From the NCBI RefSeq assembly GCF_038397725.1, contig NZ_CP151634.1, positions 1,922,001-1,986,000 on the forward strand: DNA of 64,000 nucleotides. Direction: 5' to 3'. The position numbers and the translations under genes are program-made. Below the pieces are notes generated by a model, which made no database searches, was not told where the DNA came from, and saw only the letters and a list, made by a program, of their open reading frames with translations. Each line of letters opens with the position of its first letter. The first letter of the stretch is position 1. The DNA comes from Microbacterium sp. LWO13-1.2 (GTDB taxonomy: Bacteria; Actinomycetota; Actinomycetes; Actinomycetales; Microbacteriaceae). Positions 1 to 64,000 of this stretch are shown piece by piece.

Positions 1-786
1 GCCGTCGACGCGATCGCCGCGGCCGACCCCGGCGTCACTCCCGTGGTGTTCAGCGGTGAGCCGTACTGGCAGGAGGAGATGCTGTTCGGCATCGCCGAGC
101 AGAAGTCGCCCGGCCTCTCCGACGACATCATCGGCGGCGAAGGGGCGTGGGACCAGCAGGGCGTCATCGACGGCCTGAACGCGTACAAGTCGCTGTTCGA
201 TCAGGGCATCGTCGGCGCCGATGTGCTCAGCCTCCTCGGCTCCCGTCCGAGCGAGCTGTTCGCCGCCGGTGACGCCGCGTTCTACATCGACGGCTCCTGG
301 CAGAACTCGCTGCTGTCGGAGACCTTCCGCGCCGACAACGGCATCGACCTCGCCGACGTCGGCGTGGCGCCCCTCCCGGTGCTCGACGGCGGCAAGCCGG
401 CTGTGCGCGCGCTCGCCGAGGGCGGCCTCGGCATCCCCTCGTCGTCGAAGAACGTCGAGGCGGCGGCGAAGTTCGTCGAGTTCATGCTCGGCGCCGGAGG
501 CGCGGACGTCTGGGCGAAGGACCTCGTGCTCGTGCCCAGCCTCACCGGCTACGAGCTGCCCGACACCGTGCTCACCAGCGACGCCGCCCGCGACGGCTTC
601 GCCGCGGCCACCGAGGTCATCTCCGCGCCGACGTCGCAGCGCGACAGCCAGCAGGACTTCCTGAACCAGGTCGAGGGCAACGCGATCCTCGACGTGCTGC
701 GCGGCACCGCGACCGCGGAGGACGCCGCCGCCCGGATGCAGTCCGAGTGGGAGTCGGGCCGCTACCCGCACGGAACCGACAAGTGA
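1..786 (+). CDS. Sugar ABC transporter substrate-binding protein (5' end cut off)
   Basis: This is the C-terminal 261 residues of a family 1 extracellular solute-binding protein, the lipid-anchored receptor of a carbohydrate ABC importer. The frame is open from base 1, so the start codon, signal peptide and lipobox lie outside the window. The visible part has the usual run of this family: a ligand-contact stretch around YIDGSWQNSLL, then a GLGIPSSSKN segment and a helical C-terminal lobe. Its stop codon overlaps the GTG start of the first permease by 4 bases (GTGA), so the receptor and both permeases form one operon. No transporter ATPase is present here; such systems often share a general MsiK-type ATPase encoded elsewhere. 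The downstream glycosidase suggests an oligosaccharide ligand, which is an inference. Confidence 0.85.
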   Translation, partial: AVDAIAAADPGVTPVVFSGEPYWQEEMLFGIAEQKSPGLSDDIIGGEGAWDQQGVIDGLNAYKSLFDQGIVGADVLSLLGSRPSELFAAGDAAFYIDGSWQNSLLSETFRADNGIDLADVGVAPLPVLDGGKPAVRALAEGGLGIPSSSKNVEAAAKFVEFMLGAGGADVWAKDLVLVPSLTGYELPDTVLTSDAARDGFAAATEVISAPTSQRDSQQDFLNQVEGNAILDVLRGTATAEDAAARMQSEWESGRYPHGTDK

Positions 787-1730
787 CATCCGACGAGACC
801 CGCACCATGGTCACTCGCGACGGGGGTCGGCGTTCGCGCCGGCGCCCGTCGCGGGCGGGTCGTTCGCCGATGCGCGGGTGGGGATACGCGGTCGGCTTCC
901 TCGCGCCGCTCGTGGTGTTCTATGCGGTGTACTTCCTGTACAGCTTCGGCATCCTCGGCGTCGTCAGCACCCAGCAGGTCGGGCTCACCTTCCGCAACGC
1001 GGTGGATGTCGGCTTGCAGAACTTCGTACTCGTCATCCAGGACCCGTCGTTTCATCGGTCGCTGCTGAACACCGTCCTGTTCGGTGTGATCAGCGTGCTG
1101 GTCTCGTTGACCCTCGGCTTCACCCTGGCGATGATGCTGGCCTCCGGCATCCGCGTCCGACGGCTCTTCTACACCGTCTTCCTGCTGCCGTCACTGATCC
1201 CGATGTCGCTGTTCGCGACGGTCTTCGGCCGGATGCTGGAGACGAAGGACGGTGCGTTCAACCAGTTCCTGCGACAGTTCGGGCTCGACGCGATCGCACC
1301 CGACTGGCTGGGCGATCCCACCGCGGCGTACGTGGCCGTCGGCATCCTGCTCACCTACACGATCGGCTTGCCGATCATGTACTACACGACCGATGTCGCT
1401 CAGGTGAATGCCTCGATCGTCGAGTCCGCAACCCTCGACGGTGCCTCGGTCTGGCAGATCTACCGGATCATGCTGTTCCCGCTGCTGCGCTCGACGCACA
1501 TCACCGTCATCCTCTCGGTGATCCTCGGCAGCTTCCGGGCCTTCGACATCATCTACTTCTCGACGGGCGGACAGCCGGGAGGGCGTACCGACATCGTCGG
1601 CACCTACATCTATAAGGCGACCCTCGGCCTCGACCGGGTCGGGTACGCCGCAGCCGCTTCGATCCTCGTCCTCGTCATCGCCCTCGCGATCTCAGTGATC
1701 CAGATCGTCGTCAAGCGAAAGGAGCTGTGA
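783..1730 (+). CDS. Carbohydrate ABC transporter permease (MalF/UgpA type)
   Basis: Inner-membrane permease of the binding-protein-dependent family, first of two that form the sugar translocation pore. The GTG at 783 overlaps the receptor's stop codon and gives a 315-residue protein; a longer reading would lie inside the receptor gene. Several hydrophobic segments are visible, starting near residue 35 (WGYAVGFLAPLVVFY). The coupling loop reads ESATLDGASVWQIYRIMLFPLL, which matches the EAA motif of permeases that dock onto the ATPase. It has a basic N-terminal tail rich in arginine, normal for actinobacterial MalF-type subunits. Translational coupling to both neighbours is likely. Confidence 0.9.
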   Translation: MTSDETRTMVTRDGGRRSRRRPSRAGRSPMRGWGYAVGFLAPLVVFYAVYFLYSFGILGVVSTQQVGLTFRNAVDVGLQNFVLVIQDPSFHRSLLNTVLFGVISVLVSLTLGFTLAMMLASGIRVRRLFYTVFLLPSLIPMSLFATVFGRMLETKDGAFNQFLRQFGLDAIAPDWLGDPTAAYVAVGILLTYTIGLPIMYYTTDVAQVNASIVESATLDGASVWQIYRIMLFPLLRSTHITVILSVILGSFRAFDIIYFSTGGQPGGRTDIVGTYIYKATLGLDRVGYAAAASILVLVIALAISVIQIVVKRKEL

Positions 1731-1732
1731 CC

Positions 1733-2572
1733 ATGGCGCGAACCGAAGACGTCGAGGCGCTGCCGCTGCGCGCACGCCCGGTCGACCGCATCCTCATCTA
1801 CGGGTTCCTGATCGTGTTCGCCGTGGCGTTCGCGGCGCCCCTCGTGAACGCCGTGCAGATGTCGCTCGCGGTGGGCGGCATCGGCAACTACTGGGCGGTT
1901 CTCACCCGCGATCTCAACGGCGTCTCCATCCCGCAGAGCTTCCTGAACAGCGCGATCGTCGCCGTGATGCACGCGCTCCTCGTCTGCACGATCGGCGCGC
2001 TCGCCGCGTACGCCTTCTCGTTCATCGACTTCCGCGGCCGCGAGGCGATGTACTACGGCGTCCTGCTGTTCCTCGCCGTTCCCGCGACCGCGATCCTGGT
2101 GCCGGTCTACTTCATCAGCGGCACCCTCGGCCTGTTCAACAGCCACATCGGTGTCGCGCTGCCCGAGGCGGTGCTCACCCTGCCGTTCGCGGTGCTGCTG
2201 CTGCGCAACCGCATGGATGACATCCCCCGCCAGCTCGTCGAGGCGGCGATCATCGACCGGGCCACGCACGTCGGCATCTTCCGCCACGTCGTGCTGCCGC
2301 TGTGCCGCGGACCGCTGGCGAACCTCGCCGCGCTGAGCATCATGTGGTCCTTGCAGGACTTCATCTTCCCCTCGGTGCTGCTGCGCTCGTCTGAGCTGAC
2401 CACCGCGGCGCAGGCCGTGCAGTCGATCAAGAGCGCCTTCGCGCCGACGCCGCTCGAGTCGTCGCAGTACTTCGCGGCCCTCGTGCTCCTCGGCGTTCCG
2501 GCGCTGCTGATCATCGTCTTCGCCTTCCGATTCGTGACGAGGGGACTCGCCGCCGGCGGATTGAAGGAGTGA
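1733..2572 (+). CDS. Carbohydrate ABC transporter permease (MalG/UgpE type)
   Basis: Second permease of the same importer, 279 residues from the ATG at 1733. That ATG has AAAGGAG 8 bases upstream; the GTG at 1727 that overlaps the previous stop is only 2 bases from the same Shine-Dalgarno and is less likely. Hydrophobic segments begin at about residue 20 (RILIYGFLIVFAVAF). The EAA-like coupling loop is EAAIIDRATHVGIFRHVVLP, with Arg in the usual Gly region, a mild deviation. It ends 36 bases before the glycosidase start, so one transcript may cover transporter and enzyme. Confidence 0.9.
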   Translation: MARTEDVEALPLRARPVDRILIYGFLIVFAVAFAAPLVNAVQMSLAVGGIGNYWAVLTRDLNGVSIPQSFLNSAIVAVMHALLVCTIGALAAYAFSFIDFRGREAMYYGVLLFLAVPATAILVPVYFISGTLGLFNSHIGVALPEAVLTLPFAVLLLRNRMDDIPRQLVEAAIIDRATHVGIFRHVVLPLCRGPLANLAALSIMWSLQDFIFPSVLLRSSELTTAAQAVQSIKSAFAPTPLESSQYFAALVLLGVPALLIIVFAFRFVTRGLAAGGLKE

Positions 2573-2607
2573 TTCGGGCGGGCGGAACAACCTCGGGGGA
2601 CTACCAA

Positions 2608-4986
2608 ATGATGCAAAGGAGCATGATGAATACAACGACACGCGTCGGCAGAGGCCGACGTCTGACAGCCCTGGCCGCGGCCACGGCGGTCGTCGCGGCG
2701 CTGCTCGGGGCGGGGGCCACGAACGCAGCGACTGCGGCGACAGAAGCAGTCTCGCTGCCGTCGTCCGGGGCAGTGGAAGCGCCGACCGTGCTGATGGCCG
2801 CTTCCGGTGAGAAGTCGCCCGGGCTCACCGTTCGCTGGGAGACAGCTCAGCCCAAGCACTTCTGGGTCGATGGATTCACCGACAGCTCGCGCACCGTGAC
2901 CTGGTCGGTCAGCACTGAGGTCGAGACATCGTTCCGCGTCGATCTGCTGGCTGCAGCGCAGTCGGGGGACGACTTCGTGATCGACGTCGCCGGCGGTGCA
3001 GGAACGCGGGTCACTGCTCCGGAGGCGGGCTGGCTGCGGTTGGATGCCGGCACCATCACGGTCCCTGCCGGTGAGAGCACGATCACGGCGTATCGCGATG
3101 GCGGATCGGGCGACGCGTCGATCAAGTCGATCGAGCTGGTCTCCGCCGATGCCTGGGCGGGATTCCAGGAGCGGGTCGCCGACTTCAAGGCAGCGGCGAT
3201 CCCGACGAGAACCGAGTTCTCGAAGTCCGGCCTCGGGCTGATGTTCCAGTACGGCCCGTGGTCCTACCCGACCACCGGAGAGAACCCCGATATCGAGGCG
3301 CACACCGACGCCTTCGATGTCGAAGCCTTCGCCGACCTGGTGGAGAGCGTCGGCGCAGGCCATGTCATCTGGTCGGTGTCGTGGTGGACATATCAGCTGC
3401 AGGCGCCGATCTCGTCGGTGGACGGCGTCGTCGGAAACGGCGACCGCACGGCATCCCGCGATCTGATCGGGGAACTGGCGACCGAACTGCAGTCGCGGGG
3501 CATCATGTTCATGCTCTACTACCACGTCGGGCAGGACGAGCACCTCGGCTACAACTCGACGGACTTCTGGCAGGCCCAGCAGTTCCCGAATTCGTTCACC
3601 CCGACCGGCGCCGGTGACCGTTCGACGATGATCCAGAACTGGAAGACGATCGTCGGCGAGATCGGCGAACGTTATGGCGACAAGCTCGACGGTTGGTTCT
3701 TCGACGACGGCCTCATCTACTACCCGGCCGATTTCGAAGAGCTGGGCAACGCTGCTCGCACCGGAAACCCGGAGCGACTCGTGTCATGGAACTCGTGGAT
3801 CGCTCCGAGCTACACCCCCTTCCAAGACGTCGTGTTCGGGGAGGAGGGCTGCGTGCAGGCCACTCCGACCGGTGCAGCCGCGCCCGGCGGAGACGGTGTC
3901 ATGACCTCGGGCAAGCATGCCGGCTCCCTGGAGCACTGCATGGAGCGCATGGAGCAGGACTGGGGCGTGCACAGCGCCGATACCACGATCACACCCCAGC
4001 ACAGCGTCGCATCCCTGGAGTGCGCGGTCGCCGCACGCGTCGACCGCAACGCGCCGGTGAGCCTGAACCTGATGATGCACTTCCCCGGCACGCCGGCGGA
4101 CTCATCGATGCAGGTGCTCGAGGACCTCGCCGCCTCGCTCGGCGAGCCCGGTTCGAAGATCAACAACGACGACCCCGGGATCGTTTACAGCGAAGGACAA
4201 TGGGGGTACTCGGGCAACCGCAATGCCGATGACCACTGCCGTGATGTGAGCTACACCCAGACCGATGGCGCGTTCTTCGATTACGCCTTCGACGGCACCG
4301 GCATCGACGTCTTCGGCCCGACCGGGGAGACCATCAAGGCGGACGTGTACATCGACGGCGAACTGGTTGATTCCATCGACCGGACGGACGGCGGATACAC
4401 CTCTCAGGTGCTGCTCTCGTCGGTCACCGGGCTCCTGGCAGGCGAACATACACTCCGAGTCGTGCGGACCGGCGGGTCCTACCTGCAGATCGATGCGCTC
4501 AGCATCCGGAACGAGCCGCTTCCGGCGGAGGCGACGATCGCCGTCTCGAAGCCGTCGGTGCAGGCCGGCGCCGAGGTCGTCGTCACCGGCACGGGGTTCA
4601 CCCCGGGTGAGACCGTCGCACTCGAGCTCCGGTCGACCCCGATTTCGCTCGGGAGTGCGGTGGCGGATGCAGACGGGAAGATCAACGTCGCTGTTCGCGT
4701 CCCCGCGACGGCGCCCGTCGGAGCCCACATGCTGTACGCGCTCCGCACGCAGCCCGCAGGTGAGGTGGGGGTCGCACTCGAGGTGACGGCCGCCGCGGAT
4801 GGCGGGGGGAACGGCGGAACCGACCCCGGTGGTGCCGACCCCGGAACCCCGGCCACACCCGGTAGCGGCCTCGCCGCCACCGGGGCCGATGCGCCGATCA
4901 TCGCGGTGCTCGCCGCGCTGGTGCTCGCCGCGGCCGGGGGAGTACTGCTCGTCCGCCGTCGCGTGACAGGTCGCTCCCCGCGCTGA
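2608..4986 (+). CDS. Wall-anchored GH29-like glycosidase (alpha-L-fucosidase superfamily)
   Basis: Secreted multidomain protein of about 790 residues. Order: signal peptide (1-40), N-terminal beta-sandwich (about 45-190), a barrel domain (about 200-530), a galactose-binding-like module, an Ig-like module with the GxGFTPGE pattern, a Gly/Pro linker, and a C-terminal anchor LAATG, hydrophobic helix and RRR tail. The barrel resembles GH29: FADLVESVGAGHVIW and KLDGWFFDDG, where Asp366 or Asp367 sits where GH29 has its nucleophile. LAxTG is the motif of class E sortases, so the enzyme is probably fixed to the cell wall. The ATG at 2608 has GGGGGA 7 bases upstream; ATGs at 2623 and 2626 are alternatives. 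It probably releases sugars for the importer upstream. The exact substrate is unknown; assignment to GH29 is by eye. Confidence 0.75.
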   Translation: MMQRSMMNTTTRVGRGRRLTALAAATAVVAALLGAGATNAATAATEAVSLPSSGAVEAPTVLMAASGEKSPGLTVRWETAQPKHFWVDGFTDSSRTVTWSVSTEVETSFRVDLLAAAQSGDDFVIDVAGGAGTRVTAPEAGWLRLDAGTITVPAGESTITAYRDGGSGDASIKSIELVSADAWAGFQERVADFKAAAIPTRTEFSKSGLGLMFQYGPWSYPTTGENPDIEAHTDAFDVEAFADLVESVGAGHVIWSVSWWTYQLQAPISSVDGVVGNGDRTASRDLIGELATELQSRGIMFMLYYHVGQDEHLGYNSTDFWQAQQFPNSFTPTGAGDRSTMIQNWKTIVGEIGERYGDKLDGWFFDDGLIYYPADFEELGNAARTGNPERLVSWNSWIAPSYTPFQDVVFGEEGCVQATPTGAAAPGGDGVMTSGKHAGSLEHCMERMEQDWGVHSADTTITPQHSVASLECAVAARVDRNAPVSLNLMMHFPGTPADSSMQVLEDLAASLGEPGSKINNDDPGIVYSEGQWGYSGNRNADDHCRDVSYTQTDGAFFDYAFDGTGIDVFGPTGETIKADVYIDGELVDSIDRTDGGYTSQVLLSSVTGLLAGEHTLRVVRTGGSYLQIDALSIRNEPLPAEATIAVSKPSVQAGAEVVVTGTGFTPGETVALELRSTPISLGSAVADADGKINVAVRVPATAPVGAHMLYALRTQPAGEVGVALEVTAAADGGGNGGTDPGGADPGTPATPGSGLAATGADAPIIAVLAALVLAAAGGVLLVRRRVTGRSPR

Positions 4987-4993
4987 GCGCCCA

Positions 4994-5047
4994 GGATCGG
5001 CGGTTGTGTGCGCTGCCCCGAAGGCACCGTTTCGCAGCCGCCGATCC
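4994..5047. terminator. Nested palindrome between convergent genes
   Basis: GGATCGGCGG at 4994-5003 is a perfect inverted copy of CCGCCGATCC at 5038-5047, with a smaller TGCC/GGCA hairpin inside. It lies between the glycosidase and the convergent LacI gene and can act as a terminator in both directions. There is no T-tract, as is usual in high-GC actinobacteria. Confidence 0.6.
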
Positions 5048-5097
5048 GTCGTCTCGTTTCGCCGTTCCGACTGCTCCCGAGGGCCGGAATCGGACCA

Positions 5098-6090
5098 TCA
5101 AGCCGGAGCGGTGGACGCCCGCTGCTCGAAAGCCATGGGCAGCAGGATCTCTCGGCCGGGGGCTTGCCCGTCGCCGTTGATGCGCTCGAGAAGGAGGCCC
5201 GTGGCGATCGACGCCATCTTCTTCACGGGCTGCACCACCCCGGTGAAGAAAGGATCGAGCACGAAGTCCTCTCCGGGGTCGTCGAACGTGACGATCGACA
5301 GGTCCTCCGGGATCCGCAGCCCTTCGCGGATCGCTGCGCGCGCCGCTCCGAGCGCGATGAAATTGTTCGCCGTGACGAAGGCCGTCGGCTGTCGGTCCGT
5401 GCGCAGGACAGTCTCGGCCATCACTCCGCCGCTCTCGGCGGAGTACTCCCCGAACAGCACCTGTTCGCCCAGCCCCGCAGCGGCCATCGCCGATGCGTAG
5501 CCGGCGGCGCGCTCCCGGGCAGTGACGATCTTCGCGGAACCCGACAGCATCGCGATGCGTTCGTGTCCCAGCGAGATGAGGTGCTCGGTGAGCCCGTGCG
5601 CGGCAATGACGCTGTCGCAGCGGACCGTGTCGACGTCGACCTCCGGCATCGGATAGTCGAGCACGACCACGGGTATCCGTTGCTCGAGGAGGAACTGCAC
5701 GGCATCGGGCGTGTTGAGTACGGGGGAGAGGATGACGCCGTCGACCCTGCGCTCGACAAGGCTGCGCAGCTGAGCCATCTCCTCGTCCGGGGAGGCATCG
5801 GTGTGCACGAAGATCACCGTGTAGTCGTGCTGGCGGGCCGCGGTGCTCACGCCCAGAATCTGTTTGATCGCGAACGGGTTGCGGATATCGCTGACGACGA
5901 GGGCGAGCACACGGGTGTGTCGGCTGCGCAGGCCGATACCGAGGCGATTCGGGATGTAGTGGAGCTCGTCGATCGCTTGCTGCACCCGCGCCCTGGTATC
6001 CGGGGCCACGGATTCCGGATCGTTGAGAACTCGCGACACGGTCATCGCCGCGACAGAGGCGTGCCTGGCGACATCACGGATCGTCGTCAT
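5098..6090 (-). CDS. LacI family transcriptional repressor
   Basis: 330-residue regulator with an N-terminal helix-turn-helix (TIRDVARHASVAAMTVSRVL, residues 3-22, with the classic hinge start YIPNRLG) and a periplasmic-binding-protein-like effector domain ending in VVQPVKKM. The ATG at 6090 overlaps the stop of the isochorismatase gene as ATGA, so it is the third gene of the NCS1-amidohydrolase operon. The HTH carries SVAAMTVSR, with Met where most members have Ser or Thr. Likely targets are its own operon, the convergent glycosidase and transporter operon, or both; no operator was identified with certainty. Confidence 0.9.
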   Translation of the reverse strand: MTTIRDVARHASVAAMTVSRVLNDPESVAPDTRARVQQAIDELHYIPNRLGIGLRSRHTRVLALVVSDIRNPFAIKQILGVSTAARQHDYTVIFVHTDASPDEEMAQLRSLVERRVDGVILSPVLNTPDAVQFLLEQRIPVVVLDYPMPEVDVDTVRCDSVIAAHGLTEHLISLGHERIAMLSGSAKIVTARERAAGYASAMAAAGLGEQVLFGEYSAESGGVMAETVLRTDRQPTAFVTANNFIALGAARAAIREGLRIPEDLSIVTFDDPGEDFVLDPFFTGVVQPVKKMASIATGLLLERINGDGQAPGREILLPMAFEQRASTAPA

Positions 6091-6662
6091 CGGCCAGTGC
6101 CGGCCAGGATCGTCGCCGTGTCGCTGACGGTGATCTGGGGCGGATACAGCCCCATCACCTGGATCGCGGCGGCGTGATTCTCGGCTGTCGAGCCGGCGCA
6201 GGCGTCGGCGGCGATACTGATGTGCGCCCCGGCATCCGCGGCCGCCAGCGCGGTCGAGACCACGCAGCAATCGGTGGAGACGCCGGCGAGCACCACGTGG
6301 GCCCCGCGCCCGACGATCGCCTCGAGTTCGGAGCCCCACTTGCCGAAGGTCGGCAGGTCGAGGGTCGGCCGGATGCTGAGATCCCGCGCCTCGGCGACGA
6401 GTTCGTACAGCGGATCGCTCGGTGGCTGATCGGCGAACGGCCAGGCCGCGAAGTACGCGCCCCACGAGGTGGAGCGGTCGGCGGTCGGCATCCACCGCGT
6501 GACGATGACGCGGTCGCCGAAGGCGGCCGCCAGGGCGCGGATACGCGGCATCGCGTCGGCGAAGAAAGGCGAGCCCCACGCCGAATCCGCCGAGGCGAAG
6601 ATCACCTGCGGGTCGATGACGACCAGCCAGGGGCCCGTCGGCGCGCCCGCGGCATCCGTCAC
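6087..6662 (-). CDS. Cysteine hydrolase of the isochorismatase family
   Basis: 191-residue isochorismatase-fold amidohydrolase. The catalytic triad can be read: Asp in VVIDPQVIF, Lys in TFGKWGSEL, and Cys in the GVSTDCCVVSTAL nucleophile region. The GTG start at 6662 overlaps the stop of the NCS1 permease gene by 4 bases, and its stop overlaps the LacI start in the same way, giving a tight three-gene operon. Isochorismatase-like enzymes next to NCS1 permeases often act on amides of nitrogen compounds (N-carbamoyl compounds, ureides, nicotinamide-like substrates). No siderophore synthesis genes are adjacent, so a true isochorismatase role is unlikely. Substrate is inference only. Confidence 0.85.
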   Translation of the reverse strand: MTDAAGAPTGPWLVVIDPQVIFASADSAWGSPFFADAMPRIRALAAAFGDRVIVTRWMPTADRSTSWGAYFAAWPFADQPPSDPLYELVAEARDLSIRPTLDLPTFGKWGSELEAIVGRGAHVVLAGVSTDCCVVSTALAAADAGAHISIAADACAGSTAENHAAAIQVMGLYPPQITVSDTATILAGTGR

Positions 6663-8119
6663 GCCTGCTCCTGGCGTCGGATCTTCCCCGCCCTCGCGAA
6701 CCAGGTCACCAGGAAGGACAGCACCAGGGCGATGAAGACGCCGAGGTTCGCGTAGGCCCACTCGCCCTCCCTGCCGCCGACGAGGCCCAGCAGGTAACCC
6801 TGCCAGTTGTTCCACGGCGCAGCATCCGCGAAGAGATTCACCACGAGCCCCCAGCCGATGACGGAGGCGACGATCATCGTGACGATCGAGACGGCGTCCC
6901 AGGCGCCATAGCGGCCGTTCGCGTCGAACAGCGCGTCGTCGTCGTAGTCCTTCTTGCGCCGCAGGATGTCGGCGATGAGGATGCCGGCCCACGATGCCAG
7001 CGGAACTCCGAGCGTGATCAGGAAGCTCTGGAACGGGCCGAGGAAGTCGGTCGCGAAGAACACCACGTAGATGGTGCCGATCGTGAGGATCACGCCGTCG
7101 ATCGCCGCGGCCGAGGGGCGCGGGATGCGGATGCCGAGGCTCAGCAGGGTGAGACCGGAGGAGTAGATGCCGAGCACCGCACCGGAGACGAGGGCGAGGA
7201 CGGCGGTGAGCAGGAACGGCACCAGCACCCAGATCGGGAGGATGCTCGCCAGGGCGCCGATCGGATCGCCGGCGATCGCGGCGCTCAGGTCGTCATCGGA
7301 GCCGGCCAGCAGCAGGCCGAAGACGACCAGGATCACCGGGGCGATGGATCCGCCGATCGTGTTCCAGGCGACGATCGCGCCGTCTGATGCCGTGCGCTTC
7401 TGATAGCGGGACCAGTCTGCGGCGATGTTGATCCAGCCGAGGCCGAATCCGGTCATCACCATGACGAGCGCGCCGATGACCTGGCCGATACCGCCGTCGG
7501 GCTTGGCGAGGACGACGGCAAGGTCGATGGCGGGGATCGCGAGGATGACGTAGAGGATCGTCACGACGCCGGTGACCCAGGTGAGCACCGACTGCAGCTT
7601 CATGATCGTGTGATAGCCGAGCACGGATGCCGTGACGATGAGCGCCGCGACGATCACCGTGGCGGTGATCTTCAGCGCGATGCTGTCTCCATCGCCGCCG
7701 AGCTGCGTGATCACGGTCGCCGTGGCGAGCACCGCCATGATCGCCAGGAACGTCTCCCAGCCGATCGATGTCAGCCAGGACACGATGCCAGGCACCTTCT
7801 GGCCGTGCACGCCGAAGGCAGCACGGGAGAGCACCATCGTCGGTGCGGAGCCGCGCTTGCCGGCGATCGCGATGAGCCCGCAGAGCAGGAAAGACACCAC
7901 GATGCCGATCACGGAGACCAGGGTCGCCTGCCAGAAGGAGATGCCGAACCCGAGCACGAACGATCCGTACGACATGCCGAACACCGAGACGTTCGCCGCG
8001 AACCACGGCCAGAACAGGTCTCGCGGCTTCGCAGTCCGTTCGGATTCGGGGATGATCTCGATCCCGGCGCGCTCGATCAGCTCGGGGCGTGTGACGGGAG
8101 AGGCGCTGTTCTCGCTCAT
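6659..8119 (-). CDS. NCS1 family purine/cytosine-type permease
   Basis: 486-residue membrane transporter with about 12 hydrophobic segments, of the nucleobase:cation symporter 1 family (CodB/PucI/HyuP relatives). The N-terminal soluble tail RAGIEIIPESERTAKPRDLFWPWFAANV is diagnostic: NCS1 proteins carry a short arm followed by the WxxxN motif of helix 1. The ATG at 8119 (MSENSASP) is preceded by a weak GAGGG. It is the first gene of the minus-strand operon with the amidohydrolase and LacI regulator. The likely cargo is a nucleobase, hydantoin, allantoin or similar ring nitrogen compound that the amidohydrolase helps break down. The upstream gap holds a palindromic repeat and no obvious promoter. 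Confidence 0.88.
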   Translation of the reverse strand: MSENSASPVTRPELIERAGIEIIPESERTAKPRDLFWPWFAANVSVFGMSYGSFVLGFGISFWQATLVSVIGIVVSFLLCGLIAIAGKRGSAPTMVLSRAAFGVHGQKVPGIVSWLTSIGWETFLAIMAVLATATVITQLGGDGDSIALKITATVIVAALIVTASVLGYHTIMKLQSVLTWVTGVVTILYVILAIPAIDLAVVLAKPDGGIGQVIGALVMVMTGFGLGWINIAADWSRYQKRTASDGAIVAWNTIGGSIAPVILVVFGLLLAGSDDDLSAAIAGDPIGALASILPIWVLVPFLLTAVLALVSGAVLGIYSSGLTLLSLGIRIPRPSAAAIDGVILTIGTIYVVFFATDFLGPFQSFLITLGVPLASWAGILIADILRRKKDYDDDALFDANGRYGAWDAVSIVTMIVASVIGWGLVVNLFADAAPWNNWQGYLLGLVGGREGEWAYANLGVFIALVLSFLVTWFARAGKIRRQEQA

Positions 8120-8161
8120 GCCCTCATCCTGGCACCGCGGCGGGTGTTCCGGGGGAAAGGT

Positions 8162-8240
8162 GCGTTTCGTCTCGCTTCGCTCGCTCAACAGAACGAGGTG
8201 GTTGTTGAGCGAGGGAGCGCCAGCGACCGAGACGAAACGC
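8162..8240. repeat. REP-like palindrome (GTTGAGCGA/GACGAAACG family), copy 1
   Basis: Outer arms GCGTTTCGTCTCG (8162-8174) and CGAGACGAAACGC (8228-8240) are perfect inverted copies, and the inner CGCTCAAC and GTTGAGCG also pair. It fills most of the gap between the NCS1 permease and the wall-protein gene. Related copies lie at 31054-31157 and 45505-45640. Confidence 0.85.
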
Positions 8241-8272
8241 GCCTCTCCGCGATCGAGGTCAGGTGATGCGGC

Positions 8273-10024
8273 TCAGTCGCGAGCTCGACGCCGGGTCCGC
8301 GTCAGCAGGAAGGCGCCGATTGCGAGCAGGACGCCGGCGGCGGCGACGAACGGAGCAGGGTTCGCTCCACCTGTGGTCGCCAGCCCGGAATCTCCGGGCT
8401 GGCCGCCAGGGCCGACCGCTCCCGGAGCACTCGGAGTCGGAGTCGGCGTCGTCGTCACCGGGATGAGGGTGAAGTCCTGATCGACGATCACCTCGCCGGA
8501 ACCGGTGATGGTCACGGCGAGCTCCGCGGGCTCAGCGACGGTGTATCCATCTGGTGCGGTCGCCGTGATCGTGTACGCGCCCGGCACCAGCTCATCGGCG
8601 ACGTAGGTGCCGTCGTCTTCGCTCGTGACCGTGCGGTCGCCATCCGGCCCGTCGATCGTCAGGGACACGCCGCCCAGGGGTGTTCCCTTCGAGTCTTCGA
8701 CGACGCCGGAGACGGAACCGAGACGGGCCAGCGCGAAGTCCACGCCGGTCACGTCTTCGGACGCCACCGTCTCGGTTCTCGTGGTCGCTCCGACCGGAAC
8801 CGTGCCCTCGGGCACCTCGATGCTGATGGTGTACTCGCCGGAGGTCAGCTCGGGGAACGAGTAGTTTCCGGAGTCATCCGTGACGGTGGTCAGCGTCCCG
8901 GTCGGCCCTACCGCCGTCACCGCGACGCCTGCGACTCCGGTTCCTGCCGCGGTGACCCGGCCGGAAAGGGTCTCCGTCACCGGCGCGACGTCGCGCATGC
9001 TCAGGTCGACCACGGCGTCTTCGGTGCGGAGATCTGCCGTGCCGGAGCCGATGACGGCCTCTTTGCCTGCGGGTGGGGTCGCCGTGACCGTGTATCCGTC
9101 CGTGGCGATGTTGCCCGGGAACGCGTAGGTGCCGCCAGCAGCTGTCGTCGTCGTCGCGATCACATCGCCGTTCGCGTCGGTGAGGGTGACGGCGATGCCG
9201 TCGAGCGGGCCGGAGTCCACATCGACGACGGTGCCGGTGATGTCACGCGCGAGGACCGCGAACCACGTCTGGTAGATGGGGAAGCCGGAGCGTCGCGTGA
9301 ACTCGAACGTGAGGGTCGAGAGCGGTGTGGTCGGTTCGAACCACGCGGCTGATCCGAAGGTGTCGACCGCGCCGGCGTTGCCGGTGAGGGTGAGTGCGAC
9401 CGGATCCCAGGCGGGCACGTCATCCGCAGCGCCGGTGCAGGACGGCTTTCCCGCGATGCCAGGAGCGCAGTAGTTGAAGCCGCCCTGGAACCCGAGATCG
9501 GCGGCGGTGATCGGTGCGCCGGCCGCCGTGGTGCCGTGAATCCGCACGGCATCCGCGTCGATGTCGCCGAGCGCGAAGGCCCAGCCCGAGGACGGGGTGG
9601 GCGACGCGAAGGTGTACGTCGTCGTCGAGGGGGCGCTCGCCGAGTCGGCTTTCGGGCGGAGGTTGAGGTAGGGAAGGTCGCGACTGGAGCCGTACTTCGC
9701 TCCGATGGGGGTGCCTTCGGAGAGCCAGGTCGAGGCGCCGGAGATGACGCCGACCTGTCCGGCGCGGGAGTCGCTGGTCACGGTGGCGGTGAGGGAGGGC
9801 TGACCGGCGAACGACACGGCGGTCGTGTACGCGCCGCCGGAGCCGGAGAGCGGCGCCCATTCCGCCCATGCCGTCGTCGTCGCCGCCGATGCCGTCATCG
9901 CGCCGGAGACGCCCAGCGCGGCGATTCCCACGACGGCGAGCAGCGCGCGGACGGGTCGACGGCGCGGTCGGGAGCCTTGTCCCTGCGCTCGATTACGGGT
10001 GTGCGGCGTCGCGAAATACGTCAT
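8273..10024 (-). CDS. Wall-anchored surface protein with B-type/carboxypeptidase-regulatory-like repeats
   Basis: 583-residue secreted protein. An Arg-rich n-region and hydrophobic core ending ASAATTT form the signal peptide. Residues about 50-260 form a beta-rich domain of unknown function containing two Cys (NYCAPGIAGKPSC). Three beta-sandwich repeats follow, each starting with a V/LSG.V or GTV.D segment and containing AGVAVTAVGPTG or GGVSLTIDGPDG, as in Cna-B/carboxypeptidase-regulatory-like domains; these give a rigid stalk. After a TPTPTPSAPG linker the C-terminus carries LATTG, a hydrophobic helix and TRRRARD, matching a class E sortase signal. ATG at 10024 has GGAGGG 6 bases upstream. 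It may be an adhesin or structural surface protein; the head domain is not recognised. Confidence 0.8.
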   Translation of the reverse strand: MTYFATPHTRNRAQGQGSRPRRRPVRALLAVVGIAALGVSGAMTASAATTTAWAEWAPLSGSGGAYTTAVSFAGQPSLTATVTSDSRAGQVGVISGASTWLSEGTPIGAKYGSSRDLPYLNLRPKADSASAPSTTTYTFASPTPSSGWAFALGDIDADAVRIHGTTAAGAPITAADLGFQGGFNYCAPGIAGKPSCTGAADDVPAWDPVALTLTGNAGAVDTFGSAAWFEPTTPLSTLTFEFTRRSGFPIYQTWFAVLARDITGTVVDVDSGPLDGIAVTLTDANGDVIATTTTAAGGTYAFPGNIATDGYTVTATPPAGKEAVIGSGTADLRTEDAVVDLSMRDVAPVTETLSGRVTAAGTGVAGVAVTAVGPTGTLTTVTDDSGNYSFPELTSGEYTISIEVPEGTVPVGATTRTETVASEDVTGVDFALARLGSVSGVVEDSKGTPLGGVSLTIDGPDGDRTVTSEDDGTYVADELVPGAYTITATAPDGYTVAEPAELAVTITGSGEVIVDQDFTLIPVTTTPTPTPSAPGAVGPGGQPGDSGLATTGGANPAPFVAAAGVLLAIGAFLLTRTRRRARD

Positions 10025-10083
10025 GTCGGCCCTCCGGTTGGCTCCGGATCAATATAGCGGTGCCGCACGGCGGGGTGAGAACA

Positions 10084-11367
10084 TCACCCGCGGAAGAACG
10101 CCTCCGCCACCCGGGTGAGATCGTGCAGGTCGGCGACGCCGGCGAGTTCACGGGCGGAGTGCATCGACAGGATCGGGATGCCGACGTCCACTGTGCGCAA
10201 TCCCAGACGGGTCGCCGTGATCGGGCCGATCGTCGAGCCGCACGGAACGGTGTTGTTCGAGACGAATTCCTGCGAGGCGATGCCGGCGCGCTCGCACCAC
10301 GCCGACCAGGCGGCAGCGCCGACGGCATCCGTCGCGTAGCGCTGGTTGGCGTTGATCTTCAGGATCGGCCCAGAGCCCAGGACCGGCTGCACGACGGGGT
10401 CGTGCTTGGCGATGTAGTTCGGGTGCACCGAGTGTCCGACGTCGCTGGACAGGCACCAGGACGAGGCGTAGGCCTGACGGCGCTGGGAGGAGTCGGCGCC
10501 GAGGTGTGCGTACACGCGCTCCAGGACGTCCTCGAGGAAGGGACCGGCCGCGCCGGAGCGCGAGGCGGAACCGAGCTCCTCGTGGTCGAAGGCGGCGAGC
10601 ACGGCGATCGGTCCGTCGGCGGTGGCCTCGAACGATGAGAGCGCCACGAGTCCGGCGTGCACCGAGGCGAGGTCGTCGAGGCGGCCCGCGGCGAAGAATG
10701 CGTCGTCCTTGCCGAACACGGCGCCGCGCGCCGAATCCGCCACGACCACGTCGTAGCCGCGGATATCGGCGGCATCGACGTCCGCGGAGGCGGCGAGCTC
10801 GGCGAGGAGATCGGCCGACGTCGGGTCGCCGAGTCCCCAGACCGGCTGGGTCTGGAACTGCTTGTCGAGTTCGAGTCCGCTGTTGGCACCGCGGTCGAGG
10901 TGGATCGCCAGTTGCGGCAGGCGCAGGAGTGCGCCGGTGTCCGCCAGCACGACGCGTCCGTCGGCGAGGGCGAGGCGTCCGGCAAGGCGAAGCTCGCGGT
11001 CGAGCCACGAGTTCAGCAGCGGGCCGCCGTAGATCTCGACCGCCGCCTGCAACCAGCCCTTCGAGCCGGTTGTCGGCTGCGGCTTGAGCTTGAAGCCGGG
11101 GGAGTCGGTGTGTGCACCGAACACCTGCGTGGGTGTCGTCGCGGCAGCATCCGTCGGCACGACCCAGGCGATCGCCGCACCGTCGCGGACGACCACGAAG
11201 CGTCCGCCGGACTGCGCCGGCCACGGCTGGCTCTCGTCGAGGCGGGTGAATCCGGCATCCTCCAGGCGCCGGGCGACCTCGGACGCCGCGTGGTAGCTCG
11301 ACGGGGATGCGGCGATGAAATCGGCGAGATCGTCGGCGTGAGCGAGGGCAACCGGGGTGACGGGCAT
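10084..11367 (-). CDS. apeB: M18 family aminopeptidase (aspartyl aminopeptidase)
   Basis: 427-residue cytoplasmic zinc aminopeptidase that removes N-terminal acidic or neutral residues from peptides. Family motifs are clear: FGAHTDSPGF with the first zinc ligand His86, the AFDHEELGS segment with the catalytic Glu pair, and the C-terminal GIPILSMHSARE with the last His ligand. Length matches the family (about 430). ATG at 11367 has AGGAAGG upstream. It is monocistronic, separated by 59 bases from the wall-protein gene. The start MPVTPVALAHADDLADFIAASPSSYH has the typical family N-terminus (FIxASPSxxH). The symbol follows the common family name. Confidence 0.93.
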   Translation of the reverse strand: MPVTPVALAHADDLADFIAASPSSYHAASEVARRLEDAGFTRLDESQPWPAQSGGRFVVVRDGAAIAWVVPTDAAATTPTQVFGAHTDSPGFKLKPQPTTGSKGWLQAAVEIYGGPLLNSWLDRELRLAGRLALADGRVVLADTGALLRLPQLAIHLDRGANSGLELDKQFQTQPVWGLGDPTSADLLAELAASADVDAADIRGYDVVVADSARGAVFGKDDAFFAAGRLDDLASVHAGLVALSSFEATADGPIAVLAAFDHEELGSASRSGAAGPFLEDVLERVYAHLGADSSQRRQAYASSWCLSSDVGHSVHPNYIAKHDPVVQPVLGSGPILKINANQRYATDAVGAAAWSAWCERAGIASQEFVSNNTVPCGSTIGPITATRLGLRTVDVGIPILSMHSARELAGVADLHDLTRVAEAFFRG

Positions 11368-11464
11368 GAAGGGCCTTCCTGAAAGGGGGTACTTCGATCG
11401 TAATCGGGCAGGGACGGGGAGGCCGCCGGGCGGTCACCGGCTCCTCGCGGTCACCTGCGCCGGA

Positions 11465-11470
11465 TAGGGT
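11465..11470 (+). promoter_or_regulatory. -10 hexamer TAGGGT of a leaderless promoter
   Basis: TAGGGT stands 7 bases before the ATG of the EamA transporter with no Shine-Dalgarno between, so the transcript probably starts at or near the A of ATG. Confidence 0.6.
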
Positions 11471-11477
11471 GTGCGCG

Positions 11478-12338
11478 ATGTCTCCCCTTGCATTCGCCCT
11501 GGTACTCGCCGCCGCCCTGGCTCACGCGTCCTGGAACATCATCGCTCACGGTGTCAGTCGTGCCGGCGTCCCGTTCCTCTGGTGGGGAGCGGTCGGGAGC
11601 ACCGTGATCTGGGCCGGGGTCGTGCCGTTCACCGGTGGTCTCGGCACAGACGATCTCGCCGGCTTCGCCCTCGGTGTCGGCGTTTCAGCAGTGCTGCACG
11701 TCTGCTACATGGCCGTGCTGCAGCGCGGCTACCAGGCAGGAAACCTCTCCACCGTCTATGCCACAGCGCGCGGTACCGGGCCGTTCCTCTCGGTGATCAT
11801 CGCCGTTCTGGTCCTGGGTGAACGGCCATCGCCGATCGCCTTGATCGGGGTCGCGGCCGTCATCATCGGCGTGGTCGCCGTCGGTCTCGTGGATCGGGGG
11901 CGGAGCGTCAGGGGCGGCCTTGACCGCGGGCTCGTCTTCGGTCTGCTCACCGGGGTGGCGATCGCGATCTACACGATCTGGGATGCGAACGCCGTTCGCA
12001 CCTGGAATCTGTCGCCGGTCGCGTTCATGGTGGGCACCACGGTGCTTCAGGTTCCCTTCTATTCGATCGCCGTGCGCGGGCGGTGGAAGGCGGTCTGGGC
12101 GCTGGGGCGGACCGAATGGCGCCGCATCGTCGCCTTCGGGGTGCTGTCGCCGTTGTCGTACATCCTCGTGCTCACCGCGATCCAGATCGCGCCGGTCGCG
12201 CTCGTGGCGCCGCTGCGCGAGGTGAGCGTCGTACTGGTCAGCCTTTTCGGCGCCTTCGTGCTGCGCGAATCGCGACCGGGATGGCGAGTGGCCGCTGCGG
12301 CCATCGTCGTGGTCGGGATCGTGTTGCTGGCGGTGTGA
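11478..12338 (+). CDS. EamA/DMT superfamily transporter
   Basis: 286-residue membrane protein with ten hydrophobic segments arranged as two five-helix EamA repeats (about 5-135 and 150-285). The second repeat starts GLLTGVAIAIYTIWD. The protein begins SPLAFALVLAAALAHASWN, where the conserved HASWN pattern of this DMT subgroup is easily seen. These are drug/metabolite exporters of the inner membrane; cargo cannot be read from sequence. A GTG at 11469 would add three residues, but the -10 hexamer overlaps it, so ATG 11478 is preferred. A hairpin follows the stop. Confidence 0.88.
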   Translation: MSPLAFALVLAAALAHASWNIIAHGVSRAGVPFLWWGAVGSTVIWAGVVPFTGGLGTDDLAGFALGVGVSAVLHVCYMAVLQRGYQAGNLSTVYATARGTGPFLSVIIAVLVLGERPSPIALIGVAAVIIGVVAVGLVDRGRSVRGGLDRGLVFGLLTGVAIAIYTIWDANAVRTWNLSPVAFMVGTTVLQVPFYSIAVRGRWKAVWALGRTEWRRIVAFGVLSPLSYILVLTAIQIAPVALVAPLREVSVVLVSLFGAFVLRESRPGWRVAAAAIVVVGIVLLAV

Positions 12339-12368
12339 GAGCGCGCTGCAAGCAGCCTGTTGATCGTT

Positions 12369-12383
12369 GCGCGGGAACCGCGC
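12369..12383 (+). terminator. GC hairpin after the EamA gene
   Basis: GCGCGG, loop GAA, CCGCGC: a 6-bp perfect stem 30 bases after the stop codon, with no T-tract. The rest of this 134-base gap is ordinary. Confidence 0.45.
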
Positions 12384-12472
12384 ATGCGCCACGCAGGAAC
12401 ATCCGCGGAAAAGGCTTTTGATCAGGATGATTTAGGGGTCGGAATGTCGGTGGCCCCGGGTTGAATGGAGGT

Positions 12473-13960
12473 ATGAACAGCACCGCAGCGCTCCTGGATC
12501 AGGTCGTCGCCGACCTTGGTCCGGTGCTGCGGATGGATGCTCCAGTGGGCCGTTCAGATGCCGAGAAGATGGACATTCTTCGTGCTGCGGGGGAGGTGCA
12601 ACGTCTGCTGGATGCTCTGGTCGTCGAGACAGTCGCCTCCGTGGATGGGCGCCCGGAAGGACCGGGGGATCCGTCGTTCGCGGGCCGGTTCGGATGCCGG
12701 AACATGAACGAACTCCTCCAGCGGGTCCTCCGGGTCGATGCGGCAGGAGCTGGCCGGGTGGTGAAGGCAGCGAAGGTTGTGTATCGCGAGACGGAGCTCA
12801 CCACGGGTGCCCCGTTGCCGGCACGGTGGCCGGAGTTGCGGGGCGCGCTGCTGGACGGCGTGGTCGGTGTCTCGGGGTTGCTCGCTGCGACCGGACCGAT
12901 CGAACAGGCCGGTCGTCGAGTGGGATGCGAGGACCGGGTGCGGGCGGATGCGCAGCTTGCGGCGTTCGCGCGAGGGTGTGCGATCGCCGACGCGGACGCG
13001 ACGACCGCTGAGTCGATCGGGGAGTCTGGGCCGCCGGCCACACCGGATGATCTGCGGTTGTTCTCCCAGGTCATCGCCACGTATCTCGACCCGGACGGGG
13101 CAGAGCCCGCGGATGACCGTGCGATGCGGGCACGGTTCCTGAGCTTCGGGCGGGAGAAGGACGGCGGCATCCCGGTCCACGGGAACCTGCTTCCCGATGC
13201 TGCCGGACAGTTCCAGCGTCTTCTCGACGCCTACAACAACCCGAAGGTCGACGGCCCAGCCGCGCCCCACGCGAGCGGGGTGATGTTCCGACCGAGCGAT
13301 GAAGACTCCACCGACGATCTCCGCGACAGCGAGGACACGCCTGAGGGCGACCTGTGCCCGGCACCGTACGACTCCCGAACGCCCGGGCAGAAACGCCACG
13401 ATGCGCTCGCGGCGATCCTGACCATCGCCGCCCGCCACGACGACGTCCCGACCCTCGGTGGTGCCGCCCCGACCTTGGTCGTGTCCGTCACGGCGGAGGA
13501 TTTCGCGTCCGGGCGCGGGTGGGCGCACGTCGACGGCATCGACACCCCGGTGCCGGTATCCGTCGCCGCCCACACCGCGTGTGCCGGGCACGTGCAGCGG
13601 GTGCTGTTCGACGAGAACGGGCGTATCCGGAGCATCAGCACAACCGACCGCATCTTCAACGTCCACCAGCGCCGGGCCGTTGCCCTCCGCGACAGGGAAT
13701 GCCTCATCCCTGGCTGCCACGTCCGCGCGACCTGGTGCGAATACCATCATGTCCGCGACCACGCGTACGGCGGTCCGACCCACACCGACAATGGTGTCGC
13801 TCTGTGCTGGTGGCATCATCGCACCCTCGACGCCAGCGGGTGGGAGATCCGCATGAACAACGGACTTCCCGAGATCCGCGGCCCCGCCTGGTGGGACCCC
13901 GATCGGCACTGGCGCTACCCGCAGCACCTCCGATCGCTGCAACAGGCCGGGGCTCCATAG
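12473..13960 (+). CDS. DUF222 and HNH endonuclease domain protein
   Basis: 495-residue protein with an N-terminal DUF222 region (about 10-290) and a C-terminal HNH nuclease domain (about 400-465). The nuclease part reads RDRECLIPGC, then WCEYHHVRDHAYGG, then DNGVALCWWHH, giving the zinc cysteines and the H-N-H metal site. DUF222-HNH proteins are a multicopy family typical of Microbacteriaceae, Mycobacteria and relatives; links to mobile DNA or phage defence have been suggested but a function is not established. A GGAGG lies directly before ATG 12473; TTG at 12461 is a weaker alternative. Single gene with no partner visible. Confidence 0.92.
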   Translation: MNSTAALLDQVVADLGPVLRMDAPVGRSDAEKMDILRAAGEVQRLLDALVVETVASVDGRPEGPGDPSFAGRFGCRNMNELLQRVLRVDAAGAGRVVKAAKVVYRETELTTGAPLPARWPELRGALLDGVVGVSGLLAATGPIEQAGRRVGCEDRVRADAQLAAFARGCAIADADATTAESIGESGPPATPDDLRLFSQVIATYLDPDGAEPADDRAMRARFLSFGREKDGGIPVHGNLLPDAAGQFQRLLDAYNNPKVDGPAAPHASGVMFRPSDEDSTDDLRDSEDTPEGDLCPAPYDSRTPGQKRHDALAAILTIAARHDDVPTLGGAAPTLVVSVTAEDFASGRGWAHVDGIDTPVPVSVAAHTACAGHVQRVLFDENGRIRSISTTDRIFNVHQRRAVALRDRECLIPGCHVRATWCEYHHVRDHAYGGPTHTDNGVALCWWHHRTLDASGWEIRMNNGLPEIRGPAWWDPDRHWRYPQHLRSLQQAGAP

Positions 13961-14017
13961 GGTGCGAGCCGTCGGTCGATTCCGGCATCCGCCGAGGTCC
14001 TCCGCCGAGCCCTTGTG

Positions 14018-14023
14018 TAGCAT
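14018..14023 (+). promoter_or_regulatory. -10 hexamer TAGCAT of a leaderless promoter
   Basis: TAGCAT lies 7 bases before ATG 14031 and no Shine-Dalgarno is present in between. Confidence 0.55.
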
Positions 14024-14030
14024 CGCAGGC

Positions 14031-14240
14031 ATGCAATCGTCGGGCTGGACCTTCCTCGCTGCTGTGCTGTTCCTGGGCGTCGGGATCTACATCCTGCTGA
14101 CGGGGCAGACCGACTGGTGGTCGATCGTCACGATCGTCGTCGCCCTGGCGGGATCCCTGGTGTACTTCGTCCGGGGCATCATCGAGCACAGGCGACGCAA
14201 GACTCCGTCGAAAGGCGCTTCCGGCGAGTCGGGTCTCTGA
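14031..14240 (+). CDS. Small membrane protein (two helices)
   Basis: 69-residue protein with two hydrophobic segments, TFLAAVLFLGVGIYILL (about 6-22) and WWSIVTIVVALAGSLVYFV (about 28-46), and a basic cytoplasmic tail HRRRKTPSKGASGE. I do not recognise a family. The start is chosen because of the -10 hexamer 7 bases upstream; a longer reading from 13962 would begin inside the preceding stop region and add an unlikely Arg/Pro-rich stretch. It ends 7 bases before the first TCTCACGAA motif, so it is the last core gene before the accessory islet. Confidence 0.65.
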   Translation: MQSSGWTFLAAVLFLGVGIYILLTGQTDWWSIVTIVVALAGSLVYFVRGIIEHRRRKTPSKGASGESGL

Positions 14241-14247
14241 TGTCCGA

Positions 14248-14344
14248 TCTCACGAAAGTTCGACAGTCGGTGAGACGATACATCCCGTGATGCCGCGCGA
14301 CTGATGCGGCGGCGGGCAGCCTTCTTGTCTCACGAAACTTGTCG
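14248..14344 (-). repeat. Left-end cluster of TCTCACGAA motifs
   Basis: TCTCACGAAA occurs at 14248-14257 and again at 14328-14337. The first copy is also part of an inverted pair, TCTCAC (14248-14253) facing GTGAGA (14270-14275). On the minus strand both copies read as TTTCGTGAGA preceded by GTCGAAC or CGACAAG. Confidence 0.6.
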
Positions 14345-14361
14345 TTGGTTGCGTTTCGCCC

Positions 14362-14604
14362 GTGTGCCTCGGCTCCCCTGTCGGAAACCGCGTGACCGGC
14401 GTGTCGAGCGTGCCTCGAACCGAGAGTGTCAAGCTGCCGCAAACGATCGTTTCGGTGGAGCGGTCGGCAGGGGCTTTCGGGATGTATCGGTTGGCGAACC
14501 TGGATGTCGACAAGACGCCGATCACGGGCGTCACGGTGGCGGTCTACAACGCCGAGCGCACCGATCTCTCTAGCCGGTCGTATCATCCGCGAGGGGGCGA
14601 GTGA
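14362..14604 (+). CDS. Small hypothetical ORF in the islet
   Basis: Open frame of up to 80 residues from a GTG at 14362; an internal ATG at 14482 would give 40 residues (MYRLANLDVDKTPITG...). Third-position GC is high over the last 50 codons, which supports coding, and a downstream micro-ORF starts on its stop codon. No family is recognised and no clear Shine-Dalgarno precedes either start. It could be the remaining 3' part of a larger gene cut at the left islet edge. Confidence 0.35.
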   Translation: MCLGSPVGNRVTGVSSVPRTESVKLPQTIVSVERSAGAFGMYRLANLDVDKTPITGVTVAVYNAERTDLSSRSYHPRGGE

Positions 14605-14741
14605 TGGGCGCCGGAGCAGCGCACACGCGCCCCGAGGGAGATTCTCACGACTGGGCGGCCGTCTGCCGCTGGGAGGACGCGGGGCGCCCTCCGCTGCCGT
14701 GCGAGAAGCCCGCCGAGCCCGAGAGCACGGATGAGTCCTAG
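14604..14741 (+). CDS. Micro-ORF coupled to the preceding ORF
   Basis: 45-residue ORF whose ATG overlaps the previous stop (TGATG). A purine-rich GAGGGGGCGAG stands just upstream. The product is hydrophilic and acidic, with two Cys (VCRWED and LPCEKP) and several Pro. No family recognised. The stop-start coupling and ribosome site are the main support; I see no membrane segment or signal peptide. Confidence 0.4.
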   Translation: MGAGAAHTRPEGDSHDWAAVCRWEDAGRPPLPCEKPAEPESTDES

Positions 14742-14824
14742 CGCCCTTGCGGCGATCGCTGCGCGGGTCCACCCCGTGCGTGACGCTAGCCGGCTTGGGA
14801 GCGCCGCCCGCGCCAGCGGGCAGG

Positions 14825-15247
14825 TCATCCCCGGACGTCGGTGCCAACCCAGTTCAGGGCGCCGTTCTTGCCGGCTACGGTCGCGCCCAGGTGGATCTGG
14901 TGGTACGGGGCGTACACGCGGATGGCGTCGGTCTGATACGAGAAGCGGCCGGAGTCGGCGCCGTGGTCGTGGGCTGAATCCAGTTCCAGCTCGGTGAAGG
15001 TGGGCACGCCGTAGACCGGTCCTGCCTTCACCAGCACAGCGCACATGTAGTTGCCGTCTCTGTAGACACCGACCCGACCGAGAACGGTTCCCGAGGCGTT
15101 CGTGACTCTCTTCGTCGTAACGTACGTTCCCTTACAGGACGATGAGTACGATGCTGCGTTGGCGGTCGCAGGCACGGCGACCGCCAGGCCCGCCACGAGC
15201 ACAGCGGCACCAAGACCGGCGACCAGTCGCTTCTTGATCGACTTCAT
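14825..15247 (-). CDS. Small secreted protein, spore-associated-protein-like
   Basis: 140-residue secreted protein. MKSIKKRLVAGLGAAVLVAG with an ANAAS cleavage region forms a signal peptide (about 1-33). The mature part of about 105 residues has two Cys (SSSCKGTYV and YMCAVLV) that can form one disulfide, and a beta-rich pattern ending WVGTDVRG. The spacing of Cys and GxxY segments recalls small secreted proteins annotated as spore-associated protein A in actinomycetes, but this is a weak resemblance. ATG 15247 has GGGAGGG 5 bases upstream; longer readings lack a ribosome site. It lies alone inside the islet, with its promoter probably in 15248-15330. Confidence 0.6.
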   Translation of the reverse strand: MKSIKKRLVAGLGAAVLVAGLAVAVPATANAASYSSSCKGTYVTTKRVTNASGTVLGRVGVYRDGNYMCAVLVKAGPVYGVPTFTELELDSAHDHGADSGRFSYQTDAIRVYAPYHQIHLGATVAGKNGALNWVGTDVRG

Positions 15248-15572
15248 GGTTTCCCTCCCGTGATCCGGAGCGCCGGCGCGCTCCCCGAACACAGCATGGC
15301 CGATACGCGACGAGGAAGGGAATGGGGAGAAATACCCTGACCTTCCGTTGGGCAGCTGCAGCGGTTTCATCACGTGCTCAGTCCTCGATGCCGAAGCCTC
15401 GACGGCGTGCACGAGCTTGTCGATCCCTCTCATCGTCCCAGCGTTCCAAATGGCCGCTAGCGGGCGGTCCGCTCGCGTTCAGCGAGGTCCTGTCGCACGC
15501 CAGCCCTGCGACCTCAGGCCACCGCGCGTCTCGCACGTGAGAAATCGACGTCAAGGTCCTGCAATCGCAGGG

Positions 15573-15622
15573 TTGCAAGACTGTTGAAGCCCCGATACGT
15601 TTAAGTGCAACCAAAAGGTTGC
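15573..15622 (+). promoter_or_regulatory. Promoter and palindromic operator for the VOC gene
   Basis: TTGCAA (15573-15578), 17 bases, TACGTT (15596-15601) form a good promoter. A perfect palindrome GCAACC-AAAA-GGTTGC (15607-15622) lies right over the expected transcription start. This CAACCnnnnGGTTG type of site is common in front of actinobacterial ArsR-SRPBCC-VOC operons, so a small repressor encoded elsewhere may control the gene. The rest of the gap from 15248 to 15572 shows no supportable gene. Confidence 0.55.
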
Positions 15623-15652
15623 TTCGAGTTGACTTAGATTGAGGTGCTCATC

Positions 15653-16033
15653 ATGTCCGAGACCAACTCCGCGTTCTCCGGCGGCCGTAACATCGCGCTC
15701 AAGGTTCCGCCGCATCGCTACGAAGAGACATTGGCGTTCTATCGAGATGTGCTGCATCTGCCCGCAGTCGCGGGACCGTCGGGCGGCGCGACCGGATTCG
15801 TCTTTGGTCCGTGCAACCTATGGGTCGACAACTGCCCTGGGCTCTCCCAGGCGGAGATCTGGCTGGAGGTCGTCACTTCGGATGTGGGAGAGGCGGCGAG
15901 CGTCATGGCATCCGTCGGACTTGCCAGACGAGATGAGATCGAAGACCTCGGCCCCGGGTTCGACGGCTTTTGGATCTCGTCGCCGTCGGACACGATTCAC
16001 CTCATCGACTCGCGCGAACAGACGTGGGCCTGA
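15653..16033 (+). CDS. VOC family (glyoxalase/bleomycin-resistance-like) protein
   Basis: 126-residue vicinal-oxygen-chelate protein with the two beta-alpha-beta-beta-beta modules: NIALKVPPHRYEETLAFYRDVLHLP opens the first, and ISSPSDTIHLIDS closes the second. The metal-ligand positions seem degenerate (Lys-Val start instead of His), as in many binding-only members. Function could be resistance to, or binding of, a small aromatic or thiol compound. GAGG 8 bases upstream supports ATG 15653. The palindromic operator upstream indicates ligand-responsive control. Single gene, no regulator adjacent, which is unusual for this operator type. Confidence 0.8.
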   Translation: MSETNSAFSGGRNIALKVPPHRYEETLAFYRDVLHLPAVAGPSGGATGFVFGPCNLWVDNCPGLSQAEIWLEVVTSDVGEAASVMASVGLARRDEIEDLGPGFDGFWISSPSDTIHLIDSREQTWA

Positions 16034-16261
16034 CGGATTTGCCGCCTGATCGCTAGCGGCGTCAGTCGGCTGCGATACGAGCCAAAACTCTCGAGCCTGC
16101 GGATTCGGAGGGCGATCCCTTCATCTGATTCAGACGGCAACCCGTCGCAACTCCGCCCGGCGCGTAACACCGACTCCCCACCGTTAGCCGAAACCGACCG
16201 TTACCGGTGAGCCGATGGCTGGGTCGTCAATCAGCGCTCCAACAAATTTCCCGCGAGCCCG

Positions 16262-16316
16262 ACAGGTTCCGTGAGACGCTCCACCATCTTCGTGAGAATC
16301 CGACAAGCTTGTGAGA
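16262..16316 (+). repeat. Right-end cluster of CGTGAGA motifs
   Basis: Three direct GTGAGA motifs at 16271, 16292 and 16311, spaced 21 and 19 bases. The outer two are preceded by CGACAGG or CGACAAG. They are in the opposite orientation to the two left-end TCTCACGAAA copies. The 327-base gap 16034-16360 otherwise holds no gene. Confidence 0.6.
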
Positions 16317-16348
16317 TCGACCCCTGATTCGGGTGACGATTCGTCCGT

Positions 16349-16354
16349 TACCGT
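16349..16354 (+). promoter_or_regulatory. -10 hexamer TACCGT of a leaderless promoter
   Basis: TACCGT stands 6 bases before ATG 16361; no Shine-Dalgarno lies between. Confidence 0.5.
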
Positions 16355-16360
16355 TGTGCG

Positions 16361-17302
16361 ATGGAGACCGCCTCGATAACCAGGACCGCGTGGGATGAAC
16401 TGCCCGATCACGTGCATGAGCTCGTCGCCGAGCGTCTGGACGGGCCGATCACCCTTGCGGTGAGTCAGAGCAACGGGTTCTCGCCGGGAAGCGCCGACCG
16501 GGTGCGCAACGACGCCGGCGAGCGGGCCTTCGTCAAGACCGCGCATCGCACGCCGCACCACCCAGGCACCTACGATCTGCATCGCCGCGAACTGGGCGTG
16601 ATGCAGGCGATGCCCCGCGGCATCCGCGTGCCTGCCCTGCTCGGGTCCTTCGTCTCGGACGACTGGGCGGTGCTGATTCTCGAGGACATCGACGGCAGGC
16701 ATCCGGGAGCCGCGCTCGACGGCACCGACGTCGTCGCCGTCCTCGATGCTCTGGGAACACTGCCCGAGTTGCGGGGAGCGGATGCCGCCGGACTACCGCG
16801 CGCGACGGACGAGTTGGCCGTCGATGCGTCCGGTTGGGCCGAGATCCAGGATGCGGACGCCGTCGGCGACTTGCCCGAGTGGATCGTCGAGAACTTCGAT
16901 CGCCTCCGCGACGTGGCCGATCAGATCGTCATCGCCGCTGAGGGCGACCGCCTCCAGCACCTCGACTGCCGCGCGGACAACGTGCTCATCGATCGCGTGG
17001 GAACGGCCTGGATCATCGACTGGCCGTGGGCCGCCGTCGGTGCGCACTGGATCGACGGGCTCTGCTATCTCTTCGATGTACGCCTGCGAGGCGAAGAGGT
17101 GGACGCCGAAGAACTTCTGCGGACTCATCCGCTGTTCACCGGCGTCTCTGCCGCGCACATCGACGCACTTCTCGCTGCCCTCACCGGCGGCTTCTTCGCC
17201 AAGGCGCGACGTCCCGCGGTGCCGAGCATGCCGACGCTGCGTGAGTTCCAGCGCAGTGAAGCGCTCGCCGGAATGACCTGGCTCCAGGAGCGCTGGGGCT
17301 GA
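16361..17302 (+). CDS. Aminoglycoside phosphotransferase-family (kinase-like) protein
   Basis: 313-residue protein of the APH/choline kinase fold. The catalytic loop reads LQHLDCRADNVLI (about residues 198-210), equal to the HxDxxxxN motif with Cys and Arg between, and the metal-binding Asp is in IIDWPWA (about 220). The N-lobe has a Gly-rich segment (SNGFSPGSADRVRN) and a Lys-containing strand. Such proteins phosphorylate small alcohols, sugars or aminoglycosides; substrate is not readable. Start ATG 16361 follows a -10 hexamer, so the mRNA is probably leaderless. It stands directly outside the islet and converges on the response regulator. Confidence 0.85.
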   Translation: METASITRTAWDELPDHVHELVAERLDGPITLAVSQSNGFSPGSADRVRNDAGERAFVKTAHRTPHHPGTYDLHRRELGVMQAMPRGIRVPALLGSFVSDDWAVLILEDIDGRHPGAALDGTDVVAVLDALGTLPELRGADAAGLPRATDELAVDASGWAEIQDADAVGDLPEWIVENFDRLRDVADQIVIAAEGDRLQHLDCRADNVLIDRVGTAWIIDWPWAAVGAHWIDGLCYLFDVRLRGEEVDAEELLRTHPLFTGVSAAHIDALLAALTGGFFAKARRPAVPSMPTLREFQRSEALAGMTWLQERWG

Positions 17303-17319
17303 CCCCGAAGTTCGGGGTC
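17301..17319. terminator. Bidirectional hairpin terminator
   Basis: GACCCCG-AAGTT-CGGGGTC, perfect 7-bp stem, overlapping the last base pair of the kinase-like gene stop and 5 bases before the end of the convergent response regulator gene. Confidence 0.65.
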
Positions 17320-17323
17320 GTCG

Positions 17324-17980
17324 TCAGCGGAAGTCGACGAGCCCCGCGTGTGCGGCCGTGACGAGGATCTGCACCCGGTCGCGCACCTGCCACTTCGACA
17401 TGATGCGGCCGAGGTGGGCCTTGACCGTGCCTTCGGACACGATGAGCGTCCGCGCGATCTCTGCGTTCGACATGCCCTGAGCCAGACGTTCGAGCACTTC
17501 GGACTCGCGCTCGGTGAGGGACTCGAGGTCGCGCGCTCCGCGGCCGGTGGGCTCGGTGTCGCGGACGTGCTTGATCAGCATCGACGCGATCCTCGGCGAG
17601 AGCGAGCTGGCGCCCTTGTAGACCTCGCGCACTCCGAGCACGATGTCGTCGGCGCTCGAGTCCTTGAGCAGATACCCGGAGGCGCCGGCGTTCAGCATCG
17701 GAAGAACCGTGTCGCTGCCGTCGAGCGTCGTCACCGCGAGGATGCGGACATCGGGCCAGCGCTCGGCGATCACCGCCGTCGCCTCGATTCCGTTCATCTC
17801 GGGCATCTGGACGTCCATCATGACGACGTCCGGGCGGTCGCGCTCCACGGCGGCGATCGCTTCGACGCCGCTTTCGGCCTCACCGATGACCTCGATCTCC
17901 GGGTCGCGGGATACGAAGTGCGAGAGCGCTGAACGGACGAGGGGATCGTCATCGACGATGAGAACGCGGATAACCGGCAT
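17324..17980 (-). CDS. NarL/FixJ-type response regulator
   Basis: 218-residue regulator with an N-terminal receiver (VLIVDDDPLVR acid pocket, phosphoacceptor Asp56 in MMDVQMPEMNG, Thr in LAVTTLDG, Lys in GYLLKDSS) and a C-terminal LuxR helix-turn-helix (LTERESEVLERLAQGMSNAEIARTL). It is transcribed divergently from a micro-ORF and a histidine kinase that is its probable partner. Upstream TAGGCT lies 6 bases before ATG 17980, so it is likely leaderless. The 230-base divergent region carries a GACCTTTGGC box that recurs downstream of the kinase gene and may be its binding site. Confidence 0.93.
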   Translation of the reverse strand: MPVIRVLIVDDDPLVRSALSHFVSRDPEIEVIGEAESGVEAIAAVERDRPDVVMMDVQMPEMNGIEATAVIAERWPDVRILAVTTLDGSDTVLPMLNAGASGYLLKDSSADDIVLGVREVYKGASSLSPRIASMLIKHVRDTEPTGRGARDLESLTERESEVLERLAQGMSNAEIARTLIVSEGTVKAHLGRIMSKWQVRDRVQILVTAAHAGLVDFR

Positions 17981-17986
17981 GGAGGA

Positions 17987-17992
17987 AGCCTA
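17987..17992 (-). promoter_or_regulatory. -10 hexamer TAGGCT of a leaderless promoter
   Basis: TAGGCT on the minus strand, 6 bases before the ATG of the response regulator; no Shine-Dalgarno in the spacer (TCCTCC). Confidence 0.6.
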
Positions 17993-18026
17993 ACGGCGGC
18001 AATAAGTCCGTCAATTTGTCGATATA

Positions 18027-18059
18027 GACCTTTGGCCAGAAAAGACTGCCGGGTAGTCC
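18027..18059 (+). promoter_or_regulatory. Candidate regulated promoter with GACCTTTGGC box
   Basis: GATATA followed by GACCTTTGGC (box at 18027-18036). TTTGGC (18031-18036), 17 bases, TAGTCC (18054-18059) could be a weak promoter for the micro-ORF and kinase. The same 10-base box is at 19414-19423, again preceded by a TATA stretch. Binding by the adjacent response regulator is inference. Confidence 0.4.
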
Positions 18060-18133
18060 GATGTGGTCGCTGCAGATCACCGAGAAGATGAAGTCAGTTC
18101 TCGACAAAAGACCAATCAGGGAGGTGAAAGACC

Positions 18134-18181
18134 ATGACTTTTTGGCAGCAGCTTTGCTACATTCTGGGCATCATTCGCTAG
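18134..18181 (+). CDS. 15-residue micro-ORF upstream of the histidine kinase
   Basis: ATG at 18134 codes MTFWQQLCYILGIIR and a TAG stop. It has one of the strongest ribosome binding sites of the window, AGGGAGGTGA (18118-18127), with about 9 bases from GGAGG to ATG. The peptide is hydrophobic with one Cys and a C-terminal Arg. The kinase gene starts 29 bases after the stop with its own weaker GGAG, so both are probably on one transcript. Possible roles are a signal peptide sensed by the kinase, a small membrane modulator of it, or a translated leader. No family recognised; too short for standard gene finders. Confidence 0.5.
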   Translation: MTFWQQLCYILGIIR

Positions 18182-18210
18182 ATTACCTGGCGAGTAGGAG
18201 ATAGTGAACC

Positions 18211-19353
18211 ATGGCGTTCGCCCCCTCAACCCGAGAAGACTCGGGCATTCTCCGGCTGAGCCGCGGAGAGGCGTTGAGCGTTCTCGAGCGCATCTTCGTC
18301 CTGGTGGTCATCATCGTCGTCGTCGCTGTCGATCTGCTCGGCGTGTTCTTCTCGCCCGGCGTGAACGTCATCGCGTCCGTGCTCAGCATCGCGACCACGT
18401 CCGTGCTGATCCTCTATCTTTGGTCGCCCCTCCTCGCTACCTGCGCGTTGGGGCTCATGCTGGCTCTCTCATTCGTCACGGGCAACGAGATCCAGACACT
18501 CTTGGCTGTCGCCGTCGCGGCAGCGCTGGTCATGCGGCTCGGGTGGAATTCGCTGATCCTCTCCTACATCGGTGGTTTCCTCGTCGCAGCGGCGATCATC
18601 GCCTACGGCGATCTGAGCGGCCCGGTGAACGTCGGGATCTATCTCATCGTCGCCACCGTGGCCGGAGCGATCGGCTTCGCCCTTCGGATGGCCTTCGCCC
18701 GCGGCCGCCGCCTCGAGCAGCAGCTCGTGGAACAGGAACTGCAGGAGCGCGAGGCCGTGCTCGCTGAGCGCCGATGGATCGCCGGCGAACTGCACGACAG
18801 CATCGCGCACCACCTCACCGTCGTTGCCATGCACGTCCAGATGCTGGACGACGCGCAGGTGACTCGGCAATCCCAAGAGGCGATCCGCGTCGCCGCGAGG
18901 AAGGCGATGGCCGATCTGCGATTCGTGATCGAGCTCGCCGATGACGGACCACGCGCGTCCGCACTGCAGACCGGGGACCTCGCTGCCGCCGTCGACGAAG
19001 CCAGAAGCGAGTTCGAATCCGCGGGACACCCGGTGGTCAGCCAGGGAGACCCCCGAGACGAGCGGATTCCTCGCGCCGCAGAGATCGTGTTCGCACGGAT
19101 CATGCGCGAATCGGCCACGAACATCCTGAAGCATGCGGGACCCGGTGAAGTCGGGATCGGGTTGCAGGTCGACGATGAGTCGGCGACGCTGACCATCAGC
19201 AGCCCGCTTCCGGCAACGCCCCGGCGAGACCTTCCCTCCAGCGGCACCGGCCTGAACCGGATGGCGGAGCGCGTGCTCGGGGCGAGTGGCACGTTCAGCG
19301 CGGGCGCGGTCGACGGTCAGTGGCGCGTGTCTGCCCGGCTGCTGATCGCCTGA
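18211..19353 (+). CDS. Sensor histidine kinase (HisKA_3/NarL-partner type)
   Basis: 380-residue membrane kinase. Residues 25-165 hold about five or six hydrophobic segments with almost no extracellular loop, so the sensed signal is probably within or near the membrane. A coiled-coil linker (ARGRRLEQQLVEQELQERE) leads to the HisKA_3 box WIAGELHDSIAHHL with phosphoacceptor His195. The ATPase domain has the N box (RESATNILKHA) and the G box (SSGTGLNRMAERV). The partner is the divergent NarL-type regulator. ATG 18211 has a GGAG 12 bases upstream. The preceding 15-residue micro-ORF makes this two-component locus unusual. Confidence 0.9.
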   Translation: MAFAPSTREDSGILRLSRGEALSVLERIFVLVVIIVVVAVDLLGVFFSPGVNVIASVLSIATTSVLILYLWSPLLATCALGLMLALSFVTGNEIQTLLAVAVAAALVMRLGWNSLILSYIGGFLVAAAIIAYGDLSGPVNVGIYLIVATVAGAIGFALRMAFARGRRLEQQLVEQELQEREAVLAERRWIAGELHDSIAHHLTVVAMHVQMLDDAQVTRQSQEAIRVAARKAMADLRFVIELADDGPRASALQTGDLAAAVDEARSEFESAGHPVVSQGDPRDERIPRAAEIVFARIMRESATNILKHAGPGEVGIGLQVDDESATLTISSPLPATPRRDLPSSGTGLNRMAERVLGASGTFSAGAVDGQWRVSARLLIA

Positions 19354-19400
19354 GCGGCCGGTCGACGGCGTCTCCGCGCCGATGGATCCTGGACGAACGT

Positions 19401-19448
19401 CTATATGACTTTCGACCTTTGGCGCTTCTGGGCGACGTCTCCTATTAC
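19401..19448 (+). promoter_or_regulatory. Second GACCTTTGGC box downstream of the kinase gene
   Basis: CTATATGACTTTC followed by GACCTTTGGC (19414-19423), then TATTAC at 19443-19448. The box and the TATA stretch repeat what is seen in front of the kinase operon. No clear gene follows on this strand before the convergent GntR gene, so a short RNA, a micro-ORF, or a decayed promoter are all possible. Confidence 0.35.
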
Positions 19449-19493
19449 TACCGTAGGGAATGCCCCAATTGAGGCGCCCCCAGCGCCTTGGCG

Positions 19494-19532
19494 AGAAGCG
19501 TCCCCAGCGCTTCTGCGATCGCGAGCGCGATC
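19494..19532. terminator. Two adjacent hairpins between convergent genes
   Basis: AGAAGCG-TCCCCAG-CGCTTCT (19494-19514), followed at once by the palindrome GATCGCG-AG-CGCGATC (19517-19532). They lie between the kinase and the convergent GntR regulator and could stop transcripts from both sides. Confidence 0.45.
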
Positions 19533-19589
19533 TTCGGCTTCTGACTTCCTATCGCGCTCGCGGTCGCACTCTCTGGCCGGTTCCCGGTC

Positions 19590-20333
19590 TCAGCCGCCCA
19601 CTGCCCGCATGTAGTGGCCGTCGGTGGAGATTCCGGATGCTGCGACCGTGAACCGCACGAAGTCGCTGAGGTAGCGGTCCTCCGACGCCTCGAAGATGAG
19701 GCCGTCCGCGTCGCGGGAGATGCGGCTGAGCCGCAGGATCGGGGTACCCAGAGGCACACGCAGCAGTGCGGCATCCTGTTCGTCCGCGGCCACGGCGTCG
19801 ATCTCGTGCTGCAGTCCGACGATCGGATGCCCCTGCGCGGTGAGGTACTCGGTGATGGACACCGTGTCGAGATCCACGTCGAACAGTCGACGCCCCACGG
19901 CCTCGGTGTAGAAGAGTCGCTCGAGCATCGTCGGGCGACCGTCGAGCAGCCGCAGCCGCGTGACGCTCACGATGGTGTCGTCAGGGGAGACCCCCAGAGC
20001 CGCGGCGCGTGTACCGGCCCGGCGAAGGCTCAGTTCCTGGGTCTGGGCGCCCGGTTTCACACCCAGCTGTCGCGCCCAGCGCGTGAACGGCACCGAGACA
20101 TCCACTGCTTGATTAGCCTTCCGGGCGACCACGCGCGCGGGCCGTCCGCGGCTCGTCTCGATGAGTCCGTCCGTCCGCAACGCGGCCAACGCGTTCCGGA
20201 TCGGGCCGCGAGACGTGCGCCAGCGTTCTGCAAGCTCCGCCTCGGTCGGAACGTCGTCGCCGGGGCGCAGAGTGCCCGCCGCGATCTGCGCTCGGAGGTC
20301 GTCGGCGATCTGGGTGTACACAGCTTCTGCCAC
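19590..20333 (-). CDS. GntR family regulator (UTRA domain)
   Basis: 247-residue regulator with an N-terminal winged helix (IADDLRAQIAAGTLRPGDDVPTEAELAERW) and a C-terminal UTRA ligand-binding domain (about 90-235; SVTRLRLLDGRPTMLERLFY is typical). It is divergent from the phosphonate cluster, and HutC/PhnF-type GntR-UTRA proteins commonly control such clusters. GTG at 20333 follows a TAGTAT hexamer by 6 bases, suggesting leaderless expression. A candidate operator, an 11-bp inverted repeat, lies in the shared region. The family repressor typically responds to the imported substrate; here that is inference. Confidence 0.9.
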   Translation of the reverse strand: MAEAVYTQIADDLRAQIAAGTLRPGDDVPTEAELAERWRTSRGPIRNALAALRTDGLIETSRGRPARVVARKANQAVDVSVPFTRWARQLGVKPGAQTQELSLRRAGTRAAALGVSPDDTIVSVTRLRLLDGRPTMLERLFYTEAVGRRLFDVDLDTVSITEYLTAQGHPIVGLQHEIDAVAADEQDAALLRVPLGTPILRLSRISRDADGLIFEASEDRYLSDFVRFTVAASGISTDGHYMRAVGG

Positions 20334-20339
20334 ATAGGC

Positions 20340-20345
20340 ATACTA
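20340..20345 (-). promoter_or_regulatory. -10 hexamer TAGTAT of a leaderless promoter
   Basis: TAGTAT on the minus strand, 6 bases (GCCTAT) before the GTG start of the GntR gene; a close match to the -10 consensus. Confidence 0.6.
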
Positions 20346-20381
20346 CTTGGCTTCTTGGGAATGACTGCCCTGTTCTGTCGA

Positions 20382-20410
20382 TGTTCACCCGGGCAAAATC
20401 CGGGTAAACA
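20382..20410. promoter_or_regulatory. Candidate operator in the GntR-phnD divergent region
   Basis: TGTTCACCCGG (20382-20392), 7-base loop GCAAAAT, CCGGGTAAACA (20400-20410): an inverted repeat with 10 of 11 pairs matched. It lies between the two divergent genes, where a repressor could act on both. An AT-rich TATATT at 20435-20440 may be the phnD -10 element. Confidence 0.45.
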
Positions 20411-20501
20411 GCCGTTGAACAGTTCCAAGTTAGGTATATTTCTCGATCGCCCTCCTGTCAGAGTTGCTCGTGGATCACCCCACCCACCCTGAAAGGTCCT
20501 C

Positions 20502-21431
20502 ATGAAGCTCCGCGCTCTCCCCGCCCTCGCCGGCGTCGCGATCCTCGCACTCGGCCTCGCCGCCTGTTCCGGTTCGGCCGAGGCCACCGGTACACCGGGC
20601 GCCGATGAGTCCTCCGCCGCCAGCGGCTTCGCCGTCGACGAGAACACCCTCGTCTTCGGAGTCGTGCCCGACTCCGTCGACACCGAGACCAACTACCAGC
20701 CGCTGATGGACTACATCGCCGAGCTCACGGGCAAGACCGTCGAGTACCACGAGTCCACCGACTACGCCGCTCTCATCGAGGCGGCCGTCGCCGGCAAGGT
20801 CGACGTCGCTTCCTTCTCCGGCTTCACCTACGTCACCGCGACCAACAACGGCGCGAAGCTCACCCCGATCTCCTCGATCGTCACCGAAGAGGGCCAGGAG
20901 CCCGGCTACTTCTCGCAGGCGATCGTCCCCAAGGGCAGCAACATCTCCAGCATCGCGGACTTCAAGGGCAAGAAGGTCTGCTTCGTCGACCCGTCCTCGA
21001 CGTCGGGATACCTCTTCCCGTCGTACAACCTCCTCAAGGCCGGCATTGACCCGAAGACCGACATCACCCCGGTGTTCGCCGGAAAGCACGACGTGAGCGT
21101 GCAGAAGACGGGCGAGGGCGTCGAATGCGAGGTCGGCTTCGCTGAGGACTCCGAGGTCGAGAAGTCGGATGCCGTGAAGGTCATCGACGAGACCATGGTC
21201 CCCGGTGCGCCGCTGGTGTACTCCTCCACGCTTCCGGACGACGTCTCCTCGAAGCTCGTCGACGGTCTCGCCGAGGTCACGATCGACGACATCATCGCCG
21301 CCGGCATCGACAGCGCAGACAGCGACGCGTTCCGCAGCGTCTTCTACGCCACCAAGCCGGTCGATGACAAGTACTACGACCTCATCCGCGACATCTGCAA
21401 GGAGACCGAAGCGGAGCAGTGCCAGGGCTGA
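20502..21431 (+). CDS. phnD: Phosphonate ABC transporter substrate-binding lipoprotein
   Basis: 309-residue receptor. Signal peptide with lipobox LGLAACSGS (Cys about 23), so it is lipid anchored. The mature part is PhnD/PtxB-like: LVFGVVPDSVDTETNYQPLMDYI, then TGKTVEYHESTDYAALIEA and VDVASFSGFTYV, all characteristic of the family. A hinge segment has KKVCFVDPSSTSGYLFPSY, with the Ser/Thr that bind the phosphonate group. ATG 20502 follows GAAAGG by 5 bases. First gene of a six-gene operon with ATPase, fused permease and three catabolic enzymes. Confidence 0.92.
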   Translation: MKLRALPALAGVAILALGLAACSGSAEATGTPGADESSAASGFAVDENTLVFGVVPDSVDTETNYQPLMDYIAELTGKTVEYHESTDYAALIEAAVAGKVDVASFSGFTYVTATNNGAKLTPISSIVTEEGQEPGYFSQAIVPKGSNISSIADFKGKKVCFVDPSSTSGYLFPSYNLLKAGIDPKTDITPVFAGKHDVSVQKTGEGVECEVGFAEDSEVEKSDAVKVIDETMVPGAPLVYSSTLPDDVSSKLVDGLAEVTIDDIIAAGIDSADSDAFRSVFYATKPVDDKYYDLIRDICKETEAEQCQG

Positions 21432-21478
21432 TCCACCTGGATCGCCCCTGAACAGCTGAGACCCCTGGAGACCTGACC

Positions 21479-22366
21479 ATGAGCGCGAACACCATGACCG
21501 CGGCATCCGATGCCCTCATCCGTCTGACCGGCGTGACGAAGACCTTCGGGTCGACCACGGCGTTGAAGGATGCTTCGCTCGAGGTCGCCCGCGGCGAGAT
21601 CGTGGTGCTGCTGGGTCTCTCCGGTTCCGGCAAGTCGACGCTGCTGCGCCACCTCGACGGGCTGGAGGTTCCCACCTCCGGCTCCGTCGAGGTGCTGGGC
21701 TCGCAGGTTCCCGCTCTCCGGGGCAAGAACCTGCGGCGCCTGCGCAGCCGCGTCGGCTTCATCTTCCAGCAGTTCGAGCTGGTTCCCTCCCTGACTGTGC
21801 TGGAGAACGTGCTCACCGGCTCGCTCTCCGGCGTGCGCGGACCGCGTCTCGGTCTCTGGGGCTACTCGAAGGCGGCGAAGATCCGTGCTCTCGAGCACCT
21901 CGACCGCGTCGGTCTGCTCGACCGCGCGTATCAGCGCAGCGACACCCTGTCCGGCGGGCAGCAGCAGCGCGTCGCCATCGCACGCGCCCTGATGCAGCAA
22001 CCGGAGATCCTTCTCGCCGACGAGCCGGTCGCATCGCTCGATCCCGAGTCCAGCGACCAGGTGATGGCCCTGATCCGCGAGATCGCCGCCGACGAGGGCC
22101 TCACCGTCGTCTGCAGCCTGCATCAGGTCGATCTCGCGATCACCTGGGCCGACCGGATCGTCGGCCTCCGCCATGGCGAGGTCGTTCTGGACACACCCAC
22201 GACCGACCTCACCAAGTCCGAGGTCATGGAGATCTACGGCCGGGTCGCGACGACGACCGCTGAGCTCAGGGCGGTCTCGATCGAATTGGCGAATGCCGGC
22301 GACGCCTCGGCGGCTTCGGAGGAGGCCGAGGCTTCCAGAGTCAAGGTGCAGGAGCGCGTCTCGTGA
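21479..22366 (+). CDS. phnC: Phosphonate ABC transporter ATP-binding protein
   Basis: 295-residue ATPase of the phosphonate importer. Walker A GLSGSGKST (about 46-54), Q-loop in GFIFQQFELV, signature LSGGQQQR, Walker B ILLADEP and the H-loop His in VCSLHQVD are all intact. Region DSLSGVRGPRLGLWGYSK (ENVLTGSLSGVRG here) is a PhnC hallmark. The last 30 residues are an extra Ala/Glu-rich tail (DASAASEEAEA). ATG 21479 has GGAG 8-9 bases upstream. Its stop overlaps the permease start by 4 bases. Confidence 0.93.
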   Translation: MSANTMTAASDALIRLTGVTKTFGSTTALKDASLEVARGEIVVLLGLSGSGKSTLLRHLDGLEVPTSGSVEVLGSQVPALRGKNLRRLRSRVGFIFQQFELVPSLTVLENVLTGSLSGVRGPRLGLWGYSKAAKIRALEHLDRVGLLDRAYQRSDTLSGGQQQRVAIARALMQQPEILLADEPVASLDPESSDQVMALIREIAADEGLTVVCSLHQVDLAITWADRIVGLRHGEVVLDTPTTDLTKSEVMEIYGRVATTTAELRAVSIELANAGDASAASEEAEASRVKVQERVS

Positions 22367-24090
22367 CCCTCCTCGCCGAGCGGCCGGGCGCGGCGTCATC
22401 CGGCGTCGCGGATCGCGCCCCGAAGCGCCCGATCTCTCCGGAGCGGATCGCCGCCTCCCTCACGCTCCTGACGCTCGTCGTCGTCGGTGTGCTCGCCGTG
22501 AACGAGGTCGGCATCTCCATTCCGGCGATGGTCAAAAGCTGGGGCAACGCGGAGAACTTCATGGGCCGCGTCGGCGGTCTCTCGTTCCCGGAGCCCGGCG
22601 ACCTCGTCTGGTTGATCGCGCTCACCGTCGGCCTCGTGCTGGTCGGCACTCTGCTGTCCGCAGTGCTGTCCGTGCCGATCGCCTACCTCGCCGCGTCGAA
22701 CACGACGCCGGGGAACGGCTGGCGTGCGGCGGCCCGTTTCGTCGGCGTGTTCACGCGCGCACTGCCCGATGTCGTCCTGGCGATGGCTTTCGTGCTGATG
22801 TTCTCGCTGGGGACGCTTCCCGGCATCCTCGCCATCGGGATCCACTCGATCGGCATGATCTCGAAGATGTTCGCCGATGCGATCGAGCAGATCGACGAAG
22901 GGCCTCGTCTGGCGATCCGTGCCGCCGGCGGCACGAAGATGCAGGAGTTCGCCTCCGGCATCCTGCCTCAGGTGCTGCCCAGCTGGGTCGCGACCGTGTT
23001 GCACCGCAACGACATCAACCTCCGCGGCAGTGTCGTGCTCGGTTACGTCGGCGTCGCCGGCCTGGGCCTGGAGATGTCGTACGCCTTCAAGTCGCTGAAC
23101 TACGGCAAGGGCCTCGGCATCGCCCTGGTCATCTTCCTCCTCTGCATCGCGATGGAGATCGTCTCCAGCCTGGTCCGCGGCGCGATGCTCGGGCAGCAGA
23201 GGCATACGCGCTCCTGGATCGACCGGATCATCCACCCGCGCCTGCAGGACGTGGAGGCGGGGACGTCGTCGTCCTCGCGTGCGGCGTGGGCGACGAGCCC
23301 GACAACCGCGGTTCGCCGCCCGTGGACGGCGGAGCGCCTGCGCAACACGATCGGCGGCATCGTCGCCGTGCTCGTCGTGATCGGGAGTGTCGTCGTCAGC
23401 CAGATCAACTGGCTCGACTTCTTCACCTTCTGGGGCAAACTCCCCGAGGTCGCCGCCAAGTTCTGGCCGCCGTCGTTCGGCAGCTACGAAGCTTCGGCGA
23501 TGTTCGAGGCGATGCGCGAGACGGTGTCGATCGCGCTGGCTGCGACCGTGCTGACCCTCATTCCCTCGATCGTTCTCGGCTCGCTCGCTGCCACGAACGT
23601 CGCCCCCGGTTCGGGTGTGCGTGCAACGGCCAGATTCCTCCTGGTGGGTATCCGCGGCATCCCGGAACTGATCCTCGCCATCGTCCTCGTGGTGATCACC
23701 GGACTCGGGGCCCAGGCCGGTGTCATCGCCTTGGCGATCGGCGGCATCGGACTGCTGGGCAAACTCATCGCCGACTCCTTCGAAGAGGTCGACCGCGGCC
23801 CGGAGCGTGCGCTGCGCGCCGTGGGTGCCAGTCGTCTGCAGACCTACGCCTCGGCCACCGTCCCGCAGGGGATGCAGGCACTGATCGGACACAGCTTCTA
23901 CATGCTCGACACCAACATCCGCGCGGCGACGATCCTCGGCATCGTCGGCGGCGGCGGAGTCGGCTACTACCTGCTCAATGCCAGCCAGGGGTCGCGCTAC
24001 GAGACCGTGACGGCCATCGTCCTGATGATCCTCGTCACCGTTCTCGTCGTCGAAGGCCTCGCGATGTGGATGCGGAAGGTGTTCCGATGA
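22363..24090 (+). CDS. phnE: Phosphonate ABC transporter permease, two PhnE modules fused
   Basis: 575-residue permease from the GTG at 22363, which overlaps the phnC stop as GTGA. Two complete BPD-type permease domains are joined: the first about 75-275, the second about 370-570, each with its own EAA loop (RAAGGTKMQEFASGILPQ and RAVGASRLQTYASATVPQ). Classical PhnE has one such domain and works as a dimer, so this is a covalent dimer, known in other actinobacteria. A Ser/Ala-rich linker near 295-320 separates the halves. It couples directly to the FAD enzyme gene by an ATGA overlap. Confidence 0.92.
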   Translation: MTLLAERPGAASSGVADRAPKRPISPERIAASLTLLTLVVVGVLAVNEVGISIPAMVKSWGNAENFMGRVGGLSFPEPGDLVWLIALTVGLVLVGTLLSAVLSVPIAYLAASNTTPGNGWRAAARFVGVFTRALPDVVLAMAFVLMFSLGTLPGILAIGIHSIGMISKMFADAIEQIDEGPRLAIRAAGGTKMQEFASGILPQVLPSWVATVLHRNDINLRGSVVLGYVGVAGLGLEMSYAFKSLNYGKGLGIALVIFLLCIAMEIVSSLVRGAMLGQQRHTRSWIDRIIHPRLQDVEAGTSSSSRAAWATSPTTAVRRPWTAERLRNTIGGIVAVLVVIGSVVVSQINWLDFFTFWGKLPEVAAKFWPPSFGSYEASAMFEAMRETVSIALAATVLTLIPSIVLGSLAATNVAPGSGVRATARFLLVGIRGIPELILAIVLVVITGLGAQAGVIALAIGGIGLLGKLIADSFEEVDRGPERALRAVGASRLQTYASATVPQGMQALIGHSFYMLDTNIRAATILGIVGGGGVGYYLLNASQGSRYETVTAIVLMILVTVLVVEGLAMWMRKVFR

Positions 24091-25238
24091 ACGCGCCGAT
24101 GAATACAACCCAGAACCACGCCGATGTCGTGGTCGTCGGATCCGGCATCGTCGGACTCGGCGCGGCCTACGCCGCTGTGCGTCGGGGACTCCGTGTCATC
24201 GTCGTCGACCGCACCGACGCCCCGGTCGGTGCGACGATCCGCAACTTCGGTCACCTCTGCATCGGAGCGCAGTCCGGCGAAGCACGCCGCTATGCGGACA
24301 CCTCGCGCGAGCTGTGGCTGCGTCTCTCCCACGACGCCGGCTTCTGGCTGCGCGAGTCCGGCACCCTGGTCGCCGCCAGGCACGACGACGAGATCGCCGT
24401 ACTCGAGGCGGCGACGCGTGACGGCGGGATGCGGATGCTGGCGGCAGACGAGCTGCTCCGCCTCGCCCCGCTTCGGGCCGAAGGGCTCGTCGGCGGCGCG
24501 CACATCGAGACCGACCTGCAGACCGATCCACGATCCGCCGCAGGGGCCATCGTCCGTCACCTGATGAGTCTGGGCGTGGAGTTCCGATTCCGCACGGCGG
24601 TCACCGCGGTGACCACGGGGATCGTCGAGACCAGTCGCGGCTCGATCACGGCCGGCAGCATCGTCGTGGCCGTGAACCACGACGTCGACCAGCTGCTTCC
24701 TGAGATCGCCGAACGACGTGGCGTCGTCCGCTGCTCGCTCGACATGATGCGCGTCGCCGTGTCCTTGCCGCGTCCGCTCGGGGCGCCGTTGCTCACCGGG
24801 TGGTCGCTGCTGCGTTACGGACGCTTCACCGGCGGACCCGAGGCGACCGCCCTGCGCGAGCGACTGCACTCTGAGAGACCGGACCTCGCGGCGCTCGACC
24901 TCAACCAGATGTACACCCAGCTGCTGGACGGCACCCTCATCGTCGGCGACTCGCACGTGACCGCGGTTGCGCCCTCACCGTTCCAGCCGGAGGCGGCCTT
25001 CGCGGCGTTCCTCACCGAGGCGGAGGAACTGTTCGAGATGCCCGCGCCTCGTGTGCTGGAGCGCTGGCAGGGCGTCTACGCGAAGGGACCGGGGGAATTC
25101 GTCATCGAATCCGACATACCCGGCGTGCTGGTCCTCGCCGCAACGAGCGGTATCGGTATGACGACGGGTCTGGGGCTCGCTGAAGAGAATCTCACCGCCA
25201 CCTTCGGGTGGACACCCGCAATGGAAGGAACATCATGA
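24087..25238 (+). CDS. FAD-dependent oxidoreductase of the phosphonate-associated DAO family
   Basis: 383-residue flavoprotein of the D-amino-acid/glycine oxidase superfamily. Rossmann fingerprint VVVGSGIVGLGAA (about 14-26) with Asp at the end of strand 2 (VIVVDRTDAPVGATIRNFG). C-terminal GVLVLAATSGIGMTTGLGLAE closes the FAD site. This subtype travels with phosphonate transporters and PhnX-like hydrolases and has been proposed to oxidise aminoalkyl phosphonates, such as 2-aminoethylphosphonate or its N-methyl forms, to phosphonoacetaldehyde. Here it sits between transporter and hydrolase with 4-base overlaps on both sides, which fits that role. ATG 24087 is fixed by the ATGA overlap. Confidence 0.85.
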   Translation: MNAPMNTTQNHADVVVVGSGIVGLGAAYAAVRRGLRVIVVDRTDAPVGATIRNFGHLCIGAQSGEARRYADTSRELWLRLSHDAGFWLRESGTLVAARHDDEIAVLEAATRDGGMRMLAADELLRLAPLRAEGLVGGAHIETDLQTDPRSAAGAIVRHLMSLGVEFRFRTAVTAVTTGIVETSRGSITAGSIVVAVNHDVDQLLPEIAERRGVVRCSLDMMRVAVSLPRPLGAPLLTGWSLLRYGRFTGGPEATALRERLHSERPDLAALDLNQMYTQLLDGTLIVGDSHVTAVAPSPFQPEAAFAAFLTEAEELFEMPAPRVLERWQGVYAKGPGEFVIESDIPGVLVLAATSGIGMTTGLGLAEENLTATFGWTPAMEGTS

Positions 25239-25957
25239 CCACTCCGCTCGAATTCGCCCCCATCGAACTCGTCGTGCTCGACATGGCCGGCACGACGGTG
25301 CTCGACGATGGGGTGGTCGAGCAGGCGTTCCAGCGCGCTGCAGAGCAGACCGGCGTCGCTGACCGGATGCCGTGGCACGACGCCCTCGAGTACGTCAGAG
25401 CGACCATGGGCCAGTCGAAGATCGACGTGTTCACGCACCTCGCCGCAGGTGATGTCGCCGCGGCCGAGCGCGCCACCGCCGCATTCGAGGGGGCCTACGC
25501 GGACATCGTCTCCGAGCAGGGCGTCTCCGAGATCCCCGGCGCGGCCGATGCCATCCAGGGTCTGCGCGACTCGGGTCTCACCGTCGTGCTCACCACCGGC
25601 TTCGCGCCGGTGACGCGCGACACGTTGATCGACGGTCTCGGCTGGCGCGACCTCGTGGACTTCGCACTCTCGCCGGCGGATGCCGGTCGCGGCCGTCCCG
25701 CGCCAGACATGGTTCTGACGGCGATCATCCGCACGCAGACGTCGCACGTCGCCGCGGTCGCCGTCGCCGGTGACACGATCAGCGACGTCGAATCCGGCCG
25801 CCGGGCCGGTGCGGGATTCGTCGCCGGTGTTCTCAGCGGTGCGCACGATCACGCAACGCTCACCTCGGCGGGTGCCGACATCGTGCTCCCCGATGTCACC
25901 GGACTCCGTGGCGCGCTCGCCGAGCGCGGACTGCTTCGCCTGAGCGCAACGCACTGA
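25235..25957 (+). CDS. PhnX-like HAD hydrolase (phosphonatase-like)
   Basis: 240-residue haloacid-dehalogenase hydrolase. Motif I is VVLDMAGT, with nucleophile Asp16 followed by Ala18 as in phosphonatases (DxAGT), and later motifs TTGFAPVT, GRPAPDM and VAVAGDTISDVESG are present. In the cap, MGQSKID places Lys62 where PhnX has its Schiff-base lysine, by eye. The likely reaction is hydrolysis of phosphonoacetaldehyde, from the upstream oxidase, to acetaldehyde and phosphate. It is a member of the phosphonatase-like branch rather than classical PhnX. Start ATG 25235 overlaps the preceding stop and has AGGAA 5 bases upstream. Confidence 0.85.
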   Translation: MTTPLEFAPIELVVLDMAGTTVLDDGVVEQAFQRAAEQTGVADRMPWHDALEYVRATMGQSKIDVFTHLAAGDVAAAERATAAFEGAYADIVSEQGVSEIPGAADAIQGLRDSGLTVVLTTGFAPVTRDTLIDGLGWRDLVDFALSPADAGRGRPAPDMVLTAIIRTQTSHVAAVAVAGDTISDVESGRRAGAGFVAGVLSGAHDHATLTSAGADIVLPDVTGLRGALAERGLLRLSATH

Positions 25958-25973
25958 GAGTCGAGCGTCTGAC

Positions 25974-27062
25974 ATGGGCTCGGCTCTGATTCGGCCTTCC
26001 ATCCCGCGTACCGACGTCGCGCTGCGCCCGTCCGCAACGGCGATGGTGTGGGTCGGGGAGGGGCATCCGCACGAGACGATCGCGGTTCCCGGCGTGGCGC
26101 TCGCCGACGGCGACGTGCTCGTCGCGGTGGAGATGTCGACGATCTGCGGCTCCGATGTGCACACAGTACTCGGACGGCGGACGGCGCCCACGCCGCTGGT
26201 GCTCGGCCACGAGAGCGTCGGCCGGGTGATCGCCACCGGTCATGCCGGAGCGGCCGCCGTCGACGGCACGCCGCTGCGCATCGGCGATCGCGTGGTGTGG
26301 TCGGTCACCGTGTCCTGCGCGAGTTGCGATCGCTGCCTGCGCGGGATGCCGCAGAAGTGCCGCACGCTCGGCAAGTACGGGCACGAGCGCATCGGCGCGC
26401 ACGGCGACCTCACCGGCGCATTCGGCAGTCACGTGCAGCTGCGAGAGGGCACGGCGATCGTGCGCGTTCCGGAGTCGCTGCCGGCAGCCGTGCTGGCGCC
26501 GGCGTCGTGCGCGACGGCGACGGCGTGGGCGGCCGTGGCCCGCGCCGGCCGCGATCGCGATCTCGAGGGCGCCGCAGTACGGATCCACGGGGCCGGCCTC
26601 GTCGGGCTGTCCGCTGCGGCGATAGCGACCGAGCAGGGAGCATCCGTCGAGGTGCGCGACCCGAACGCGTCGCGCAGCCAGCTGGCCACCCGATTCGGCG
26701 CGCGGTCGCTCGGCCGCGATCCCGACGTGGTGATCGAAGCATCCGGTCATGCCGTCGCCGAGGCGCTCGCCGGCGTCGATACCGGTGGCACGGTGGTGCT
26801 CGTCGGCAGCGTCTTCCCGACAGAACCCGTCGCGCTGGATGCCGAGAGCATCGTGCGTCGGTTGATCACCGTGACCGGAGTGCACAACTACACCGGCGCC
26901 GAGCTCGCGGAAGCCGTCGCGTTCCTCGCCGGCCGAGGTCGCGCCTACCCGTTCGCCGACGTCGTCGGCGACGTCCGGCCGTTGACCGCCATCGACGACG
27001 CGTTGCGCGCGGCATCCGCTCCGGATGCTCCGCTGCGGATCGGCCTCATTCCCGGGCGCTGA
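25974..27062 (+). CDS. Zinc-dependent alcohol dehydrogenase, phosphonate-cluster type
   Basis: 362-residue medium-chain dehydrogenase. Catalytic zinc ligands are visible as Cys in TICGSDVHT (about 57) and His-Glu in LGHESVG; a structural zinc site is CASCDRCLRGMPQKC. The nucleotide fold has GAGLVGLSAAAIA. This subtype is recurrent in phosphonate operons with the FAD oxidase and the PhnX-like hydrolase, and may handle the aldehyde or a hydroxyalkyl phosphonate; the exact substrate is unknown. It follows the hydrolase by 16 bases, with no strong Shine-Dalgarno. Its 3' end overlaps an antisense cinA remnant. Confidence 0.85.
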   Translation: MGSALIRPSIPRTDVALRPSATAMVWVGEGHPHETIAVPGVALADGDVLVAVEMSTICGSDVHTVLGRRTAPTPLVLGHESVGRVIATGHAGAAAVDGTPLRIGDRVVWSVTVSCASCDRCLRGMPQKCRTLGKYGHERIGAHGDLTGAFGSHVQLREGTAIVRVPESLPAAVLAPASCATATAWAAVARAGRDRDLEGAAVRIHGAGLVGLSAAAIATEQGASVEVRDPNASRSQLATRFGARSLGRDPDVVIEASGHAVAEALAGVDTGGTVVLVGSVFPTEPVALDAESIVRRLITVTGVHNYTGAELAEAVAFLAGRGRAYPFADVVGDVRPLTAIDDALRAASAPDAPLRIGLIPGR

Positions 27063-27177
27063 CGTGCGTCGCCGGCTGCCCTGAGGTGAGAGACTCCGCC
27101 ACGCAGACGCGCAGCCGGCGGCTGGCCGCGAGTTCGCTCAGGCGATCGATGCGATCCACGCTCGAAGCCTCGGTCAC
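27046..27177 (-). pseudogene. Truncated cinA (competence/damage-inducible CinA) 5' fragment
   Basis: 43-codon frame reading ...DRLSELAASRRLRVCVAESLTSGQ..., which matches the beginning of CinA C-terminal-domain proteins (normally about 160 residues or more, with the AESLTxGxL motif). It stops after the first helix and strand, running into the 3' end of the convergent alcohol dehydrogenase gene. The GTG at 27177 overlaps the stop of the CBS-domain gene as GTGA, so it was once a coupled second gene in that operon. Translated product, if any, cannot fold as CinA. Confidence 0.6.
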
Positions 27178-27587
27178 TGCGAGATGCTCTCGACCGTCTC
27201 GCCGGTCTGCTCGGCCGAGAGCGACCGGGCGATGTCGGCCTGGCTCACGATTCCGACGAGCAGATGGTCTTCGATCACGGGTACCCGGCGGATCTGGTGC
27301 TTCTGCATCAGTTCGAGTGCGACGTCGATGTTGTCGTCGACGTCGACCGTCACCGGCTTTCCCTGAGCGAGCGCACTGGCCGGAGTGGTCTCGGTGTCGA
27401 GACCGACGGCGACGGCGCGCACGATGATGTCGCGGTCGGTCAGCATTCCCTTCAGCTTGCTGTCCTCTCCGCAGATCGGTAGGGACCCCACGTCGAGGTC
27501 GGACATGATGTTCGCGGCGATGCGCAGCGAGTCGTTCTCGCCGATGCAGCGGGGGCTCGGAGTCATGATGTCGCGTGCGGTGGTCAT
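27174..27587 (-). CDS. CBS-domain protein
   Basis: 137-residue protein made of two CBS repeats (about 5-60 and 70-130): MTPSPRCIGENDSLRIAANIM opens the first and VDVDDNIDVALELMQKHQIRRVPVIE the second. Such stand-alone pairs bind adenine nucleotides and are common in stress regulons of actinobacteria. ATG 27587 has GAGGGAG upstream; an earlier ATG lacks it. Shares an upstream GTCAA box with the FHA protein gene (about 50-85 bases before the start). Translationally coupled to a cinA remnant. Confidence 0.9.
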   Translation of the reverse strand: MTTARDIMTPSPRCIGENDSLRIAANIMSDLDVGSLPICGEDSKLKGMLTDRDIIVRAVAVGLDTETTPASALAQGKPVTVDVDDNIDVALELMQKHQIRRVPVIEDHLLVGIVSQADIARSLSAEQTGETVESISQ

Positions 27588-27634
27588 TGCGCTCTCCCTC
27601 TCGTGCCATTCGATGTTCTTTCCTTCTGCGATCG

Positions 27635-27673
27635 ACGCTAAGGGCAATGGCGCGACTCGCGAGGGGCATTGAC
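27635..27673 (-). promoter_or_regulatory. GTCAAT box and TAGCGTCG element upstream of the CBS gene
   Basis: On the minus strand GTCAATGCCCCT (27662-27673), then exactly 27 bases from the end of GTCAAT to TAGCGT (27635-27640) followed by CG. The same arrangement, also with 27 bases, stands before the FHA gene. Confidence 0.5.
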
Positions 27674-27709
27674 AAGGCGGCGTGCGTGCGTCAACCCCGC
27701 CAACGCAGT

Positions 27710-28198
27710 TCAGTGGTCGGGGTGCGCGTCGTCCCGGTAGTCGGGACGCGGTGGCTGCAGCCGCTGATCCGAGTACTCGCCGCCCAGACGCCCGCCGTAG
27801 GGTCGTCCGTGATCGGCGTACTCCTCACGCGCGAAGACGAAGGTCCACGGCCCCGCGGTGAAGCGCGCGCCGGTGCGGAGGGTCTGAGTGCGCTCGCCCG
27901 CGTGGGTCGCGGCTGCATCCGGTTGGGCATTCATCTCGCCTTCGCCGTGCAGCGTCAGAACGTACTCGTCGCGGTCGTCGTGCTGGATCGTCGCATGCAC
28001 CGGATCGGTGTCGCTGAGCTGCAGTTCATTGCCGCCGGCAGAGCCGATCCGGACGACATCGACATCGAGCGGATGCTCCGTCCGCTCGTCATCCCTGGTG
28101 ATCAGCAGGTGCGGGTTGCCCGCACCCCATTCGGCGTGGGTCGTGGTGGGGGTGTTTCCGTCGAGCGTTTCGCTCTCATCGGTGCGGTTCTCGTCCAT
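27710..28198 (-). CDS. FHA-domain-like protein
   Basis: 162-residue cytoplasmic protein. The core (about 35-130) follows the forkhead-associated pattern: VVRIGSAGGNELQLSDTDPVHATIQHDD, with the RIGS and VHATI segments at the usual spacing, although the canonical SxxH Ser is replaced (PVHA). It may bind phosphothreonine peptides weakly or be a structural FHA relic. The acidic N-terminus and Pro/Arg-rich, His-rich C-terminus (DYRDDAHPDH) look disordered. ATG 28198 has GGAGG 7 bases upstream. It lies in the stress-type gene group with a GTCAACCCCCT element upstream. Confidence 0.7.
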   Translation of the reverse strand: MDENRTDESETLDGNTPTTTHAEWGAGNPHLLITRDDERTEHPLDVDVVRIGSAGGNELQLSDTDPVHATIQHDDRDEYVLTLHGEGEMNAQPDAAATHAGERTQTLRTGARFTAGPWTFVFAREEYADHGRPYGGRLGGEYSDQRLQPPRPDYRDDAHPDH

Positions 28199-28228
28199 GG
28201 GGCGCCTCCTCAGCGGGTCTGCTTGACG

Positions 28229-28267
28229 ACGCTAGACGCGACCGCCCACCTCGCCGAGGGGGTTGAC
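28229..28267 (-). promoter_or_regulatory. GTCAACCCCCT box and TAGCGTCG element upstream of the FHA gene
   Basis: Minus-strand GTCAACCCCCT (28257-28267) and TAGCGTCG (28227-28234), with 27 bases between GTCAAC and TAGCGT, as before the CBS gene. The 11-mer recurs at 29072-29082 before the SDR gene. Confidence 0.5.
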
Positions 28268-28268
28268 T

Positions 28269-28601
28269 TCACGACGACGCGGCGTCAACTCTGTCGGGGG
28301 GCGCCATGTGCTCGGGGACCAACGTGATACCGCCACTGGTGTTCGCGGAATTCGCCAAGGCCGTGATCCATTCGACGTGCAGCTTCGGCGGCTCCGGCTC
28401 GTCGAAGACGAACCGCAGGGGGATGGACGGATGCAGCCATATCGTCGATCGTCCGGGCGGATGATCATCGGAGTGCTTCCAGGACAGGGTGAAGCTCTCG
28501 TTACGACGAAGCTTGGTGGCGATGACGACCTTCAGATGCGCGAGGGTTCGGTCCTCGATCAGGATGGGGTCGGCCGTGCCGCCGTAGAAGAGCATGCCCA
28601 T
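28269..28601 (-). CDS. DUF7882 family protein (divergent paralogue pair, copy 1)
   Basis: 110-residue protein with the family pattern: GMLFYGG start, IEDRTLAHLKVVIATKLRRNESFTLSW, then STIWLHPSIPLRFVF and a final helix with LANSANTSGGITLVPE. These short Microbacteriaceae proteins are often mislabelled as ATP-dependent DNA ligase; they lack any ligase motif. Function unknown. ATG 28601 is preceded by TAGCGT at 7 bases and has no Shine-Dalgarno. It is divergent from a close paralogue starting 65 bases away. Confidence 0.8.
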   Translation of the reverse strand: MGMLFYGGTADPILIEDRTLAHLKVVIATKLRRNESFTLSWKHSDDHPPGRSTIWLHPSIPLRFVFDEPEPPKLHVEWITALANSANTSGGITLVPEHMAPPDRVDAASS

Positions 28602-28608
28602 AAGGCTT

Positions 28609-28614
28609 ACGCTA
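28609..28614 (-). promoter_or_regulatory. -10 hexamer TAGCGT of a leaderless promoter
   Basis: Minus-strand TAGCGT, 7 bases before ATG 28601. Confidence 0.5.
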
Positions 28615-28665
28615 CGCATGAGGGTTGAATCCGACAATCCCCTAGAGACGGAAGGGCGAATCTGC

Positions 28666-29013
28666 ATGGGCAAGTTCATCTACGAGGGCGGCGTGAAGAC
28701 CGAGATCGAGGACCGTGCTCTCACGCATCTGCAACTCGTGATCACGGCCAAGCTGCGCCGGGGTGAGCCGTTCCCGTTCAGCTGGCGGGAAGATGCGAGC
28801 GTCGGCGGTGGACGCACCACCGTGTGGATCCAGCCGAGCAGTTCTCTGGTCTTCAAGTACTTCGGGAGCAGGCAGCCGTCGATCAACCGGGCCTGGATCG
28901 AAGCACTGGCCTTCACGGCCAATGCACCGAGCGGTCTCTACCTCGTGCCAGAGCCGGCTGAGACCGGCGAAGCGCCCAGCAGCCCGGACCTGCCGGTCAC
29001 GCCGCCGCTCTAG
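28666..29013 (+). CDS. DUF7882 family protein (copy 2)
   Basis: 115-residue paralogue of the divergent neighbour: MGKFIYEGG, then IEDRALTHLQLVITAKLRRGEPFPFSW, TTVWIQPSSSLVFKYF and an INRAWIEALAFTANAPSGLYLVPEP end. The two copies share roughly half of the core positions by eye. GGAAGGG 9 bases upstream supports ATG 28666. The acidic/Pro-rich C-terminal tail (PSSPDLPVTPPL) is variable in the family. No known activity; a nucleic-acid-related or stress role has not been shown. Confidence 0.8.
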   Translation: MGKFIYEGGVKTEIEDRALTHLQLVITAKLRRGEPFPFSWREDASVGGGRTTVWIQPSSSLVFKYFGSRQPSINRAWIEALAFTANAPSGLYLVPEPAETGEAPSSPDLPVTPPL

Positions 29014-29071
29014 CGCTTCGTCAGCGCTCGCGTTGCCAACTCCCGCGTGATGCCGGAATAGCCGAAGGTGT

Positions 29072-29106
29072 GTCAACCCCCTGGGGCTCACCGGTCGGGG
29101 TATCGG
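29072..29106 (+). promoter_or_regulatory. GTCAACCCCCT box upstream of the SDR gene
   Basis: GTCAACCCCCT at 29072-29082 equals the element before the FHA gene. GGGGTATC follows 15-20 bases later and resembles the GGGTAT -10 of sigma-B/F-type promoters. Confidence 0.4.
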
Positions 29107-29147
29107 ATGCTCGTCTGACCGGACCCATGACTCGAGGAGACATCACG

Positions 29148-30032
29148 ATGGCAGAGAACACCTCCGATCCCCGCACGCTGCACACGGGCGGCCCTTTCCC
29201 TCCGCAGCAGCAGGATCAGCCGGGGCTGACCGACGAGACGCGTCCGACGCCGGACCACGGCGAATCGAGCTACGTCGGCCATGGCCGCCTCGAGGGGCGG
29301 CGGGCGCTGATCACCGGCGGAGACTCCGGCATCGGCCGCGCGGTCGCGATCGCCTTCGCCCGAGAGGGTGCGGATGTCGCGATCGTGCACATGACCGAGG
29401 AGCAGGAGGATGCCGACGCGACACTCGAACAGGTACGAGCGGCGGGGCGGAAGGGTGTGAGTCTCGCGGGCGATGTGCGAGAAGAGTCGTTCGCATCGGA
29501 TGCCGTGTCCCGGACGCGCCGTGAACTCGGCGGCCTGGACATCCTGGTCCTGAACGCGGCGTACCAGCACGACATCGACGGCTTCGAGAGTCTCCGCACC
29601 GAGGACATGCGCCGGGTCTTCGAGACGAACCTGTTCGGGCTCCTGTATTCCGCGCGCGCGGCGTTCTCGGCGCTCGAAGCGGGTGCCAGCATCATCGTCA
29701 CCGCATCGATCCAGGCATACAACCCCTCGCCTGGACTCATCGACTACGCGATGACCAAGGCGGCTCAGGTGGCGTTCGTGAAGGCGCTCGCCGAAGAGGC
29801 GGGGCCCAAGGGTATTCGCGTGAATGCCGTCGCGCCCGGTCCGATCTGGACGCCGCTGATCCCCGCCACAGGGTGGGATGCCGAGAGGCTGGCGTCGTTC
29901 GGGCAGGACACGCCGCTCGGGCGGGCCGGACAGCCCGCCGAGCTCGCCGGAGCCTATGTCTACCTCGCCTCGAACGAATCGTCGTACGTGTCCGGTGCCG
30001 TACTCCCGGTGACGGGCGGGAAGCACCTCTAG
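29148..30032 (+). CDS. SDR family oxidoreductase (YghA/GsiB-like with N-terminal extension)
   Basis: 294-residue short-chain dehydrogenase. An extended N-terminus (PPQQQDQPGLTDETRPTPDHGE, residues about 20-41) is typical of the YghA/YhdF branch. NAD(P) fingerprint ITGGDSGIGRA, then the NAAYQ (NNAG equivalent), and the catalytic Ser in IVTASIQAY and YAMTK (YxxxK). C-terminal PVTGGKHL is standard. Such enzymes are often stress-induced. ATG 29148 has GAGGAG 7-9 bases upstream. A GTCAACCCCCT element with a GGGTAT-like -10 lies upstream, which fits general-stress control. Confidence 0.9.
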   Translation: MAENTSDPRTLHTGGPFPPQQQDQPGLTDETRPTPDHGESSYVGHGRLEGRRALITGGDSGIGRAVAIAFAREGADVAIVHMTEEQEDADATLEQVRAAGRKGVSLAGDVREESFASDAVSRTRRELGGLDILVLNAAYQHDIDGFESLRTEDMRRVFETNLFGLLYSARAAFSALEAGASIIVTASIQAYNPSPGLIDYAMTKAAQVAFVKALAEEAGPKGIRVNAVAPGPIWTPLIPATGWDAERLASFGQDTPLGRAGQPAELAGAYVYLASNESSYVSGAVLPVTGGKHL

Positions 30033-30097
30033 AACAAGCGCCGCAGCACCCCGCGCCGAATGGACGCGGCGCAGGGTGATGCCCCAGGGTGGAGTAC

Positions 30098-31039
30098 GTG
30101 CCATCGAACGCGTCGCCTCGTCCTCTCCTCGGTGTCGCGCTCGTCGTCGGATCGTGCCTGTCACTGCCCTTCGGTGCCGCCATCGCGACCCAGCTCTTCC
30201 CGGTGCTCGGCGCCTGGGGCGTGACCTCGCTGCGCATCGCGATCGCCGCACTGCTCCTCGTCGTGATCGTGCGCCCGAGACCACGCCGTTGGACCCGCAC
30301 GCAGTGGATCGCCGCGGCGCTCTTCGGGCTCTCGCTGGCGGGGATGAACGGCTTCTTCTATGCCGCGATCGACCGCATTCCGCTCGGTCCCGCTGTCGCG
30401 ATCGAATTCCTCGGCCCCCTCATCCTCGCCGCCGTGCTCACCCGCCGCCTCGCTGACGCCGCTTGGGTCGGCGTCGCGCTGCTGGGCATGGCGCTGCTGG
30501 GCATCGACGGGATGATCGGTGCCGATCCGCTCGATCCGCTCGGTGTGCTCTTCATCCTGATCGCGGCGGGCTTCTGGGTGATGTACATCCGGATGAGCGC
30601 GCGCGTGGGCGCGCTCATCCCCGGTAGCGCGGGGCTGGCGGTCGGACTGGTCGTCGCCGCGGTGCTGCTGCTGCCGCTCGGTGTGCCGGCCTCGATCACG
30701 ATCGCGGCAGATGGCCAGCTGATTCTGCTGGCAGTTCTCACCGCGGTGCTGTCGTCGGTGATCCCGTACAGCTTCGAGCTCGCCGCGCTTCGCCGTCTCC
30801 CGCAGCGGGTGTTCGGGGTGCTGCTCAGCCTCGAGCCCGCGTTCGCGATCCTCGCAGGCTGGCTCGTGCTCGGTCAGGACGCGACACCGTTGCGGCTGGC
30901 CGCCGTCGGTCTGGTCGTGGTGGCGAGCGTCGGAACGACTCTCGGTGTGCGACACGCACGGCGGCGAGCGGATGCCGAGGCGAAGGACGTCGACGACCCG
31001 CCCACCGTGTTCACCGGGACGATCCCGCTCCCGGACTGA
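30098..31039 (+). CDS. EamA/RhtA-type exporter
   Basis: 313-residue membrane protein with ten hydrophobic segments in two EamA repeats (about 12-140 and 150-285). The second repeat ends VFGVLLSLEPAFAILAGWLVLGQ, characteristic of the RhtA branch that exports threonine, homoserine and other amino acids. Starts considered are GTG 30089 and GTG 30098; the second is preceded by CAGGGT at 7 bases and a GGTGGAG at 3 bases. The C-terminal tail is charged (RRADAEAKDVDDPP). A palindromic repeat follows within 15 bases. Confidence 0.85.
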   Translation: MPSNASPRPLLGVALVVGSCLSLPFGAAIATQLFPVLGAWGVTSLRIAIAALLLVVIVRPRPRRWTRTQWIAAALFGLSLAGMNGFFYAAIDRIPLGPAVAIEFLGPLILAAVLTRRLADAAWVGVALLGMALLGIDGMIGADPLDPLGVLFILIAAGFWVMYIRMSARVGALIPGSAGLAVGLVVAAVLLLPLGVPASITIAADGQLILLAVLTAVLSSVIPYSFELAALRRLPQRVFGVLLSLEPAFAILAGWLVLGQDATPLRLAAVGLVVVASVGTTLGVRHARRRADAEAKDVDDPPTVFTGTIPLPD

Positions 31040-31053
31040 CCGCTCGTCCCCAC

Positions 31054-31157
31054 CCGGTCGTTGAGCGAGCGCCAGCGAGGCGAAACGCGTTGATCCGATG
31101 CCGACCGCGGATCGACGCGTTTCGTCTCGGTCGCAAGCTCCCTCGCTCAACGACCGG
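31054..31157. repeat. REP-like palindrome, copy 2, containing the YidC stop codon
   Basis: Left arm CCGGTCGTTGAGCGAG (31054-31069) faces CTCGCTCAACGACCGG (31142-31157), and inner GAGGCGAAACGCG faces CGCGTTTCGTCTC. The minus-strand GTTGA of the right arm supplies the TGA stop of the insertase gene. Confidence 0.88.
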
Positions 31158-31914
31158 CGCGTGGAGGCGATGCCGCGTCGGGCAGCGGGAACCGCCTGCG
31201 CAGCAGCATCCGCTGGACGAGCGTCCAGACGACCGTGACGGCGAGATAGAGGGCCGCGGCGAGCGGGACCAGCACGGCGAAGACGGCGGTCAGATAGTGC
31301 ATGGCCGCCACCACCCGCAGCATTCCCGGGGAGTTCAGCGGTGAGTCGTCGACCTGCGTCGGCCGGAACACTCGACGGGTGACTTCGGCCACGGCGATCA
31401 TGAGCGCGAGGAGGGTGCCCCACACGAGCATGGTCGCTGCGTCGGCGGAGCCGCCGAACACGACCGAGACGAAACTCGCGCCCAGCGGAGCGCCGAGCAG
31501 ATCGTGGGAGAGCAGCGCGTTCGGATGCCCGGCGATCTCGGGTCGCAGGAACAGGGTGTACAGGATGCCGATCACCGGCGCTTGGGCGAGCACGGGCAGC
31601 ATCCCGGCGAAAGGCGAGGTGTTCTCGCTGCGATACAGCGCCATGGTCTCGCGCTGCAGCCGTTCGGGGTTCTTCTTGTGCCGCCGCTGCAGTTCGCGCA
31701 GTCGGGGGGCGAGGCGCGAGCGGGTCTGCTCGGCCTTCGCCTGCGAGACCCCGACAGGGATGAGGAGTGCGCGCACCAGCAGGGTGACGAGAACGACGGC
31801 GCCGGCGGCGGCGATGCCGCCGAGGGCAGGCGTGAGAGCTGTGGAGAGGCCGGCGAGGGCGCCGTAGGCGGCGTTCAGGAGCGCGGCGAGGGGTGGAAAG
31901 GCAAAGGGGTCCAT
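31147..31914 (-). CDS. YidC/Oxa1 family membrane insertase homologue
   Basis: 255-residue membrane protein with the five-helix insertase core. Segment GAVVLVTLLVRALLIPVGVSQAKAEQTRSRLAPRL has the conserved Arg in helix 1 and the basic cytoplasmic hairpin LRELQRRHKKNPERLQRETMALYR, followed by SPFAGMLPVLAQAPVIGILYTLF. No N-terminal signal or periplasmic P1 domain is present, as in Gram-positive Oxa1-type members. It is not next to rnpA or rpmH, so it is a second, specialised copy. The last codons come from a palindromic repeat (RAGR then TGA). Pairs with the upstream DUF6412 gene, 66 bases away. Confidence 0.88.
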   Translation of the reverse strand: MDPFAFPPLAALLNAAYGALAGLSTALTPALGGIAAAGAVVLVTLLVRALLIPVGVSQAKAEQTRSRLAPRLRELQRRHKKNPERLQRETMALYRSENTSPFAGMLPVLAQAPVIGILYTLFLRPEIAGHPNALLSHDLLGAPLGASFVSVVFGGSADAATMLVWGTLLALMIAVAEVTRRVFRPTQVDDSPLNSPGMLRVVAAMHYLTAVFAVLVPLAAALYLAVTVVWTLVQRMLLRRRFPLPDAASPPRAGR

Positions 31915-31980
31915 GAGGGTCCGTTCGTGGCATCGGGAAGGGTCGGCCGAGGCCGCGTTTCCCGAGCCAGGAAGGACGGG

Positions 31981-32253
31981 TTACGCGGCGGGCACGACTC
32001 CCGGCGCACGAGGACGCGGATGACCAGCGGCATCCGGATCGCTCTGGGTGAGGAGGGTTCCGATATCGATCGCGCGACGCGGATGGGGCGAACCGCCGCC
32101 TCCGGTGGGAAGTGCGCTGAGCGTGATGGCGAGGGCGAGAACGGCGACCGCGACGACGGCGATGGCGAGCCCGAGGGCGGTTGCATCCGGCGTGGAGACG
32201 AGGCCGAGCGCAGTGAGGACGATGCTCAGCATCTGCCCGAACCATTCGCCCAT
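31981..32253 (-). CDS. DUF6412-like small membrane protein
   Basis: 90-residue protein with two hydrophobic segments (WFGQMLSIVLTALGLV and TALGLAIAVVAVAVLALAITL) and a soluble Pro/Arg-rich tail with the conserved-looking RRAIDIGTLLTQSDPDAAGHPRPRAPG. This family is repeatedly found directly upstream of the second YidC-like gene in Microbacteriaceae, so a helper role in membrane insertion is plausible but unproven. ATG 32253 has AAGGGAG 8 bases upstream. The preceding 149 bases contain TAGCAT at 32330, but on the AraC side. Confidence 0.7.
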   Translation of the reverse strand: MGEWFGQMLSIVLTALGLVSTPDATALGLAIAVVAVAVLALAITLSALPTGGGGSPHPRRAIDIGTLLTQSDPDAAGHPRPRAPGVVPAA

Positions 32254-32402
32254 GTGTGCGCTCCCTTCGCTGCGAGGGTAGCACTCGTGGTCGAGTCGTC
32301 GGCCGAGAACCCGGTCGCGGAAGCCAGCTAGCATCGCGGGGACGGCACTCTCGGCGACTCTGCGTCGCGACGGCGGGGCAAGCCGACTTCCTGGAGCACG
32401 CA

Positions 32403-33245
32403 ATGATCACTTACCGGCAGGATGACTGGGCCGCGAGCCCTTCGCATCCGTCGACCGTGACCGGACCGTACCTGATGGGTACCGGGGTCGTCACAGGTGA
32501 AGACACCGGCACCCGACCGCTCTCGCCTCCGCATTCGCACGAGGATGCGATGCTCGCCTGGTGCTACCGCGGCACGGTGTGGGTGCACCTGCAGGATGCG
32601 ATGTGGCGCCTCGCGCCGGGGCAGGGAGTGTGGATCCCCGCGCACACCCCGCACACGGCCCACCACGAATCCGACTCGACCGGCTGCTACACCTACATCC
32701 CCGACTCGTCGCTGATCGCCCCGATCGACGACGTCACGCGGGTCCTCGTGCCGCGCGCGGTGCAGGAGATGCTCCTCCACCTGGGCATCAACGACATGCC
32801 GACCGACCTGCGTGTGCGCATCCAATCGGTGCTCATCGAGATGCTGCAGCAACCCCTGCCGGAGGCCGCGACCGAATGGGGTGAGGTGCCGATGCCCGCC
32901 GACGAACGGGTCGCTCCGCTCGTGCAGGCGGTGCTCGCGGACCCCGGCGATCCGCTCAGCACCCAGGACCTCTTCTTGGCGCACGGGCTGCACGAACGAA
33001 CCGTTCTGCGCATCTTCCAGAACGACGTGGGCATGAGCTTCGGGCGGTGGCGCACCGGCGTACGGATGACCCTCGGAGCGCGACTGATCGTCGCCGGTAC
33101 GCCGATCGGGGCGGCGGCGCACCGCTGCGGCTACGCGACGACGAGCGCCTTCTCCGCGGCATTCAAGCAACGGTTCGGTCTCACGCCGCGGCAGTACGTC
33201 GCGCGTGTGCAGGCCGATGCCGCTCACCAGACGTACTGGCGGTGA
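32403..33245 (+). CDS. AraC family transcriptional regulator with cupin domain
   Basis: 280-residue regulator. Residues 20-120 form a cupin (PPHSHEDAMLAWCYRGTVWVHL, then GVWIPAHTPHTAHH) and residues about 180-270 hold the two AraC helix-turn-helix motifs (LSTQDLFLAHGLHERTVLRIFQNDVGMSFGRW and GAAAHRCGYATTSAFSAAFKQRFGLTPRQY). It precedes the siderophore transport operon in the same direction, and a direct repeat with 21-base period lies between them, so it probably activates that operon. ATG 32403 has GGAG 8 bases upstream. Regulators of this kind often bind the siderophore as inducer; not shown here. Confidence 0.9.
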   Translation: MITYRQDDWAASPSHPSTVTGPYLMGTGVVTGEDTGTRPLSPPHSHEDAMLAWCYRGTVWVHLQDAMWRLAPGQGVWIPAHTPHTAHHESDSTGCYTYIPDSSLIAPIDDVTRVLVPRAVQEMLLHLGINDMPTDLRVRIQSVLIEMLQQPLPEAATEWGEVPMPADERVAPLVQAVLADPGDPLSTQDLFLAHGLHERTVLRIFQNDVGMSFGRWRTGVRMTLGARLIVAGTPIGAAAHRCGYATTSAFSAAFKQRFGLTPRQYVARVQADAAHQTYWR

Positions 33246-33280
33246 CGTCGAGCCGGTCCGGTTCACGACAGTTGTCGGTT

Positions 33281-33310
33281 CTTCGACACAAGTCGTCGAT
33301 CCTTCGACAC
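33281..33310 (+). promoter_or_regulatory. Direct repeat CTTCGACAC with 21-base period
   Basis: CTTCGACAC at 33281-33289 and 33302-33310. The 21-base spacing is two helical turns, the form expected for AraC-type sites. It lies 34 bases upstream of the iron box. Confidence 0.5.
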
Positions 33311-33343
33311 TGAGCACCGCATCCGCGTTCTACCATCGAATAG

Positions 33344-33362
33344 TTAGGACATGCTTACCTAA
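33344..33362. promoter_or_regulatory. Iron box (DtxR/IdeR-type operator)
   Basis: TTAGGACATGCTTACCTAA is a 19-base imperfect palindrome matching the IdeR/DtxR consensus TTAGGTTAGSCTAACCTAA at the outer positions. It stands 52 bases before the siderophore-binding lipoprotein gene, where iron-loaded repressor would block transcription. Confidence 0.8.
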
Positions 33363-33413
33363 CTTCTCGCTGCGTTGACGCGGCACACCCCCTCCCCATC
33401 CCGAAGGAGAATC

Positions 33414-34475
33414 ATGACGCACACTCTTGCGCGCCCGAAGATCCGGCGAGGTGCCGCGCTCGTCGCCGCAGCCGTCGCCGCAGCCCTCACCCTCGCGGGG
33501 TGCTCGGCACCGGAGGAGAACTCCGGATCCGCAGCTGCCGCCACGGACGGTGTGGTCATCGAGCACGCCCACGGTGAGACGGTGATCCCCGAGAAGCCCA
33601 CGCGTATCGTCGCCCTCGGCTGGATGACTCCGGATATCGTCGCCGCTCTCGGAACCAACCCGGTCGGCATCGAAGAGGTGTGGGGTGCTGACGAGAGCGG
33701 CTATCAGCCGTGGTTCGAGGACTTCGTCACCGAGGAGTACGGCGACACTCCAGAGATCATCCCCTTCGTCGAGGACGGCCCGAACTACGAGGCGATCAAG
33801 GAGCTCAAGCCCGACCTCATCCTGAGCCTCTACTCGGGAGTCACCGACATCGAGTACGACCGGCTGAGCGAGATCGCCCCGACCATCCCTTACATCGAGG
33901 GACCCTGGAACCCGGGCACCTGGGAAGGCATGACGCGCACCATCGGCGCGGCGATGTCCGAGGACGCCAAGGCCGAGGAGCTGATCGGCGAGACCGAGGA
34001 CCTCATCACCTCGCTCGCCGACGAGCACCCCGAGTTCGACGACAAGACGTTCGTCTGGGGTCTGACCCTGAACGAGGGCGGCACCGATCTCGGCGTCTAC
34101 CTCGAGTACGACCCGCGCGTGCGCATCACCGAAGCGCTCGGGTTCACCTCGACTTCGGCGATGGACAGCTTTCTCGCCAGCGCCGAGGGCGACAACTGGT
34201 ACACGGGCGTGAGCCTCGAGAAGCTCTACGACGTCCCGGCCGATCTGTTCGCCGCCTGGGGCGGCAGCGCCGCTGAGGGCACGTACACGGTGGAGAACAA
34301 GGTCGTGTCGCGCTGGGACCCGATCGCCAACGGTTCGTACGTCATCTACGCGGACGACGCCGAGGCCTCGGCGATCAGCGCACCGACTGTGCTCTCGCTG
34401 CAGTACATCCTGCCGAAGTACGTCGACGACCTCGCCGCCGCGCTGCAGGGCAAGCCGACCATCGCGGGGAAGTGA
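33414..34475 (+). CDS. Iron-siderophore ABC transporter substrate-binding lipoprotein
   Basis: 353-residue receptor of the FecB/FhuD class. Signal peptide with lipobox LTLAGCSAP (Cys about 30). The N-lobe starts VVIEHAHGETVIPEKPTRIVALGWMTPDIVAALG, the family signature, and the C-lobe is joined by a long helix as in class III binding proteins. ATG 33414 has AAGGAG 6 bases upstream. First gene of the import operon; iron box and AraC-type repeats lie upstream. The next gene starts on its stop (GTGA). Confidence 0.93.
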   Translation: MTHTLARPKIRRGAALVAAAVAAALTLAGCSAPEENSGSAAAATDGVVIEHAHGETVIPEKPTRIVALGWMTPDIVAALGTNPVGIEEVWGADESGYQPWFEDFVTEEYGDTPEIIPFVEDGPNYEAIKELKPDLILSLYSGVTDIEYDRLSEIAPTIPYIEGPWNPGTWEGMTRTIGAAMSEDAKAEELIGETEDLITSLADEHPEFDDKTFVWGLTLNEGGTDLGVYLEYDPRVRITEALGFTSTSAMDSFLASAEGDNWYTGVSLEKLYDVPADLFAAWGGSAAEGTYTVENKVVSRWDPIANGSYVIYADDAEASAISAPTVLSLQYILPKYVDDLAAALQGKPTIAGK

Positions 34476-35581
34476 CCTCGGCGATGCTCCGGCCGGCTTC
34501 TCCCCGGACCCCGCTGGCGGCAGAAGACGGCACCGATGTCTCGAACACGGGTGCGGGGAGTCGTGCAGACGGCTCCCCGCACCGCAATGGGACCCTCATC
34601 ACAGGTCTCGTGATCTCGGCGGTGGTGCTGGTGGTCGCCGCCGTCGCCTCGCTCGCGGTCGGCAACCGCGCGATCGATCCGGTGACCGTACTGCAGTCTC
34701 TATTCGCCTACGACGACGACAACCCCCTGCACCTGATGGTCACGGAGCTTCGGGTGCCCCGCACGCTCCTCGGTATCGCGGTGGGGGCCGCGCTGGCCGT
34801 CTGCGGCGGGCTGATCCAGGCCTTCACGCGCAACCCGCTGGCCGACCCCGGCATCCTCGGTGTGAACGCCGGAGCATCGTTCGCCGTCACGTTCGCGATC
34901 GGCGTGCTCGGTCTGACCGCCCCGGGCGCATATGTGCCCTTCGCGCTTCTCGGAGCACTCGTCCTCACTCTGCTCGTCTACGTTCTGGGCTCGTTCGGGG
35001 CGTCGGGCGCCACGCCCATGAAGCTGACGCTCGCCGGAGTCGCTCTGGGCGCAGCCTGCACGGGCTTCACGACCGCGATCGTGCTGCGCGACCACAGCAC
35101 CCTTCAGGTCATGCGCTTCTGGGGGGTCGGCTCGATCGGTGGACGCACCCTCGACCAGCTCACCTGGGCGGTTCCCCTGATCGTGATCGGCCTGCTGATC
35201 GGGCTCCTGTGCGCACGTTCGCTGAATGCTCTGGCACTGGGCGATGACCTGGCGCAGGCGCTCGGAGCGCGCGTGCGCGTGACCCGGGTGATGGTGATCA
35301 TCGCCGTCACCCTGCTGGCGGGAACGAGCGTCGCCGCCGCCGGACCCATCGCGTTCGTGGGGCTGATGATCCCGCACATCGTCCGCTGGTTCACCGGTCC
35401 GGACCAGCGCTGGGTGCTGAGCTACTCGATGATCATCGGTCCGGCCTTCCTGCTGTTCGCCGACATCCTCGGCCGCATCGTGCTTCCCAGTGGTGAGCTC
35501 CGCGTCGGTATCGTCACCGCACTCCTGGGGGCGCCGATCCTGATCATCCTCGTGCGCCGCAAGAGGGTGAGCGGACTGTGA
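34472..35581 (+). CDS. FecCD family siderophore ABC permease, first subunit
   Basis: 369-residue permease with about nine or ten helices. Signatures LRVPRTLLGIAVGAALAVCGGLIQAFTRNPLADPGILGVNAGA and GPIAFVGLMIPHIVRWF are FecCD hallmarks. It carries an unusually long hydrophilic N-terminus of about 45 residues (PASPRTPLAAEDGTDVSN...) before helix 1. GTG 34472 overlaps the lipoprotein stop. Forms the translocation pore with the next gene product. Confidence 0.93.
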   Translation: MTSAMLRPASPRTPLAAEDGTDVSNTGAGSRADGSPHRNGTLITGLVISAVVLVVAAVASLAVGNRAIDPVTVLQSLFAYDDDNPLHLMVTELRVPRTLLGIAVGAALAVCGGLIQAFTRNPLADPGILGVNAGASFAVTFAIGVLGLTAPGAYVPFALLGALVLTLLVYVLGSFGASGATPMKLTLAGVALGAACTGFTTAIVLRDHSTLQVMRFWGVGSIGGRTLDQLTWAVPLIVIGLLIGLLCARSLNALALGDDLAQALGARVRVTRVMVIIAVTLLAGTSVAAAGPIAFVGLMIPHIVRWFTGPDQRWVLSYSMIIGPAFLLFADILGRIVLPSGELRVGIVTALLGAPILIILVRRKRVSGL

Positions 35582-36681
35582 GCACCGATCAGAAGTCCGT
35601 CGCCCCGCGGGGCGCAGCAGCACAGCACACCGCATCCGCGCCGGTCGCCCGCGGACGTCGCCTGATCCGGATCGAGACCCCGCGTATCGCCGCACTCATC
35701 CCGGTGCGTTCGGTCATCGTGTGTGCCGCACTCGTCGTCGTGATCGTCCTGGCGGGCCTGGCCTCGATGACCATCGGTGCGTACGAGGTGGACTTCGGCT
35801 CGGTCGTCCGGGCGATCGCGGACCCGGCATCCGATCCGGACATCCGGCAGGTGGTGTTCGAATGGCGACTCCCGCGCGTGCTGTTCGCGGTGCTGTGCGG
35901 GGCGGCGCTCGCTCTCGCCGGCGGTATCTTCCAGTCCCTCACCCGCAACCCGCTCGGGTCTCCGGACATCATCGGCTTCGGGATCGGCGCCCAGTTCGGC
36001 GTGACGCTCGTGATGATCGTCCTCGAGCTGAACACGTACATGTTCAAGGCGGCGGGCGCGCTCGTCGGGGGTCTCGCCACCGCACTGGTCGTCTACGTCC
36101 TTGCGAGCAAGAACACGATGTCGTCGTTTCGTCTGATCATCGTCGGCATCGGCGTCTCGGCGGGGCTCGGATCCCTCACCTCCTGGATCCTCATCTCGGT
36201 CAGTGTGGAGAAGGCCATGATGGCGGCGACCTGGGGCGCAGGCTCTCTCGCCTCGCTCGGCTTCGACCAGCTCATCCCCGCGGCGATCGTGTTCGCGATC
36301 GTGACCGTTCTCTCCCTCCCTCTCCATCGAACGCTCCCGGTGCTGGAGATGGGCGATGACGCGGCGACCGCGCTGGGCGTCAGCCCTGGGCGCACCCGTC
36401 TCGCGGCGATGGTGTTCGGCGTCGCTCTGGTCGCCCTCGTCACCGCGGCAGCGGGACCCATCTCGTTCATCGCGCTCGCGGCTCCGCAGATCTCGCAGCG
36501 TCTCACCCGTTCGAACACTCCGATGGGCACACTTCCGGTGATGCTCACCGGCGCCGCCCTCGTGGTGGTGTCGGACGCCGTCGCCCAACTCATCGCCGTG
36601 CCGGTGGGCGTCGTGACGGTCTCGATCGGCGGCGTCTATCTCGCCTGGCTGCTGGCCGCCCAGTTCACGCGCCGCACCTGA
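35578..36681 (+). CDS. FecCD family siderophore ABC permease, second subunit
   Basis: 367-residue partner of the preceding permease. WRLPRVLFAVLCGAALALAGGIFQSLTRNPLGSPDIIGFGIGAQFG and GPISFIALAAPQISQRL are the matching motifs. GTG 35578 overlaps the upstream stop by 4 bases. A basic N-terminal tail (APVARGRRLIRIETPR) precedes the first helix. Followed by the ATPase after 11 bases. Confidence 0.93.
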   Translation: MSTDQKSVAPRGAAAQHTASAPVARGRRLIRIETPRIAALIPVRSVIVCAALVVVIVLAGLASMTIGAYEVDFGSVVRAIADPASDPDIRQVVFEWRLPRVLFAVLCGAALALAGGIFQSLTRNPLGSPDIIGFGIGAQFGVTLVMIVLELNTYMFKAAGALVGGLATALVVYVLASKNTMSSFRLIIVGIGVSAGLGSLTSWILISVSVEKAMMAATWGAGSLASLGFDQLIPAAIVFAIVTVLSLPLHRTLPVLEMGDDAATALGVSPGRTRLAAMVFGVALVALVTAAAGPISFIALAAPQISQRLTRSNTPMGTLPVMLTGAALVVVSDAVAQLIAVPVGVVTVSIGGVYLAWLLAAQFTRRT

Positions 36682-36692
36682 AAGGAACACCC

Positions 36693-37481
36693 TTGACCGC
36701 TTCGCTGCTGGCCCGCGACATCACACTCGGGTACGGAGACATCCCCATCGTCTCCGCGCTGTCGCTGCAGGTTCCCGATGACTCGTTCACGATCATCATC
36801 GGACCCAATGCGTGCGGCAAGTCGACGCTCCTGCGCGGGTTCGCCCGCCTGCTGCGCCCGACCACCGGCGCGGTGTACCTCGAGGGCGACGAACTGCGCT
36901 CCCTCCGGCCGAAGGAAGCCGCGCGCAAGCTCGGGCTTCTGCCCCAGTCATCCATTGCACCGGACGGCATCACGGTCGCCGACCTCGTGGGCCGGGGGCG
37001 TTTCCCCCACCAGAGCGCGATGCGCACATGGAGCAGCGCCGACGAACGTGCGGTGTCCGAAGCGATGGCGGCGACCGGGGTCACCGACCTGTCGCGCCGA
37101 CTCGTGGACGAGCTCTCCGGAGGGCAGCGGCAGCGCGTCTGGGTGGCGATGGCCCTCGCTCAGCAGACGAAGCACCTGCTGCTGGACGAACCGACGACCT
37201 TCCTCGACATCGCGCACCAGATCGACCTGATGGAACTGTTCGCCGATCTGCACCGCAACGGCACCACTCTGGTCGCCGTGCTGCACGATCTCAACCACGC
37301 CGCGCGCTACGCGACCCACCTCGTGGCGATGCGCGACGGGGCCATCGTGGCGCAAGGCGATCCTCGTGAGATCATCACCGCCGAGCTCGTCGAGGCCGTG
37401 TACGACCTTCCGTGCATGGTGATCACGGACCCCGTCTCGGGAACACCGCTCGTGCTCCCGCTCGGTCGGCGGACGTCGTGA
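36693..37481 (+). CDS. Iron-siderophore ABC transporter ATPase (FepC type)
   Basis: 262-residue ATPase. Walker A GPNACGKSTL, Q-loop in LLPQSS, signature ELSGGQRQR, Walker B HLLLDEPT and H-loop VLHDLNH are intact. The start is TTG at 36693, with AAAGGA 7 bases upstream and no better codon nearby, giving MTASLLARDITLGYG. Rare start codon may lower expression relative to the permeases. The last codons overlap the GTG of the exporter-fold ABC gene. Confidence 0.92.
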   Translation: MTASLLARDITLGYGDIPIVSALSLQVPDDSFTIIIGPNACGKSTLLRGFARLLRPTTGAVYLEGDELRSLRPKEAARKLGLLPQSSIAPDGITVADLVGRGRFPHQSAMRTWSSADERAVSEAMAATGVTDLSRRLVDELSGGQRQRVWVAMALAQQTKHLLLDEPTTFLDIAHQIDLMELFADLHRNGTTLVAVLHDLNHAARYATHLVAMRDGAIVAQGDPREIITAELVEAVYDLPCMVITDPVSGTPLVLPLGRRTS

Positions 37482-39118
37482 CGAGCACACCACGGCGCCT
37501 CTTCGGCATCGCGCTGTCCGCCGAAGGACGCGGGGTCGCTCTCGCCGCTGCGACGGCGCTCCTCGTCGTGCACACGCTGGCCGAAGCCGCGATCCCCGTC
37601 ATCATCGGCGCGACGATCGATCGCGCGGTGCTCCCTGCTGACCCGATCGCGCTCGGGATCTGGGTCGGCGTGCTGGTCGGCACCTTTCTCGTGCTGACCG
37701 TGAGCTACCAGTCCGCATCCCGCCTCATGGTGACGATCTACGGACACGGCGAGCAGGCGCTGCGCCACCTCGCGCTCTCCCGGATGCTCCGGCCCCGGCT
37801 CTCCCGTCGCACCGTGACCGCGGGTGAGGCATTGACCTTCGTCACCTCCGATACCTACCGGGTGGCCGGCGTCGCCTGGTCAGTCGCGCAGCAGTGCGCC
37901 GCGATCGCTGCGATCATCGGCGCGGGGCTGGCCATGCTGGTGATCTCGCCGGCTGCGACGATCGTCGTGTTCGGCTCGACCATCGCGATGATGCTCGTCA
38001 TGCGCGTCGTCTCGCGGCCCCTCGAGAACCGCGGTCTGGTCGAGCAGCGGGCGGCAACCGAGGCGGGGGCGGTCGCCGCCGACTTCATGAGCGGATTCCG
38101 GGTGCTGGTGGGCATCGGTGCCCGTGAAGAGGCCGTGCGGCGTTATGTCGCGGCAAGTGACGTCTCCCGTCGCGCCGCAACGGCCGCGGGCCGATCGCTC
38201 GCCGCATACGAGGCGGTGAGCGCGACCCTCGCAGCCGTGGCCACGACCGCTCTGGCCGGCATCTCGGCATGGTTCGCCGCGGAGGGCAGGATCAGCATCG
38301 GCGAGTTGGTGACCGTGCTCGGACTCGCTCAGTTCATCAGCGGCTACCTCGCCTATGCCGGGTCGTTCCCCTCGAACTGGATCCACAAGCTCGCCTCGGC
38401 GAAGAGGCTCGCCGAGGTCATCGACGCCGAGGATCTCCTCGAGGTGCCATCGGAGCCGGAGCGCTCCACGACTCCGCCGAATGGCGCGGTGCTGGCCTTC
38501 CGCACGGGTTCCGCGGATTCGCCGCTCGTGGAGGTGCGCGAGGGTGAGCTTCTCGGTATCCGCCCCGCGGACAGCGACGCGTCCCGAGCCCTCTCCCGTC
38601 TCCTCGGCCTGCGCACGCGCGCGGATCCGGGCAGTGTCTCGCTCGTCGTCGACGGGGAGTTCAGGGACGTGTCCGATCTGGATCCGGTGGACTACCGTCG
38701 CCGCGTCGTCGCCCCGCCGCACGTGCAGACGATCATGAGCGGCACGCTGCGCGAAGCGGTGCGGGGACGCTCGATGGCGGATCTCCCACGTCCCGCCGTC
38801 ATCCAGATGGCGGCTCTGCACGAGACCGTCGCGGAGATCGGCGGCTGGGACGCGCAGGTCGGCGAGGCCGGAAGGCGATTGTCCGGCGGACAGCGGCAGC
38901 GCATCGGGATCGCTCGCGCCCTGCACGCGGACGCCGATGTGCTCGTGCTCGACGAGCCGACCTCGGCCGTCGATGCCATCACCGAGGCACACATCGCCCG
39001 CGCGCTCTCGGCGCACAGCTCGACCGTCGTCGTGATCACGACCTCTCCTGTGCTGCTCGGCATGTGCGATCGGGTCGTCGAACTCTTCGCCGAAGGATCG
39101 GACGCTCGAGATGAGTAG
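37478..39118 (+). CDS. ABC transporter half with degenerate Walker A (siderophore locus)
   Basis: 546-residue exporter-fold half transporter: six helices (about 10-290) and a nucleotide-binding domain. The P-loop is lost: the stretch LVEVREGELLGIRPADSDASRALSRLLG stands where GxxGxGKS should be. The Q-loop (APPHV) and H-loop (VITTSPVLL) are also degraded, whereas the signature LSGGQRQR and the Walker B VLVLDEPT are intact. Hence this subunit can offer its signature to its partner but probably cannot bind ATP itself. GTG 37478 overlaps the upstream stop; 8 bases overlap the partner gene. Position between FepC and a siderophore-interacting reductase recalls IrtAB or YbtPQ, exporter-fold importers. 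Confidence 0.88.
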   Translation: MTSTPRRLFGIALSAEGRGVALAAATALLVVHTLAEAAIPVIIGATIDRAVLPADPIALGIWVGVLVGTFLVLTVSYQSASRLMVTIYGHGEQALRHLALSRMLRPRLSRRTVTAGEALTFVTSDTYRVAGVAWSVAQQCAAIAAIIGAGLAMLVISPAATIVVFGSTIAMMLVMRVVSRPLENRGLVEQRAATEAGAVAADFMSGFRVLVGIGAREEAVRRYVAASDVSRRAATAAGRSLAAYEAVSATLAAVATTALAGISAWFAAEGRISIGELVTVLGLAQFISGYLAYAGSFPSNWIHKLASAKRLAEVIDAEDLLEVPSEPERSTTPPNGAVLAFRTGSADSPLVEVREGELLGIRPADSDASRALSRLLGLRTRADPGSVSLVVDGEFRDVSDLDPVDYRRRVVAPPHVQTIMSGTLREAVRGRSMADLPRPAVIQMAALHETVAEIGGWDAQVGEAGRRLSGGQRQRIGIARALHADADVLVLDEPTSAVDAITEAHIARALSAHSSTVVVITTSPVLLGMCDRVVELFAEGSDARDE

Positions 39119-40919
39119 TGATCCGAGCTCGACCGCCGCGCTGCTGCCGATCGCCTCCAGCGCCCGCGTGCGTGCCGCCCTCGGAGCGCTGCTGCGACAG
39201 CACCGGGGGAGGACCGCAGCCGTCGCTGGGCTCTTCCTCGCGGCATCCGCTCTGGGGATCGTGACGCCGATGTGCCTCGGCCGCATCGTCGACGCCGTCT
39301 CGTCACACGCGGGGTTCGCCACCATCGCCGGCTGGGTGATCGGCGCCGGTGCGGGCGCCATCGGCGCGGCCATCGTGATGCTGTGGGCGGTACGGATGCT
39401 CGCCGGGCTGGTGCAGGACATGCTCGCCACCCTGCGCGAGGACGTGTTCGCCTCGGCGATGCGTCTTCCCGTGAGTGCGATCGACGACGGCGAGAGCGCC
39501 GATCTGCTCTCGCGGGTCACCGGCGACGTCGACGCCGTAGCGGAGGCTGGAGGGAACGTCGCCCCGACGCTCCTCTCGGCGGGGTTCGCGATCTCAGTCT
39601 CGGTCGTCGCGCTGACCGCTCTGGACCCCTGGCTCGCTCTCGCCGGCGTCGCCGCTGCTCCGTTCTATGCGCTCGGCACCCGTGCGTTCCTGCGGAGATC
39701 CCGCGTGGTGTTCCGCGAGGTCCGGGTGCGCGAAGCAGCCCGCAGTCAGGCGGTGCTCGATGCGGTCGAGGCCATCGACACGCTCACGGCGTTCAACGAA
39801 CAGGAGCACGCGCTGGAGCGGGTGCGGGAGCGCGCCGAATCCTCGATCCGGATGCAGGTCGAGGGCGTTCGCGTGACGAATCGGCTGTTCCGGTGGATCA
39901 ACGCCGGAGAACTCGTCGGCCTCGCCGCGATCCTCAGCACCGGCTTCCTGCTGCATTCCGCCGCTGCGATCACCGTGGGGACGGTCACCACGGCGGCGCT
40001 GCTCTTCCATCGGCTGTTCGACCCGGTCGGGCAGCTGATCTTCGGACTCGACGACATCCAGCGGGCGACCATCGGGCTCGCGCGACTCGTGGGGGTCATC
40101 GATCTCGCGCCTGCGGCGGTCGCGGCGCGGGAGTCGGCGTCGGATGCCGCGCCGCAGCGCTCCGCGGTCGTCGAGGCAGCGGGAATCGAAGTGCGCGATG
40201 TCACCTTCCGCTACCCGAGTACCGGTCGCGGGATCAGCGAGGTGACGCTGCGGGTGGAGCAGGGCACCACCGCGGCCCTCGTCGGGACCTCCGGGTCCGG
40301 CAAGAGCACGCTCGCCCGCGTCATCGCCGGCCACCATCCGCCGACATCGGGCAGCGTGCACCTCGCCCCGGGGGGAGGCGCCCCGTACTACCTCTCGCAG
40401 GAGCTCCACCAGTTCCGCGGCACGATCGCCGACAACCTTCGACTCGTCGCGCCCGAAGCGAGCCACGAAGAAATGGTCGCGGCTCTGCGTGCGGTCGGGG
40501 CTCGATGGGCGGTCGATGCGATGGCGACCGAGCTCGCCGAGGACCCCTCCGCGAATCCCGTCGCGCCCCTCGACGAAGGCCGTATCCAGCAACTCGCTGT
40601 CGCGCGCGCGTTCCTCGCTGACCCCGAGGTGGTGATCCTCGACGAGGCGACGGCCGATGTCGGGCTGCATCATCGCGATGCGGTGGAGGAGGCGATCGGG
40701 GTGCTGCGCCAGGGCCGCACCGCGCTGCTCATCGCGCACCGGCTGCAGCAGGCAGCGAGTGCCGAGCAGATCATCGTCTTCGCCGACGGCCGGGCGACGC
40801 AGCGCGGCACCCACGCGGAACTCCTCGCGGCGGACGGACCGTATCGCTCCTCTTGGCTCGTCCAGACGCCGAGCACGCCAGCCCCTCAGACCACCCCAGA
40901 AGAGACGGAGACTCCGTGA
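39111..40919 (+). CDS. ABC transporter half with degenerate signature motif (siderophore locus)
   Basis: 602-residue partner of the preceding half transporter. Membrane part about 30-310; nucleotide domain with intact Walker A LVGTSGSGKSTL, Q-loop YLSQELHQF, Walker B VVILDEAT and H-loop LIAHRLQQA. The signature motif is lost: VAPLDEGRIQQLAVARAF replaces LSGGQRQR. It is thus the mirror image of its partner, and together they would form one working ATP site and one dead site. ATG 39111 lies inside the previous gene's last codons. Candidate importer or exporter of the siderophore or its iron complex. Confidence 0.9.
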   Translation: MSSDPSSTAALLPIASSARVRAALGALLRQHRGRTAAVAGLFLAASALGIVTPMCLGRIVDAVSSHAGFATIAGWVIGAGAGAIGAAIVMLWAVRMLAGLVQDMLATLREDVFASAMRLPVSAIDDGESADLLSRVTGDVDAVAEAGGNVAPTLLSAGFAISVSVVALTALDPWLALAGVAAAPFYALGTRAFLRRSRVVFREVRVREAARSQAVLDAVEAIDTLTAFNEQEHALERVRERAESSIRMQVEGVRVTNRLFRWINAGELVGLAAILSTGFLLHSAAAITVGTVTTAALLFHRLFDPVGQLIFGLDDIQRATIGLARLVGVIDLAPAAVAARESASDAAPQRSAVVEAAGIEVRDVTFRYPSTGRGISEVTLRVEQGTTAALVGTSGSGKSTLARVIAGHHPPTSGSVHLAPGGGAPYYLSQELHQFRGTIADNLRLVAPEASHEEMVAALRAVGARWAVDAMATELAEDPSANPVAPLDEGRIQQLAVARAFLADPEVVILDEATADVGLHHRDAVEEAIGVLRQGRTALLIAHRLQQAASAEQIIVFADGRATQRGTHAELLAADGPYRSSWLVQTPSTPAPQTTPEETETP

Positions 40920-41806
40920 ACATCCACCGCGGCATCGTCAGCAGCACCACCACCCTCACACCGACGCTCGTGCGCGTGACGCTCGCAGGCAGCGGCATCG
41001 CCGACTTCCTCAGCACCGGCATCGGCGACGAATACGTGCGGGTGTTCTTCCCGCACGGCGAAGACCCCACCGACGTCTCGCTGCCCGTGCCGGCCGGCGA
41101 CTGGTGGGAGACACCCGAGGGCGCACCGGAGGCCCCGATGCGCACCTACACGATCAGCGGCGTCCGTCCGGATGCCGACGAGCTCGACATCGATTTCGTG
41201 ATTCACGAAGCGGGAGTCGCCGGCCCCTGGGCCGCGCGGGCCGAACCGGGGCACGTACTCGGGCTGAACTCCCCGACGGGCCTGTATTCGCCGCCGCCGG
41301 GAATCACCTGGCAGGTGCTGGTGGCGGACCTGACCGGGCTCCCCGCGGTGGCGCGGATCGCCGCCGAGACGCCGGAGGGCGTGCGGACGCGGGTCGTCCT
41401 CGAGGTGCCGAGCGAAGCCGATCAGGTCGCGTTCGAGGTGGGTGGCGACGTCGAGGTCACCTGGGTCATCGGCGGCAACGGCCACGGGCCGAGCGCGCTC
41501 GGTCCGATCCTGCGCGGCATCGTCGACGACCGGCTCCGGCTCGAAGACGGGTACGTCTGGGTCGCCGGTGAGACCGTCGCCCTGCGCGACGTGCGCAAGT
41601 ACCTGCGCAAGGAACTCGGCCTGCCGGCGACGCGGTTCAAGGTCGTCGGCTACTGGACGCCGATCGCAGCGTGGGACGAGAAGTTCGCAGCGCTCCCCGA
41701 CGCGGTGCAGAAGGAGCTCGACACGATCTGGGCCGAGACCGATGACGCCGAGCCGGAGGACGTGCAGATCCGCTTCGAGGAGCAGCTCGACCGGCTCGGC
41801 CTCTGA
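40916..41806 (+). CDS. Siderophore-interacting FAD/NAD(P)H reductase
   Basis: 296-residue SIP-family flavoprotein that reduces ferric siderophores in the cytosol to release iron. FAD-binding barrel first (LVRVTLAGSGI, EYVRVFFPHG, then PMRTYTISGVRP for the RxYT motif), then the NAD(P)H domain with VLVADLTGLPAVARIAAETP and a C-terminal GYWTPIAAWDEKF. GTG 40916 overlaps the ABC stop by 4 bases, so it closes the eight-gene iron operon. In mycobacteria the same domain is fused to IrtA; here it is separate. Standard length. Confidence 0.92.
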   Translation: MNIHRGIVSSTTTLTPTLVRVTLAGSGIADFLSTGIGDEYVRVFFPHGEDPTDVSLPVPAGDWWETPEGAPEAPMRTYTISGVRPDADELDIDFVIHEAGVAGPWAARAEPGHVLGLNSPTGLYSPPPGITWQVLVADLTGLPAVARIAAETPEGVRTRVVLEVPSEADQVAFEVGGDVEVTWVIGGNGHGPSALGPILRGIVDDRLRLEDGYVWVAGETVALRDVRKYLRKELGLPATRFKVVGYWTPIAAWDEKFAALPDAVQKELDTIWAETDDAEPEDVQIRFEEQLDRLGL

Positions 41807-41847
41807 ACCCGGGCACCGGCACGCGCCTCGCCTCTCCGTGCCGGGCG

Positions 41848-41853
41848 TAGCCT
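41848..41853 (+). promoter_or_regulatory. -10 hexamer TAGCCT of a leaderless promoter
   Basis: TAGCCT, 6 bases before ATG 41860; no Shine-Dalgarno. Confidence 0.55.
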
Positions 41854-41859
41854 CGGATC

Positions 41860-42903
41860 ATGAGTGATCTGCGCACCCTTCTCGGCATCGAGCATCCGAT
41901 CGTCCTCGGCCCGTTCGGCGGACTCTCCTCCGTCGCGCTGGCGGCGGCGGTGAGCGACGCCGGCGGCCTGGGCTCGTACGGCCTCTACGGTTACGACGGC
42001 GAGCGCATCCGGTCGACCGCGTCCGCCCTGCGTCAGGCCACATCTCGACCGTTCGCCCTGAACATCTGGCTGCCCACCGGCGACGAGGTCGCGCCGAACG
42101 CGCAGCATGCGATCTTCGCGCAGGCGCTCCAGCCGTTCTTCGAGGCGGTCGGCGTGGACATGCCGCAGCGGCCGACGGCCTACCTCCCCGAGCTCGGCGA
42201 GCAGCTGGAGGCGATCTGGGATGCCGCGCCGGCGGCGCTCAGCGTCGTGTTCGGAGTGCCAGCAGCGGACGTCGTCGAGGAGGCGCATCGCCGTGGCATC
42301 CGTGTCATCGGCACCGCCACCACGGTTGCCGAAGCCACGGCTCTCGCCGACGGCGGCGTCGACGCGATCGTGGCGACCGGCGCCGAGGCCGGTGGGCACC
42401 GCGTCTCGTTCCTGCGCCCGGCCGAAGAATCTCTCATCGGGACCTTCGCACTCGTACCGCAGATCGTCGACGCCGTCTCGGTGCCGGTGATCGCGGCCGG
42501 CGGCATCGCCGATCGTCGCGGCGTGGCCGCGGCGTTCGCCCTCGGGGCTGCCGGCGTGCAGGTGGGCACGGCGTTCCTCGCCACGGCCGAGTCCGCGGCG
42601 AACGATGCGCATCGCGCGGCGATCCGTTCGACAGCCGCTGATGAGACGGTGCTCACCCGGGCGATGAGCGGGCGACTCGCGCGCGGCGCGCGGAATCGGG
42701 TGGTGCGCGCGATCGAAGCCAGCGGCACGATCGCGCCGTTCCCGATGCAGAATTGGCTCACCGGGCGCTTCCGCACCGCCGCCGGTCAGCAGAACCTGGG
42801 GGAGCTGCAGTCGCTGTGGATGGGGCAGTCCGCGCCGCTCGTGCGCTTCGACACCGCGGCCGACGTGTTCGCCGAGCTGGTCGCCGGTGCGCCGGAGCGC
42901 TAG
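41860..42903 (+). CDS. Nitronate monooxygenase (2-nitropropane dioxygenase family)
   Basis: 347-residue FMN-dependent TIM barrel enzyme that oxidises alkyl nitronates. Motifs: GIEHPIVLGPFGGLSSVALAAAVSDAGGLGSYG at the start, ATGAEAGGHR (phosphate/FMN loop), VPVIAAGGIADRRGVAAAFALGAAGVQVGTAFL. The conserved catalytic His is in GGHR. Leaderless promoter upstream. The stop codon overlaps the convergent purU stop in the palindrome CTAG (42900-42903), so no terminator separates them. Confidence 0.9.
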   Translation: MSDLRTLLGIEHPIVLGPFGGLSSVALAAAVSDAGGLGSYGLYGYDGERIRSTASALRQATSRPFALNIWLPTGDEVAPNAQHAIFAQALQPFFEAVGVDMPQRPTAYLPELGEQLEAIWDAAPAALSVVFGVPAADVVEEAHRRGIRVIGTATTVAEATALADGGVDAIVATGAEAGGHRVSFLRPAEESLIGTFALVPQIVDAVSVPVIAAGGIADRRGVAAAFALGAAGVQVGTAFLATAESAANDAHRAAIRSTAADETVLTRAMSGRLARGARNRVVRAIEASGTIAPFPMQNWLTGRFRTAAGQQNLGELQSLWMGQSAPLVRFDTAADVFAELVAGAPER

Positions 42904-43751
42904 AGGATGACGGTCGAGCGGCCGTGCACGATCACGCGATCCTCCGCGTGCCACTGCACGGCGCGGGCGAGCACCAATCGTTCGACGTCAGCGCCGCGGC
43001 TCTGCAGCTCGGCAGCGGATTCGGAATGGGTCACCCTGGTGACGTCCTGCTCGATGATCGGGCCCTCGTCGAGGTCGGCCGTCGCATAGTGCGCGGTGGC
43101 GCCGATGAGCTTCACGCCGCGGTCCTTCGCGCGTGCGTAGGGGTTCGCCCCGATGAACGCCGGCAGGAAGGAGTGGTGGATGTTGATCACCGGCGCACCG
43201 ACGCGCTCGATGAAGTCGTCGGTGAGGATCTGCATGTACCGGGCGAGCACGACGAGGTCGACGTTGCCCTGCAGCAGCTCGAGCTGGCGCGTCTCCATCG
43301 CGGACTTGTCGCCGGAGGGGATGTGCACGAAAGGCACACCGAAGGAGCGCACGGACTCGGCGAGGTCAGCGTGATTCGACACCACCATCGTCACGTCGAT
43401 ATCGAGCTGTCCGCGCTGGGTGCGCCAGAGCAGTTCCATGAGGCAGTGATCGTACTTCGACACGAAGATCGCGACCCGCTTGCGGCGTGCGACATCGTGC
43501 AGCGACCACTCCATGCCGAAGCGCTCGGCGACGGTCGCGATGCTCGCCTCGAGTGCGGGTCGCGCGGCGGACAGCCCCTCCAGGTGGATGACGGTCCGCT
43601 GGAAGAAGCGCCCGCCCTCGGCATCCGTCGAATGCTGATCGAGCGAGATGATGTTCGCACCGTGCTCGGCGAGCACGCCGGCGACGGCGGCGACGATGCC
43701 GGGCTGGTCGTCGCACGCGATCAGAAGACGGGCGGTATCGGGCTGGGACAT
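42900..43751 (-). CDS. purU: Formyltetrahydrofolate deformylase
   Basis: 283-residue enzyme that hydrolyses 10-formyl-tetrahydrofolate to formate and tetrahydrofolate. N-terminal ACT domain (LLIACDDQPGIVAAVAGVLAEHGANI, about 8-85) followed by the formyltransferase fold with VINIHHSFLPAFIGANPY and the catalytic Asn-His-Asp set. Length is standard. ATG 43751 has GGAG 6 bases upstream. Convergent with nitronate monooxygenase, sharing the 4-base CTAG. Confidence 0.95.
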   Translation of the reverse strand: MSQPDTARLLIACDDQPGIVAAVAGVLAEHGANIISLDQHSTDAEGGRFFQRTVIHLEGLSAARPALEASIATVAERFGMEWSLHDVARRKRVAIFVSKYDHCLMELLWRTQRGQLDIDVTMVVSNHADLAESVRSFGVPFVHIPSGDKSAMETRQLELLQGNVDLVVLARYMQILTDDFIERVGAPVINIHHSFLPAFIGANPYARAKDRGVKLIGATAHYATADLDEGPIIEQDVTRVTHSESAAELQSRGADVERLVLARAVQWHAEDRVIVHGRSTVIL

Positions 43752-43824
43752 GAGGGCTCCTCAGAGGGTGTCAGTCGATTCTGTCGCGGATGCGGCGACC
43801 GGGCGAATCGCGCGGTCGGGTCGC

Positions 43825-43830
43825 TAATCT
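43825..43830 (+). promoter_or_regulatory. -10 hexamer TAATCT of a leaderless promoter
   Basis: TAATCT, 6 bases before GTG 43837; no Shine-Dalgarno. Confidence 0.6.
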
Positions 43831-43836
43831 GAGAGC

Positions 43837-45051
43837 GTGAACGCGGGCGACGTCGGACTGGTGCTGATCCCGCTGCTCGCGGTCGCAGCACCGCTGCTCG
43901 CCCGAGGCGTGCGCCGGGTCATCCGCGTTCCGATCATCGTCTTCGAGCTGGTTCTCGGGATCCTGGCCGGACCCGCCGTGCTCGGCTGGGTCGAGCCGCA
44001 CGAGATCCTGCAGAAGCTGAGCGATTTCGGGTTGGCGATGCTCTTCTTCGTCGCCGGAGCCGAGATCGACTTCCGCGCCGTGTCGGGGAAGCCGCTCATG
44101 CGGGCCTCGATCGGCTGGGTGATCAGCGTCGCGCTCGGCATCGGCGTCGGTCTCTTCTTCGCGCCGGGCGACGGCATGATCGTGATCGGTATCGCGCTGA
44201 GCTCGACCGCGCTCGGCACGTTGATGCCGATCCTGCGCGATGCGCGCGAGCTCGACACGCCGTTCGGCAAGGTGGTCACCGTGATCGGTGCGGTCGGCGA
44301 GTTCCTGCCCCTCATCGCCATCTCCGTCTTCCTCAGTGCGCGCTCGACGCCGGTGGCGGCCGGAATCCTGCTGGCGTTCGTCGTGCTCGCCGGACTGGCC
44401 GTGCTGCTGGCGCGTCGGCTGCCGCACGGTGGACTGCACGCGTTCATCCGGGTGACCCTGCACACCTCCGACCAGTTCGCAGTGCGCTTCGTGCTGCTGC
44501 TCATCGCCGCACTCGTCGGCCTCAGTGTGATGTTCGATCTCGACATGCTGCTCGGCGCCTTCGTCGCCGGAGCCATCTGGCACATCATCATGGCCCGTGC
44601 ACCGAAGGACGACGCCGCGGCGGTCGAGAGCAAGGTCGAAGCCGTCGCGTTCGGCTTCCTCGTGCCGATCTTCTTCCTCTACACCGGCGTGAACTTCGAC
44701 CTGGCAGCATTGCTCGCGTCTCCGGCGGCGCTCGGACTCGTGCCGCTGTTCCTGGTCGCCCTTCTCGTGATCCGCGGGTCGGCGGCGCAGTTGTCGGCGC
44801 CGCGGGGGATGAATGTGCGCGATCGTGCGGCGCTCGGGATGCTCGCCGCCACCGGGCTGCCGATCATCGTCGCGGTGACCGCGATCGGCGTCGAGCGAGG
44901 GATGCTCGACAGCGGGACGGCCGCCGCGCTGGTCGGAGCCGGGATGCTGTCCGTGTTGATCTACCCGCTCATCGCGATGATGCTGCGCGGCGACCGTGAG
45001 CGCGTCGTCGGCCCCCGGCCCGCCGACGAGCGGCCGCAGGGAGAACTGTGA
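43837..45051 (+). CDS. Cation:proton antiporter (CPA2 type)
   Basis: 404-residue membrane protein with about 12 helices of the Kef/NhaP2-like family. Features: IRVPIIVFELVLGILAGP at helix 2, ADFG-like SDFGLAMLFFVAGAEIDF, and the QFAVRFVLLLIAALVGLS region. Short C-terminal cytoplasmic tail with no RCK/TrkA-N regulatory domain, so it is the unregulated short form. GTG 43837 follows a -10 hexamer. The next gene starts on its stop (GTGA), which suggests a functional link. Confidence 0.88.
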   Translation: MNAGDVGLVLIPLLAVAAPLLARGVRRVIRVPIIVFELVLGILAGPAVLGWVEPHEILQKLSDFGLAMLFFVAGAEIDFRAVSGKPLMRASIGWVISVALGIGVGLFFAPGDGMIVIGIALSSTALGTLMPILRDARELDTPFGKVVTVIGAVGEFLPLIAISVFLSARSTPVAAGILLAFVVLAGLAVLLARRLPHGGLHAFIRVTLHTSDQFAVRFVLLLIAALVGLSVMFDLDMLLGAFVAGAIWHIIMARAPKDDAAAVESKVEAVAFGFLVPIFFLYTGVNFDLAALLASPAALGLVPLFLVALLVIRGSAAQLSAPRGMNVRDRAALGMLAATGLPIIVAVTAIGVERGMLDSGTAAALVGAGMLSVLIYPLIAMMLRGDRERVVGPRPADERPQGEL

Positions 45052-45515
45052 GGACGGCATCCGATCTGCTGAGTGAGGCGCGGGCCGCGCTGGCCGGTGC
45101 GCCGCAGGAGGGACTGGGCGAGGAGCGCAGCTCGCGGTGGCGCGGGCGGCGTATCGTTCGGGTCGGTTCCGCGTGGCATCTCGGCGTGCTGCTGCTCACG
45201 GACACGCGCGTGCTGGCCACCGCCGAGGTGCTGCGGGCGGCCGACCCCGGCCGACGCGGCTACACGGCGGAATCCGCTCGCGCGCGTGCGGCTCGCCGCG
45301 AAGAGGCGCTGCGCGGGGGCTTCGCCGAGGGCGAGGTCGTGCACGTCGGCTGGAGCGTCGTCGATGTTTCGGCCGTGGACGCCGGCGGGTCATCCGGTCC
45401 GCTCGCCGTCGTCGACGCGGTGGTGTCCGTGCGCTGGAGCAGCGCCGGCGGCTACATGCCGCTGGGGACATACCTACGGGAACGGGTCGAGCTGCTGCAA
45501 ACCCCCGGCCGTTGA
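45048..45515 (+). CDS. Hypothetical protein coupled to the antiporter
   Basis: 155-residue soluble protein, no family recognised. N-terminal helix SDLLSEARAALAGAP, a beta region with RIVRVGSAWHLGVLLLTDTRVLAT, a helix with RAARREEALRGGF, and VDAVVSVRWSSAGGYMPLGTYLRERVELL. The last codons (PGR and TGA) come from a palindromic repeat, so its natural C-terminus may once have differed. GTG 45048 overlaps the antiporter stop. Confidence 0.75.
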   Translation: MRTASDLLSEARAALAGAPQEGLGEERSSRWRGRRIVRVGSAWHLGVLLLTDTRVLATAEVLRAADPGRRGYTAESARARAARREEALRGGFAEGEVVHVGWSVVDVSAVDAGGSSGPLAVVDAVVSVRWSSAGGYMPLGTYLRERVELLQTPGR

Positions 45516-45640
45516 GCGCGGAGCGCAGCGACGAGACGAAACGATCTCATCGGGCGCTCTAGGTCGGCGAGGCGCGTTTCGTCTCGTGAAGACCTGCACT
45601 GAGCGAGCGCCAGCGAGTCGAAGTGTCGCTCAACGACCGG
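45505..45640. repeat. REP-like palindrome pair, copies 3 and 4
   Basis: First unit 45505-45587: CCGGCCGTTGAGCGCGGAGCG, GAGACGAAACG, spacer, CGCGTTTCGTCTCG. Second unit 45598-45640: ACTGAGCGAGCGCCAGCGAG then CGCTCAACGACCGG. It lies between the convergent gene at 45515 and the amidotransferase, and supplies the stop codon of both. Confidence 0.85.
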
Positions 45641-46355
45641 GAACGAAGGTTTCCGCGAATCGGCGCAGGAGAGCGGCGCCCTCGGTGACGGATGCCGCGA
45701 GCACCTGTCCCTGCACCGCGTCGAACTCGGACGGATCGAAGTATCCGGTCGTGCGGTAGAACGTCATCCGATCCGCGAAGTCGCGCGGGGTGGGCTCGGG
45801 ATGGAACTGCGCCGCGTACAGATGCGTGCCGACGCGGTAGGCCTGCACCGGGCACACGTCGTTGGTGGCGAGCAGCTCGGCACCGGGCGGGACGGATGCC
45901 GCGCTCTCTTTGTGCGCAGTGAAGACGGTCAACGCGGGAGCGCTGGGGCCGAACAGCGGGTCGGCGTCGCCGGCGGCAGTCGTTCGGATGACCGTGGCGC
46001 TCGCGGCCTCCGGCGTGTCGATCGTCACCTCGCCGCCCAGCATCCGGGTCACGACGCCGATGCTGAAGCAGGTGAAGAACGCGGCCACGTCGCCCTGGAT
46101 GGCGCGGTCCGCGATGGACTCGAGGTCTGCTTCGACGCGGGCCTGCAGGGGCGACTTCGTCGCGTCGCTCACGTTGAACGGCGACCCGCCGACGACGATG
46201 CCTCGGTAGTGCGCGAGCCGCGCGGGATCGAGCGACTCGGTGAGCAGATCGAGGCGATCGACGACGTCCACGCCGAGCGCTCGCCGGAACGAGGCGTGCT
46301 CGGCATCCGCCGCCCCGATCTCCGGGCGCACGCAGACGTAGAGAAGCGAGGCCAT
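45630..46355 (-). CDS. Class I glutamine amidotransferase-like protein
   Basis: 241-residue protein of the GATase1 fold. Nucleophile elbow AFFTCFSIGV with Cys about 94 (usually CxGxQ), His in YAAQFHPEPT about 190. Followed by a C-terminal helix. Resembles GMP-synthase-like amidotransferases but lacks the synthase domain. The ATG at 46355 follows TAGAAT at 6 bases. The final codons are from a palindromic repeat (VPGR, TGA). Confidence 0.85.
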   Translation of the reverse strand: MASLLYVCVRPEIGAADAEHASFRRALGVDVVDRLDLLTESLDPARLAHYRGIVVGGSPFNVSDATKSPLQARVEADLESIADRAIQGDVAAFFTCFSIGVVTRMLGGEVTIDTPEAASATVIRTTAAGDADPLFGPSAPALTVFTAHKESAASVPPGAELLATNDVCPVQAYRVGTHLYAAQFHPEPTPRDFADRMTFYRTTGYFDPSEFDAVQGQVLAASVTEGAALLRRFAETFVPGR

Positions 46356-46361
46356 CCGGCG

Positions 46362-46367
46362 ATTCTA
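46362..46367 (-). promoter_or_regulatory. -10 hexamer TAGAAT of a leaderless promoter
   Basis: Minus-strand TAGAAT, 6 bases before ATG 46355; near-consensus -10. Confidence 0.65.
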
Positions 46368-46414
46368 ACGAGCGCGGATGGCCGTCACCGAACGCCCGTC
46401 ACACGGCGTCGCCG

Positions 46415-47155
46415 TCAGCGCGACGAGTTCTGGGTGCGCCCGCGGACGATCCCGACGAACGTCTCGACGTCGGCAGTGGTGCGCTCACGCGGCCAGACCA
46501 GTGCGACAGTCGACGTCGGTCCGTCGAGAAGAGGCCGGTGGCCCACGTCCTTGCGATGGTGCAGTCGCGCCAGCGACATCGGCACGACGACGATCCCGAC
46601 GCCGGTCGCGACGGTGACGATCGCCTCTTCGGTCGTCGAAAGCGGCGGAAAGGATGGGGCGAGGGTGCCGGGCAGATCGAGCGACGCGAGGACGTCATCC
46701 TCCGGCGTGATCAGCACTTCGCCGGCCAGATCCGCCGCGGAGAGTTCGTCGACGGCCATCAGATGAGAGTCGACGGCGGCCACGACGACGGGAATCTCCA
46801 CATAGAGCGTGATGATGTGGAGCGTGTCGTCCTCCAGCGGCAGACGGATCAGCGCCGCATCCAGATCGTCCAGCGCTTCACGCTGTCCTGCGGCCTCGAT
46901 CGGGATCAGCTCCAGCGGGACCTGCGGCATCCGCTGCTTCCAGGCATCGATCCACTTGCCGGGCGTCGCGCCGGGGACGACGCCGAGGCGGAAGGTGCGG
47001 GACTCCTCCACGGGAACGGTGGCGTCGAACACGACCGTCGACTGCTTCTGCGGGCGCTTCTGGGACTGCGCCTTCTTGGATCCCGCACCGAGAGGCCGCT
47101 TCGTGCCGCGCGCTGGCACCGTCTTGCGGCCGCGCGCGCCGCCCTGTTTCGCCAT
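46415..47155 (-). CDS. LysR substrate-binding-domain protein without DNA-binding domain
   Basis: 246-residue protein. Residues 45-240 match the LysR effector domain: TFRLGVVPGATPGKWIDAWKQRMPQVPLELIPIEAAGQREALDDLDAALIRLPLE, then TTEEAIVTVATGVGIVVVP and a final strand. The N-terminal winged helix is absent; in its place is a 40-residue Lys/Arg tail (GGARGRKTVPARGTKRPLG...) of low complexity. ATG 47155 is preceded by TACCCT at 6 bases, which fixes the start. Possible roles: ligand-binding partner, DNA contact through the basic tail, or a decayed regulator conserved for another use. Confidence 0.8.
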   Translation of the reverse strand: MAKQGGARGRKTVPARGTKRPLGAGSKKAQSQKRPQKQSTVVFDATVPVEESRTFRLGVVPGATPGKWIDAWKQRMPQVPLELIPIEAAGQREALDDLDAALIRLPLEDDTLHIITLYVEIPVVVAAVDSHLMAVDELSAADLAGEVLITPEDDVLASLDLPGTLAPSFPPLSTTEEAIVTVATGVGIVVVPMSLARLHHRKDVGHRPLLDGPTSTVALVWPRERTTADVETFVGIVRGRTQNSSR

Positions 47156-47161
47156 GCCCTC

Positions 47162-47167
47162 AGGGTA
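47162..47167 (-). promoter_or_regulatory. -10 hexamer TACCCT of a leaderless promoter
   Basis: Minus-strand TACCCT, 6 bases before ATG 47155. Confidence 0.5.
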
Positions 47168-47176
47168 TCGGGCTGT

Positions 47177-47473
47177 TCAGTGCGAATGCCGTCGCTGAGC
47201 GTGACGGATCAGACCGACTGCTCCGCTCACCAGAACCAGGGCGCCGACGCAGAGGAGCACGGTGGCCGTGATCGTGCCAGGAGTCATCCCGAGCGCCCAG
47301 TCGGCGACGGCATCGCTGCGATCGCGGTCGATCAGCAGCCAGAGGCCGAGGCCGGCGAGCGTGGCGAAGACCGCACCCCACACGACGGCCGCCCAGCGCG
47401 TGCGTGGCAGTGCGTCAGCTGTCGATCCCTCTGCGGATGCGGGAGGGATCGGTGCCATGGTGTCGATGCTCAT
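47177..47473 (-). CDS. Small membrane protein in the PspC operon
   Basis: 98-residue protein with two hydrophobic segments (AAVVWGAVFATLAGLGLWLLI and TITATVLLCVGALVLVSGAVGLI). ATG 47473 overlaps the stop of the PspC gene as ATGA, so it is its operon partner. The N-terminal 25 residues are Ser/Ala/Pro rich. No family recognised. It probably acts with the PspC envelope-stress protein in the membrane. Confidence 0.75.
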   Translation of the reverse strand: MSIDTMAPIPPASAEGSTADALPRTRWAAVVWGAVFATLAGLGLWLLIDRDRSDAVADWALGMTPGTITATVLLCVGALVLVSGAVGLIRHAQRRHSH

Positions 47474-49014
47474 TCTTCGCCGTCCTTGCGTTCGTAGACC
47501 GTGATGGAGATCTCCCCGGCGGTCTGTTCGATGGTCATCTTCTGTCTTGTCACGATCGGGCCCTCCGCGCTGATCGTCTCAGCGAAGACGCGTTCGCCCT
47601 CACCGTTGGTGCGTGCCTGCCAGGTCCCCACATCGATCACGGTCCCGGTCGTCGGGTCGACGCGCTTCCACACGATCGAGGCGGTGTCGACGGTGGCCTC
47701 GAGATCGAGTTCCACTCCCTCCGAGACGGAGATCAGCGTGCTGCCGGTGCCCTTCTCGACGCTCATCGACGGGGGCGTGCCGTCGTAAGGGTCGAGGGTG
47801 ATGTCGAGGTTTCCGAACGGCTGCTGGATCACCAGAGAATGGGCGTTGCTCGCCCAGGCGTCGCCGAATGTGAACTGTCGCAGTGTGGCGACGCCGGTCG
47901 CGACCGCACCTCCGACCAGCACCAGCACGGTCAGGAACGCGAGGAAGCCGCTACGGCGGCGAAGTGCACCGGCGACGATCATTCCCACCGCGAGCACGAG
48001 CGCCGCGGAGAGCAGTCCCACGGCCAGCCTGAGTCGCTCGTCGCCCCCGGACCAGAGCCCCATGGCGGCGCCGGCCACCAGCGCCAAGCCGATCACCGAT
48101 GCGACGAGAGGGAAGCTCGCGCGTGGGTTCGACGCGCGCCGGATCCGCCGGCGTTCCGCAGCCTCGGCGGCGAAGGCCGTCGCCACCGTCTGCCGCTCGC
48201 GCCGAGCCTGCTCGCGCGCTGCGCGCTCGGCATCCTGCTGCTGGCGCCGCCAGGCCTGATCCTGCTCTTTCCAGGCGGCGTGCTGCCGGCGCCACGCGTC
48301 GAGATCCTCCGGATTCTCCGGCCGTTCCGGGAGCGGGGCCGGCGCGGCCGGCGGGCTCGTGAGGAGAGCGGATGCCGGAGCCGCCGAATCGGCGAGCGCC
48401 CCGGCATCCGACTCCAGCGCGTCCGCGTGCTCGACGGCACCCGAGCCGTCGAGCACAGGAGACGCATCCGGGGCCGCATCGTTCGTGGAAGCCATCGACG
48501 GACGAGGCGCAGAAGCACCCGGGGTGTGGCGCGCAGCGCGCACGATGAGGACGATCAGCGTGCCGACGAGCACAAGACCGACGATCCAGGCGATCACCGA
48601 CAGGGCCGTCCAGTCCGCGTACCAGAAACCGAACAGTGATCCGGTGATGGGCGCCGTCGGAATCAGTCCGATCACCGCCATGGCGAGGATGCCCAGCTGC
48701 GTCGGCTGGAAGTCCTGTGCCAGCAGATCACGGGTGTGCACCCGGCCATCGGCGTCGGGGAGCAGCGCCCACGCGACGGCGTAGAGGAAGATCGCCGGCA
48801 GGCCGAACAGTGCCGCGACGACGAACACGCCGCGTACGATCAGCGGGTCGATGCGCAGTCGTGCGGCGATTCCCGCGCACACGCCGCCGAGCCACCCGTC
48901 CGAGCGGATGACACCGAGGTCGGCAACCCAGAGGAAGAACTTGTCGGCGGGAGGCACCGGCGCAGCGGGCGAGGTCGTATCGGCAGCAGGTGGCGGCGCG
49001 GTCGGAATCGTCAT
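47470..49014 (-). CDS. PspC-domain envelope-stress membrane protein
   Basis: 514-residue protein. The PspC domain (about 30-85) has SDGWLGGVCAGIAARLRIDPLIVRGVFVVAALFG with the Gly-rich GVCAGIA motif, followed by further helices, a charged Gln/Arg-rich cytoplasmic or coiled region (about 255-300) and a C-terminal beta-rich domain resembling DUF4097-type adhesive sheets (WASNAHSLVIQQPFGNLDITL). Divergent from a sensor kinase that carries its own PspC domain. AAGGAT lies 6 bases before ATG 49014. Likely the stress-sensing partner of that two-component system. Confidence 0.85.
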   Translation of the reverse strand: MTIPTAPPPAADTTSPAAPVPPADKFFLWVADLGVIRSDGWLGGVCAGIAARLRIDPLIVRGVFVVAALFGLPAIFLYAVAWALLPDADGRVHTRDLLAQDFQPTQLGILAMAVIGLIPTAPITGSLFGFWYADWTALSVIAWIVGLVLVGTLIVLIVRAARHTPGASAPRPSMASTNDAAPDASPVLDGSGAVEHADALESDAGALADSAAPASALLTSPPAAPAPLPERPENPEDLDAWRRQHAAWKEQDQAWRRQQQDAERAAREQARRERQTVATAFAAEAAERRRIRRASNPRASFPLVASVIGLALVAGAAMGLWSGGDERLRLAVGLLSAALVLAVGMIVAGALRRRSGFLAFLTVLVLVGGAVATGVATLRQFTFGDAWASNAHSLVIQQPFGNLDITLDPYDGTPPSMSVEKGTGSTLISVSEGVELDLEATVDTASIVWKRVDPTTGTVIDVGTWQARTNGEGERVFAETISAEGPIVTRQKMTIEQTAGEISITVYERKDGEE

Positions 49015-49020
49015 GATTCG

Positions 49021-49026
49021 ATCCTT
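49021..49026 (-). promoter_or_regulatory. -10-like AAGGAT before the PspC gene
   Basis: Minus-strand AAGGAT 6 bases before ATG 49014; no Shine-Dalgarno. Weaker match than the others. Confidence 0.35.
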
Positions 49027-49116
49027 GCGCCCGGCAGTGGGCCCCGACCATGGGGTGTTCCCCTGAGTCGACCCTGATCTTCGGCTGCTGGTCTGCCCTG
49101 GTCGCCTTCCGGGTGA

Positions 49117-49122
49117 TTGGAT
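49117..49122 (+). promoter_or_regulatory. -10 hexamer TTGGAT of a leaderless promoter
   Basis: TTGGAT, 6 bases before ATG 49129. Confidence 0.45.
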
Positions 49123-49128
49123 GGCGAC

Positions 49129-50334
49129 ATGTCTTCTTCGGCTCCGATCGTGCCGGTGCGACCCGCGCCGGTCGCTCCGCCGCCGCGTCCGCCGCTCGCT
49201 CGCGATCGCGAATGCCTGGTCGCCGGGGTCAGCACCGGACTGTCACGGCACCTCGGAGCGCCGCTCTGGGCCGTGCGCGCGCTGTTCGTCGCTCTCACCC
49301 TCTGCGGCGGGGCAGGAATCCTGCTCTATGCGTGGTGCTGGGTATTCATGCCCTGGCAGCCGGGGGAATCAGCGCCGACGCGGAGGGCGCCGGTCGCATG
49401 GCTGCTCCTGGTGCCGGCGAGCATCGGCACCCTGCTCGTGAGCATCCGGTGGGCCGCCGGGGACTCATGGGGTAATGACGCCCCTGTCAGCTCGTCGAGT
49501 CTCGCGCTCGCAGGCGCTGTGGTGTTCGCGACGGCTGCGAGTCTGTGGGCGACGCTCATCGATCGCACCGACACGGCGAGAGGGCCGCGGCACACGGCGG
49601 TGATCCGGATCGCGGCGGTGGCGCTTCTCGTGCTGGTGTTCCTGATCGTTCTCGGGCGGCCGGTCGGTGGAACGGCCTTCGCTCTGATGCTTCCTCTCGC
49701 CGGGCTCATGGCGGTGGCCTCGTCGACATTCATCCACCGCTGGCGGGAACTCGCCGGCGAACGCGTCCGGCGCATCCGTGAGGAGCAGCGCAGTGAGATG
49801 GCTGCGCACCTGCACGACTCGGTGCTGCAGACGCTCGCACTGATCCAGAACCGGGCCGGTGCCTCGAGCGAGGCTGCTCGTCTCGCTCGCGCCCAAGAGC
49901 GGGAACTGCGGGCGTGGCTGTACGACGGCGATGCCCCGGCCGACAGCGATCTGCCGACCGACCTGCGCGACTATGCGGGCGGCCTGGAACTCGACTATCC
50001 CGTGCGCATCGACGTCGTCTCGGCCGGTCTGTCCGCGGAACGCGCGAGTGGCGAGCTGGCGGCAGCCGCGCGCGAGGCGATGCTCAATGCGGCGCGGCAT
50101 ACCGGCGGTGAGATCTCGGTGTACATCGAGGGCAACGACACCGGGGTCGACGTCTTCATCCGTGATCGCGGCCGAGGGTTCGCCCTCGCCGCCGTCCCGA
50201 GCGACCGCCTCGGGGTCCGGGAATCCATCATCGGACGGATGCGTCGCGCCGGCGGCACGGGCACCGTGCGCAGCGACGAGAACGGAACAGAAGTGCATCT
50301 GCACATCGACACGGCAGGGGACGACCGTGGCTGA
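49129..50334 (+). CDS. PspC-domain sensor histidine kinase
   Basis: 401-residue sensor. N-terminal PspC domain (about 24-75: ECLVAGVSTGLSRHLGAPLWAVRALFVALTLCGGAGILLYAWCW), then helices to about 215, a linker, and the kinase core with AHLHDSVLQTLALIQNR (HisKA_3 His about 226) and ATPase motifs EAMLNAARHTGG, DRGRGFALAA and RLGVRESIIGRMRRAGG. The PspC-kinase fusion is a typical actinobacterial membrane-stress sensor. Response regulator gene follows with an 8-base overlap. ATG 49129 follows TTGGAT by 6 bases; a start at 49117 would overlap that hexamer. Confidence 0.9.
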   Translation: MSSSAPIVPVRPAPVAPPPRPPLARDRECLVAGVSTGLSRHLGAPLWAVRALFVALTLCGGAGILLYAWCWVFMPWQPGESAPTRRAPVAWLLLVPASIGTLLVSIRWAAGDSWGNDAPVSSSSLALAGAVVFATAASLWATLIDRTDTARGPRHTAVIRIAAVALLVLVFLIVLGRPVGGTAFALMLPLAGLMAVASSTFIHRWRELAGERVRRIREEQRSEMAAHLHDSVLQTLALIQNRAGASSEAARLARAQERELRAWLYDGDAPADSDLPTDLRDYAGGLELDYPVRIDVVSAGLSAERASGELAAAAREAMLNAARHTGGEISVYIEGNDTGVDVFIRDRGRGFALAAVPSDRLGVRESIIGRMRRAGGTGTVRSDENGTEVHLHIDTAGDDRG

Positions 50335-50986
50335 CGGCATCCGCGTCGTCATCGTGGACGACCATTCGATCTTCCGCTCCGGGCTCCGGGCCGACCTCGA
50401 TGCGAGCGTCGAGATCGTCGGCGAGGCGGCGGATGTGCCGTCGGCGATCGCGGTCATCCGGGCCACCGCCCCGGACGTGGTCCTGCTCGACGTGCACCTT
50501 CCCGGCGGTGAGGGTGCGGATGCGACCGGCGGTGAAGCGGTGATCAGAGGCAGCGCTCCGACGGCATCCCGTTTCCTCGCGTTGAGCGTCTCCGATGCTG
50601 CCGCAGACGTCGTGCGCGTGATCAGGGCCGGCGCCAGGGGCTACATCACCAAGGGGTCATCCGGCGTCGAGGTGAGCAGCGCAGTTCATGCCGTCGCGGG
50701 CGGCGATGCGGTGTTCTCGCCGCGCCTGGCCGGGTTCGTGCTCGACGCCTTCGGGGCGGTCGCCGGAGAGACGGCGACCGCCGACTCCGAACTGGACCGA
50801 CTCTCGGCTCGTGAGCAGGAGGTCATGCGGCTGATCGCCCGCGGCTACGCGTACAAAGAGGTCGCCGCCGAGCTGTTCATCTCGATCAAGACGGTCGAGA
50901 CGCACGTCTCCGCTGTGCTTCGCAAGCTGCAGCTCTCCTCGCGGCATGAACTGACCGCGTGGGCTTCGGAGCGACGGCTGCTGTAG
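50327..50986 (+). CDS. LuxR-type response regulator of the PspC system
   Basis: 219-residue regulator. Receiver with VVIVDDHSIFRSGL and phosphoacceptor Asp55 in VVLLDVHLPGGEGADATGG, followed by the LuxR helix-turn-helix LSAREQEVMRLIARGYAYKEVAAELFISIKTVETHVSAVLRKL. GTG 50327 lies inside the kinase's last codons. An insertion ADATGGEAVIRG after the acceptor loop is a common feature of this subfamily. The two-component pair is divergent from the PspC membrane protein gene, which is the likely target. Confidence 0.92.
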   Translation: MADGIRVVIVDDHSIFRSGLRADLDASVEIVGEAADVPSAIAVIRATAPDVVLLDVHLPGGEGADATGGEAVIRGSAPTASRFLALSVSDAAADVVRVIRAGARGYITKGSSGVEVSSAVHAVAGGDAVFSPRLAGFVLDAFGAVAGETATADSELDRLSAREQEVMRLIARGYAYKEVAAELFISIKTVETHVSAVLRKLQLSSRHELTAWASERRLL

Positions 50987-50999
50987 CGCCGCGCTCGCC

Positions 51000-51407
51000 T
51001 CAGGCGGCGAGCCAGAGACCCTTCGGGTTGGTCGCGATCCTCATACCTGCCGCCACCGTCTCGTCATCGCCGATCTTGGCACCGCGTGCGATGCGCGCCC
51101 CGGCGCCGACCTCGGTGCGGACGCCGATGTGCGCGCCATCACCGACAGCGGCACCCTGGCCGATGTGCGCGTGCGCATCGATGAAGGCTCCTTCGCCGAT
51201 CACGGCATCCGGTTCCACCCATGCGCCGCGAGCGACCTTCGCCCCGGCAGCGACCCGCGCGCCCGGTTCGATATACGCGCCCGCTTCCACCATGGCCCTC
51301 GGATGCACCTTCGCGCCGTGCGCCACGAGACCCCGGCCATTCGCGTGCTTGCGGTAACGCAGCGTCGCTCCCTGGTCGTTCTCGATGTCGACGTAGTTCT
51401 TTCCCAC
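51000..51407 (-). CDS. Hexapeptide-repeat (left-handed beta-helix) protein
   Basis: 135-residue protein with nine or ten [LIV]GxxxxI-like hexapeptide turns: GARVAAGAKVARGAWVEPDAVIGEGAFIDAHAHIGQGAAVGDGAHIG and onward. This is the fold of acyl- and acetyltransferases and of carbonic-anhydrase-like proteins, but no transferase loop is obvious. An N-terminal 30-residue segment (NYVDIENDQGATLRYRKH) precedes the helix. The start is GTG 51407, with GGGAGGA 4-5 bases upstream. It could be a scaffold or an enzyme on small amines. Convergent with the response regulator, 13 bases away. Confidence 0.8.
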   Translation of the reverse strand: MGKNYVDIENDQGATLRYRKHANGRGLVAHGAKVHPRAMVEAGAYIEPGARVAAGAKVARGAWVEPDAVIGEGAFIDAHAHIGQGAAVGDGAHIGVRTEVGAGARIARGAKIGDDETVAAGMRIATNPKGLWLAA

Positions 51408-51487
51408 GATTCCTCCCGTGCCCGGAGTTCTCCGGATATATCAACAACCACGGGTGGTACGGATTCATTCCCGCCGAGGGATGCTGT

Positions 51488-52261
51488 TCACCTCTGGCAG
51501 AACGGACACCAGAACGTGCTCCTCTCGCGGGTCGGATCGGCCCCGAGTTCTCCCCTCTGAATGAGGGTTCCGCAGCGTCGGCACGGGCGTCCGGCGCGGC
51601 CGTAGACCCACGTCGTCTGCCCAGGACGGTTGACACCGGTGAAGGTGCGGTCGGGCCGGTCGCGATTGGCTCGAATCGTCCGCACGCCGAGGTCGAGAAG
51701 GGCGGCGACATCGACGTCGGGTGTCGGCGTCGTCGGCAGCACACCGCGCAGAAACAGCAGCTCCGCGGCGTATTCGTTCCCGAAGCCCGCGACGTTGCGC
51801 TGATCGAGGATGGCGACGTGGATGCTGCGCGCATCCGCGCCGAGTCGCCTCGCCGCCTCCTGCGCATCCCAGTCCTCGGCGAGCGGATCCGGTCCGAGAT
51901 GGCCGACCAGGCTGTCTTCTTCGCGCGTCGGCACGACCTCGATCTCAGCCAGATCGACGCCCACCGCCTCACGCTGCTCAGTGCCGACGATGGCCCGCAC
52001 CTTGTACGCCGGATGCCGCCACTTCTCGCCCGGTCGGTAGACGAACCATGCGCCGTCCATGCGCAGGTGCGAATGAACCGTGCTGTCGCCGATGCGCAGC
52101 AGCAGGTGCTTGCCGCGCGCTTCAGCTCCATGCACGCGCTGGCCGCGCAGATCGATGGTCGCCGCGCGAGGAACACGGAGATCGAAGCGGGTGACATCGG
52201 CTCCGGCCAGCGCCTCGTCGAGGCGGCGGGCGGTGCGGTGAACGGTGTCGCCCTCGGGCAT
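51488..52261 (-). CDS. nei: DNA glycosylase/AP lyase (endonuclease VIII, Nei2 type)
   Basis: 257-residue Fpg/Nei-family repair enzyme that removes oxidised pyrimidines and cleaves AP sites. MPEGDTVHR carries the catalytic Pro2 and Glu3, and VHSHLRMDGAWFVY and NVAGFGNEYAAELLFL are family motifs. A C-terminal zinc finger C4 (CRRCGT and WCPFC) is present. ATG 52261 shares one base with the stop of the EI24 gene (TGATG), so the two are co-expressed. Length normal. Confidence 0.93.
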   Translation of the reverse strand: MPEGDTVHRTARRLDEALAGADVTRFDLRVPRAATIDLRGQRVHGAEARGKHLLLRIGDSTVHSHLRMDGAWFVYRPGEKWRHPAYKVRAIVGTEQREAVGVDLAEIEVVPTREEDSLVGHLGPDPLAEDWDAQEAARRLGADARSIHVAILDQRNVAGFGNEYAAELLFLRGVLPTTPTPDVDVAALLDLGVRTIRANRDRPDRTFTGVNRPGQTTWVYGRAGRPCRRCGTLIQRGELGADPTRERSTFWCPFCQR

Positions 52262-53091
52262 CAGACGGGTCCGGCCGGTGGCGCCCCGGCGCCCGGCGGA
52301 GGTGGCAGCAGCGGTGTCGGGGTGGCGCCCACAGGGGGCGGTGGCGGATTCTGAGTCCGTCCGGAACGGTCGAGCATGGTCCTGGCGAGCATCGTGGAGC
52401 CGGCGACCGCGGCGGGCATGGCCACGACCGCACCGAGCGGAATCAGGAAGCACAGCTGCGTCGCGACGCCGAACCCGAGAACACGGGCCCTGCTTCCGGC
52501 GAAGAGCGCAGCGCGGTCCAGCGGCGTCAGATTCCTGGCGTCGAAGGCTCGCCCGGTGAGCTCGCGCGCCAGCAGGCGTCCGGTGAAGATCACGCCGCCC
52601 ACCGCGCCGAGGACTCCGCCGACGATCGGGATGAGACCGACCACGAGGACGAGAATCGCGATGAGCAGGCCGAGCAGCACCAGTCGCACCCCTTCGCCGA
52701 GCGCGTTCCAGAAGCCGCCTCCGTCGACGGGCTGTTCGCCGCCGAGGTCGGATTCGACGGCCCGCCAGATCCGCTCGTAGAAGGGATCGCCGATCGTGAG
52801 CGCGAGGGCGCTGAACACGGAGGCGGCCAGCGCCAGCGCGGCGATGAACACGACGATTCCGACGGCTCCGCGCACGACGCCGCGCCAGGGCTCGGTCCAG
52901 CCGGCGGCGAACGGGGTGATCCACTCGGCGATGACGCCGAGTGACAGCAGCAGCGGGACCAGCGCGGCGGCCAGGAGCAGGAAAGCGACCACGGCCGGGA
53001 TGAGGCCGAGCGCCATCAGCCCCGGCCGAGTGCGCCACATCCCGAATCCCCGCAGCAGCAGGCGGACTCCGGCACCGAACTCGCGAATCAT
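52261..53091 (-). CDS. EI24/CysZ-family membrane protein
   Basis: 276-residue membrane protein with four main hydrophobic segments. GVRLLLRGFGMWRTRPGLMALGLIPAVVAFLLLAAAL begins the family pattern, and RNLTPLDRAALFAGSRARVLGFGVATQLCFLIPLGAVVAMPAAVAGSTMLAR is the conserved C-terminal half. In proteobacteria CysZ transports sulphate; in actinobacteria the role is unproven. Ends with a Pro/Gly-rich tail. ATG 53091 follows TAGGCT by 6 bases. Operon with nei. Confidence 0.85.
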   Translation of the reverse strand: MIREFGAGVRLLLRGFGMWRTRPGLMALGLIPAVVAFLLLAAALVPLLLSLGVIAEWITPFAAGWTEPWRGVVRGAVGIVVFIAALALAASVFSALALTIGDPFYERIWRAVESDLGGEQPVDGGGFWNALGEGVRLVLLGLLIAILVLVVGLIPIVGGVLGAVGGVIFTGRLLARELTGRAFDARNLTPLDRAALFAGSRARVLGFGVATQLCFLIPLGAVVAMPAAVAGSTMLARTMLDRSGRTQNPPPPPVGATPTPLLPPPPGAGAPPAGPV

Positions 53092-53097
53092 GGATTC

Positions 53098-53103
53098 AGC
53101 CTA
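53098..53103 (-). promoter_or_regulatory. -10 hexamer TAGGCT of a leaderless promoter
   Basis: Minus-strand TAGGCT, 6 bases before ATG 53091. Confidence 0.6.
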
Positions 53104-53127
53104 TGCGGCGCTCGTGGTGGCGGCAGA

Positions 53128-53218
53128 GCTGCGCACAACTTCGGATGCGCAGGCGACACCCCGCAGAATCGTTCGCCTGCGTGGCGTGTCTCGAGGTCGG
53201 TCCGAAGTTGTGCACAGC
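53128..53218. repeat. Nested palindrome, 91 bp
   Basis: GCTGCGCACAACTTCGGA (53128-53145) faces TCCGAAGTTGTGCACAGC (53201-53218), with 17 of 18 bases paired, and GCAGGCGA faces TCGCCTGC inside. It lies directly after the Lhr helicase stop codon, in the gap before the EI24 gene promoter. Confidence 0.8.
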
Positions 53219-53221
53219 CGC

Positions 53222-56200
53222 TCAGATGGCTTTGCGCAGGGTGTACCCGCGGGGGGTCACGACGAAGCCGGCCTCCTGAAGCGCGATCGCCAGAACCGTG
53301 CCGTAGACGCCTTCGCCGTTCACCTTCTCGACGGTCAGCGTATCGAGCCGCCTGGCCCTGGCGGTGGTCGCCAGGTCGGATGCCGCGGCCTGCAGCGCAT
53401 CCGGGTCATCGCTGAACGACAGCACGGTGCGGCCGCCGCGCTCGAGATACAGCACGAGCTCGCCGTCGACGAGCACGACCAGGCCACCCGCCTTCCGCCC
53501 AGGACGGTGCGAAACGCCCTCGCGGCGCGGCCAGCCGAGTGCGGCACCATAGGGATTCGCGGGATCGGTGGCGGCGAGGGTGATGGCCTTCCGAGGCGGG
53601 GGATCGCTGAGTCCGGCGAACGTGCGCAGCCGGTCGACCGTGGCCGATGCCGCGAACTGCGCCGCTCCGAGCTTCTCGATCACGTATCCGCGGCGGCAGT
53701 GCCCAGCCTCTTCGAAGCCGGCGAGCACGCGATACGCCTGGGCGAAACCGCCGGGCACGCCTTCGGCCTGCACCGCGCCGCGGGTGACGACGCCGTAGCG
53801 ATCGAGGAGAAGGCCGGCGGTGACGGTCGCCCGGCGTGCCGCATCTCTCTCGGCCGTGGGGAGCAGCGACCACCGTCCGCCGGCCGTCGTCGGTCGCGCT
53901 GTCGAGCGTGCCAGGGACATGCCCCGGTAGGTTCGGGCCCGTGGAGCACGGCGGGTCACCCGGTGCGCCTGCGATCCGCCGCCGAGGAGTCCGCGGATCG
54001 GCGCGAAGGTGTCGTTCGTCACCCGTCCGGCCCAGGTCAGGTTCCACAGCGCTTCGAGCACGGACTGCTCGTTCTCGGCGCCGGTCATCTCTTTGAGCTG
54101 CGCGGCGAAGTAGGCGCCACCGGCGCTGAGAGATTCGATCAGACGCGCGTCCAGCGAGTCGGTCGCGAGGTCGTCGTCCGGCTCGGGAAGTGTGAACGGC
54201 GCGAGATCGGCGGGATGCAACGAGACCCAGCCGTCGCGCCCTGGCAACGTGCCGTGTCCCGACCAGATCACTTCGCCGCTGGCGGTGAGCTCGTCGAGCA
54301 GGGCCGGCGTGTAGTCGCTGACGCGTGAGGGCAGGATCAGCGATTCCCACGCGCTCGCCGGGATCGGCACTCCGGCCAGCTGCTCGATCACGGCGAGCAC
54401 GCCGTCGAGGCCCTCCTGCGGTCGAGTGAGGTGCTGCCATTCGGGGAGGAAGCGCGCGTACGCGGCGGGTGGCACCGGCTCCACGCTCCCGCGGATCGCG
54501 GCCAGCGACCGCATCCGCAGTCGGCGCAGCACCTCGGTGTCGCACCATTCGATGTCGGAGGCGCTGCCGGCGGCCTCGGGCAGGAAGTAGCCGCTGGTGA
54601 TGCGTCCGGCGTTCTCGAGTCGTTGCAGCGTGTGGCGCGCGACGGCGGTGCCGATGCCGAATCGAGTGGCCACGGCCTCGGTCGGGAAGGGGCCGTGGGT
54701 GCGGGCGTGCCGGGCGACGAGGTCGCCGAGCGGGTCGGCGACCGGGTCGAGGAAGGCGACGGGGATGCCGGTGGGCAGTGCCACCCCGAGTGCATCGCGC
54801 AGGCGTCCGGCGTCTTCGATCGCGGCGACCCGGGTGGCCCCGGCGATGATGACCGGGATGGCGCGGCGTGCGGCGACGAGGGCGTCGAGGTGGGCGGATG
54901 CCGCGTTCGGCTCCTCCAGCCGCGCGGCGACCTCGAGGGCATCCAGCGGGCCGAGCAGGCGCAGCAGGTCGGCCGTGCCCTCGAGCCCCCGTGCGTGACG
55001 ATCGGGATCGAGGCGCTGCGCCTCCTGTTCGAACTGTGTGATGACGGCGGGATCGAGGAGTTCCCGCAACTCGACGGTGCCGAGCAGCTCACCGAGGAGC
55101 GCCGGGTCGACCGAGAGCGCGGCGGCGCGACGTTCGGCCAGCGGCGAGTCGCCCTCGTACATGAATGCGCCGACGTAGCCGAACAGCAGATCGCGCGCAT
55201 ACGGCGAGGGTTGCGCCGGCTGCGTCTCGACGAGCCGGACACGGCGGTCGGCGATCGCGGTGGCGAGCTTTCGCAACGATGGCAGGTCGTACACGTCCTG
55301 CAGCACCTCGCGCAGGGTCTCCAGGATCACCGGGAAGGTCGGATGCCGTCGCGCGACCTCGAGCAGCTGTGCGGAGCGCTGGCGCTGCTGCCACAGCGGC
55401 GACCGCCGATTCGGATTCGTCCGAGGCATCAGCAGCGACCGCGCTGCGCACTCCCGGAAGCGCGAGGCGAAGAGAGCGGAGCCGCCGACCTCTTCCGTCA
55501 CGAGTTGTTCCAGCTCGGCCGGGTCGAAGACGAACAGCTCCGCTCCCGGCGGCTCTGCTTCGGCATCCGGAATGCGCACGATGATGCCGTCGTCGCTGGC
55601 GACAGCTGATCCTTCGACCCCGAGACGTTCCCGAACGCGCGCGTTGATGGCCAGCGCCCACGGGGCGTGCACTTTCATGCCGTACGGGGAATGGAGGATG
55701 ACGCGCCAGTCGCCGACCTCGTCGCGCCCGCGCTCCACCGTGAGCGTGCGGTCGGTGGGGAGCGTGCCGGTGGCCTCGCGCTGCTCGCTGAGGTGCGCCA
55801 GCAGATTGGCGCGGGCCTGCTCGTCGAGACCGGCATCGATGAGCCGCTGCGCGGCCTTCTCAGGGGTGGCCGCCGACACCTCGCGGGAGAACTTCCCGAG
55901 CGCCTCGCCGAGCTCGTACGGCCGGCCGATGCCGTCGCCGTGCCAGAACGGCACTTTGCCCGGCTGGCCGTATGCGGGGATGACATTCACCCGGTCGTGC
56001 GTGATCTCGGCGATCCGCCAGCTCGTCGTGCCGAGGGTGAAGACGTCGCCGACGCGCGACTCGTAGACCATCTCCTCGTCGAGCTCACCGACGCGGGCGC
56101 CGGTCGTCTCGCCGGCGACGAAGACCCCGAAGAGGCCCCGATCGGGGATGGTGCCACCGCTCGTCACGGCGATCCGCTGGGCTCCCGGTCGTCCGGTGAG

Positions 56201-57790
56201 CGTGCCGGCGTCCCGATCCCAGACCAGGCGCGGGCGGAGCTCGGCGAACTCGTCCGAGGGATAGCGGCCGGCGAGCAGATCGAGTGTCGCCTCGTACGCC
56301 GAACGGGGGAGCGACTGGAAGGGCGCGCTGCGCCGCACCGTCTCGAACCACTCCTCGACGCCGATCGCTCCGAGGGCACTGGCGGCGACGGTCTGCTGGG
56401 CGAGGATGTCGAGCGGGTTGCGCGGGACCTGGATCGCCTCGATCTTGCCTGCCAGCATCCGCTCCGTGACGATCGCGGTGTGCAGCACGTCGCCGCGGTG
56501 CTTGGGGAACATCGCTGCCCGACTGATCTCACCCACCTGGTGGCCCGCTCGTCCGACTCGCTGCAGACCGGATGCCGCGGACGGAGGCGCCTCGACCTGG
56601 ATGACGAGGTCGACGGCACCCATGTCGATGCCGAGCTCGAGGCTGCTCGTCGCGACGACGCAGCGGAGCACACCGGACTTCAGCTCCTCCTCGACGAGGG
56701 CGCGCTGCTCCTTCGACACCGACCCGTGGTGCGCTTTGGCGAGCACCGGATCTGCTCCGGCGGTGGCGCCGGCCTGCGCCATCATCGCGGCGGGCACGGT
56801 GGCCTCGGGAAGAGCGATGCCCATCCGCTCGGAGTAGATCTCGTTCAGGCGACCGGTGAGACGCTCGGCGAGTCGCCGGGAGTTGGAGAACACGATCGTG
56901 GAGTTATTCTGCAGGATGCGGTCGACGATCGCCTCCTCGACGTGCGGCCACACCGAGCCGGTGACCTCCGTGTACTCGGCATCGGCGGCTTCGCCGGGGA
57001 CGCCGGGCGGTGGCGGGGGATTGGTCATGTCGTCCATCGGGACGACGACGCCGATCTCGAAGGTCTTGGAAGCCGGTGGAGCGACGATCTCGACGGGGGA
57101 CGAGCCGCCGAGGAACCGTGCGACCTCGTCGATCGGCCGGACGGTGGCCGACAGGCCGATGCGCTGCGCGGGCGCGGCATCGGGATCGTACGACTGCCGC
57201 AGCGCATCCAGACGCTCCAGGCTCACGGCGAGGTGCGCTCCGCGCTTCGTCGCCGCGACCGCGTGCACCTCGTCGATGATCACGGTGTGCACGCCGCGCA
57301 GCGTCTCGCCGGCGCGGCTCGTGAGCATCAGATAGAGAGACTCCGGCGTCGTGATCAGGATGTCGGGCGGGTCGGAGACGAGTTTCCGCCGGTCGCTGGA
57401 GGTGGTGTCGCCGGAGCGGACGCCGACGGTGACGGCCGGAGCCGGGATGCCGAGGCGCCGCGCGGATTGCCCGATGCCGACGAGCGGCGAGCGAAGGTTG
57501 CGTTCGACGTCGACGCCGAGCGCCTTCAGCGGCGAGATGTAGAGGATGCGGGTACGCGGCTCGCCCTTGGCGGGCGGCGCGGCATCCGCCATCCGCTCTC
57601 GGAACACGCTGTCGATCGCCCACAGGAAAGCGGACAGGGTCTTTCCGGAACCGGTGGGTGCGACGACCAATGCGTGCTTTCCTGCCGAGATCGCTTCCCA
57701 CGCGCCCGCCTGGGCCGGTGTGGGGGCAGCAAAGGCACCCCGGAACCAGTCCTGCGTGGCCGGGGTGAAGCGGTCGAGCACGTCGCTCAT
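53222..57790 (-). CDS. lhr: Lhr-type ATP-dependent DNA helicase
   Basis: 1522-residue superfamily 2 helicase. Motif I VVAPTGSGKT (about 43-52), motif II IIDEVHAV, motif III LSATVRP, motif IV-VI with SLELGIDMGAVDLVIQVEAPPSAASGLQRVGRAGHQ. The long C-terminal part includes the winged-helix and Lhr-core regions, and length matches bacterial Lhr (about 1500). It repairs stalled or damaged DNA, is 3'-to-5', and is widespread in actinobacteria. Start ATG 57790; CATGAT lies 6 bases upstream, which fits leaderless expression. Followed by a nested palindrome. Confidence 0.95.
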   Translation of the reverse strand: MSDVLDRFTPATQDWFRGAFAAPTPAQAGAWEAISAGKHALVVAPTGSGKTLSAFLWAIDSVFRERMADAAPPAKGEPRTRILYISPLKALGVDVERNLRSPLVGIGQSARRLGIPAPAVTVGVRSGDTTSSDRRKLVSDPPDILITTPESLYLMLTSRAGETLRGVHTVIIDEVHAVAATKRGAHLAVSLERLDALRQSYDPDAAPAQRIGLSATVRPIDEVARFLGGSSPVEIVAPPASKTFEIGVVVPMDDMTNPPPPPGVPGEAADAEYTEVTGSVWPHVEEAIVDRILQNNSTIVFSNSRRLAERLTGRLNEIYSERMGIALPEATVPAAMMAQAGATAGADPVLAKAHHGSVSKEQRALVEEELKSGVLRCVVATSSLELGIDMGAVDLVIQVEAPPSAASGLQRVGRAGHQVGEISRAAMFPKHRGDVLHTAIVTERMLAGKIEAIQVPRNPLDILAQQTVAASALGAIGVEEWFETVRRSAPFQSLPRSAYEATLDLLAGRYPSDEFAELRPRLVWDRDAGTLTGRPGAQRIAVTSGGTIPDRGLFGVFVAGETTGARVGELDEEMVYESRVGDVFTLGTTSWRIAEITHDRVNVIPAYGQPGKVPFWHGDGIGRPYELGEALGKFSREVSAATPEKAAQRLIDAGLDEQARANLLAHLSEQREATGTLPTDRTLTVERGRDEVGDWRVILHSPYGMKVHAPWALAINARVRERLGVEGSAVASDDGIIVRIPDAEAEPPGAELFVFDPAELEQLVTEEVGGSALFASRFRECAARSLLMPRTNPNRRSPLWQQRQRSAQLLEVARRHPTFPVILETLREVLQDVYDLPSLRKLATAIADRRVRLVETQPAQPSPYARDLLFGYVGAFMYEGDSPLAERRAAALSVDPALLGELLGTVELRELLDPAVITQFEQEAQRLDPDRHARGLEGTADLLRLLGPLDALEVAARLEEPNAASAHLDALVAARRAIPVIIAGATRVAAIEDAGRLRDALGVALPTGIPVAFLDPVADPLGDLVARHARTHGPFPTEAVATRFGIGTAVARHTLQRLENAGRITSGYFLPEAAGSASDIEWCDTEVLRRLRMRSLAAIRGSVEPVPPAAYARFLPEWQHLTRPQEGLDGVLAVIEQLAGVPIPASAWESLILPSRVSDYTPALLDELTASGEVIWSGHGTLPGRDGWVSLHPADLAPFTLPEPDDDLATDSLDARLIESLSAGGAYFAAQLKEMTGAENEQSVLEALWNLTWAGRVTNDTFAPIRGLLGGGSQAHRVTRRAPRARTYRGMSLARSTARPTTAGGRWSLLPTAERDAARRATVTAGLLLDRYGVVTRGAVQAEGVPGGFAQAYRVLAGFEEAGHCRRGYVIEKLGAAQFAASATVDRLRTFAGLSDPPPRKAITLAATDPANPYGAALGWPRREGVSHRPGRKAGGLVVLVDGELVLYLERGGRTVLSFSDDPDALQAAASDLATTARARRLDTLTVEKVNGEGVYGTVLAIALQEAGFVVTPRGYTLRKAI

Positions 57791-57796
57791 CACTCC

Positions 57797-57802
57797 ATCA
57801 TG
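57797..57802 (-). promoter_or_regulatory. -10-like CATGAT before lhr
   Basis: Minus-strand CATGAT, 6 bases before ATG 57790; 4 of 6 match the consensus. Confidence 0.35.
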
Positions 57803-57854
57803 CGGCCTGCGTCCGACATCGGACCCGATGTGCCTGGCGGTCGGTGAGGAGCGA

Positions 57855-58034
57855 CTACTCGTTCGGCATCAGGATCCACAGGAGGATGTACGCCCAGAGC
57901 GAGAGTCCGGCGAACAGGACGAGGATGACGGAGAGGATTCTCACGGTCGAGGGCTTCATATCGAATCGCCGAGCGATGCCGGCGCAGACGCCGGCGATGA
58001 CGCGGTCGCCGCGAGGGCGTACGAGTGAGTTCAT
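57855..58034 (-). CDS. Small PspC-domain protein
   Basis: 59-residue protein consisting of a PspC domain only: VRPRGDRVIAGVCAGIARRFDMKPSTVRILSVILVLFAGLSLWAYILLWILMP. The GVCAGIA motif and the terminal hydrophobic helix are intact. ATG 58034 has GAGAGG 8 bases and GGAGG just before the start. It is the third PspC domain in this window, divergent from a membrane-anchored PQQ-like gene whose start lies 80 bases away. Confidence 0.85.
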   Translation of the reverse strand: MNSLVRPRGDRVIAGVCAGIARRFDMKPSTVRILSVILVLFAGLSLWAYILLWILMPNE

Positions 58035-58113
58035 GCCTCCATCCTCTCTCGGGTGTCGTCCGGACACAGCGTTCGCGGCGAGGTTGGGTGATACTGAGGC
58101 CAGGAGGCACGAC

Positions 58114-59403
58114 ATGAAGCTCACGACCCCGGCCACGCAATCCGGCTACATCCTGAACGGCTCATCCGTGCAAACGCCCGGTTGGCTGCCGCCTGAGAAA
58201 CCGCGCAAGGAGCCTGCCAAGGCCCGTGGGGTCATCATCGTGGCGGTGGTGCTGATCGCCGTCATCGGCGCCGCGATCGCGCTGTCCGCGAGCGTGCTCG
58301 CGCCCTCCGCCAGGGACATCGAGATCGCGTCGACCTCGGGCATCGTTGACATCGACGGCGAAGACGTCGCGGTCCTCGTCTACCAGGACTCCTCGCGACC
58401 GGGGCTCTTCGTATCGGGCTTCCAGACACGGATCTCGGCGATCCGCACCTCCGACGGCGAACAGCTGTGGGATCAGCAGCTCAACGACGATCTGATGGGC
58501 GATGCCGTCGTGCTCGCCGGCGATGCGGATCTCGTGTACATCGGCAGCGACGACGGCCTCGTCATCCTGGATGCCGCCACCGGCGCCGTGCGCTCCCAGG
58601 GGCTTGAGATCGCCGGTCTCGGCGCCGACGCGGTGCTCGCCGCCAGTGCTTACGGGTATGACGCGGAGGCGAACGCGGTGGTCGCCCTCGCTGGAACCGG
58701 GCAGGTCATGCAGTTGCCCGTCGGACAGGAGCAGGCGACGTCCGCCGATGCGACGCTCGCCGGGCGCTGGAAGGACGTGCTGAACGCCGGGCCCTTCTAC
58801 GACGACACCGTCCTCGTCGACCAGGTCGAACTCGCCGTGTCCGGAGAAGGCACCACCTACGAGGTGGAGTCCGTCTCCGAAGCCGTCGAGCGCGATGCCC
58901 TCATTGCGACCTCCGCCGAAGGCCGAGCCGTCTTCCGGACCGAACTCGTCGACATGTCGATTCTTCCGGCCACGGATATCAGCCCCCGACGTGGTGTGAT
59001 GCTCGATACCGGACAGTTCCTCGACGGAGACTTCGGTGACATCGACGAGGATGACATGCAGGCGCTCATCGAGAAGGTGATGGGCACGGGGCCCGACGGG
59101 AACGTGCCGCCGCCGCCCGCGGGTCTCGGGCAGGGGTTCCTGCTCGTGCAGCACAAGGAATCGGTCAACGCCGAACTGATGGCGCTGAGCAGCATCGACG
59201 CCGAGACCGGCCGGATCGTCGACACGGTCGAGATGAAGGTCGACGCCCTGCGCGCGCTGACCGGCCCGGGAGGGACGACGGCCGTGATCGCCGCCGCCCC
59301 CGACGCCTGGCGGCCGAACACCATGGTGGTCCTGCAACCGGACGGAACTCTCCGAACGGTCGAGGTCGGCACGCTGCCCTGGTGGCAGCGGCTGTTCATC
59401 TAG
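58114..59403 (+). CDS. Membrane-anchored protein with PQQ-like beta-propeller
   Basis: 429-residue protein. Short cytoplasmic N-terminus with a Pro/Lys stretch, one membrane helix (about 40-62, [25 protein letters not shown]), then an extracytoplasmic domain with repeated [28 protein letters not shown] blades typical of PQQ-like/WD-type propellers. ATG 58114 has GGAGG 7-9 bases upstream and a TGATACT upstream that could be a -10. Convergent with the ABC-F gene, sharing CTAG at 59400-59403. Function not known; may sense or present a ligand at the cell surface. Confidence 0.75.
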
Positions 59404-61085
59404 TTCATCTCGGCAAGCACCCCTTCCGCGTCGATCTCGAGTGTGAGGTCGAGATCGAGTCGCGCCAGGAACGCATCGTCGTGGCTGACGACGAGCACGG
59501 CGCCGCGGTAGGCACGGAGCGCCTCGACGAGCTGATCGACCGTGTCGATGTCGAGGTTGTTCGTTGGTTCGTCCAGCACGACGAGATGCGGTGCCGGGTC
59601 GGCGAGCAGTACTCGTGCCAGCGCGACGCGGAAGCGCTCGCCGCCGGACAGACTCGCCACCGGCCGGTCCACGGTGCCGCCGCGGATCAGGAAGCGCGCC
59701 AGCCGGTTGCGCAGTTCCTTCTCCGGGATCTGCGGTGCCGCTTCCGCGATGTTCTCGATCACCGAGCTGTTCTCATCGAGGCCGTCGATGCGCTGCGGCA
59801 GGTAGCCGACCCTGCCGGTATGGGCCGTCGCGCTGGCGCGCGGTTCATAACTCCGGAGATCTGTCCCAGATTCGCCCGAATCGGTTCGTTCGGGTCCGAT
59901 GTGCTCGGATTCTCCGGAGTTGTGGACAGCATCCGCCGCACTCTCGACGAGCCGCTGCAGCAGAGTGGTCTTGCCCGCCCCGTTCCGTCCGATCAGCGCC
60001 GTGCGCTCTGGACCCCGGATGACCCACGCGCGTTGCTCATCGCTGATCGTCGCGATGCGGCGACTGCGTGACACCAGCGGATCCGGCAGCTCGATCTTCA
60101 TCGAGGCGTCACCACGGAGGCGATGACCGGTCTGATCGAGGGCTGCGCGCGCGGCCTCCTCCTTCTCGCCGACCTCGACGCGCAGCCTTCCCGCCGAAAC
60201 CTCGGCGGCCATCTTGCGGCCGTGCGCGACGATCTTCGGCACCCGTTTCTCGAGTTCCGCCTTGCGAGCGGTCCTGGCGCGGTGCGCGAGCTTGGTCTCG
60301 GCCTCGATCCGCTGGCGCTTCTCCTTGCGGAGCACTTGGGCGGCGGCCACCTCGGCCTGCTTCGCGGCATTCTGCTCGGCATCCAGCCATGCTCGCCATT
60401 CGGAGTATGGTCCGCCGAACACGCTCAGCGTGTGCGCGTACAGTTCGGCGGTGTCATCCATCAGTTCGAGCAGTGCGACGTCGTGACTGACGACGATGAG
60501 TGCTCCCTTCCATGAGGTGATCATGGCGGCGAGCTTCGCCCGCGCGTCTCGATCGAGGTTGTTGGTCGGCTCGTCCAGGAGCGTGATCGGCGCTCGCCGA
60601 AGGCGGATGCCGGCGATCGCGACGAGCACGGCCTCGCCGCCGGAGAGTTCACCGACCCGGCGGTCGAGGAACGACGGATCGAGTCCGGCTTCGGCGAGGG
60701 ATGCCTCGGCACGAGCCTCGATATCCCAGTCATCGCCGACCGCGTCGAAATGCGCCGGATCGACATCTCCCGCGGCGATCGCGCGGACCGCATCGAGCGG
60801 GCCGGCGACACCGAGAAGATCGGCCACGCGCCGATCGACATCGAGGGACAGTTGCTGCGGCAGGTACGCGACTTCGCCGGTGACCTGGACCACGCCGGAC
60901 GTGGATTCCAGGTCGCCGGCCATCAGCCGCAGCAGCGTGGACTTACCGGAGCCGTTGCGGCCGACCAGCCCGGTACGGCCGGTGCCGAACGAGCCGGAGA
61001 CCTGGTCGAGCGCGGTCGAGCCGTCCGGCCAGGTGAGGGTGAGGCGGTCGAGGGTGACCGATGCGTGCAGGGTTGGTGTTGACAT
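59400..61085 (-). CDS. ABC-F protein (ribosome-associated, two ATPase domains)
   Basis: 561-residue soluble protein with two ABC domains and no membrane helices. First Walker [10 protein letters not shown] (about 41-49), first signature LSGGEAVL, second Walker [10 protein letters not shown] and second signature [16 protein letters not shown], with the charged inter-domain linker ([26 protein letters not shown]). ABC-F proteins clear or protect stalled ribosomes; some give antibiotic resistance. A 73-base palindrome is inserted in frame in the second domain (59849-59921, residues about 388-412). ATG 61085 has GGGAGA 8 bases upstream. The long upstream leader could hold an attenuator. Confidence 0.9.
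59849..59921. repeat. In-frame palindromic insertion within the ABC-F gene
   Basis: AACTCCGGAGA (59849-59859) faces TCTCCGGAGTT (59911-59921), perfect over 11 bases, with an inner CCCGAATCGGTTCG partial palindrome. It codes about 25 extra residues ([19 protein letters not shown]) between the second Walker A and the Q-loop, without breaking the frame. Resembles the nested palindromes at 53128 and 61335 in layout but not in sequence. Confidence 0.7.
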
Positions 61086-61334
61086 TGAGCGTCTCCCGGA
61101 GGTGTTCGGGGTGCGCTGACGCCGGGCATCCGGGGACGTCGAAGAATCGACGCCGGAAGGCGGATGCGGCCGTGTGAGTCGGCGATCGTCGGGTCAGCGC
61201 GCGGAAAGAAGAGCGCGGAGGCGACGGATCAGATCAAAGGACTTCCAGACACGGCGGACAGGACCCGTCGACTGTACTCCGGGGGTGTCGCGCCTCGCAA
61301 CTCCCGGGCGTGTCGCGGGCCACCGCCGCAGCGC
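61086..61334 (-). other. Long leader region of the ABC-F gene
   Basis: About 250 bases before the ABC-F start with no supported gene. A CGTCGA-AGAA-TCGACG hairpin at 61137-61152 lies 50 bases before the start codon. A leader peptide with attenuation is possible, as in some resistance ABC-F genes, but no convincing short ORF with a ribosome site was seen. Confidence 0.35.
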
Positions 61335-61409
61335 GAACGTCGCAGAACCGCAGGAATCTCGCAGGGATTCGCCGGATCCCTGCGAAGATCATGCCTTTCT
61401 GCGACGTTC
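61335..61409. repeat. Nested palindrome, 75 bp
   Basis: GAACGTCGCAGAA (61335-61347) faces TTCTGCGACGTTC (61397-61409), 13 bases perfect; inside CGCAGGGAT faces ATCCCTGCG. It lies in the divergent gap between the ABC-F and the secreted nuclease/phosphatase. Confidence 0.75.
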
Positions 61410-61443
61410 ACCGGCCGGCCTTCAGGACGTCACCGACCGGCGT

Positions 61444-61449
61444 TAGGGT
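61444..61449 (+). promoter_or_regulatory. -10 hexamer TAGGGT of a leaderless promoter
   Basis: TAGGGT, 6 bases before ATG 61456; no Shine-Dalgarno. Confidence 0.65.
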
Positions 61450-61455
61450 GGCCCG

Positions 61456-62736
61456 ATGAAGATCACGTATCGTCGAGCGCGCGCCGCAGCCCTTGCCGCA
61501 GCCCTGCTGGTGTCGTCCGTTGCGGTGACCGCCGCCCCCGCGTCCGCGGACTACCGCCCCGCGGACTCCCGCCCCGCGGCCGCTACCGTGGCGGATATGC
61601 GATTCGCCACGTTCAACGCCTCGCTCAACCGCGGCACCGAGGGTGCGCTGGTGCGCGATCTGTCGGCACCGGGGAACGCGCAGGCGGATGCTGTCGCGGA
61701 GATCATCCAGCGCGCCGCTCCCGACGTGCTGCTGATCAATGAGTTCGACTACGACGCCGAGGGTGCGGCGTTGCGTCTCTTCCACGACAACTACCTTGCG
61801 GTTCCGCATGGCGACGCGCCGGCGGCGTCCTACCCCTATCGCTACACCGCGCCGGTGAACACCGGTGTGCCGAGCGGGTTCGATCTCAACAACAACGGAA
61901 GCGTGTCCGGCGGCGACGACGCCTGGGGGTTCGGCTTGTTCCCCGGACAGTACGGGATGGCCGTCTACTCGAAGTTCCCGATCGATGAGGACGCGATCCG
62001 CACCTTCCAGAACTTCCGCTGGGCCGACATGCCCGGCGCGCTCCTGCCTGACGATCCGAGCACCCCGGAACCGGCTGACTGGTACTCGCCGGAGGAGCTC
62101 GCCGAGTTCCCGCTCTCGAGCAAGTCGCACTGGGATGTGCCGATCCAGGTGTCGAAGAACAAGACCGTCCACTTCCTCGTCTCGCACCCCACGCCGCCCA
62201 CCTTCGATGGCGACGAGGACCGCAACGGCACGCGCAACCACGACGAGATCCGGTTCTGGGCCGATTACATCTCGGGCGGCAAGACCGGTGGGTACATCGT
62301 CGACGATGCGGGCCGTGCCGGTGCTCTGAAGGGCGGCTCTCTGTTCGTCATCGCCGGCGACCAGAACGCCGACCCGAACGATGGCGACTCGACCGCGGGC
62401 GCGATCGATCAGTTGCTGACGCACCCCAGGGTGAACACCGGATCGGTGCCGACCAGCGAGGGCGGCGCGGAGGCGGCGGAGCTGCAGGGCGGGGTCAATC
62501 TCGAACACCTCGGTCGTTCCGCGGAGGACACCGCCGACTTCTCCGAGCCCCCGGGCAACTTGCGCGTCGACTACGTGCTGCCGAGCCGACAGATCAAGAT
62601 CGTCGATTCCGGCGTGTTCTGGCCGACCGCGGCCGATCCGCTCTCCCGTCTCACGGGCACCTACCCGTTCCCGTCGAGCGACCACCGACTCGTGTGGGTG
62701 GATGCCGACGTTCCCGGTGCGAAGTCCGGGCGCTGA
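61456..62736 (+). CDS. Secreted endonuclease/exonuclease/phosphatase-family protein
   Basis: 426-residue secreted enzyme of the EEP fold. Signal peptide with ALAAALLVSSVAVTAAPASA. Catalytic set seen: TFNASLNRG (Asn), LLINEFDYD (Glu), VSHPTPPTF (His), FVIAGDQNADPND (Asp-Asn) and SSDHRLVWVD (Asp-His). Large insertions with an Asn/Asp-rich patch (DLNNNGSVSGGDD) between the first two motifs. No C-terminal anchor, so it is released. Substrate may be extracellular nucleic acid, phospholipid or a phosphoester. Leaderless promoter upstream. Confidence 0.88.
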   Translation: MKITYRRARAAALAAALLVSSVAVTAAPASADYRPADSRPAAATVADMRFATFNASLNRGTEGALVRDLSAPGNAQADAVAEIIQRAAPDVLLINEFDYDAEGAALRLFHDNYLAVPHGDAPAASYPYRYTAPVNTGVPSGFDLNNNGSVSGGDDAWGFGLFPGQYGMAVYSKFPIDEDAIRTFQNFRWADMPGALLPDDPSTPEPADWYSPEELAEFPLSSKSHWDVPIQVSKNKTVHFLVSHPTPPTFDGDEDRNGTRNHDEIRFWADYISGGKTGGYIVDDAGRAGALKGGSLFVIAGDQNADPNDGDSTAGAIDQLLTHPRVNTGSVPTSEGGAEAAELQGGVNLEHLGRSAEDTADFSEPPGNLRVDYVLPSRQIKIVDSGVFWPTAADPLSRLTGTYPFPSSDHRLVWVDADVPGAKSGR

Positions 62737-62749
62737 CGCGCGGAGCGAC

Positions 62750-63415
62750 TCAGCTCTTGCCGGCTGCCTCGGCGACGGCATCCCGCCACTTGGTGACGAA
62801 AACGCCCACATCCGTGAGCTCCTGCTCCGAGATGCTGTGGGTGAGGCCGGGATACACACGTCCGGAAAGTTCGGAGTGTTCGGGCAGCCACTGGGCGGTG
62901 TGGTCGACGAGGAACGCCGGGATGACGTCGTCGTGCGAGCCGCGCCCCCAGAAGACCGGCGGACGCCGCTCGCGCAGCGCTTCGTCATGGGGGAGATCGC
63001 CTGGCGCGACGTAGCCGCTGAGTGCGACCACCGCGCCGAAGCGCTCTGGCGCGAGGCGGAGTGCCTGCAGAGACACGGCGGCGCCCTGAGAGAACCCGAG
63101 GAGCGCGATATCGGATGTCGGGGCATGGGCGTCGAGCCAGGCGAGAAGCGATTCGGCCGCCGCCGACACGGCTGTGTAGTCGCGCCCGTTGAGACCCTCG
63201 ATCGGATACCAGGATCGCCCGGGCATCGGCCAGGGCGGGGCCAGGGGAGCGGCGACGGATGCCACGGCGATCCCGTCAGGGAGATAGGGAACCAGACCGA
63301 AGAGATCGTTCTCATCGGCACCGTAGCCGTGCAGGAGCACGATCAGCGGCATCCCTTCCCGCTTCTCGGGCGCCCACAGGGTCGCCGCGGCGTCGATGAC
63401 GAGGGAAGAACTCAT
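62750..63415 (-). CDS. Phospholipase/carboxylesterase family alpha/beta hydrolase
   Basis: 221-residue cytoplasmic serine hydrolase. Oxyanion-hole strand VLLHGYGADENDLFGLVPYLP, nucleophile elbow LLGFSQGAAVSLQ (Ser about 120), acid RGSHDDVIP and catalytic His in GLTHSISE. Resembles the carboxylesterase YpfH/YtpA and acyl-protein-thioesterase branch. CAGGAT lies 6 bases before ATG 63415 and there is no Shine-Dalgarno, so ATG 63415 is preferred over longer readings. Divergent from the Nudix gene, 85 bases apart. Confidence 0.88.
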   Translation of the reverse strand: MSSSLVIDAAATLWAPEKREGMPLIVLLHGYGADENDLFGLVPYLPDGIAVASVAAPLAPPWPMPGRSWYPIEGLNGRDYTAVSAAAESLLAWLDAHAPTSDIALLGFSQGAAVSLQALRLAPERFGAVVALSGYVAPGDLPHDEALRERRPPVFWGRGSHDDVIPAFLVDHTAQWLPEHSELSGRVYPGLTHSISEQELTDVGVFVTKWRDAVAEAAGKS

Positions 63416-63421
63416 GCATCC

Positions 63422-63427
63422 ATCCTG
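63422..63427 (-). promoter_or_regulatory. -10-like CAGGAT before the esterase gene
   Basis: Minus-strand CAGGAT, 6 bases before ATG 63415. Confidence 0.4.
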
Positions 63428-63488
63428 CCAGCGATGTCGGACGGCCCATCGGATGGGCGCTGCCGTATGCGGATGCCGATGCGGCTGA

Positions 63489-63494
63489 TAGAAA
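63489..63494 (+). promoter_or_regulatory. -10-like TAGAAA before the Nudix gene
   Basis: TAGAAA, 6 bases before ATG 63501. Confidence 0.4.
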
Positions 63495-63500
63495 TGAGTC

Positions 63501-64000
63501 ATGTCCGTGCGCACCCCTGACCCCGACCCCGAACCGAATGACGGTCTCGGCGGTTTCGGCGACGGCTCAACCGGCGGGAACCCGGGCTGGCTGACCGACG
63601 TCGAGCTCGAGGAGGCGCGTCGCCGGCTTCCCATGCTCTACGTCGAGGCCATCCCGGTGCGCACCGACGGGTCAGGGCAGGTGACCGAGATCGGTATCCT
63701 GCTGCGGTCCACTCCGATGGGGGAGATGACCAGGACGATCGTGTCCGGCCGGGTCCGCTTCGGCGAGACCATCCGCGATGCGCTGTTCCGGCACGTCGAG
63801 AATGACCTCGGGCCGATGGCGTTCCCGTTGCTGCCGCCGCAGCCGCTGCCGTTCACGGTGGCCGAGTACTTCCCGATCCCTGGAGTCAGCGCGTACCACG
63901 ACGACCGGCAGCATGCGGTGTCTCTGGCGTTCGTCGTGCCGGTCACCGGCACCTGCGAGCCGCGTCAGGACGCGCTCGAGGTCACCTGGTTCCCGCCGGA
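63501..64000 (+). CDS. Nudix-like (DUF4916) protein, 3' end cut off
   Basis: First 166 residues of a protein matching the DUF4916/Nudix-like family: a disordered Asp/Pro/Gly-rich N-terminus, then PGWLTDVELEEARRRLPMLYVEAIPVRTDGSGQVTEIGILLRS, SGRVRFGETIRDALFRHVENDLG (a Nudix-box-like helix without the full GX5EX7REUXEEXGU) and the AVSLAFVVPVTG strand. DUF4916 members are usually about 200 residues, so only the end is missing. Catalytic ability is doubtful because the canonical Glu residues are not seen in full. Leaderless promoter upstream. Confidence 0.82.
   Translation, partial: MSVRTPDPDPEPNDGLGGFGDGSTGGNPGWLTDVELEEARRRLPMLYVEAIPVRTDGSGQVTEIGILLRSTPMGEMTRTIVSGRVRFGETIRDALFRHVENDLGPMAFPLLPPQPLPFTVAEYFPIPGVSAYHDDRQHAVSLAFVVPVTGTCEPRQDALEVTWFPP

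Follow-up and report, generated by a model that had tools for sequence, protein, structure and literature searches.

The stretch of DNA analysed here, 64,000 nucleotides from Microbacterium sp. LWO13-1.2 (the window), includes a 15-codon reading frame (the micro-ORF) directly before the gene for a membrane histidine kinase, a divergent response regulator gene and a conserved RNA behind the kinase gene. The unit made up of peptide, kinase, regulator and RNA spans about 2.3 kb in total, and its features are as follows.

17324-17980, minus strand: NarL/LuxR-type response regulator of 218 aa (Response_reg and GerE domains in Pfam), divergent from the micro-ORF
18025-18062, plus strand: proposed pair of regulator sites before the micro-ORF, with site A, TAGACCTTTGGCCA, at 18025-18038 and, about 22 bp beyond it, a second, weaker one
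18084-18089, plus strand: GAAGAT, the predicted -10 element for the micro-ORF and kinase, with site A 59 bp away
18118-18127, plus strand: ribosome-binding site of the micro-ORF, AGGGAGGTGA, of which GGTGA was part of the search pattern that recovered 65 loci
18134-18181, plus strand: micro-ORF MTFWQQLCYILGIIR, 48 bases and 15 aa, the proposed signal peptide of the kinase
18211-19353, plus strand: HisKA_3 membrane histidine kinase of 380 aa (Pfam and structural model), with its ATG at 18211
19390-19425, plus strand: proposed pair of sites of the sRNA promoter, TGGACGAACGTCTA at 19390-19403 and TCGACCTTTGGCGC at 19412-19425
19449-19454, plus strand: TACCGT, the predicted -10 element for the sRNA, likewise 59 bp away from site A of that promoter
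19460-19568, plus strand: conserved small RNA (z = -5.17; covariance model R1; no Rfam family at the cut-off)

An earlier note on this DNA had described the 48-base ORF and its ribosome site 29 bases before the kinase, the divergent orientation of the regulator gene and a 10-base box, GACCTTTGGC, at 18027 and 19414. All of this was confirmed: the spacer between the micro-ORF and the kinase ATG is 18182-18210, and both copies of the box are exact, with no other exact copy in the window. On the minus strand, TTAGGCTTCC at 17984-17993 lies directly before the regulator ATG and is whole or nearly whole in ten close loci compared; if it serves as a -10 element, the regulator mRNA would be leaderless.

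The kinase is of the HisKA_3 type in Pfam. An AlphaFold2 model (pLDDT 80.7, pTM 0.50) places membrane helices at residues 24-47, 53-70, 73-90, 93-110 and 113-133 and a sixth from 138, followed by the dimerisation and ATPase parts, and includes no extracellular domain; the loops between the six helices are very short, in agreement with the earlier description of a kinase with almost no extracellular loop. H195 lies within an invariant L-H-D. The nearest solved structures are the cytoplasmic parts of DesK, which do not cover the membrane domain, and the NCBIfam model for LiaS scores 23.5 bits, far below its cut-off of 450 bits.

A search with the kinase of 366 genomes of the genus found 92 with a clear ortholog, the window's own included, and 274 without, and the unit is thus patchily distributed. 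The 92 loci compared are the window, L061-L124 and L150-L176. In the other 91 loci the kinase is 54-89 % identical to that in the window (split or partial in genomes G034 and G276) and the regulator gene is divergent, with 61-90 % identity, the lowest values coming from partial or distant copies. A strict pattern combining the ribosome site with an MxFW start (GGTGA, a gap, then ATG[AT][CG]NTT[CT]TGG[CG]A[AG]) matched 65 of the 366 genomes, once in each, and most of these 65 loci show a GAGGTGA-like site; the remaining 27 of the 92 loci have micro-ORF variants that fall outside the strict pattern. A reversed-pattern control matched none, and a chance origin of the micro-ORF was ranked low on this comparison. 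The frame is open in 91 of the 92 loci, where it encodes 49 distinct peptides and starts approximately 76-92 bases before the kinase.

Substitutions in the micro-ORF were counted by parsimony on the kinase tree for the 84 loci with 15-codon ORFs. Changes at codon positions 1, 2 and 3 numbered 88, 41 and 142, and 95 synonymous changes stood against 109 non-synonymous ones, corresponding to an omega-like ratio of 0.37. Residues W4 and G12 are invariant across these 84; the L175 peptide, MTFWDAIYNFFRRA, which has 14 residues and does not include G12, is not among them. By these comparisons the micro-ORF is a real coding gene under purifying selection. The earlier note had proposed looking for the frame and its ribosome site upstream of orthologous kinases and for a synonymous bias, and both the conservation and the bias were found. 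The sole exception is G034 (locus L115), in which the micro-ORF is frameshifted, the kinase match is split over frames and the best alignment to the regulator is limited to residues 102-218. It is a decayed copy, yet its RNA is still recognised by R1 (E = 3.6e-10).

By inspection, hydrophobic residues at positions 3, 4, 7, 10, 11 and 13 fit an amphipathic helix. The window's peptide includes one Cys, and 85 of the 91 peptides of the close group include none. No signal sequence was found in the Microbacterium peptides, and no gene fit to serve the peptide as transporter or processing enzyme was found among the six window proteins typed with Pfam, one of which is a phosphonate-type binding protein from a separate operon.

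Site A, which is partly palindromic (AGACCTTTGGCCA..AAGACT), matches at least 12 of 14 consensus positions before the micro-ORF in 85/92 loci, and a GAGAAGAT-type -10 element lies at the same offset in 79/92. Considered alone in one window, the 10-base box is not significant, since three matches were found with one mismatch allowed and 2.6 are expected. It becomes so when loci are compared: a position weight matrix trained on 21 distinct sites upstream of the micro-ORF was used to scan 423 kb, and it found 114 sites within 120 bp before the RNA, with all 92 loci represented, compared with 119 across the remainder of the scanned DNA. The spacing between the start of site A and the predicted -10 element is 59-61 bp at both promoters. 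A scan with the sigma-70 promoter consensus found no sites here and recovered neither predicted -10 element; the corresponding terminator scan gave a single terminator-like hit, which falls within the kinase coding sequence.

Two regulator-type sites follow the stop codon of the kinase gene, and the one at the 19414 box would be the proximal site of the predicted sRNA promoter. The suggestion in the earlier note that the system is autoregulated through the box gains support from the regulator-type sites conserved before the micro-ORF, to which the regulator would bind. That note had not mentioned the RNA and, because the second box fronts a conserved RNA, what had been seen as a two-component system with a peptide becomes a candidate circuit of peptide, two-component system and sRNA.

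The RNA includes two hairpins with CCCCA loops (19471-19489 and 19494-19514) and a 17-bp terminator-like stem (19515-19531/19551-19567). Its predicted folding energy is -63.5 kcal/mol, a value that none of 200 shuffles reached. Covariance model R1 found it in 90 of the 366 genomes, all of them among the 92 with the kinase; divergent copies were seen by eye in the two that were missed, G187 and G276, and a second match in each of nine genomes is the opposite strand of the same hairpin. Two or more CCCCAG motifs within 60 nt, between +1140 and +1700 from the kinase start, are found in 91/92 loci, and the one locus without them (L176) has CCCCAAG hairpins instead. Elsewhere in the 92 loci there are three such clusters (L098, L115 and L119).

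In an alignment of 41 sequences (A2), 24 cells were changed on both sides of a predicted pair, compared to 7.2 in shuffles, and none of 500 shuffles was as high. The number of pairs with such changes, five, is not unusual (reached by 81/500 shuffles), and all five are in the long stem. When the structure was slid along the alignment as a control, the cells paired dropped to 11-59 %. The stem of the C-rich loop is nearly invariant in A2, and an outer pair proposed for it failed in 35 of the 41 rows. Across single folds this stem varies with pairing kept (AGCGT/GCGCT, AGGCGT/GCGCCT, GAGGCGC/GCGCCTT and CGTGGA/TCCACG); folds of individual 135-nt segments gave a hairpin with CCC in the loop in 81/92 loci, a few of them outside the RNA proper, and none in 11. 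Taken together, the comparisons indicate that a structured RNA is conserved alongside the kinase. A search of window positions 17900-19800 against Rfam gave sub-threshold matches and no family at the gathering cut-off. The 6C RNA (RF01066), an actinobacterial RNA with C-rich hairpin loops, is similar in both respects, but was absent from the Rfam matches here even at a lax E-value.

Since the long terminator-like stem sits between the convergent kinase and GntR genes in the window, the RNA might be regarded as a mere terminator. A T run ends the stem in some relatives (L061, L151), and the window RNA has no clear U-tract. However, regulator-type sites precede the hairpins in every one of the 92 loci and the CCCCAG clusters are kept in all but one; furthermore, 18 of 65 loci have no GntR ortholog nearby, yet the cluster is present in 65/65. 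We therefore consider it extremely unlikely that the RNA is a terminator and nothing else.

The relationship of the peptide to the kinase was examined via pairwise distances, using 75 non-redundant loci out of the 89 with an intact peptide and kinase. Peptide distance correlated with sensor-domain distance (r 0.75; partial r 0.58 given the catalytic domain; 0/2000 permutations), and its correlation with catalytic-domain distance given the sensor domain was 0.08. In 74 loci, with catalytic-domain, regulator and four-fold-site distances all taken into account, the partial r for peptide and sensor domain was 0.49 (0/1000 permutations); the corresponding values were -0.02 for peptide and catalytic domain given sensor and regulator, and 0.12 for peptide and regulator given sensor and catalytic domain. 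Peptide distance is also tracked by synonymous distance in the sensor region (0.48), and part of the correlation may hence be explained by exchange of a linked peptide-sensor block. In either case, the peptide and the sensor domain, which is the membrane part of the kinase, behave as one module.

A peptide that is short, amphipathic and encoded behind proposed regulator sites could also be the output of the system, akin to PSMs or bacteriocins, rather than the ligand of the kinase. There are precedents: AgrA also drives PSM peptides, according to one report (PMC2837412), and a study on Clostridioides difficile (PMC10602386) describes a single two-component system, RgaS-RgaR, that drives both the SpoZ sRNA and the agrB1D1 peptide locus and is not activated by the peptide. 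A co-regulated peptide, on this example, need not be a ligand, and one system driving both a peptide locus and an sRNA is a likeness to the arrangement proposed here; RgaS and RgaR are an orphan kinase and an orphan regulator (PMC10602386), whereas here all parts form one linked unit. The micro-ORF always adjoins the kinase, upstream on the same strand, and its product tracks the sensor domain more than the catalytic domain or the regulator, and we regard an output role as improbable.

More distant loci were scanned for an ORF upstream of the kinase that ends in a hydrophobic residue followed by C-x4-8-C-x0-5-stop. Such a two-Cys micro-ORF precedes 38 of 47 distant kinases with a divergent regulator, a set that was not dereplicated and includes some near-identical pairs and some loci sharing one peptide, when 1.2 are expected from dinucleotide shuffles; the reverse strand gave none. 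Examples are IWDWLCKTFGVCN, IWTALCRLLGLCS and LWTALCQLFGICN. Two of the 38 matches look like chance (L245 and the one displayed for L239, which also has a proper peptide). Among the nine loci without a match, the two-Cys peptide of L209 was cut off by the scan. Related-looking peptides without the Cys pair are found at L200, L201, L204, L208 and L233, and no peptide was seen at L193, L207 and L249, nor at the divergent-regulator locus L321 of the order-wide sample described below. At L188 and L206 neither a matching regulator nor a peptide was found. L209 is a paralogous kinase in the same genome as the window (G000:C1:727380-728456), 32-34 % identical to the window's kinase, with its own micro-ORF, MIFIVPAKNQMWPVICQWLRICY, and a divergent regulator.

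The two-Cys peptide precedes none of four distant kinases with co-directional regulators. An order-wide sample, in which 38 of 297 genomes were matched and 30 loci were examined, gave one match among 21 co-directional kinases (L337), which overlaps the kinase start and is probably due to chance. The same sample included nine divergent-regulator loci, six of them with a two-Cys peptide (L323 included) and three without (L327, L328 and L321). Some of its loci repeat species counted earlier (L320 has the peptide of L239, and L327 and L201 are the same gene). In a sample of 249 genomes of the family, ten match the window kinase at E <= 1e-20, the only close ones being the window's own and G034; loci L310-L313 from this sample have two-Cys peptides. 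In Glutamicibacter, Paeniglutamicibacter and Arthrobacter, and at further loci in the order, the peptide is the C-terminus of a precursor with a Sec-like signal, as judged by eye.

These relatives bear on two further explanations. If the micro-ORF were a leader, its translation rather than its product would open the ribosome site of the kinase by coupling or attenuation, and the short distance of 29 nt to the kinase and the spacer with the kinase ribosome site, which shows good conservation across a large part of the close group, are consistent with this. However, residues are under selection along the peptide, W4 and G12 being invariant among the 84 ORFs of 15 codons, and the peptide tracks the sensor domain of the kinase. 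In the distant loci the micro-ORF starts anywhere between about 66 and about 178 bases before the kinase, and the Micrococcaceae versions bear an N-terminal Sec-like signal. Together these points make a leader very unlikely. As with the terminator-only RNA, a leader-only micro-ORF was ranked low. Alternatively, the peptide may be a non-secreted membrane micro-protein that tunes the kinase of its own cell, with no signal passing between cells. The lack of a signal sequence in the Microbacterium peptides, their length of 13-15 residues with a hydrophobic face (by inspection) and the kinase model without an extracellular domain would suit such a role, but relatives sharing a similar C-terminal motif have Sec-like precursors, and we consider this reading possible, though rather unlikely. 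The earlier note had offered a peptide signal or a small membrane regulator of the kinase as the function of the micro-ORF, and this pair of options is supported by frame conservation, synonymous bias, the tracking of the sensor domain and the relatives with Sec-like precursors.

Another structured RNA lies behind four Paeniglutamicibacter/Arthrobacter kinases, with three CCCC(C)A loops in each locus. The L243 region has a z of -7.41, and 19 of 91 predicted pairs are changed on both sides across the four, which is a comparison of only four sequences. The Glutamicibacter loci L236 and L240 have one CCCCC loop each. Rfam gave sub-threshold matches only for the L243 region and no match for that of L236. 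These Micrococcaceae RNAs would be related to the Microbacterium RNA by place and loop motif only. The downstream RNA regions of L236, L239, L240, L243, L244, L246 and L247, which come from two Micrococcaceae groups and are otherwise different, have GTTTTGCGAGTGGC in common. A nitroreductase-family gene lies behind the RNA region in Glutamicibacter (L236:6056-6673) and in Paeniglutamicibacter (L243:6179-6841). In a Leucobacter MAG (L227), regulator-type boxes and C-rich stretches were identified by eye together with the peptide MTFWQQLARLLGLYR.

No CCCCAG cluster was found behind the kinase in 34 distant loci, and one unrelated cluster lies on the opposite strand in L185. L204 and L208, whose kinases are approximately 33 % identical to that of the window, have other CCCC-loop hairpins after GACGAAAGT boxes (by eye). 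At L177, L178 and L180, secreted-looking proteins (MNKKKLAAWVAKAALV... and similar) replace the RNA behind the kinase and are a possible output of the Cys-type systems, and at L199 and L203 the kinase is followed by GAAAGTC-type boxes and then by another kind of small protein (MTVTMHSRDAVLSRRVGDAI... in L203). With protein genes in place of the RNA at Cys-type loci such as L178, L199 and L203, the output would vary.

The reading we prefer, with a probability of roughly two in three, is that four parts of the locus form a single regulatory unit, in which the peptide would act on the kinase, the kinase on the regulator, and the regulator on both promoters, including that of the sRNA. The coding micro-ORF, the structure of the unit, the shared promoter geometry and the conserved RNA are supported by comparison. 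Under this proposal, the micro-ORF would yield a short amphipathic peptide that acts as ligand on the six-helix domain of the adjacent HisKA_3 kinase, from the membrane or, in the relatives, probably from outside the cell after export. The kinase would phosphorylate the divergent NarL-type regulator, and this would bind paired sites with a GAC..G.C core at the promoter of the micro-ORF/kinase operon, providing feedback, and likewise at the sRNA promoter directly behind the kinase; we infer activation rather than repression. The RNA would present unpaired CCCCAG in its hairpin loops, close to its 5' end or at both places, and may act by pairing with the G-rich ribosome-binding sites of mRNAs.

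Several known systems share parts of this arrangement. The kinases of DesK/DesR and LiaS/LiaR, a type that senses the state of the membrane or envelope, also have a HisKA_3/HATPase core on a polytopic membrane domain and no extracellular domain, but the unit described here also comprises an sRNA and a co-varying peptide gene. In ComQXPA of Bacillus, a peptide gene lies directly before a polytopic HisKA_3-type kinase that works with a NarL-type regulator, and the window locus has the same types in the same order. It differs in that the regulator gene is divergent and an sRNA lies behind the kinase, and no ComQ isoprenyl transferase gene was found among the six window proteins typed.

The main known case of peptide quorum sensing coupled to a riboregulator of its own is agr, in Firmicutes. 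The agr kinase and regulator are of the AgrC and LytTR types, whereas those described here are a HisKA_3 kinase and a Response_reg/GerE regulator, and none of the six window proteins typed with Pfam is AgrB-like. The agr thiolactone peptide is cut from AgrD; here the peptide is 15 aa long with one Cys in the window, and two C-terminal Cys are present at 38/47 distant loci. The RNA is about 110 nt long and matches no Rfam family at the cut-off. Hence, the system may be agr-like in its working but is not a member of agr, given the kinase and regulator types and the lack of AgrB among the proteins typed. The likeness to agr/RNAIII of Staphylococcus aureus, as portrayed in PMC2837412, lies in a peptide gene, a membrane kinase, a regulator and an adjacent RNA with C-rich loops. 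According to the same source, the agr regulator targets both its own operon and the regulatory RNA encoded next to it, whose hairpin loops are C-rich (UCCC), the C-rich loops of RNAIII pair with G-rich ribosome sites, and UCCC in unpaired regions marks further S. aureus RNAs (PMC2837412).

We found no published description of such a system in the literature searched (mostly by narrow queries and with few subscription journals). Annotation easily passes over genes as short as 13-15 codons, and the class could thus have been overlooked. The whole unit is about 2.3 kb, which makes the ligand, its specificity and the RNA targets directly testable. More broadly, and with the odds evenly balanced, the loci may represent an ancient peptide-signalling family of the Micrococcales, consisting of a polytopic HisKA_3 kinase, a NarL-type regulator in divergent orientation and a WxxLCxxLGxC-like micro-gene whose product bears a Sec signal in some cases and none in others, with a C-rich-loop RNA behind the kinase in at least two branches (Microbacterium with the Leucobacter MAG, and the Paeniglutamicibacter/Glutamicibacter group). 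If this is so, the Actinobacteria hold a convergent counterpart of agr-RNAIII, in which an agr-like circuit logic seems to have been rebuilt from unrelated families of kinase, regulator, peptide and RNA.
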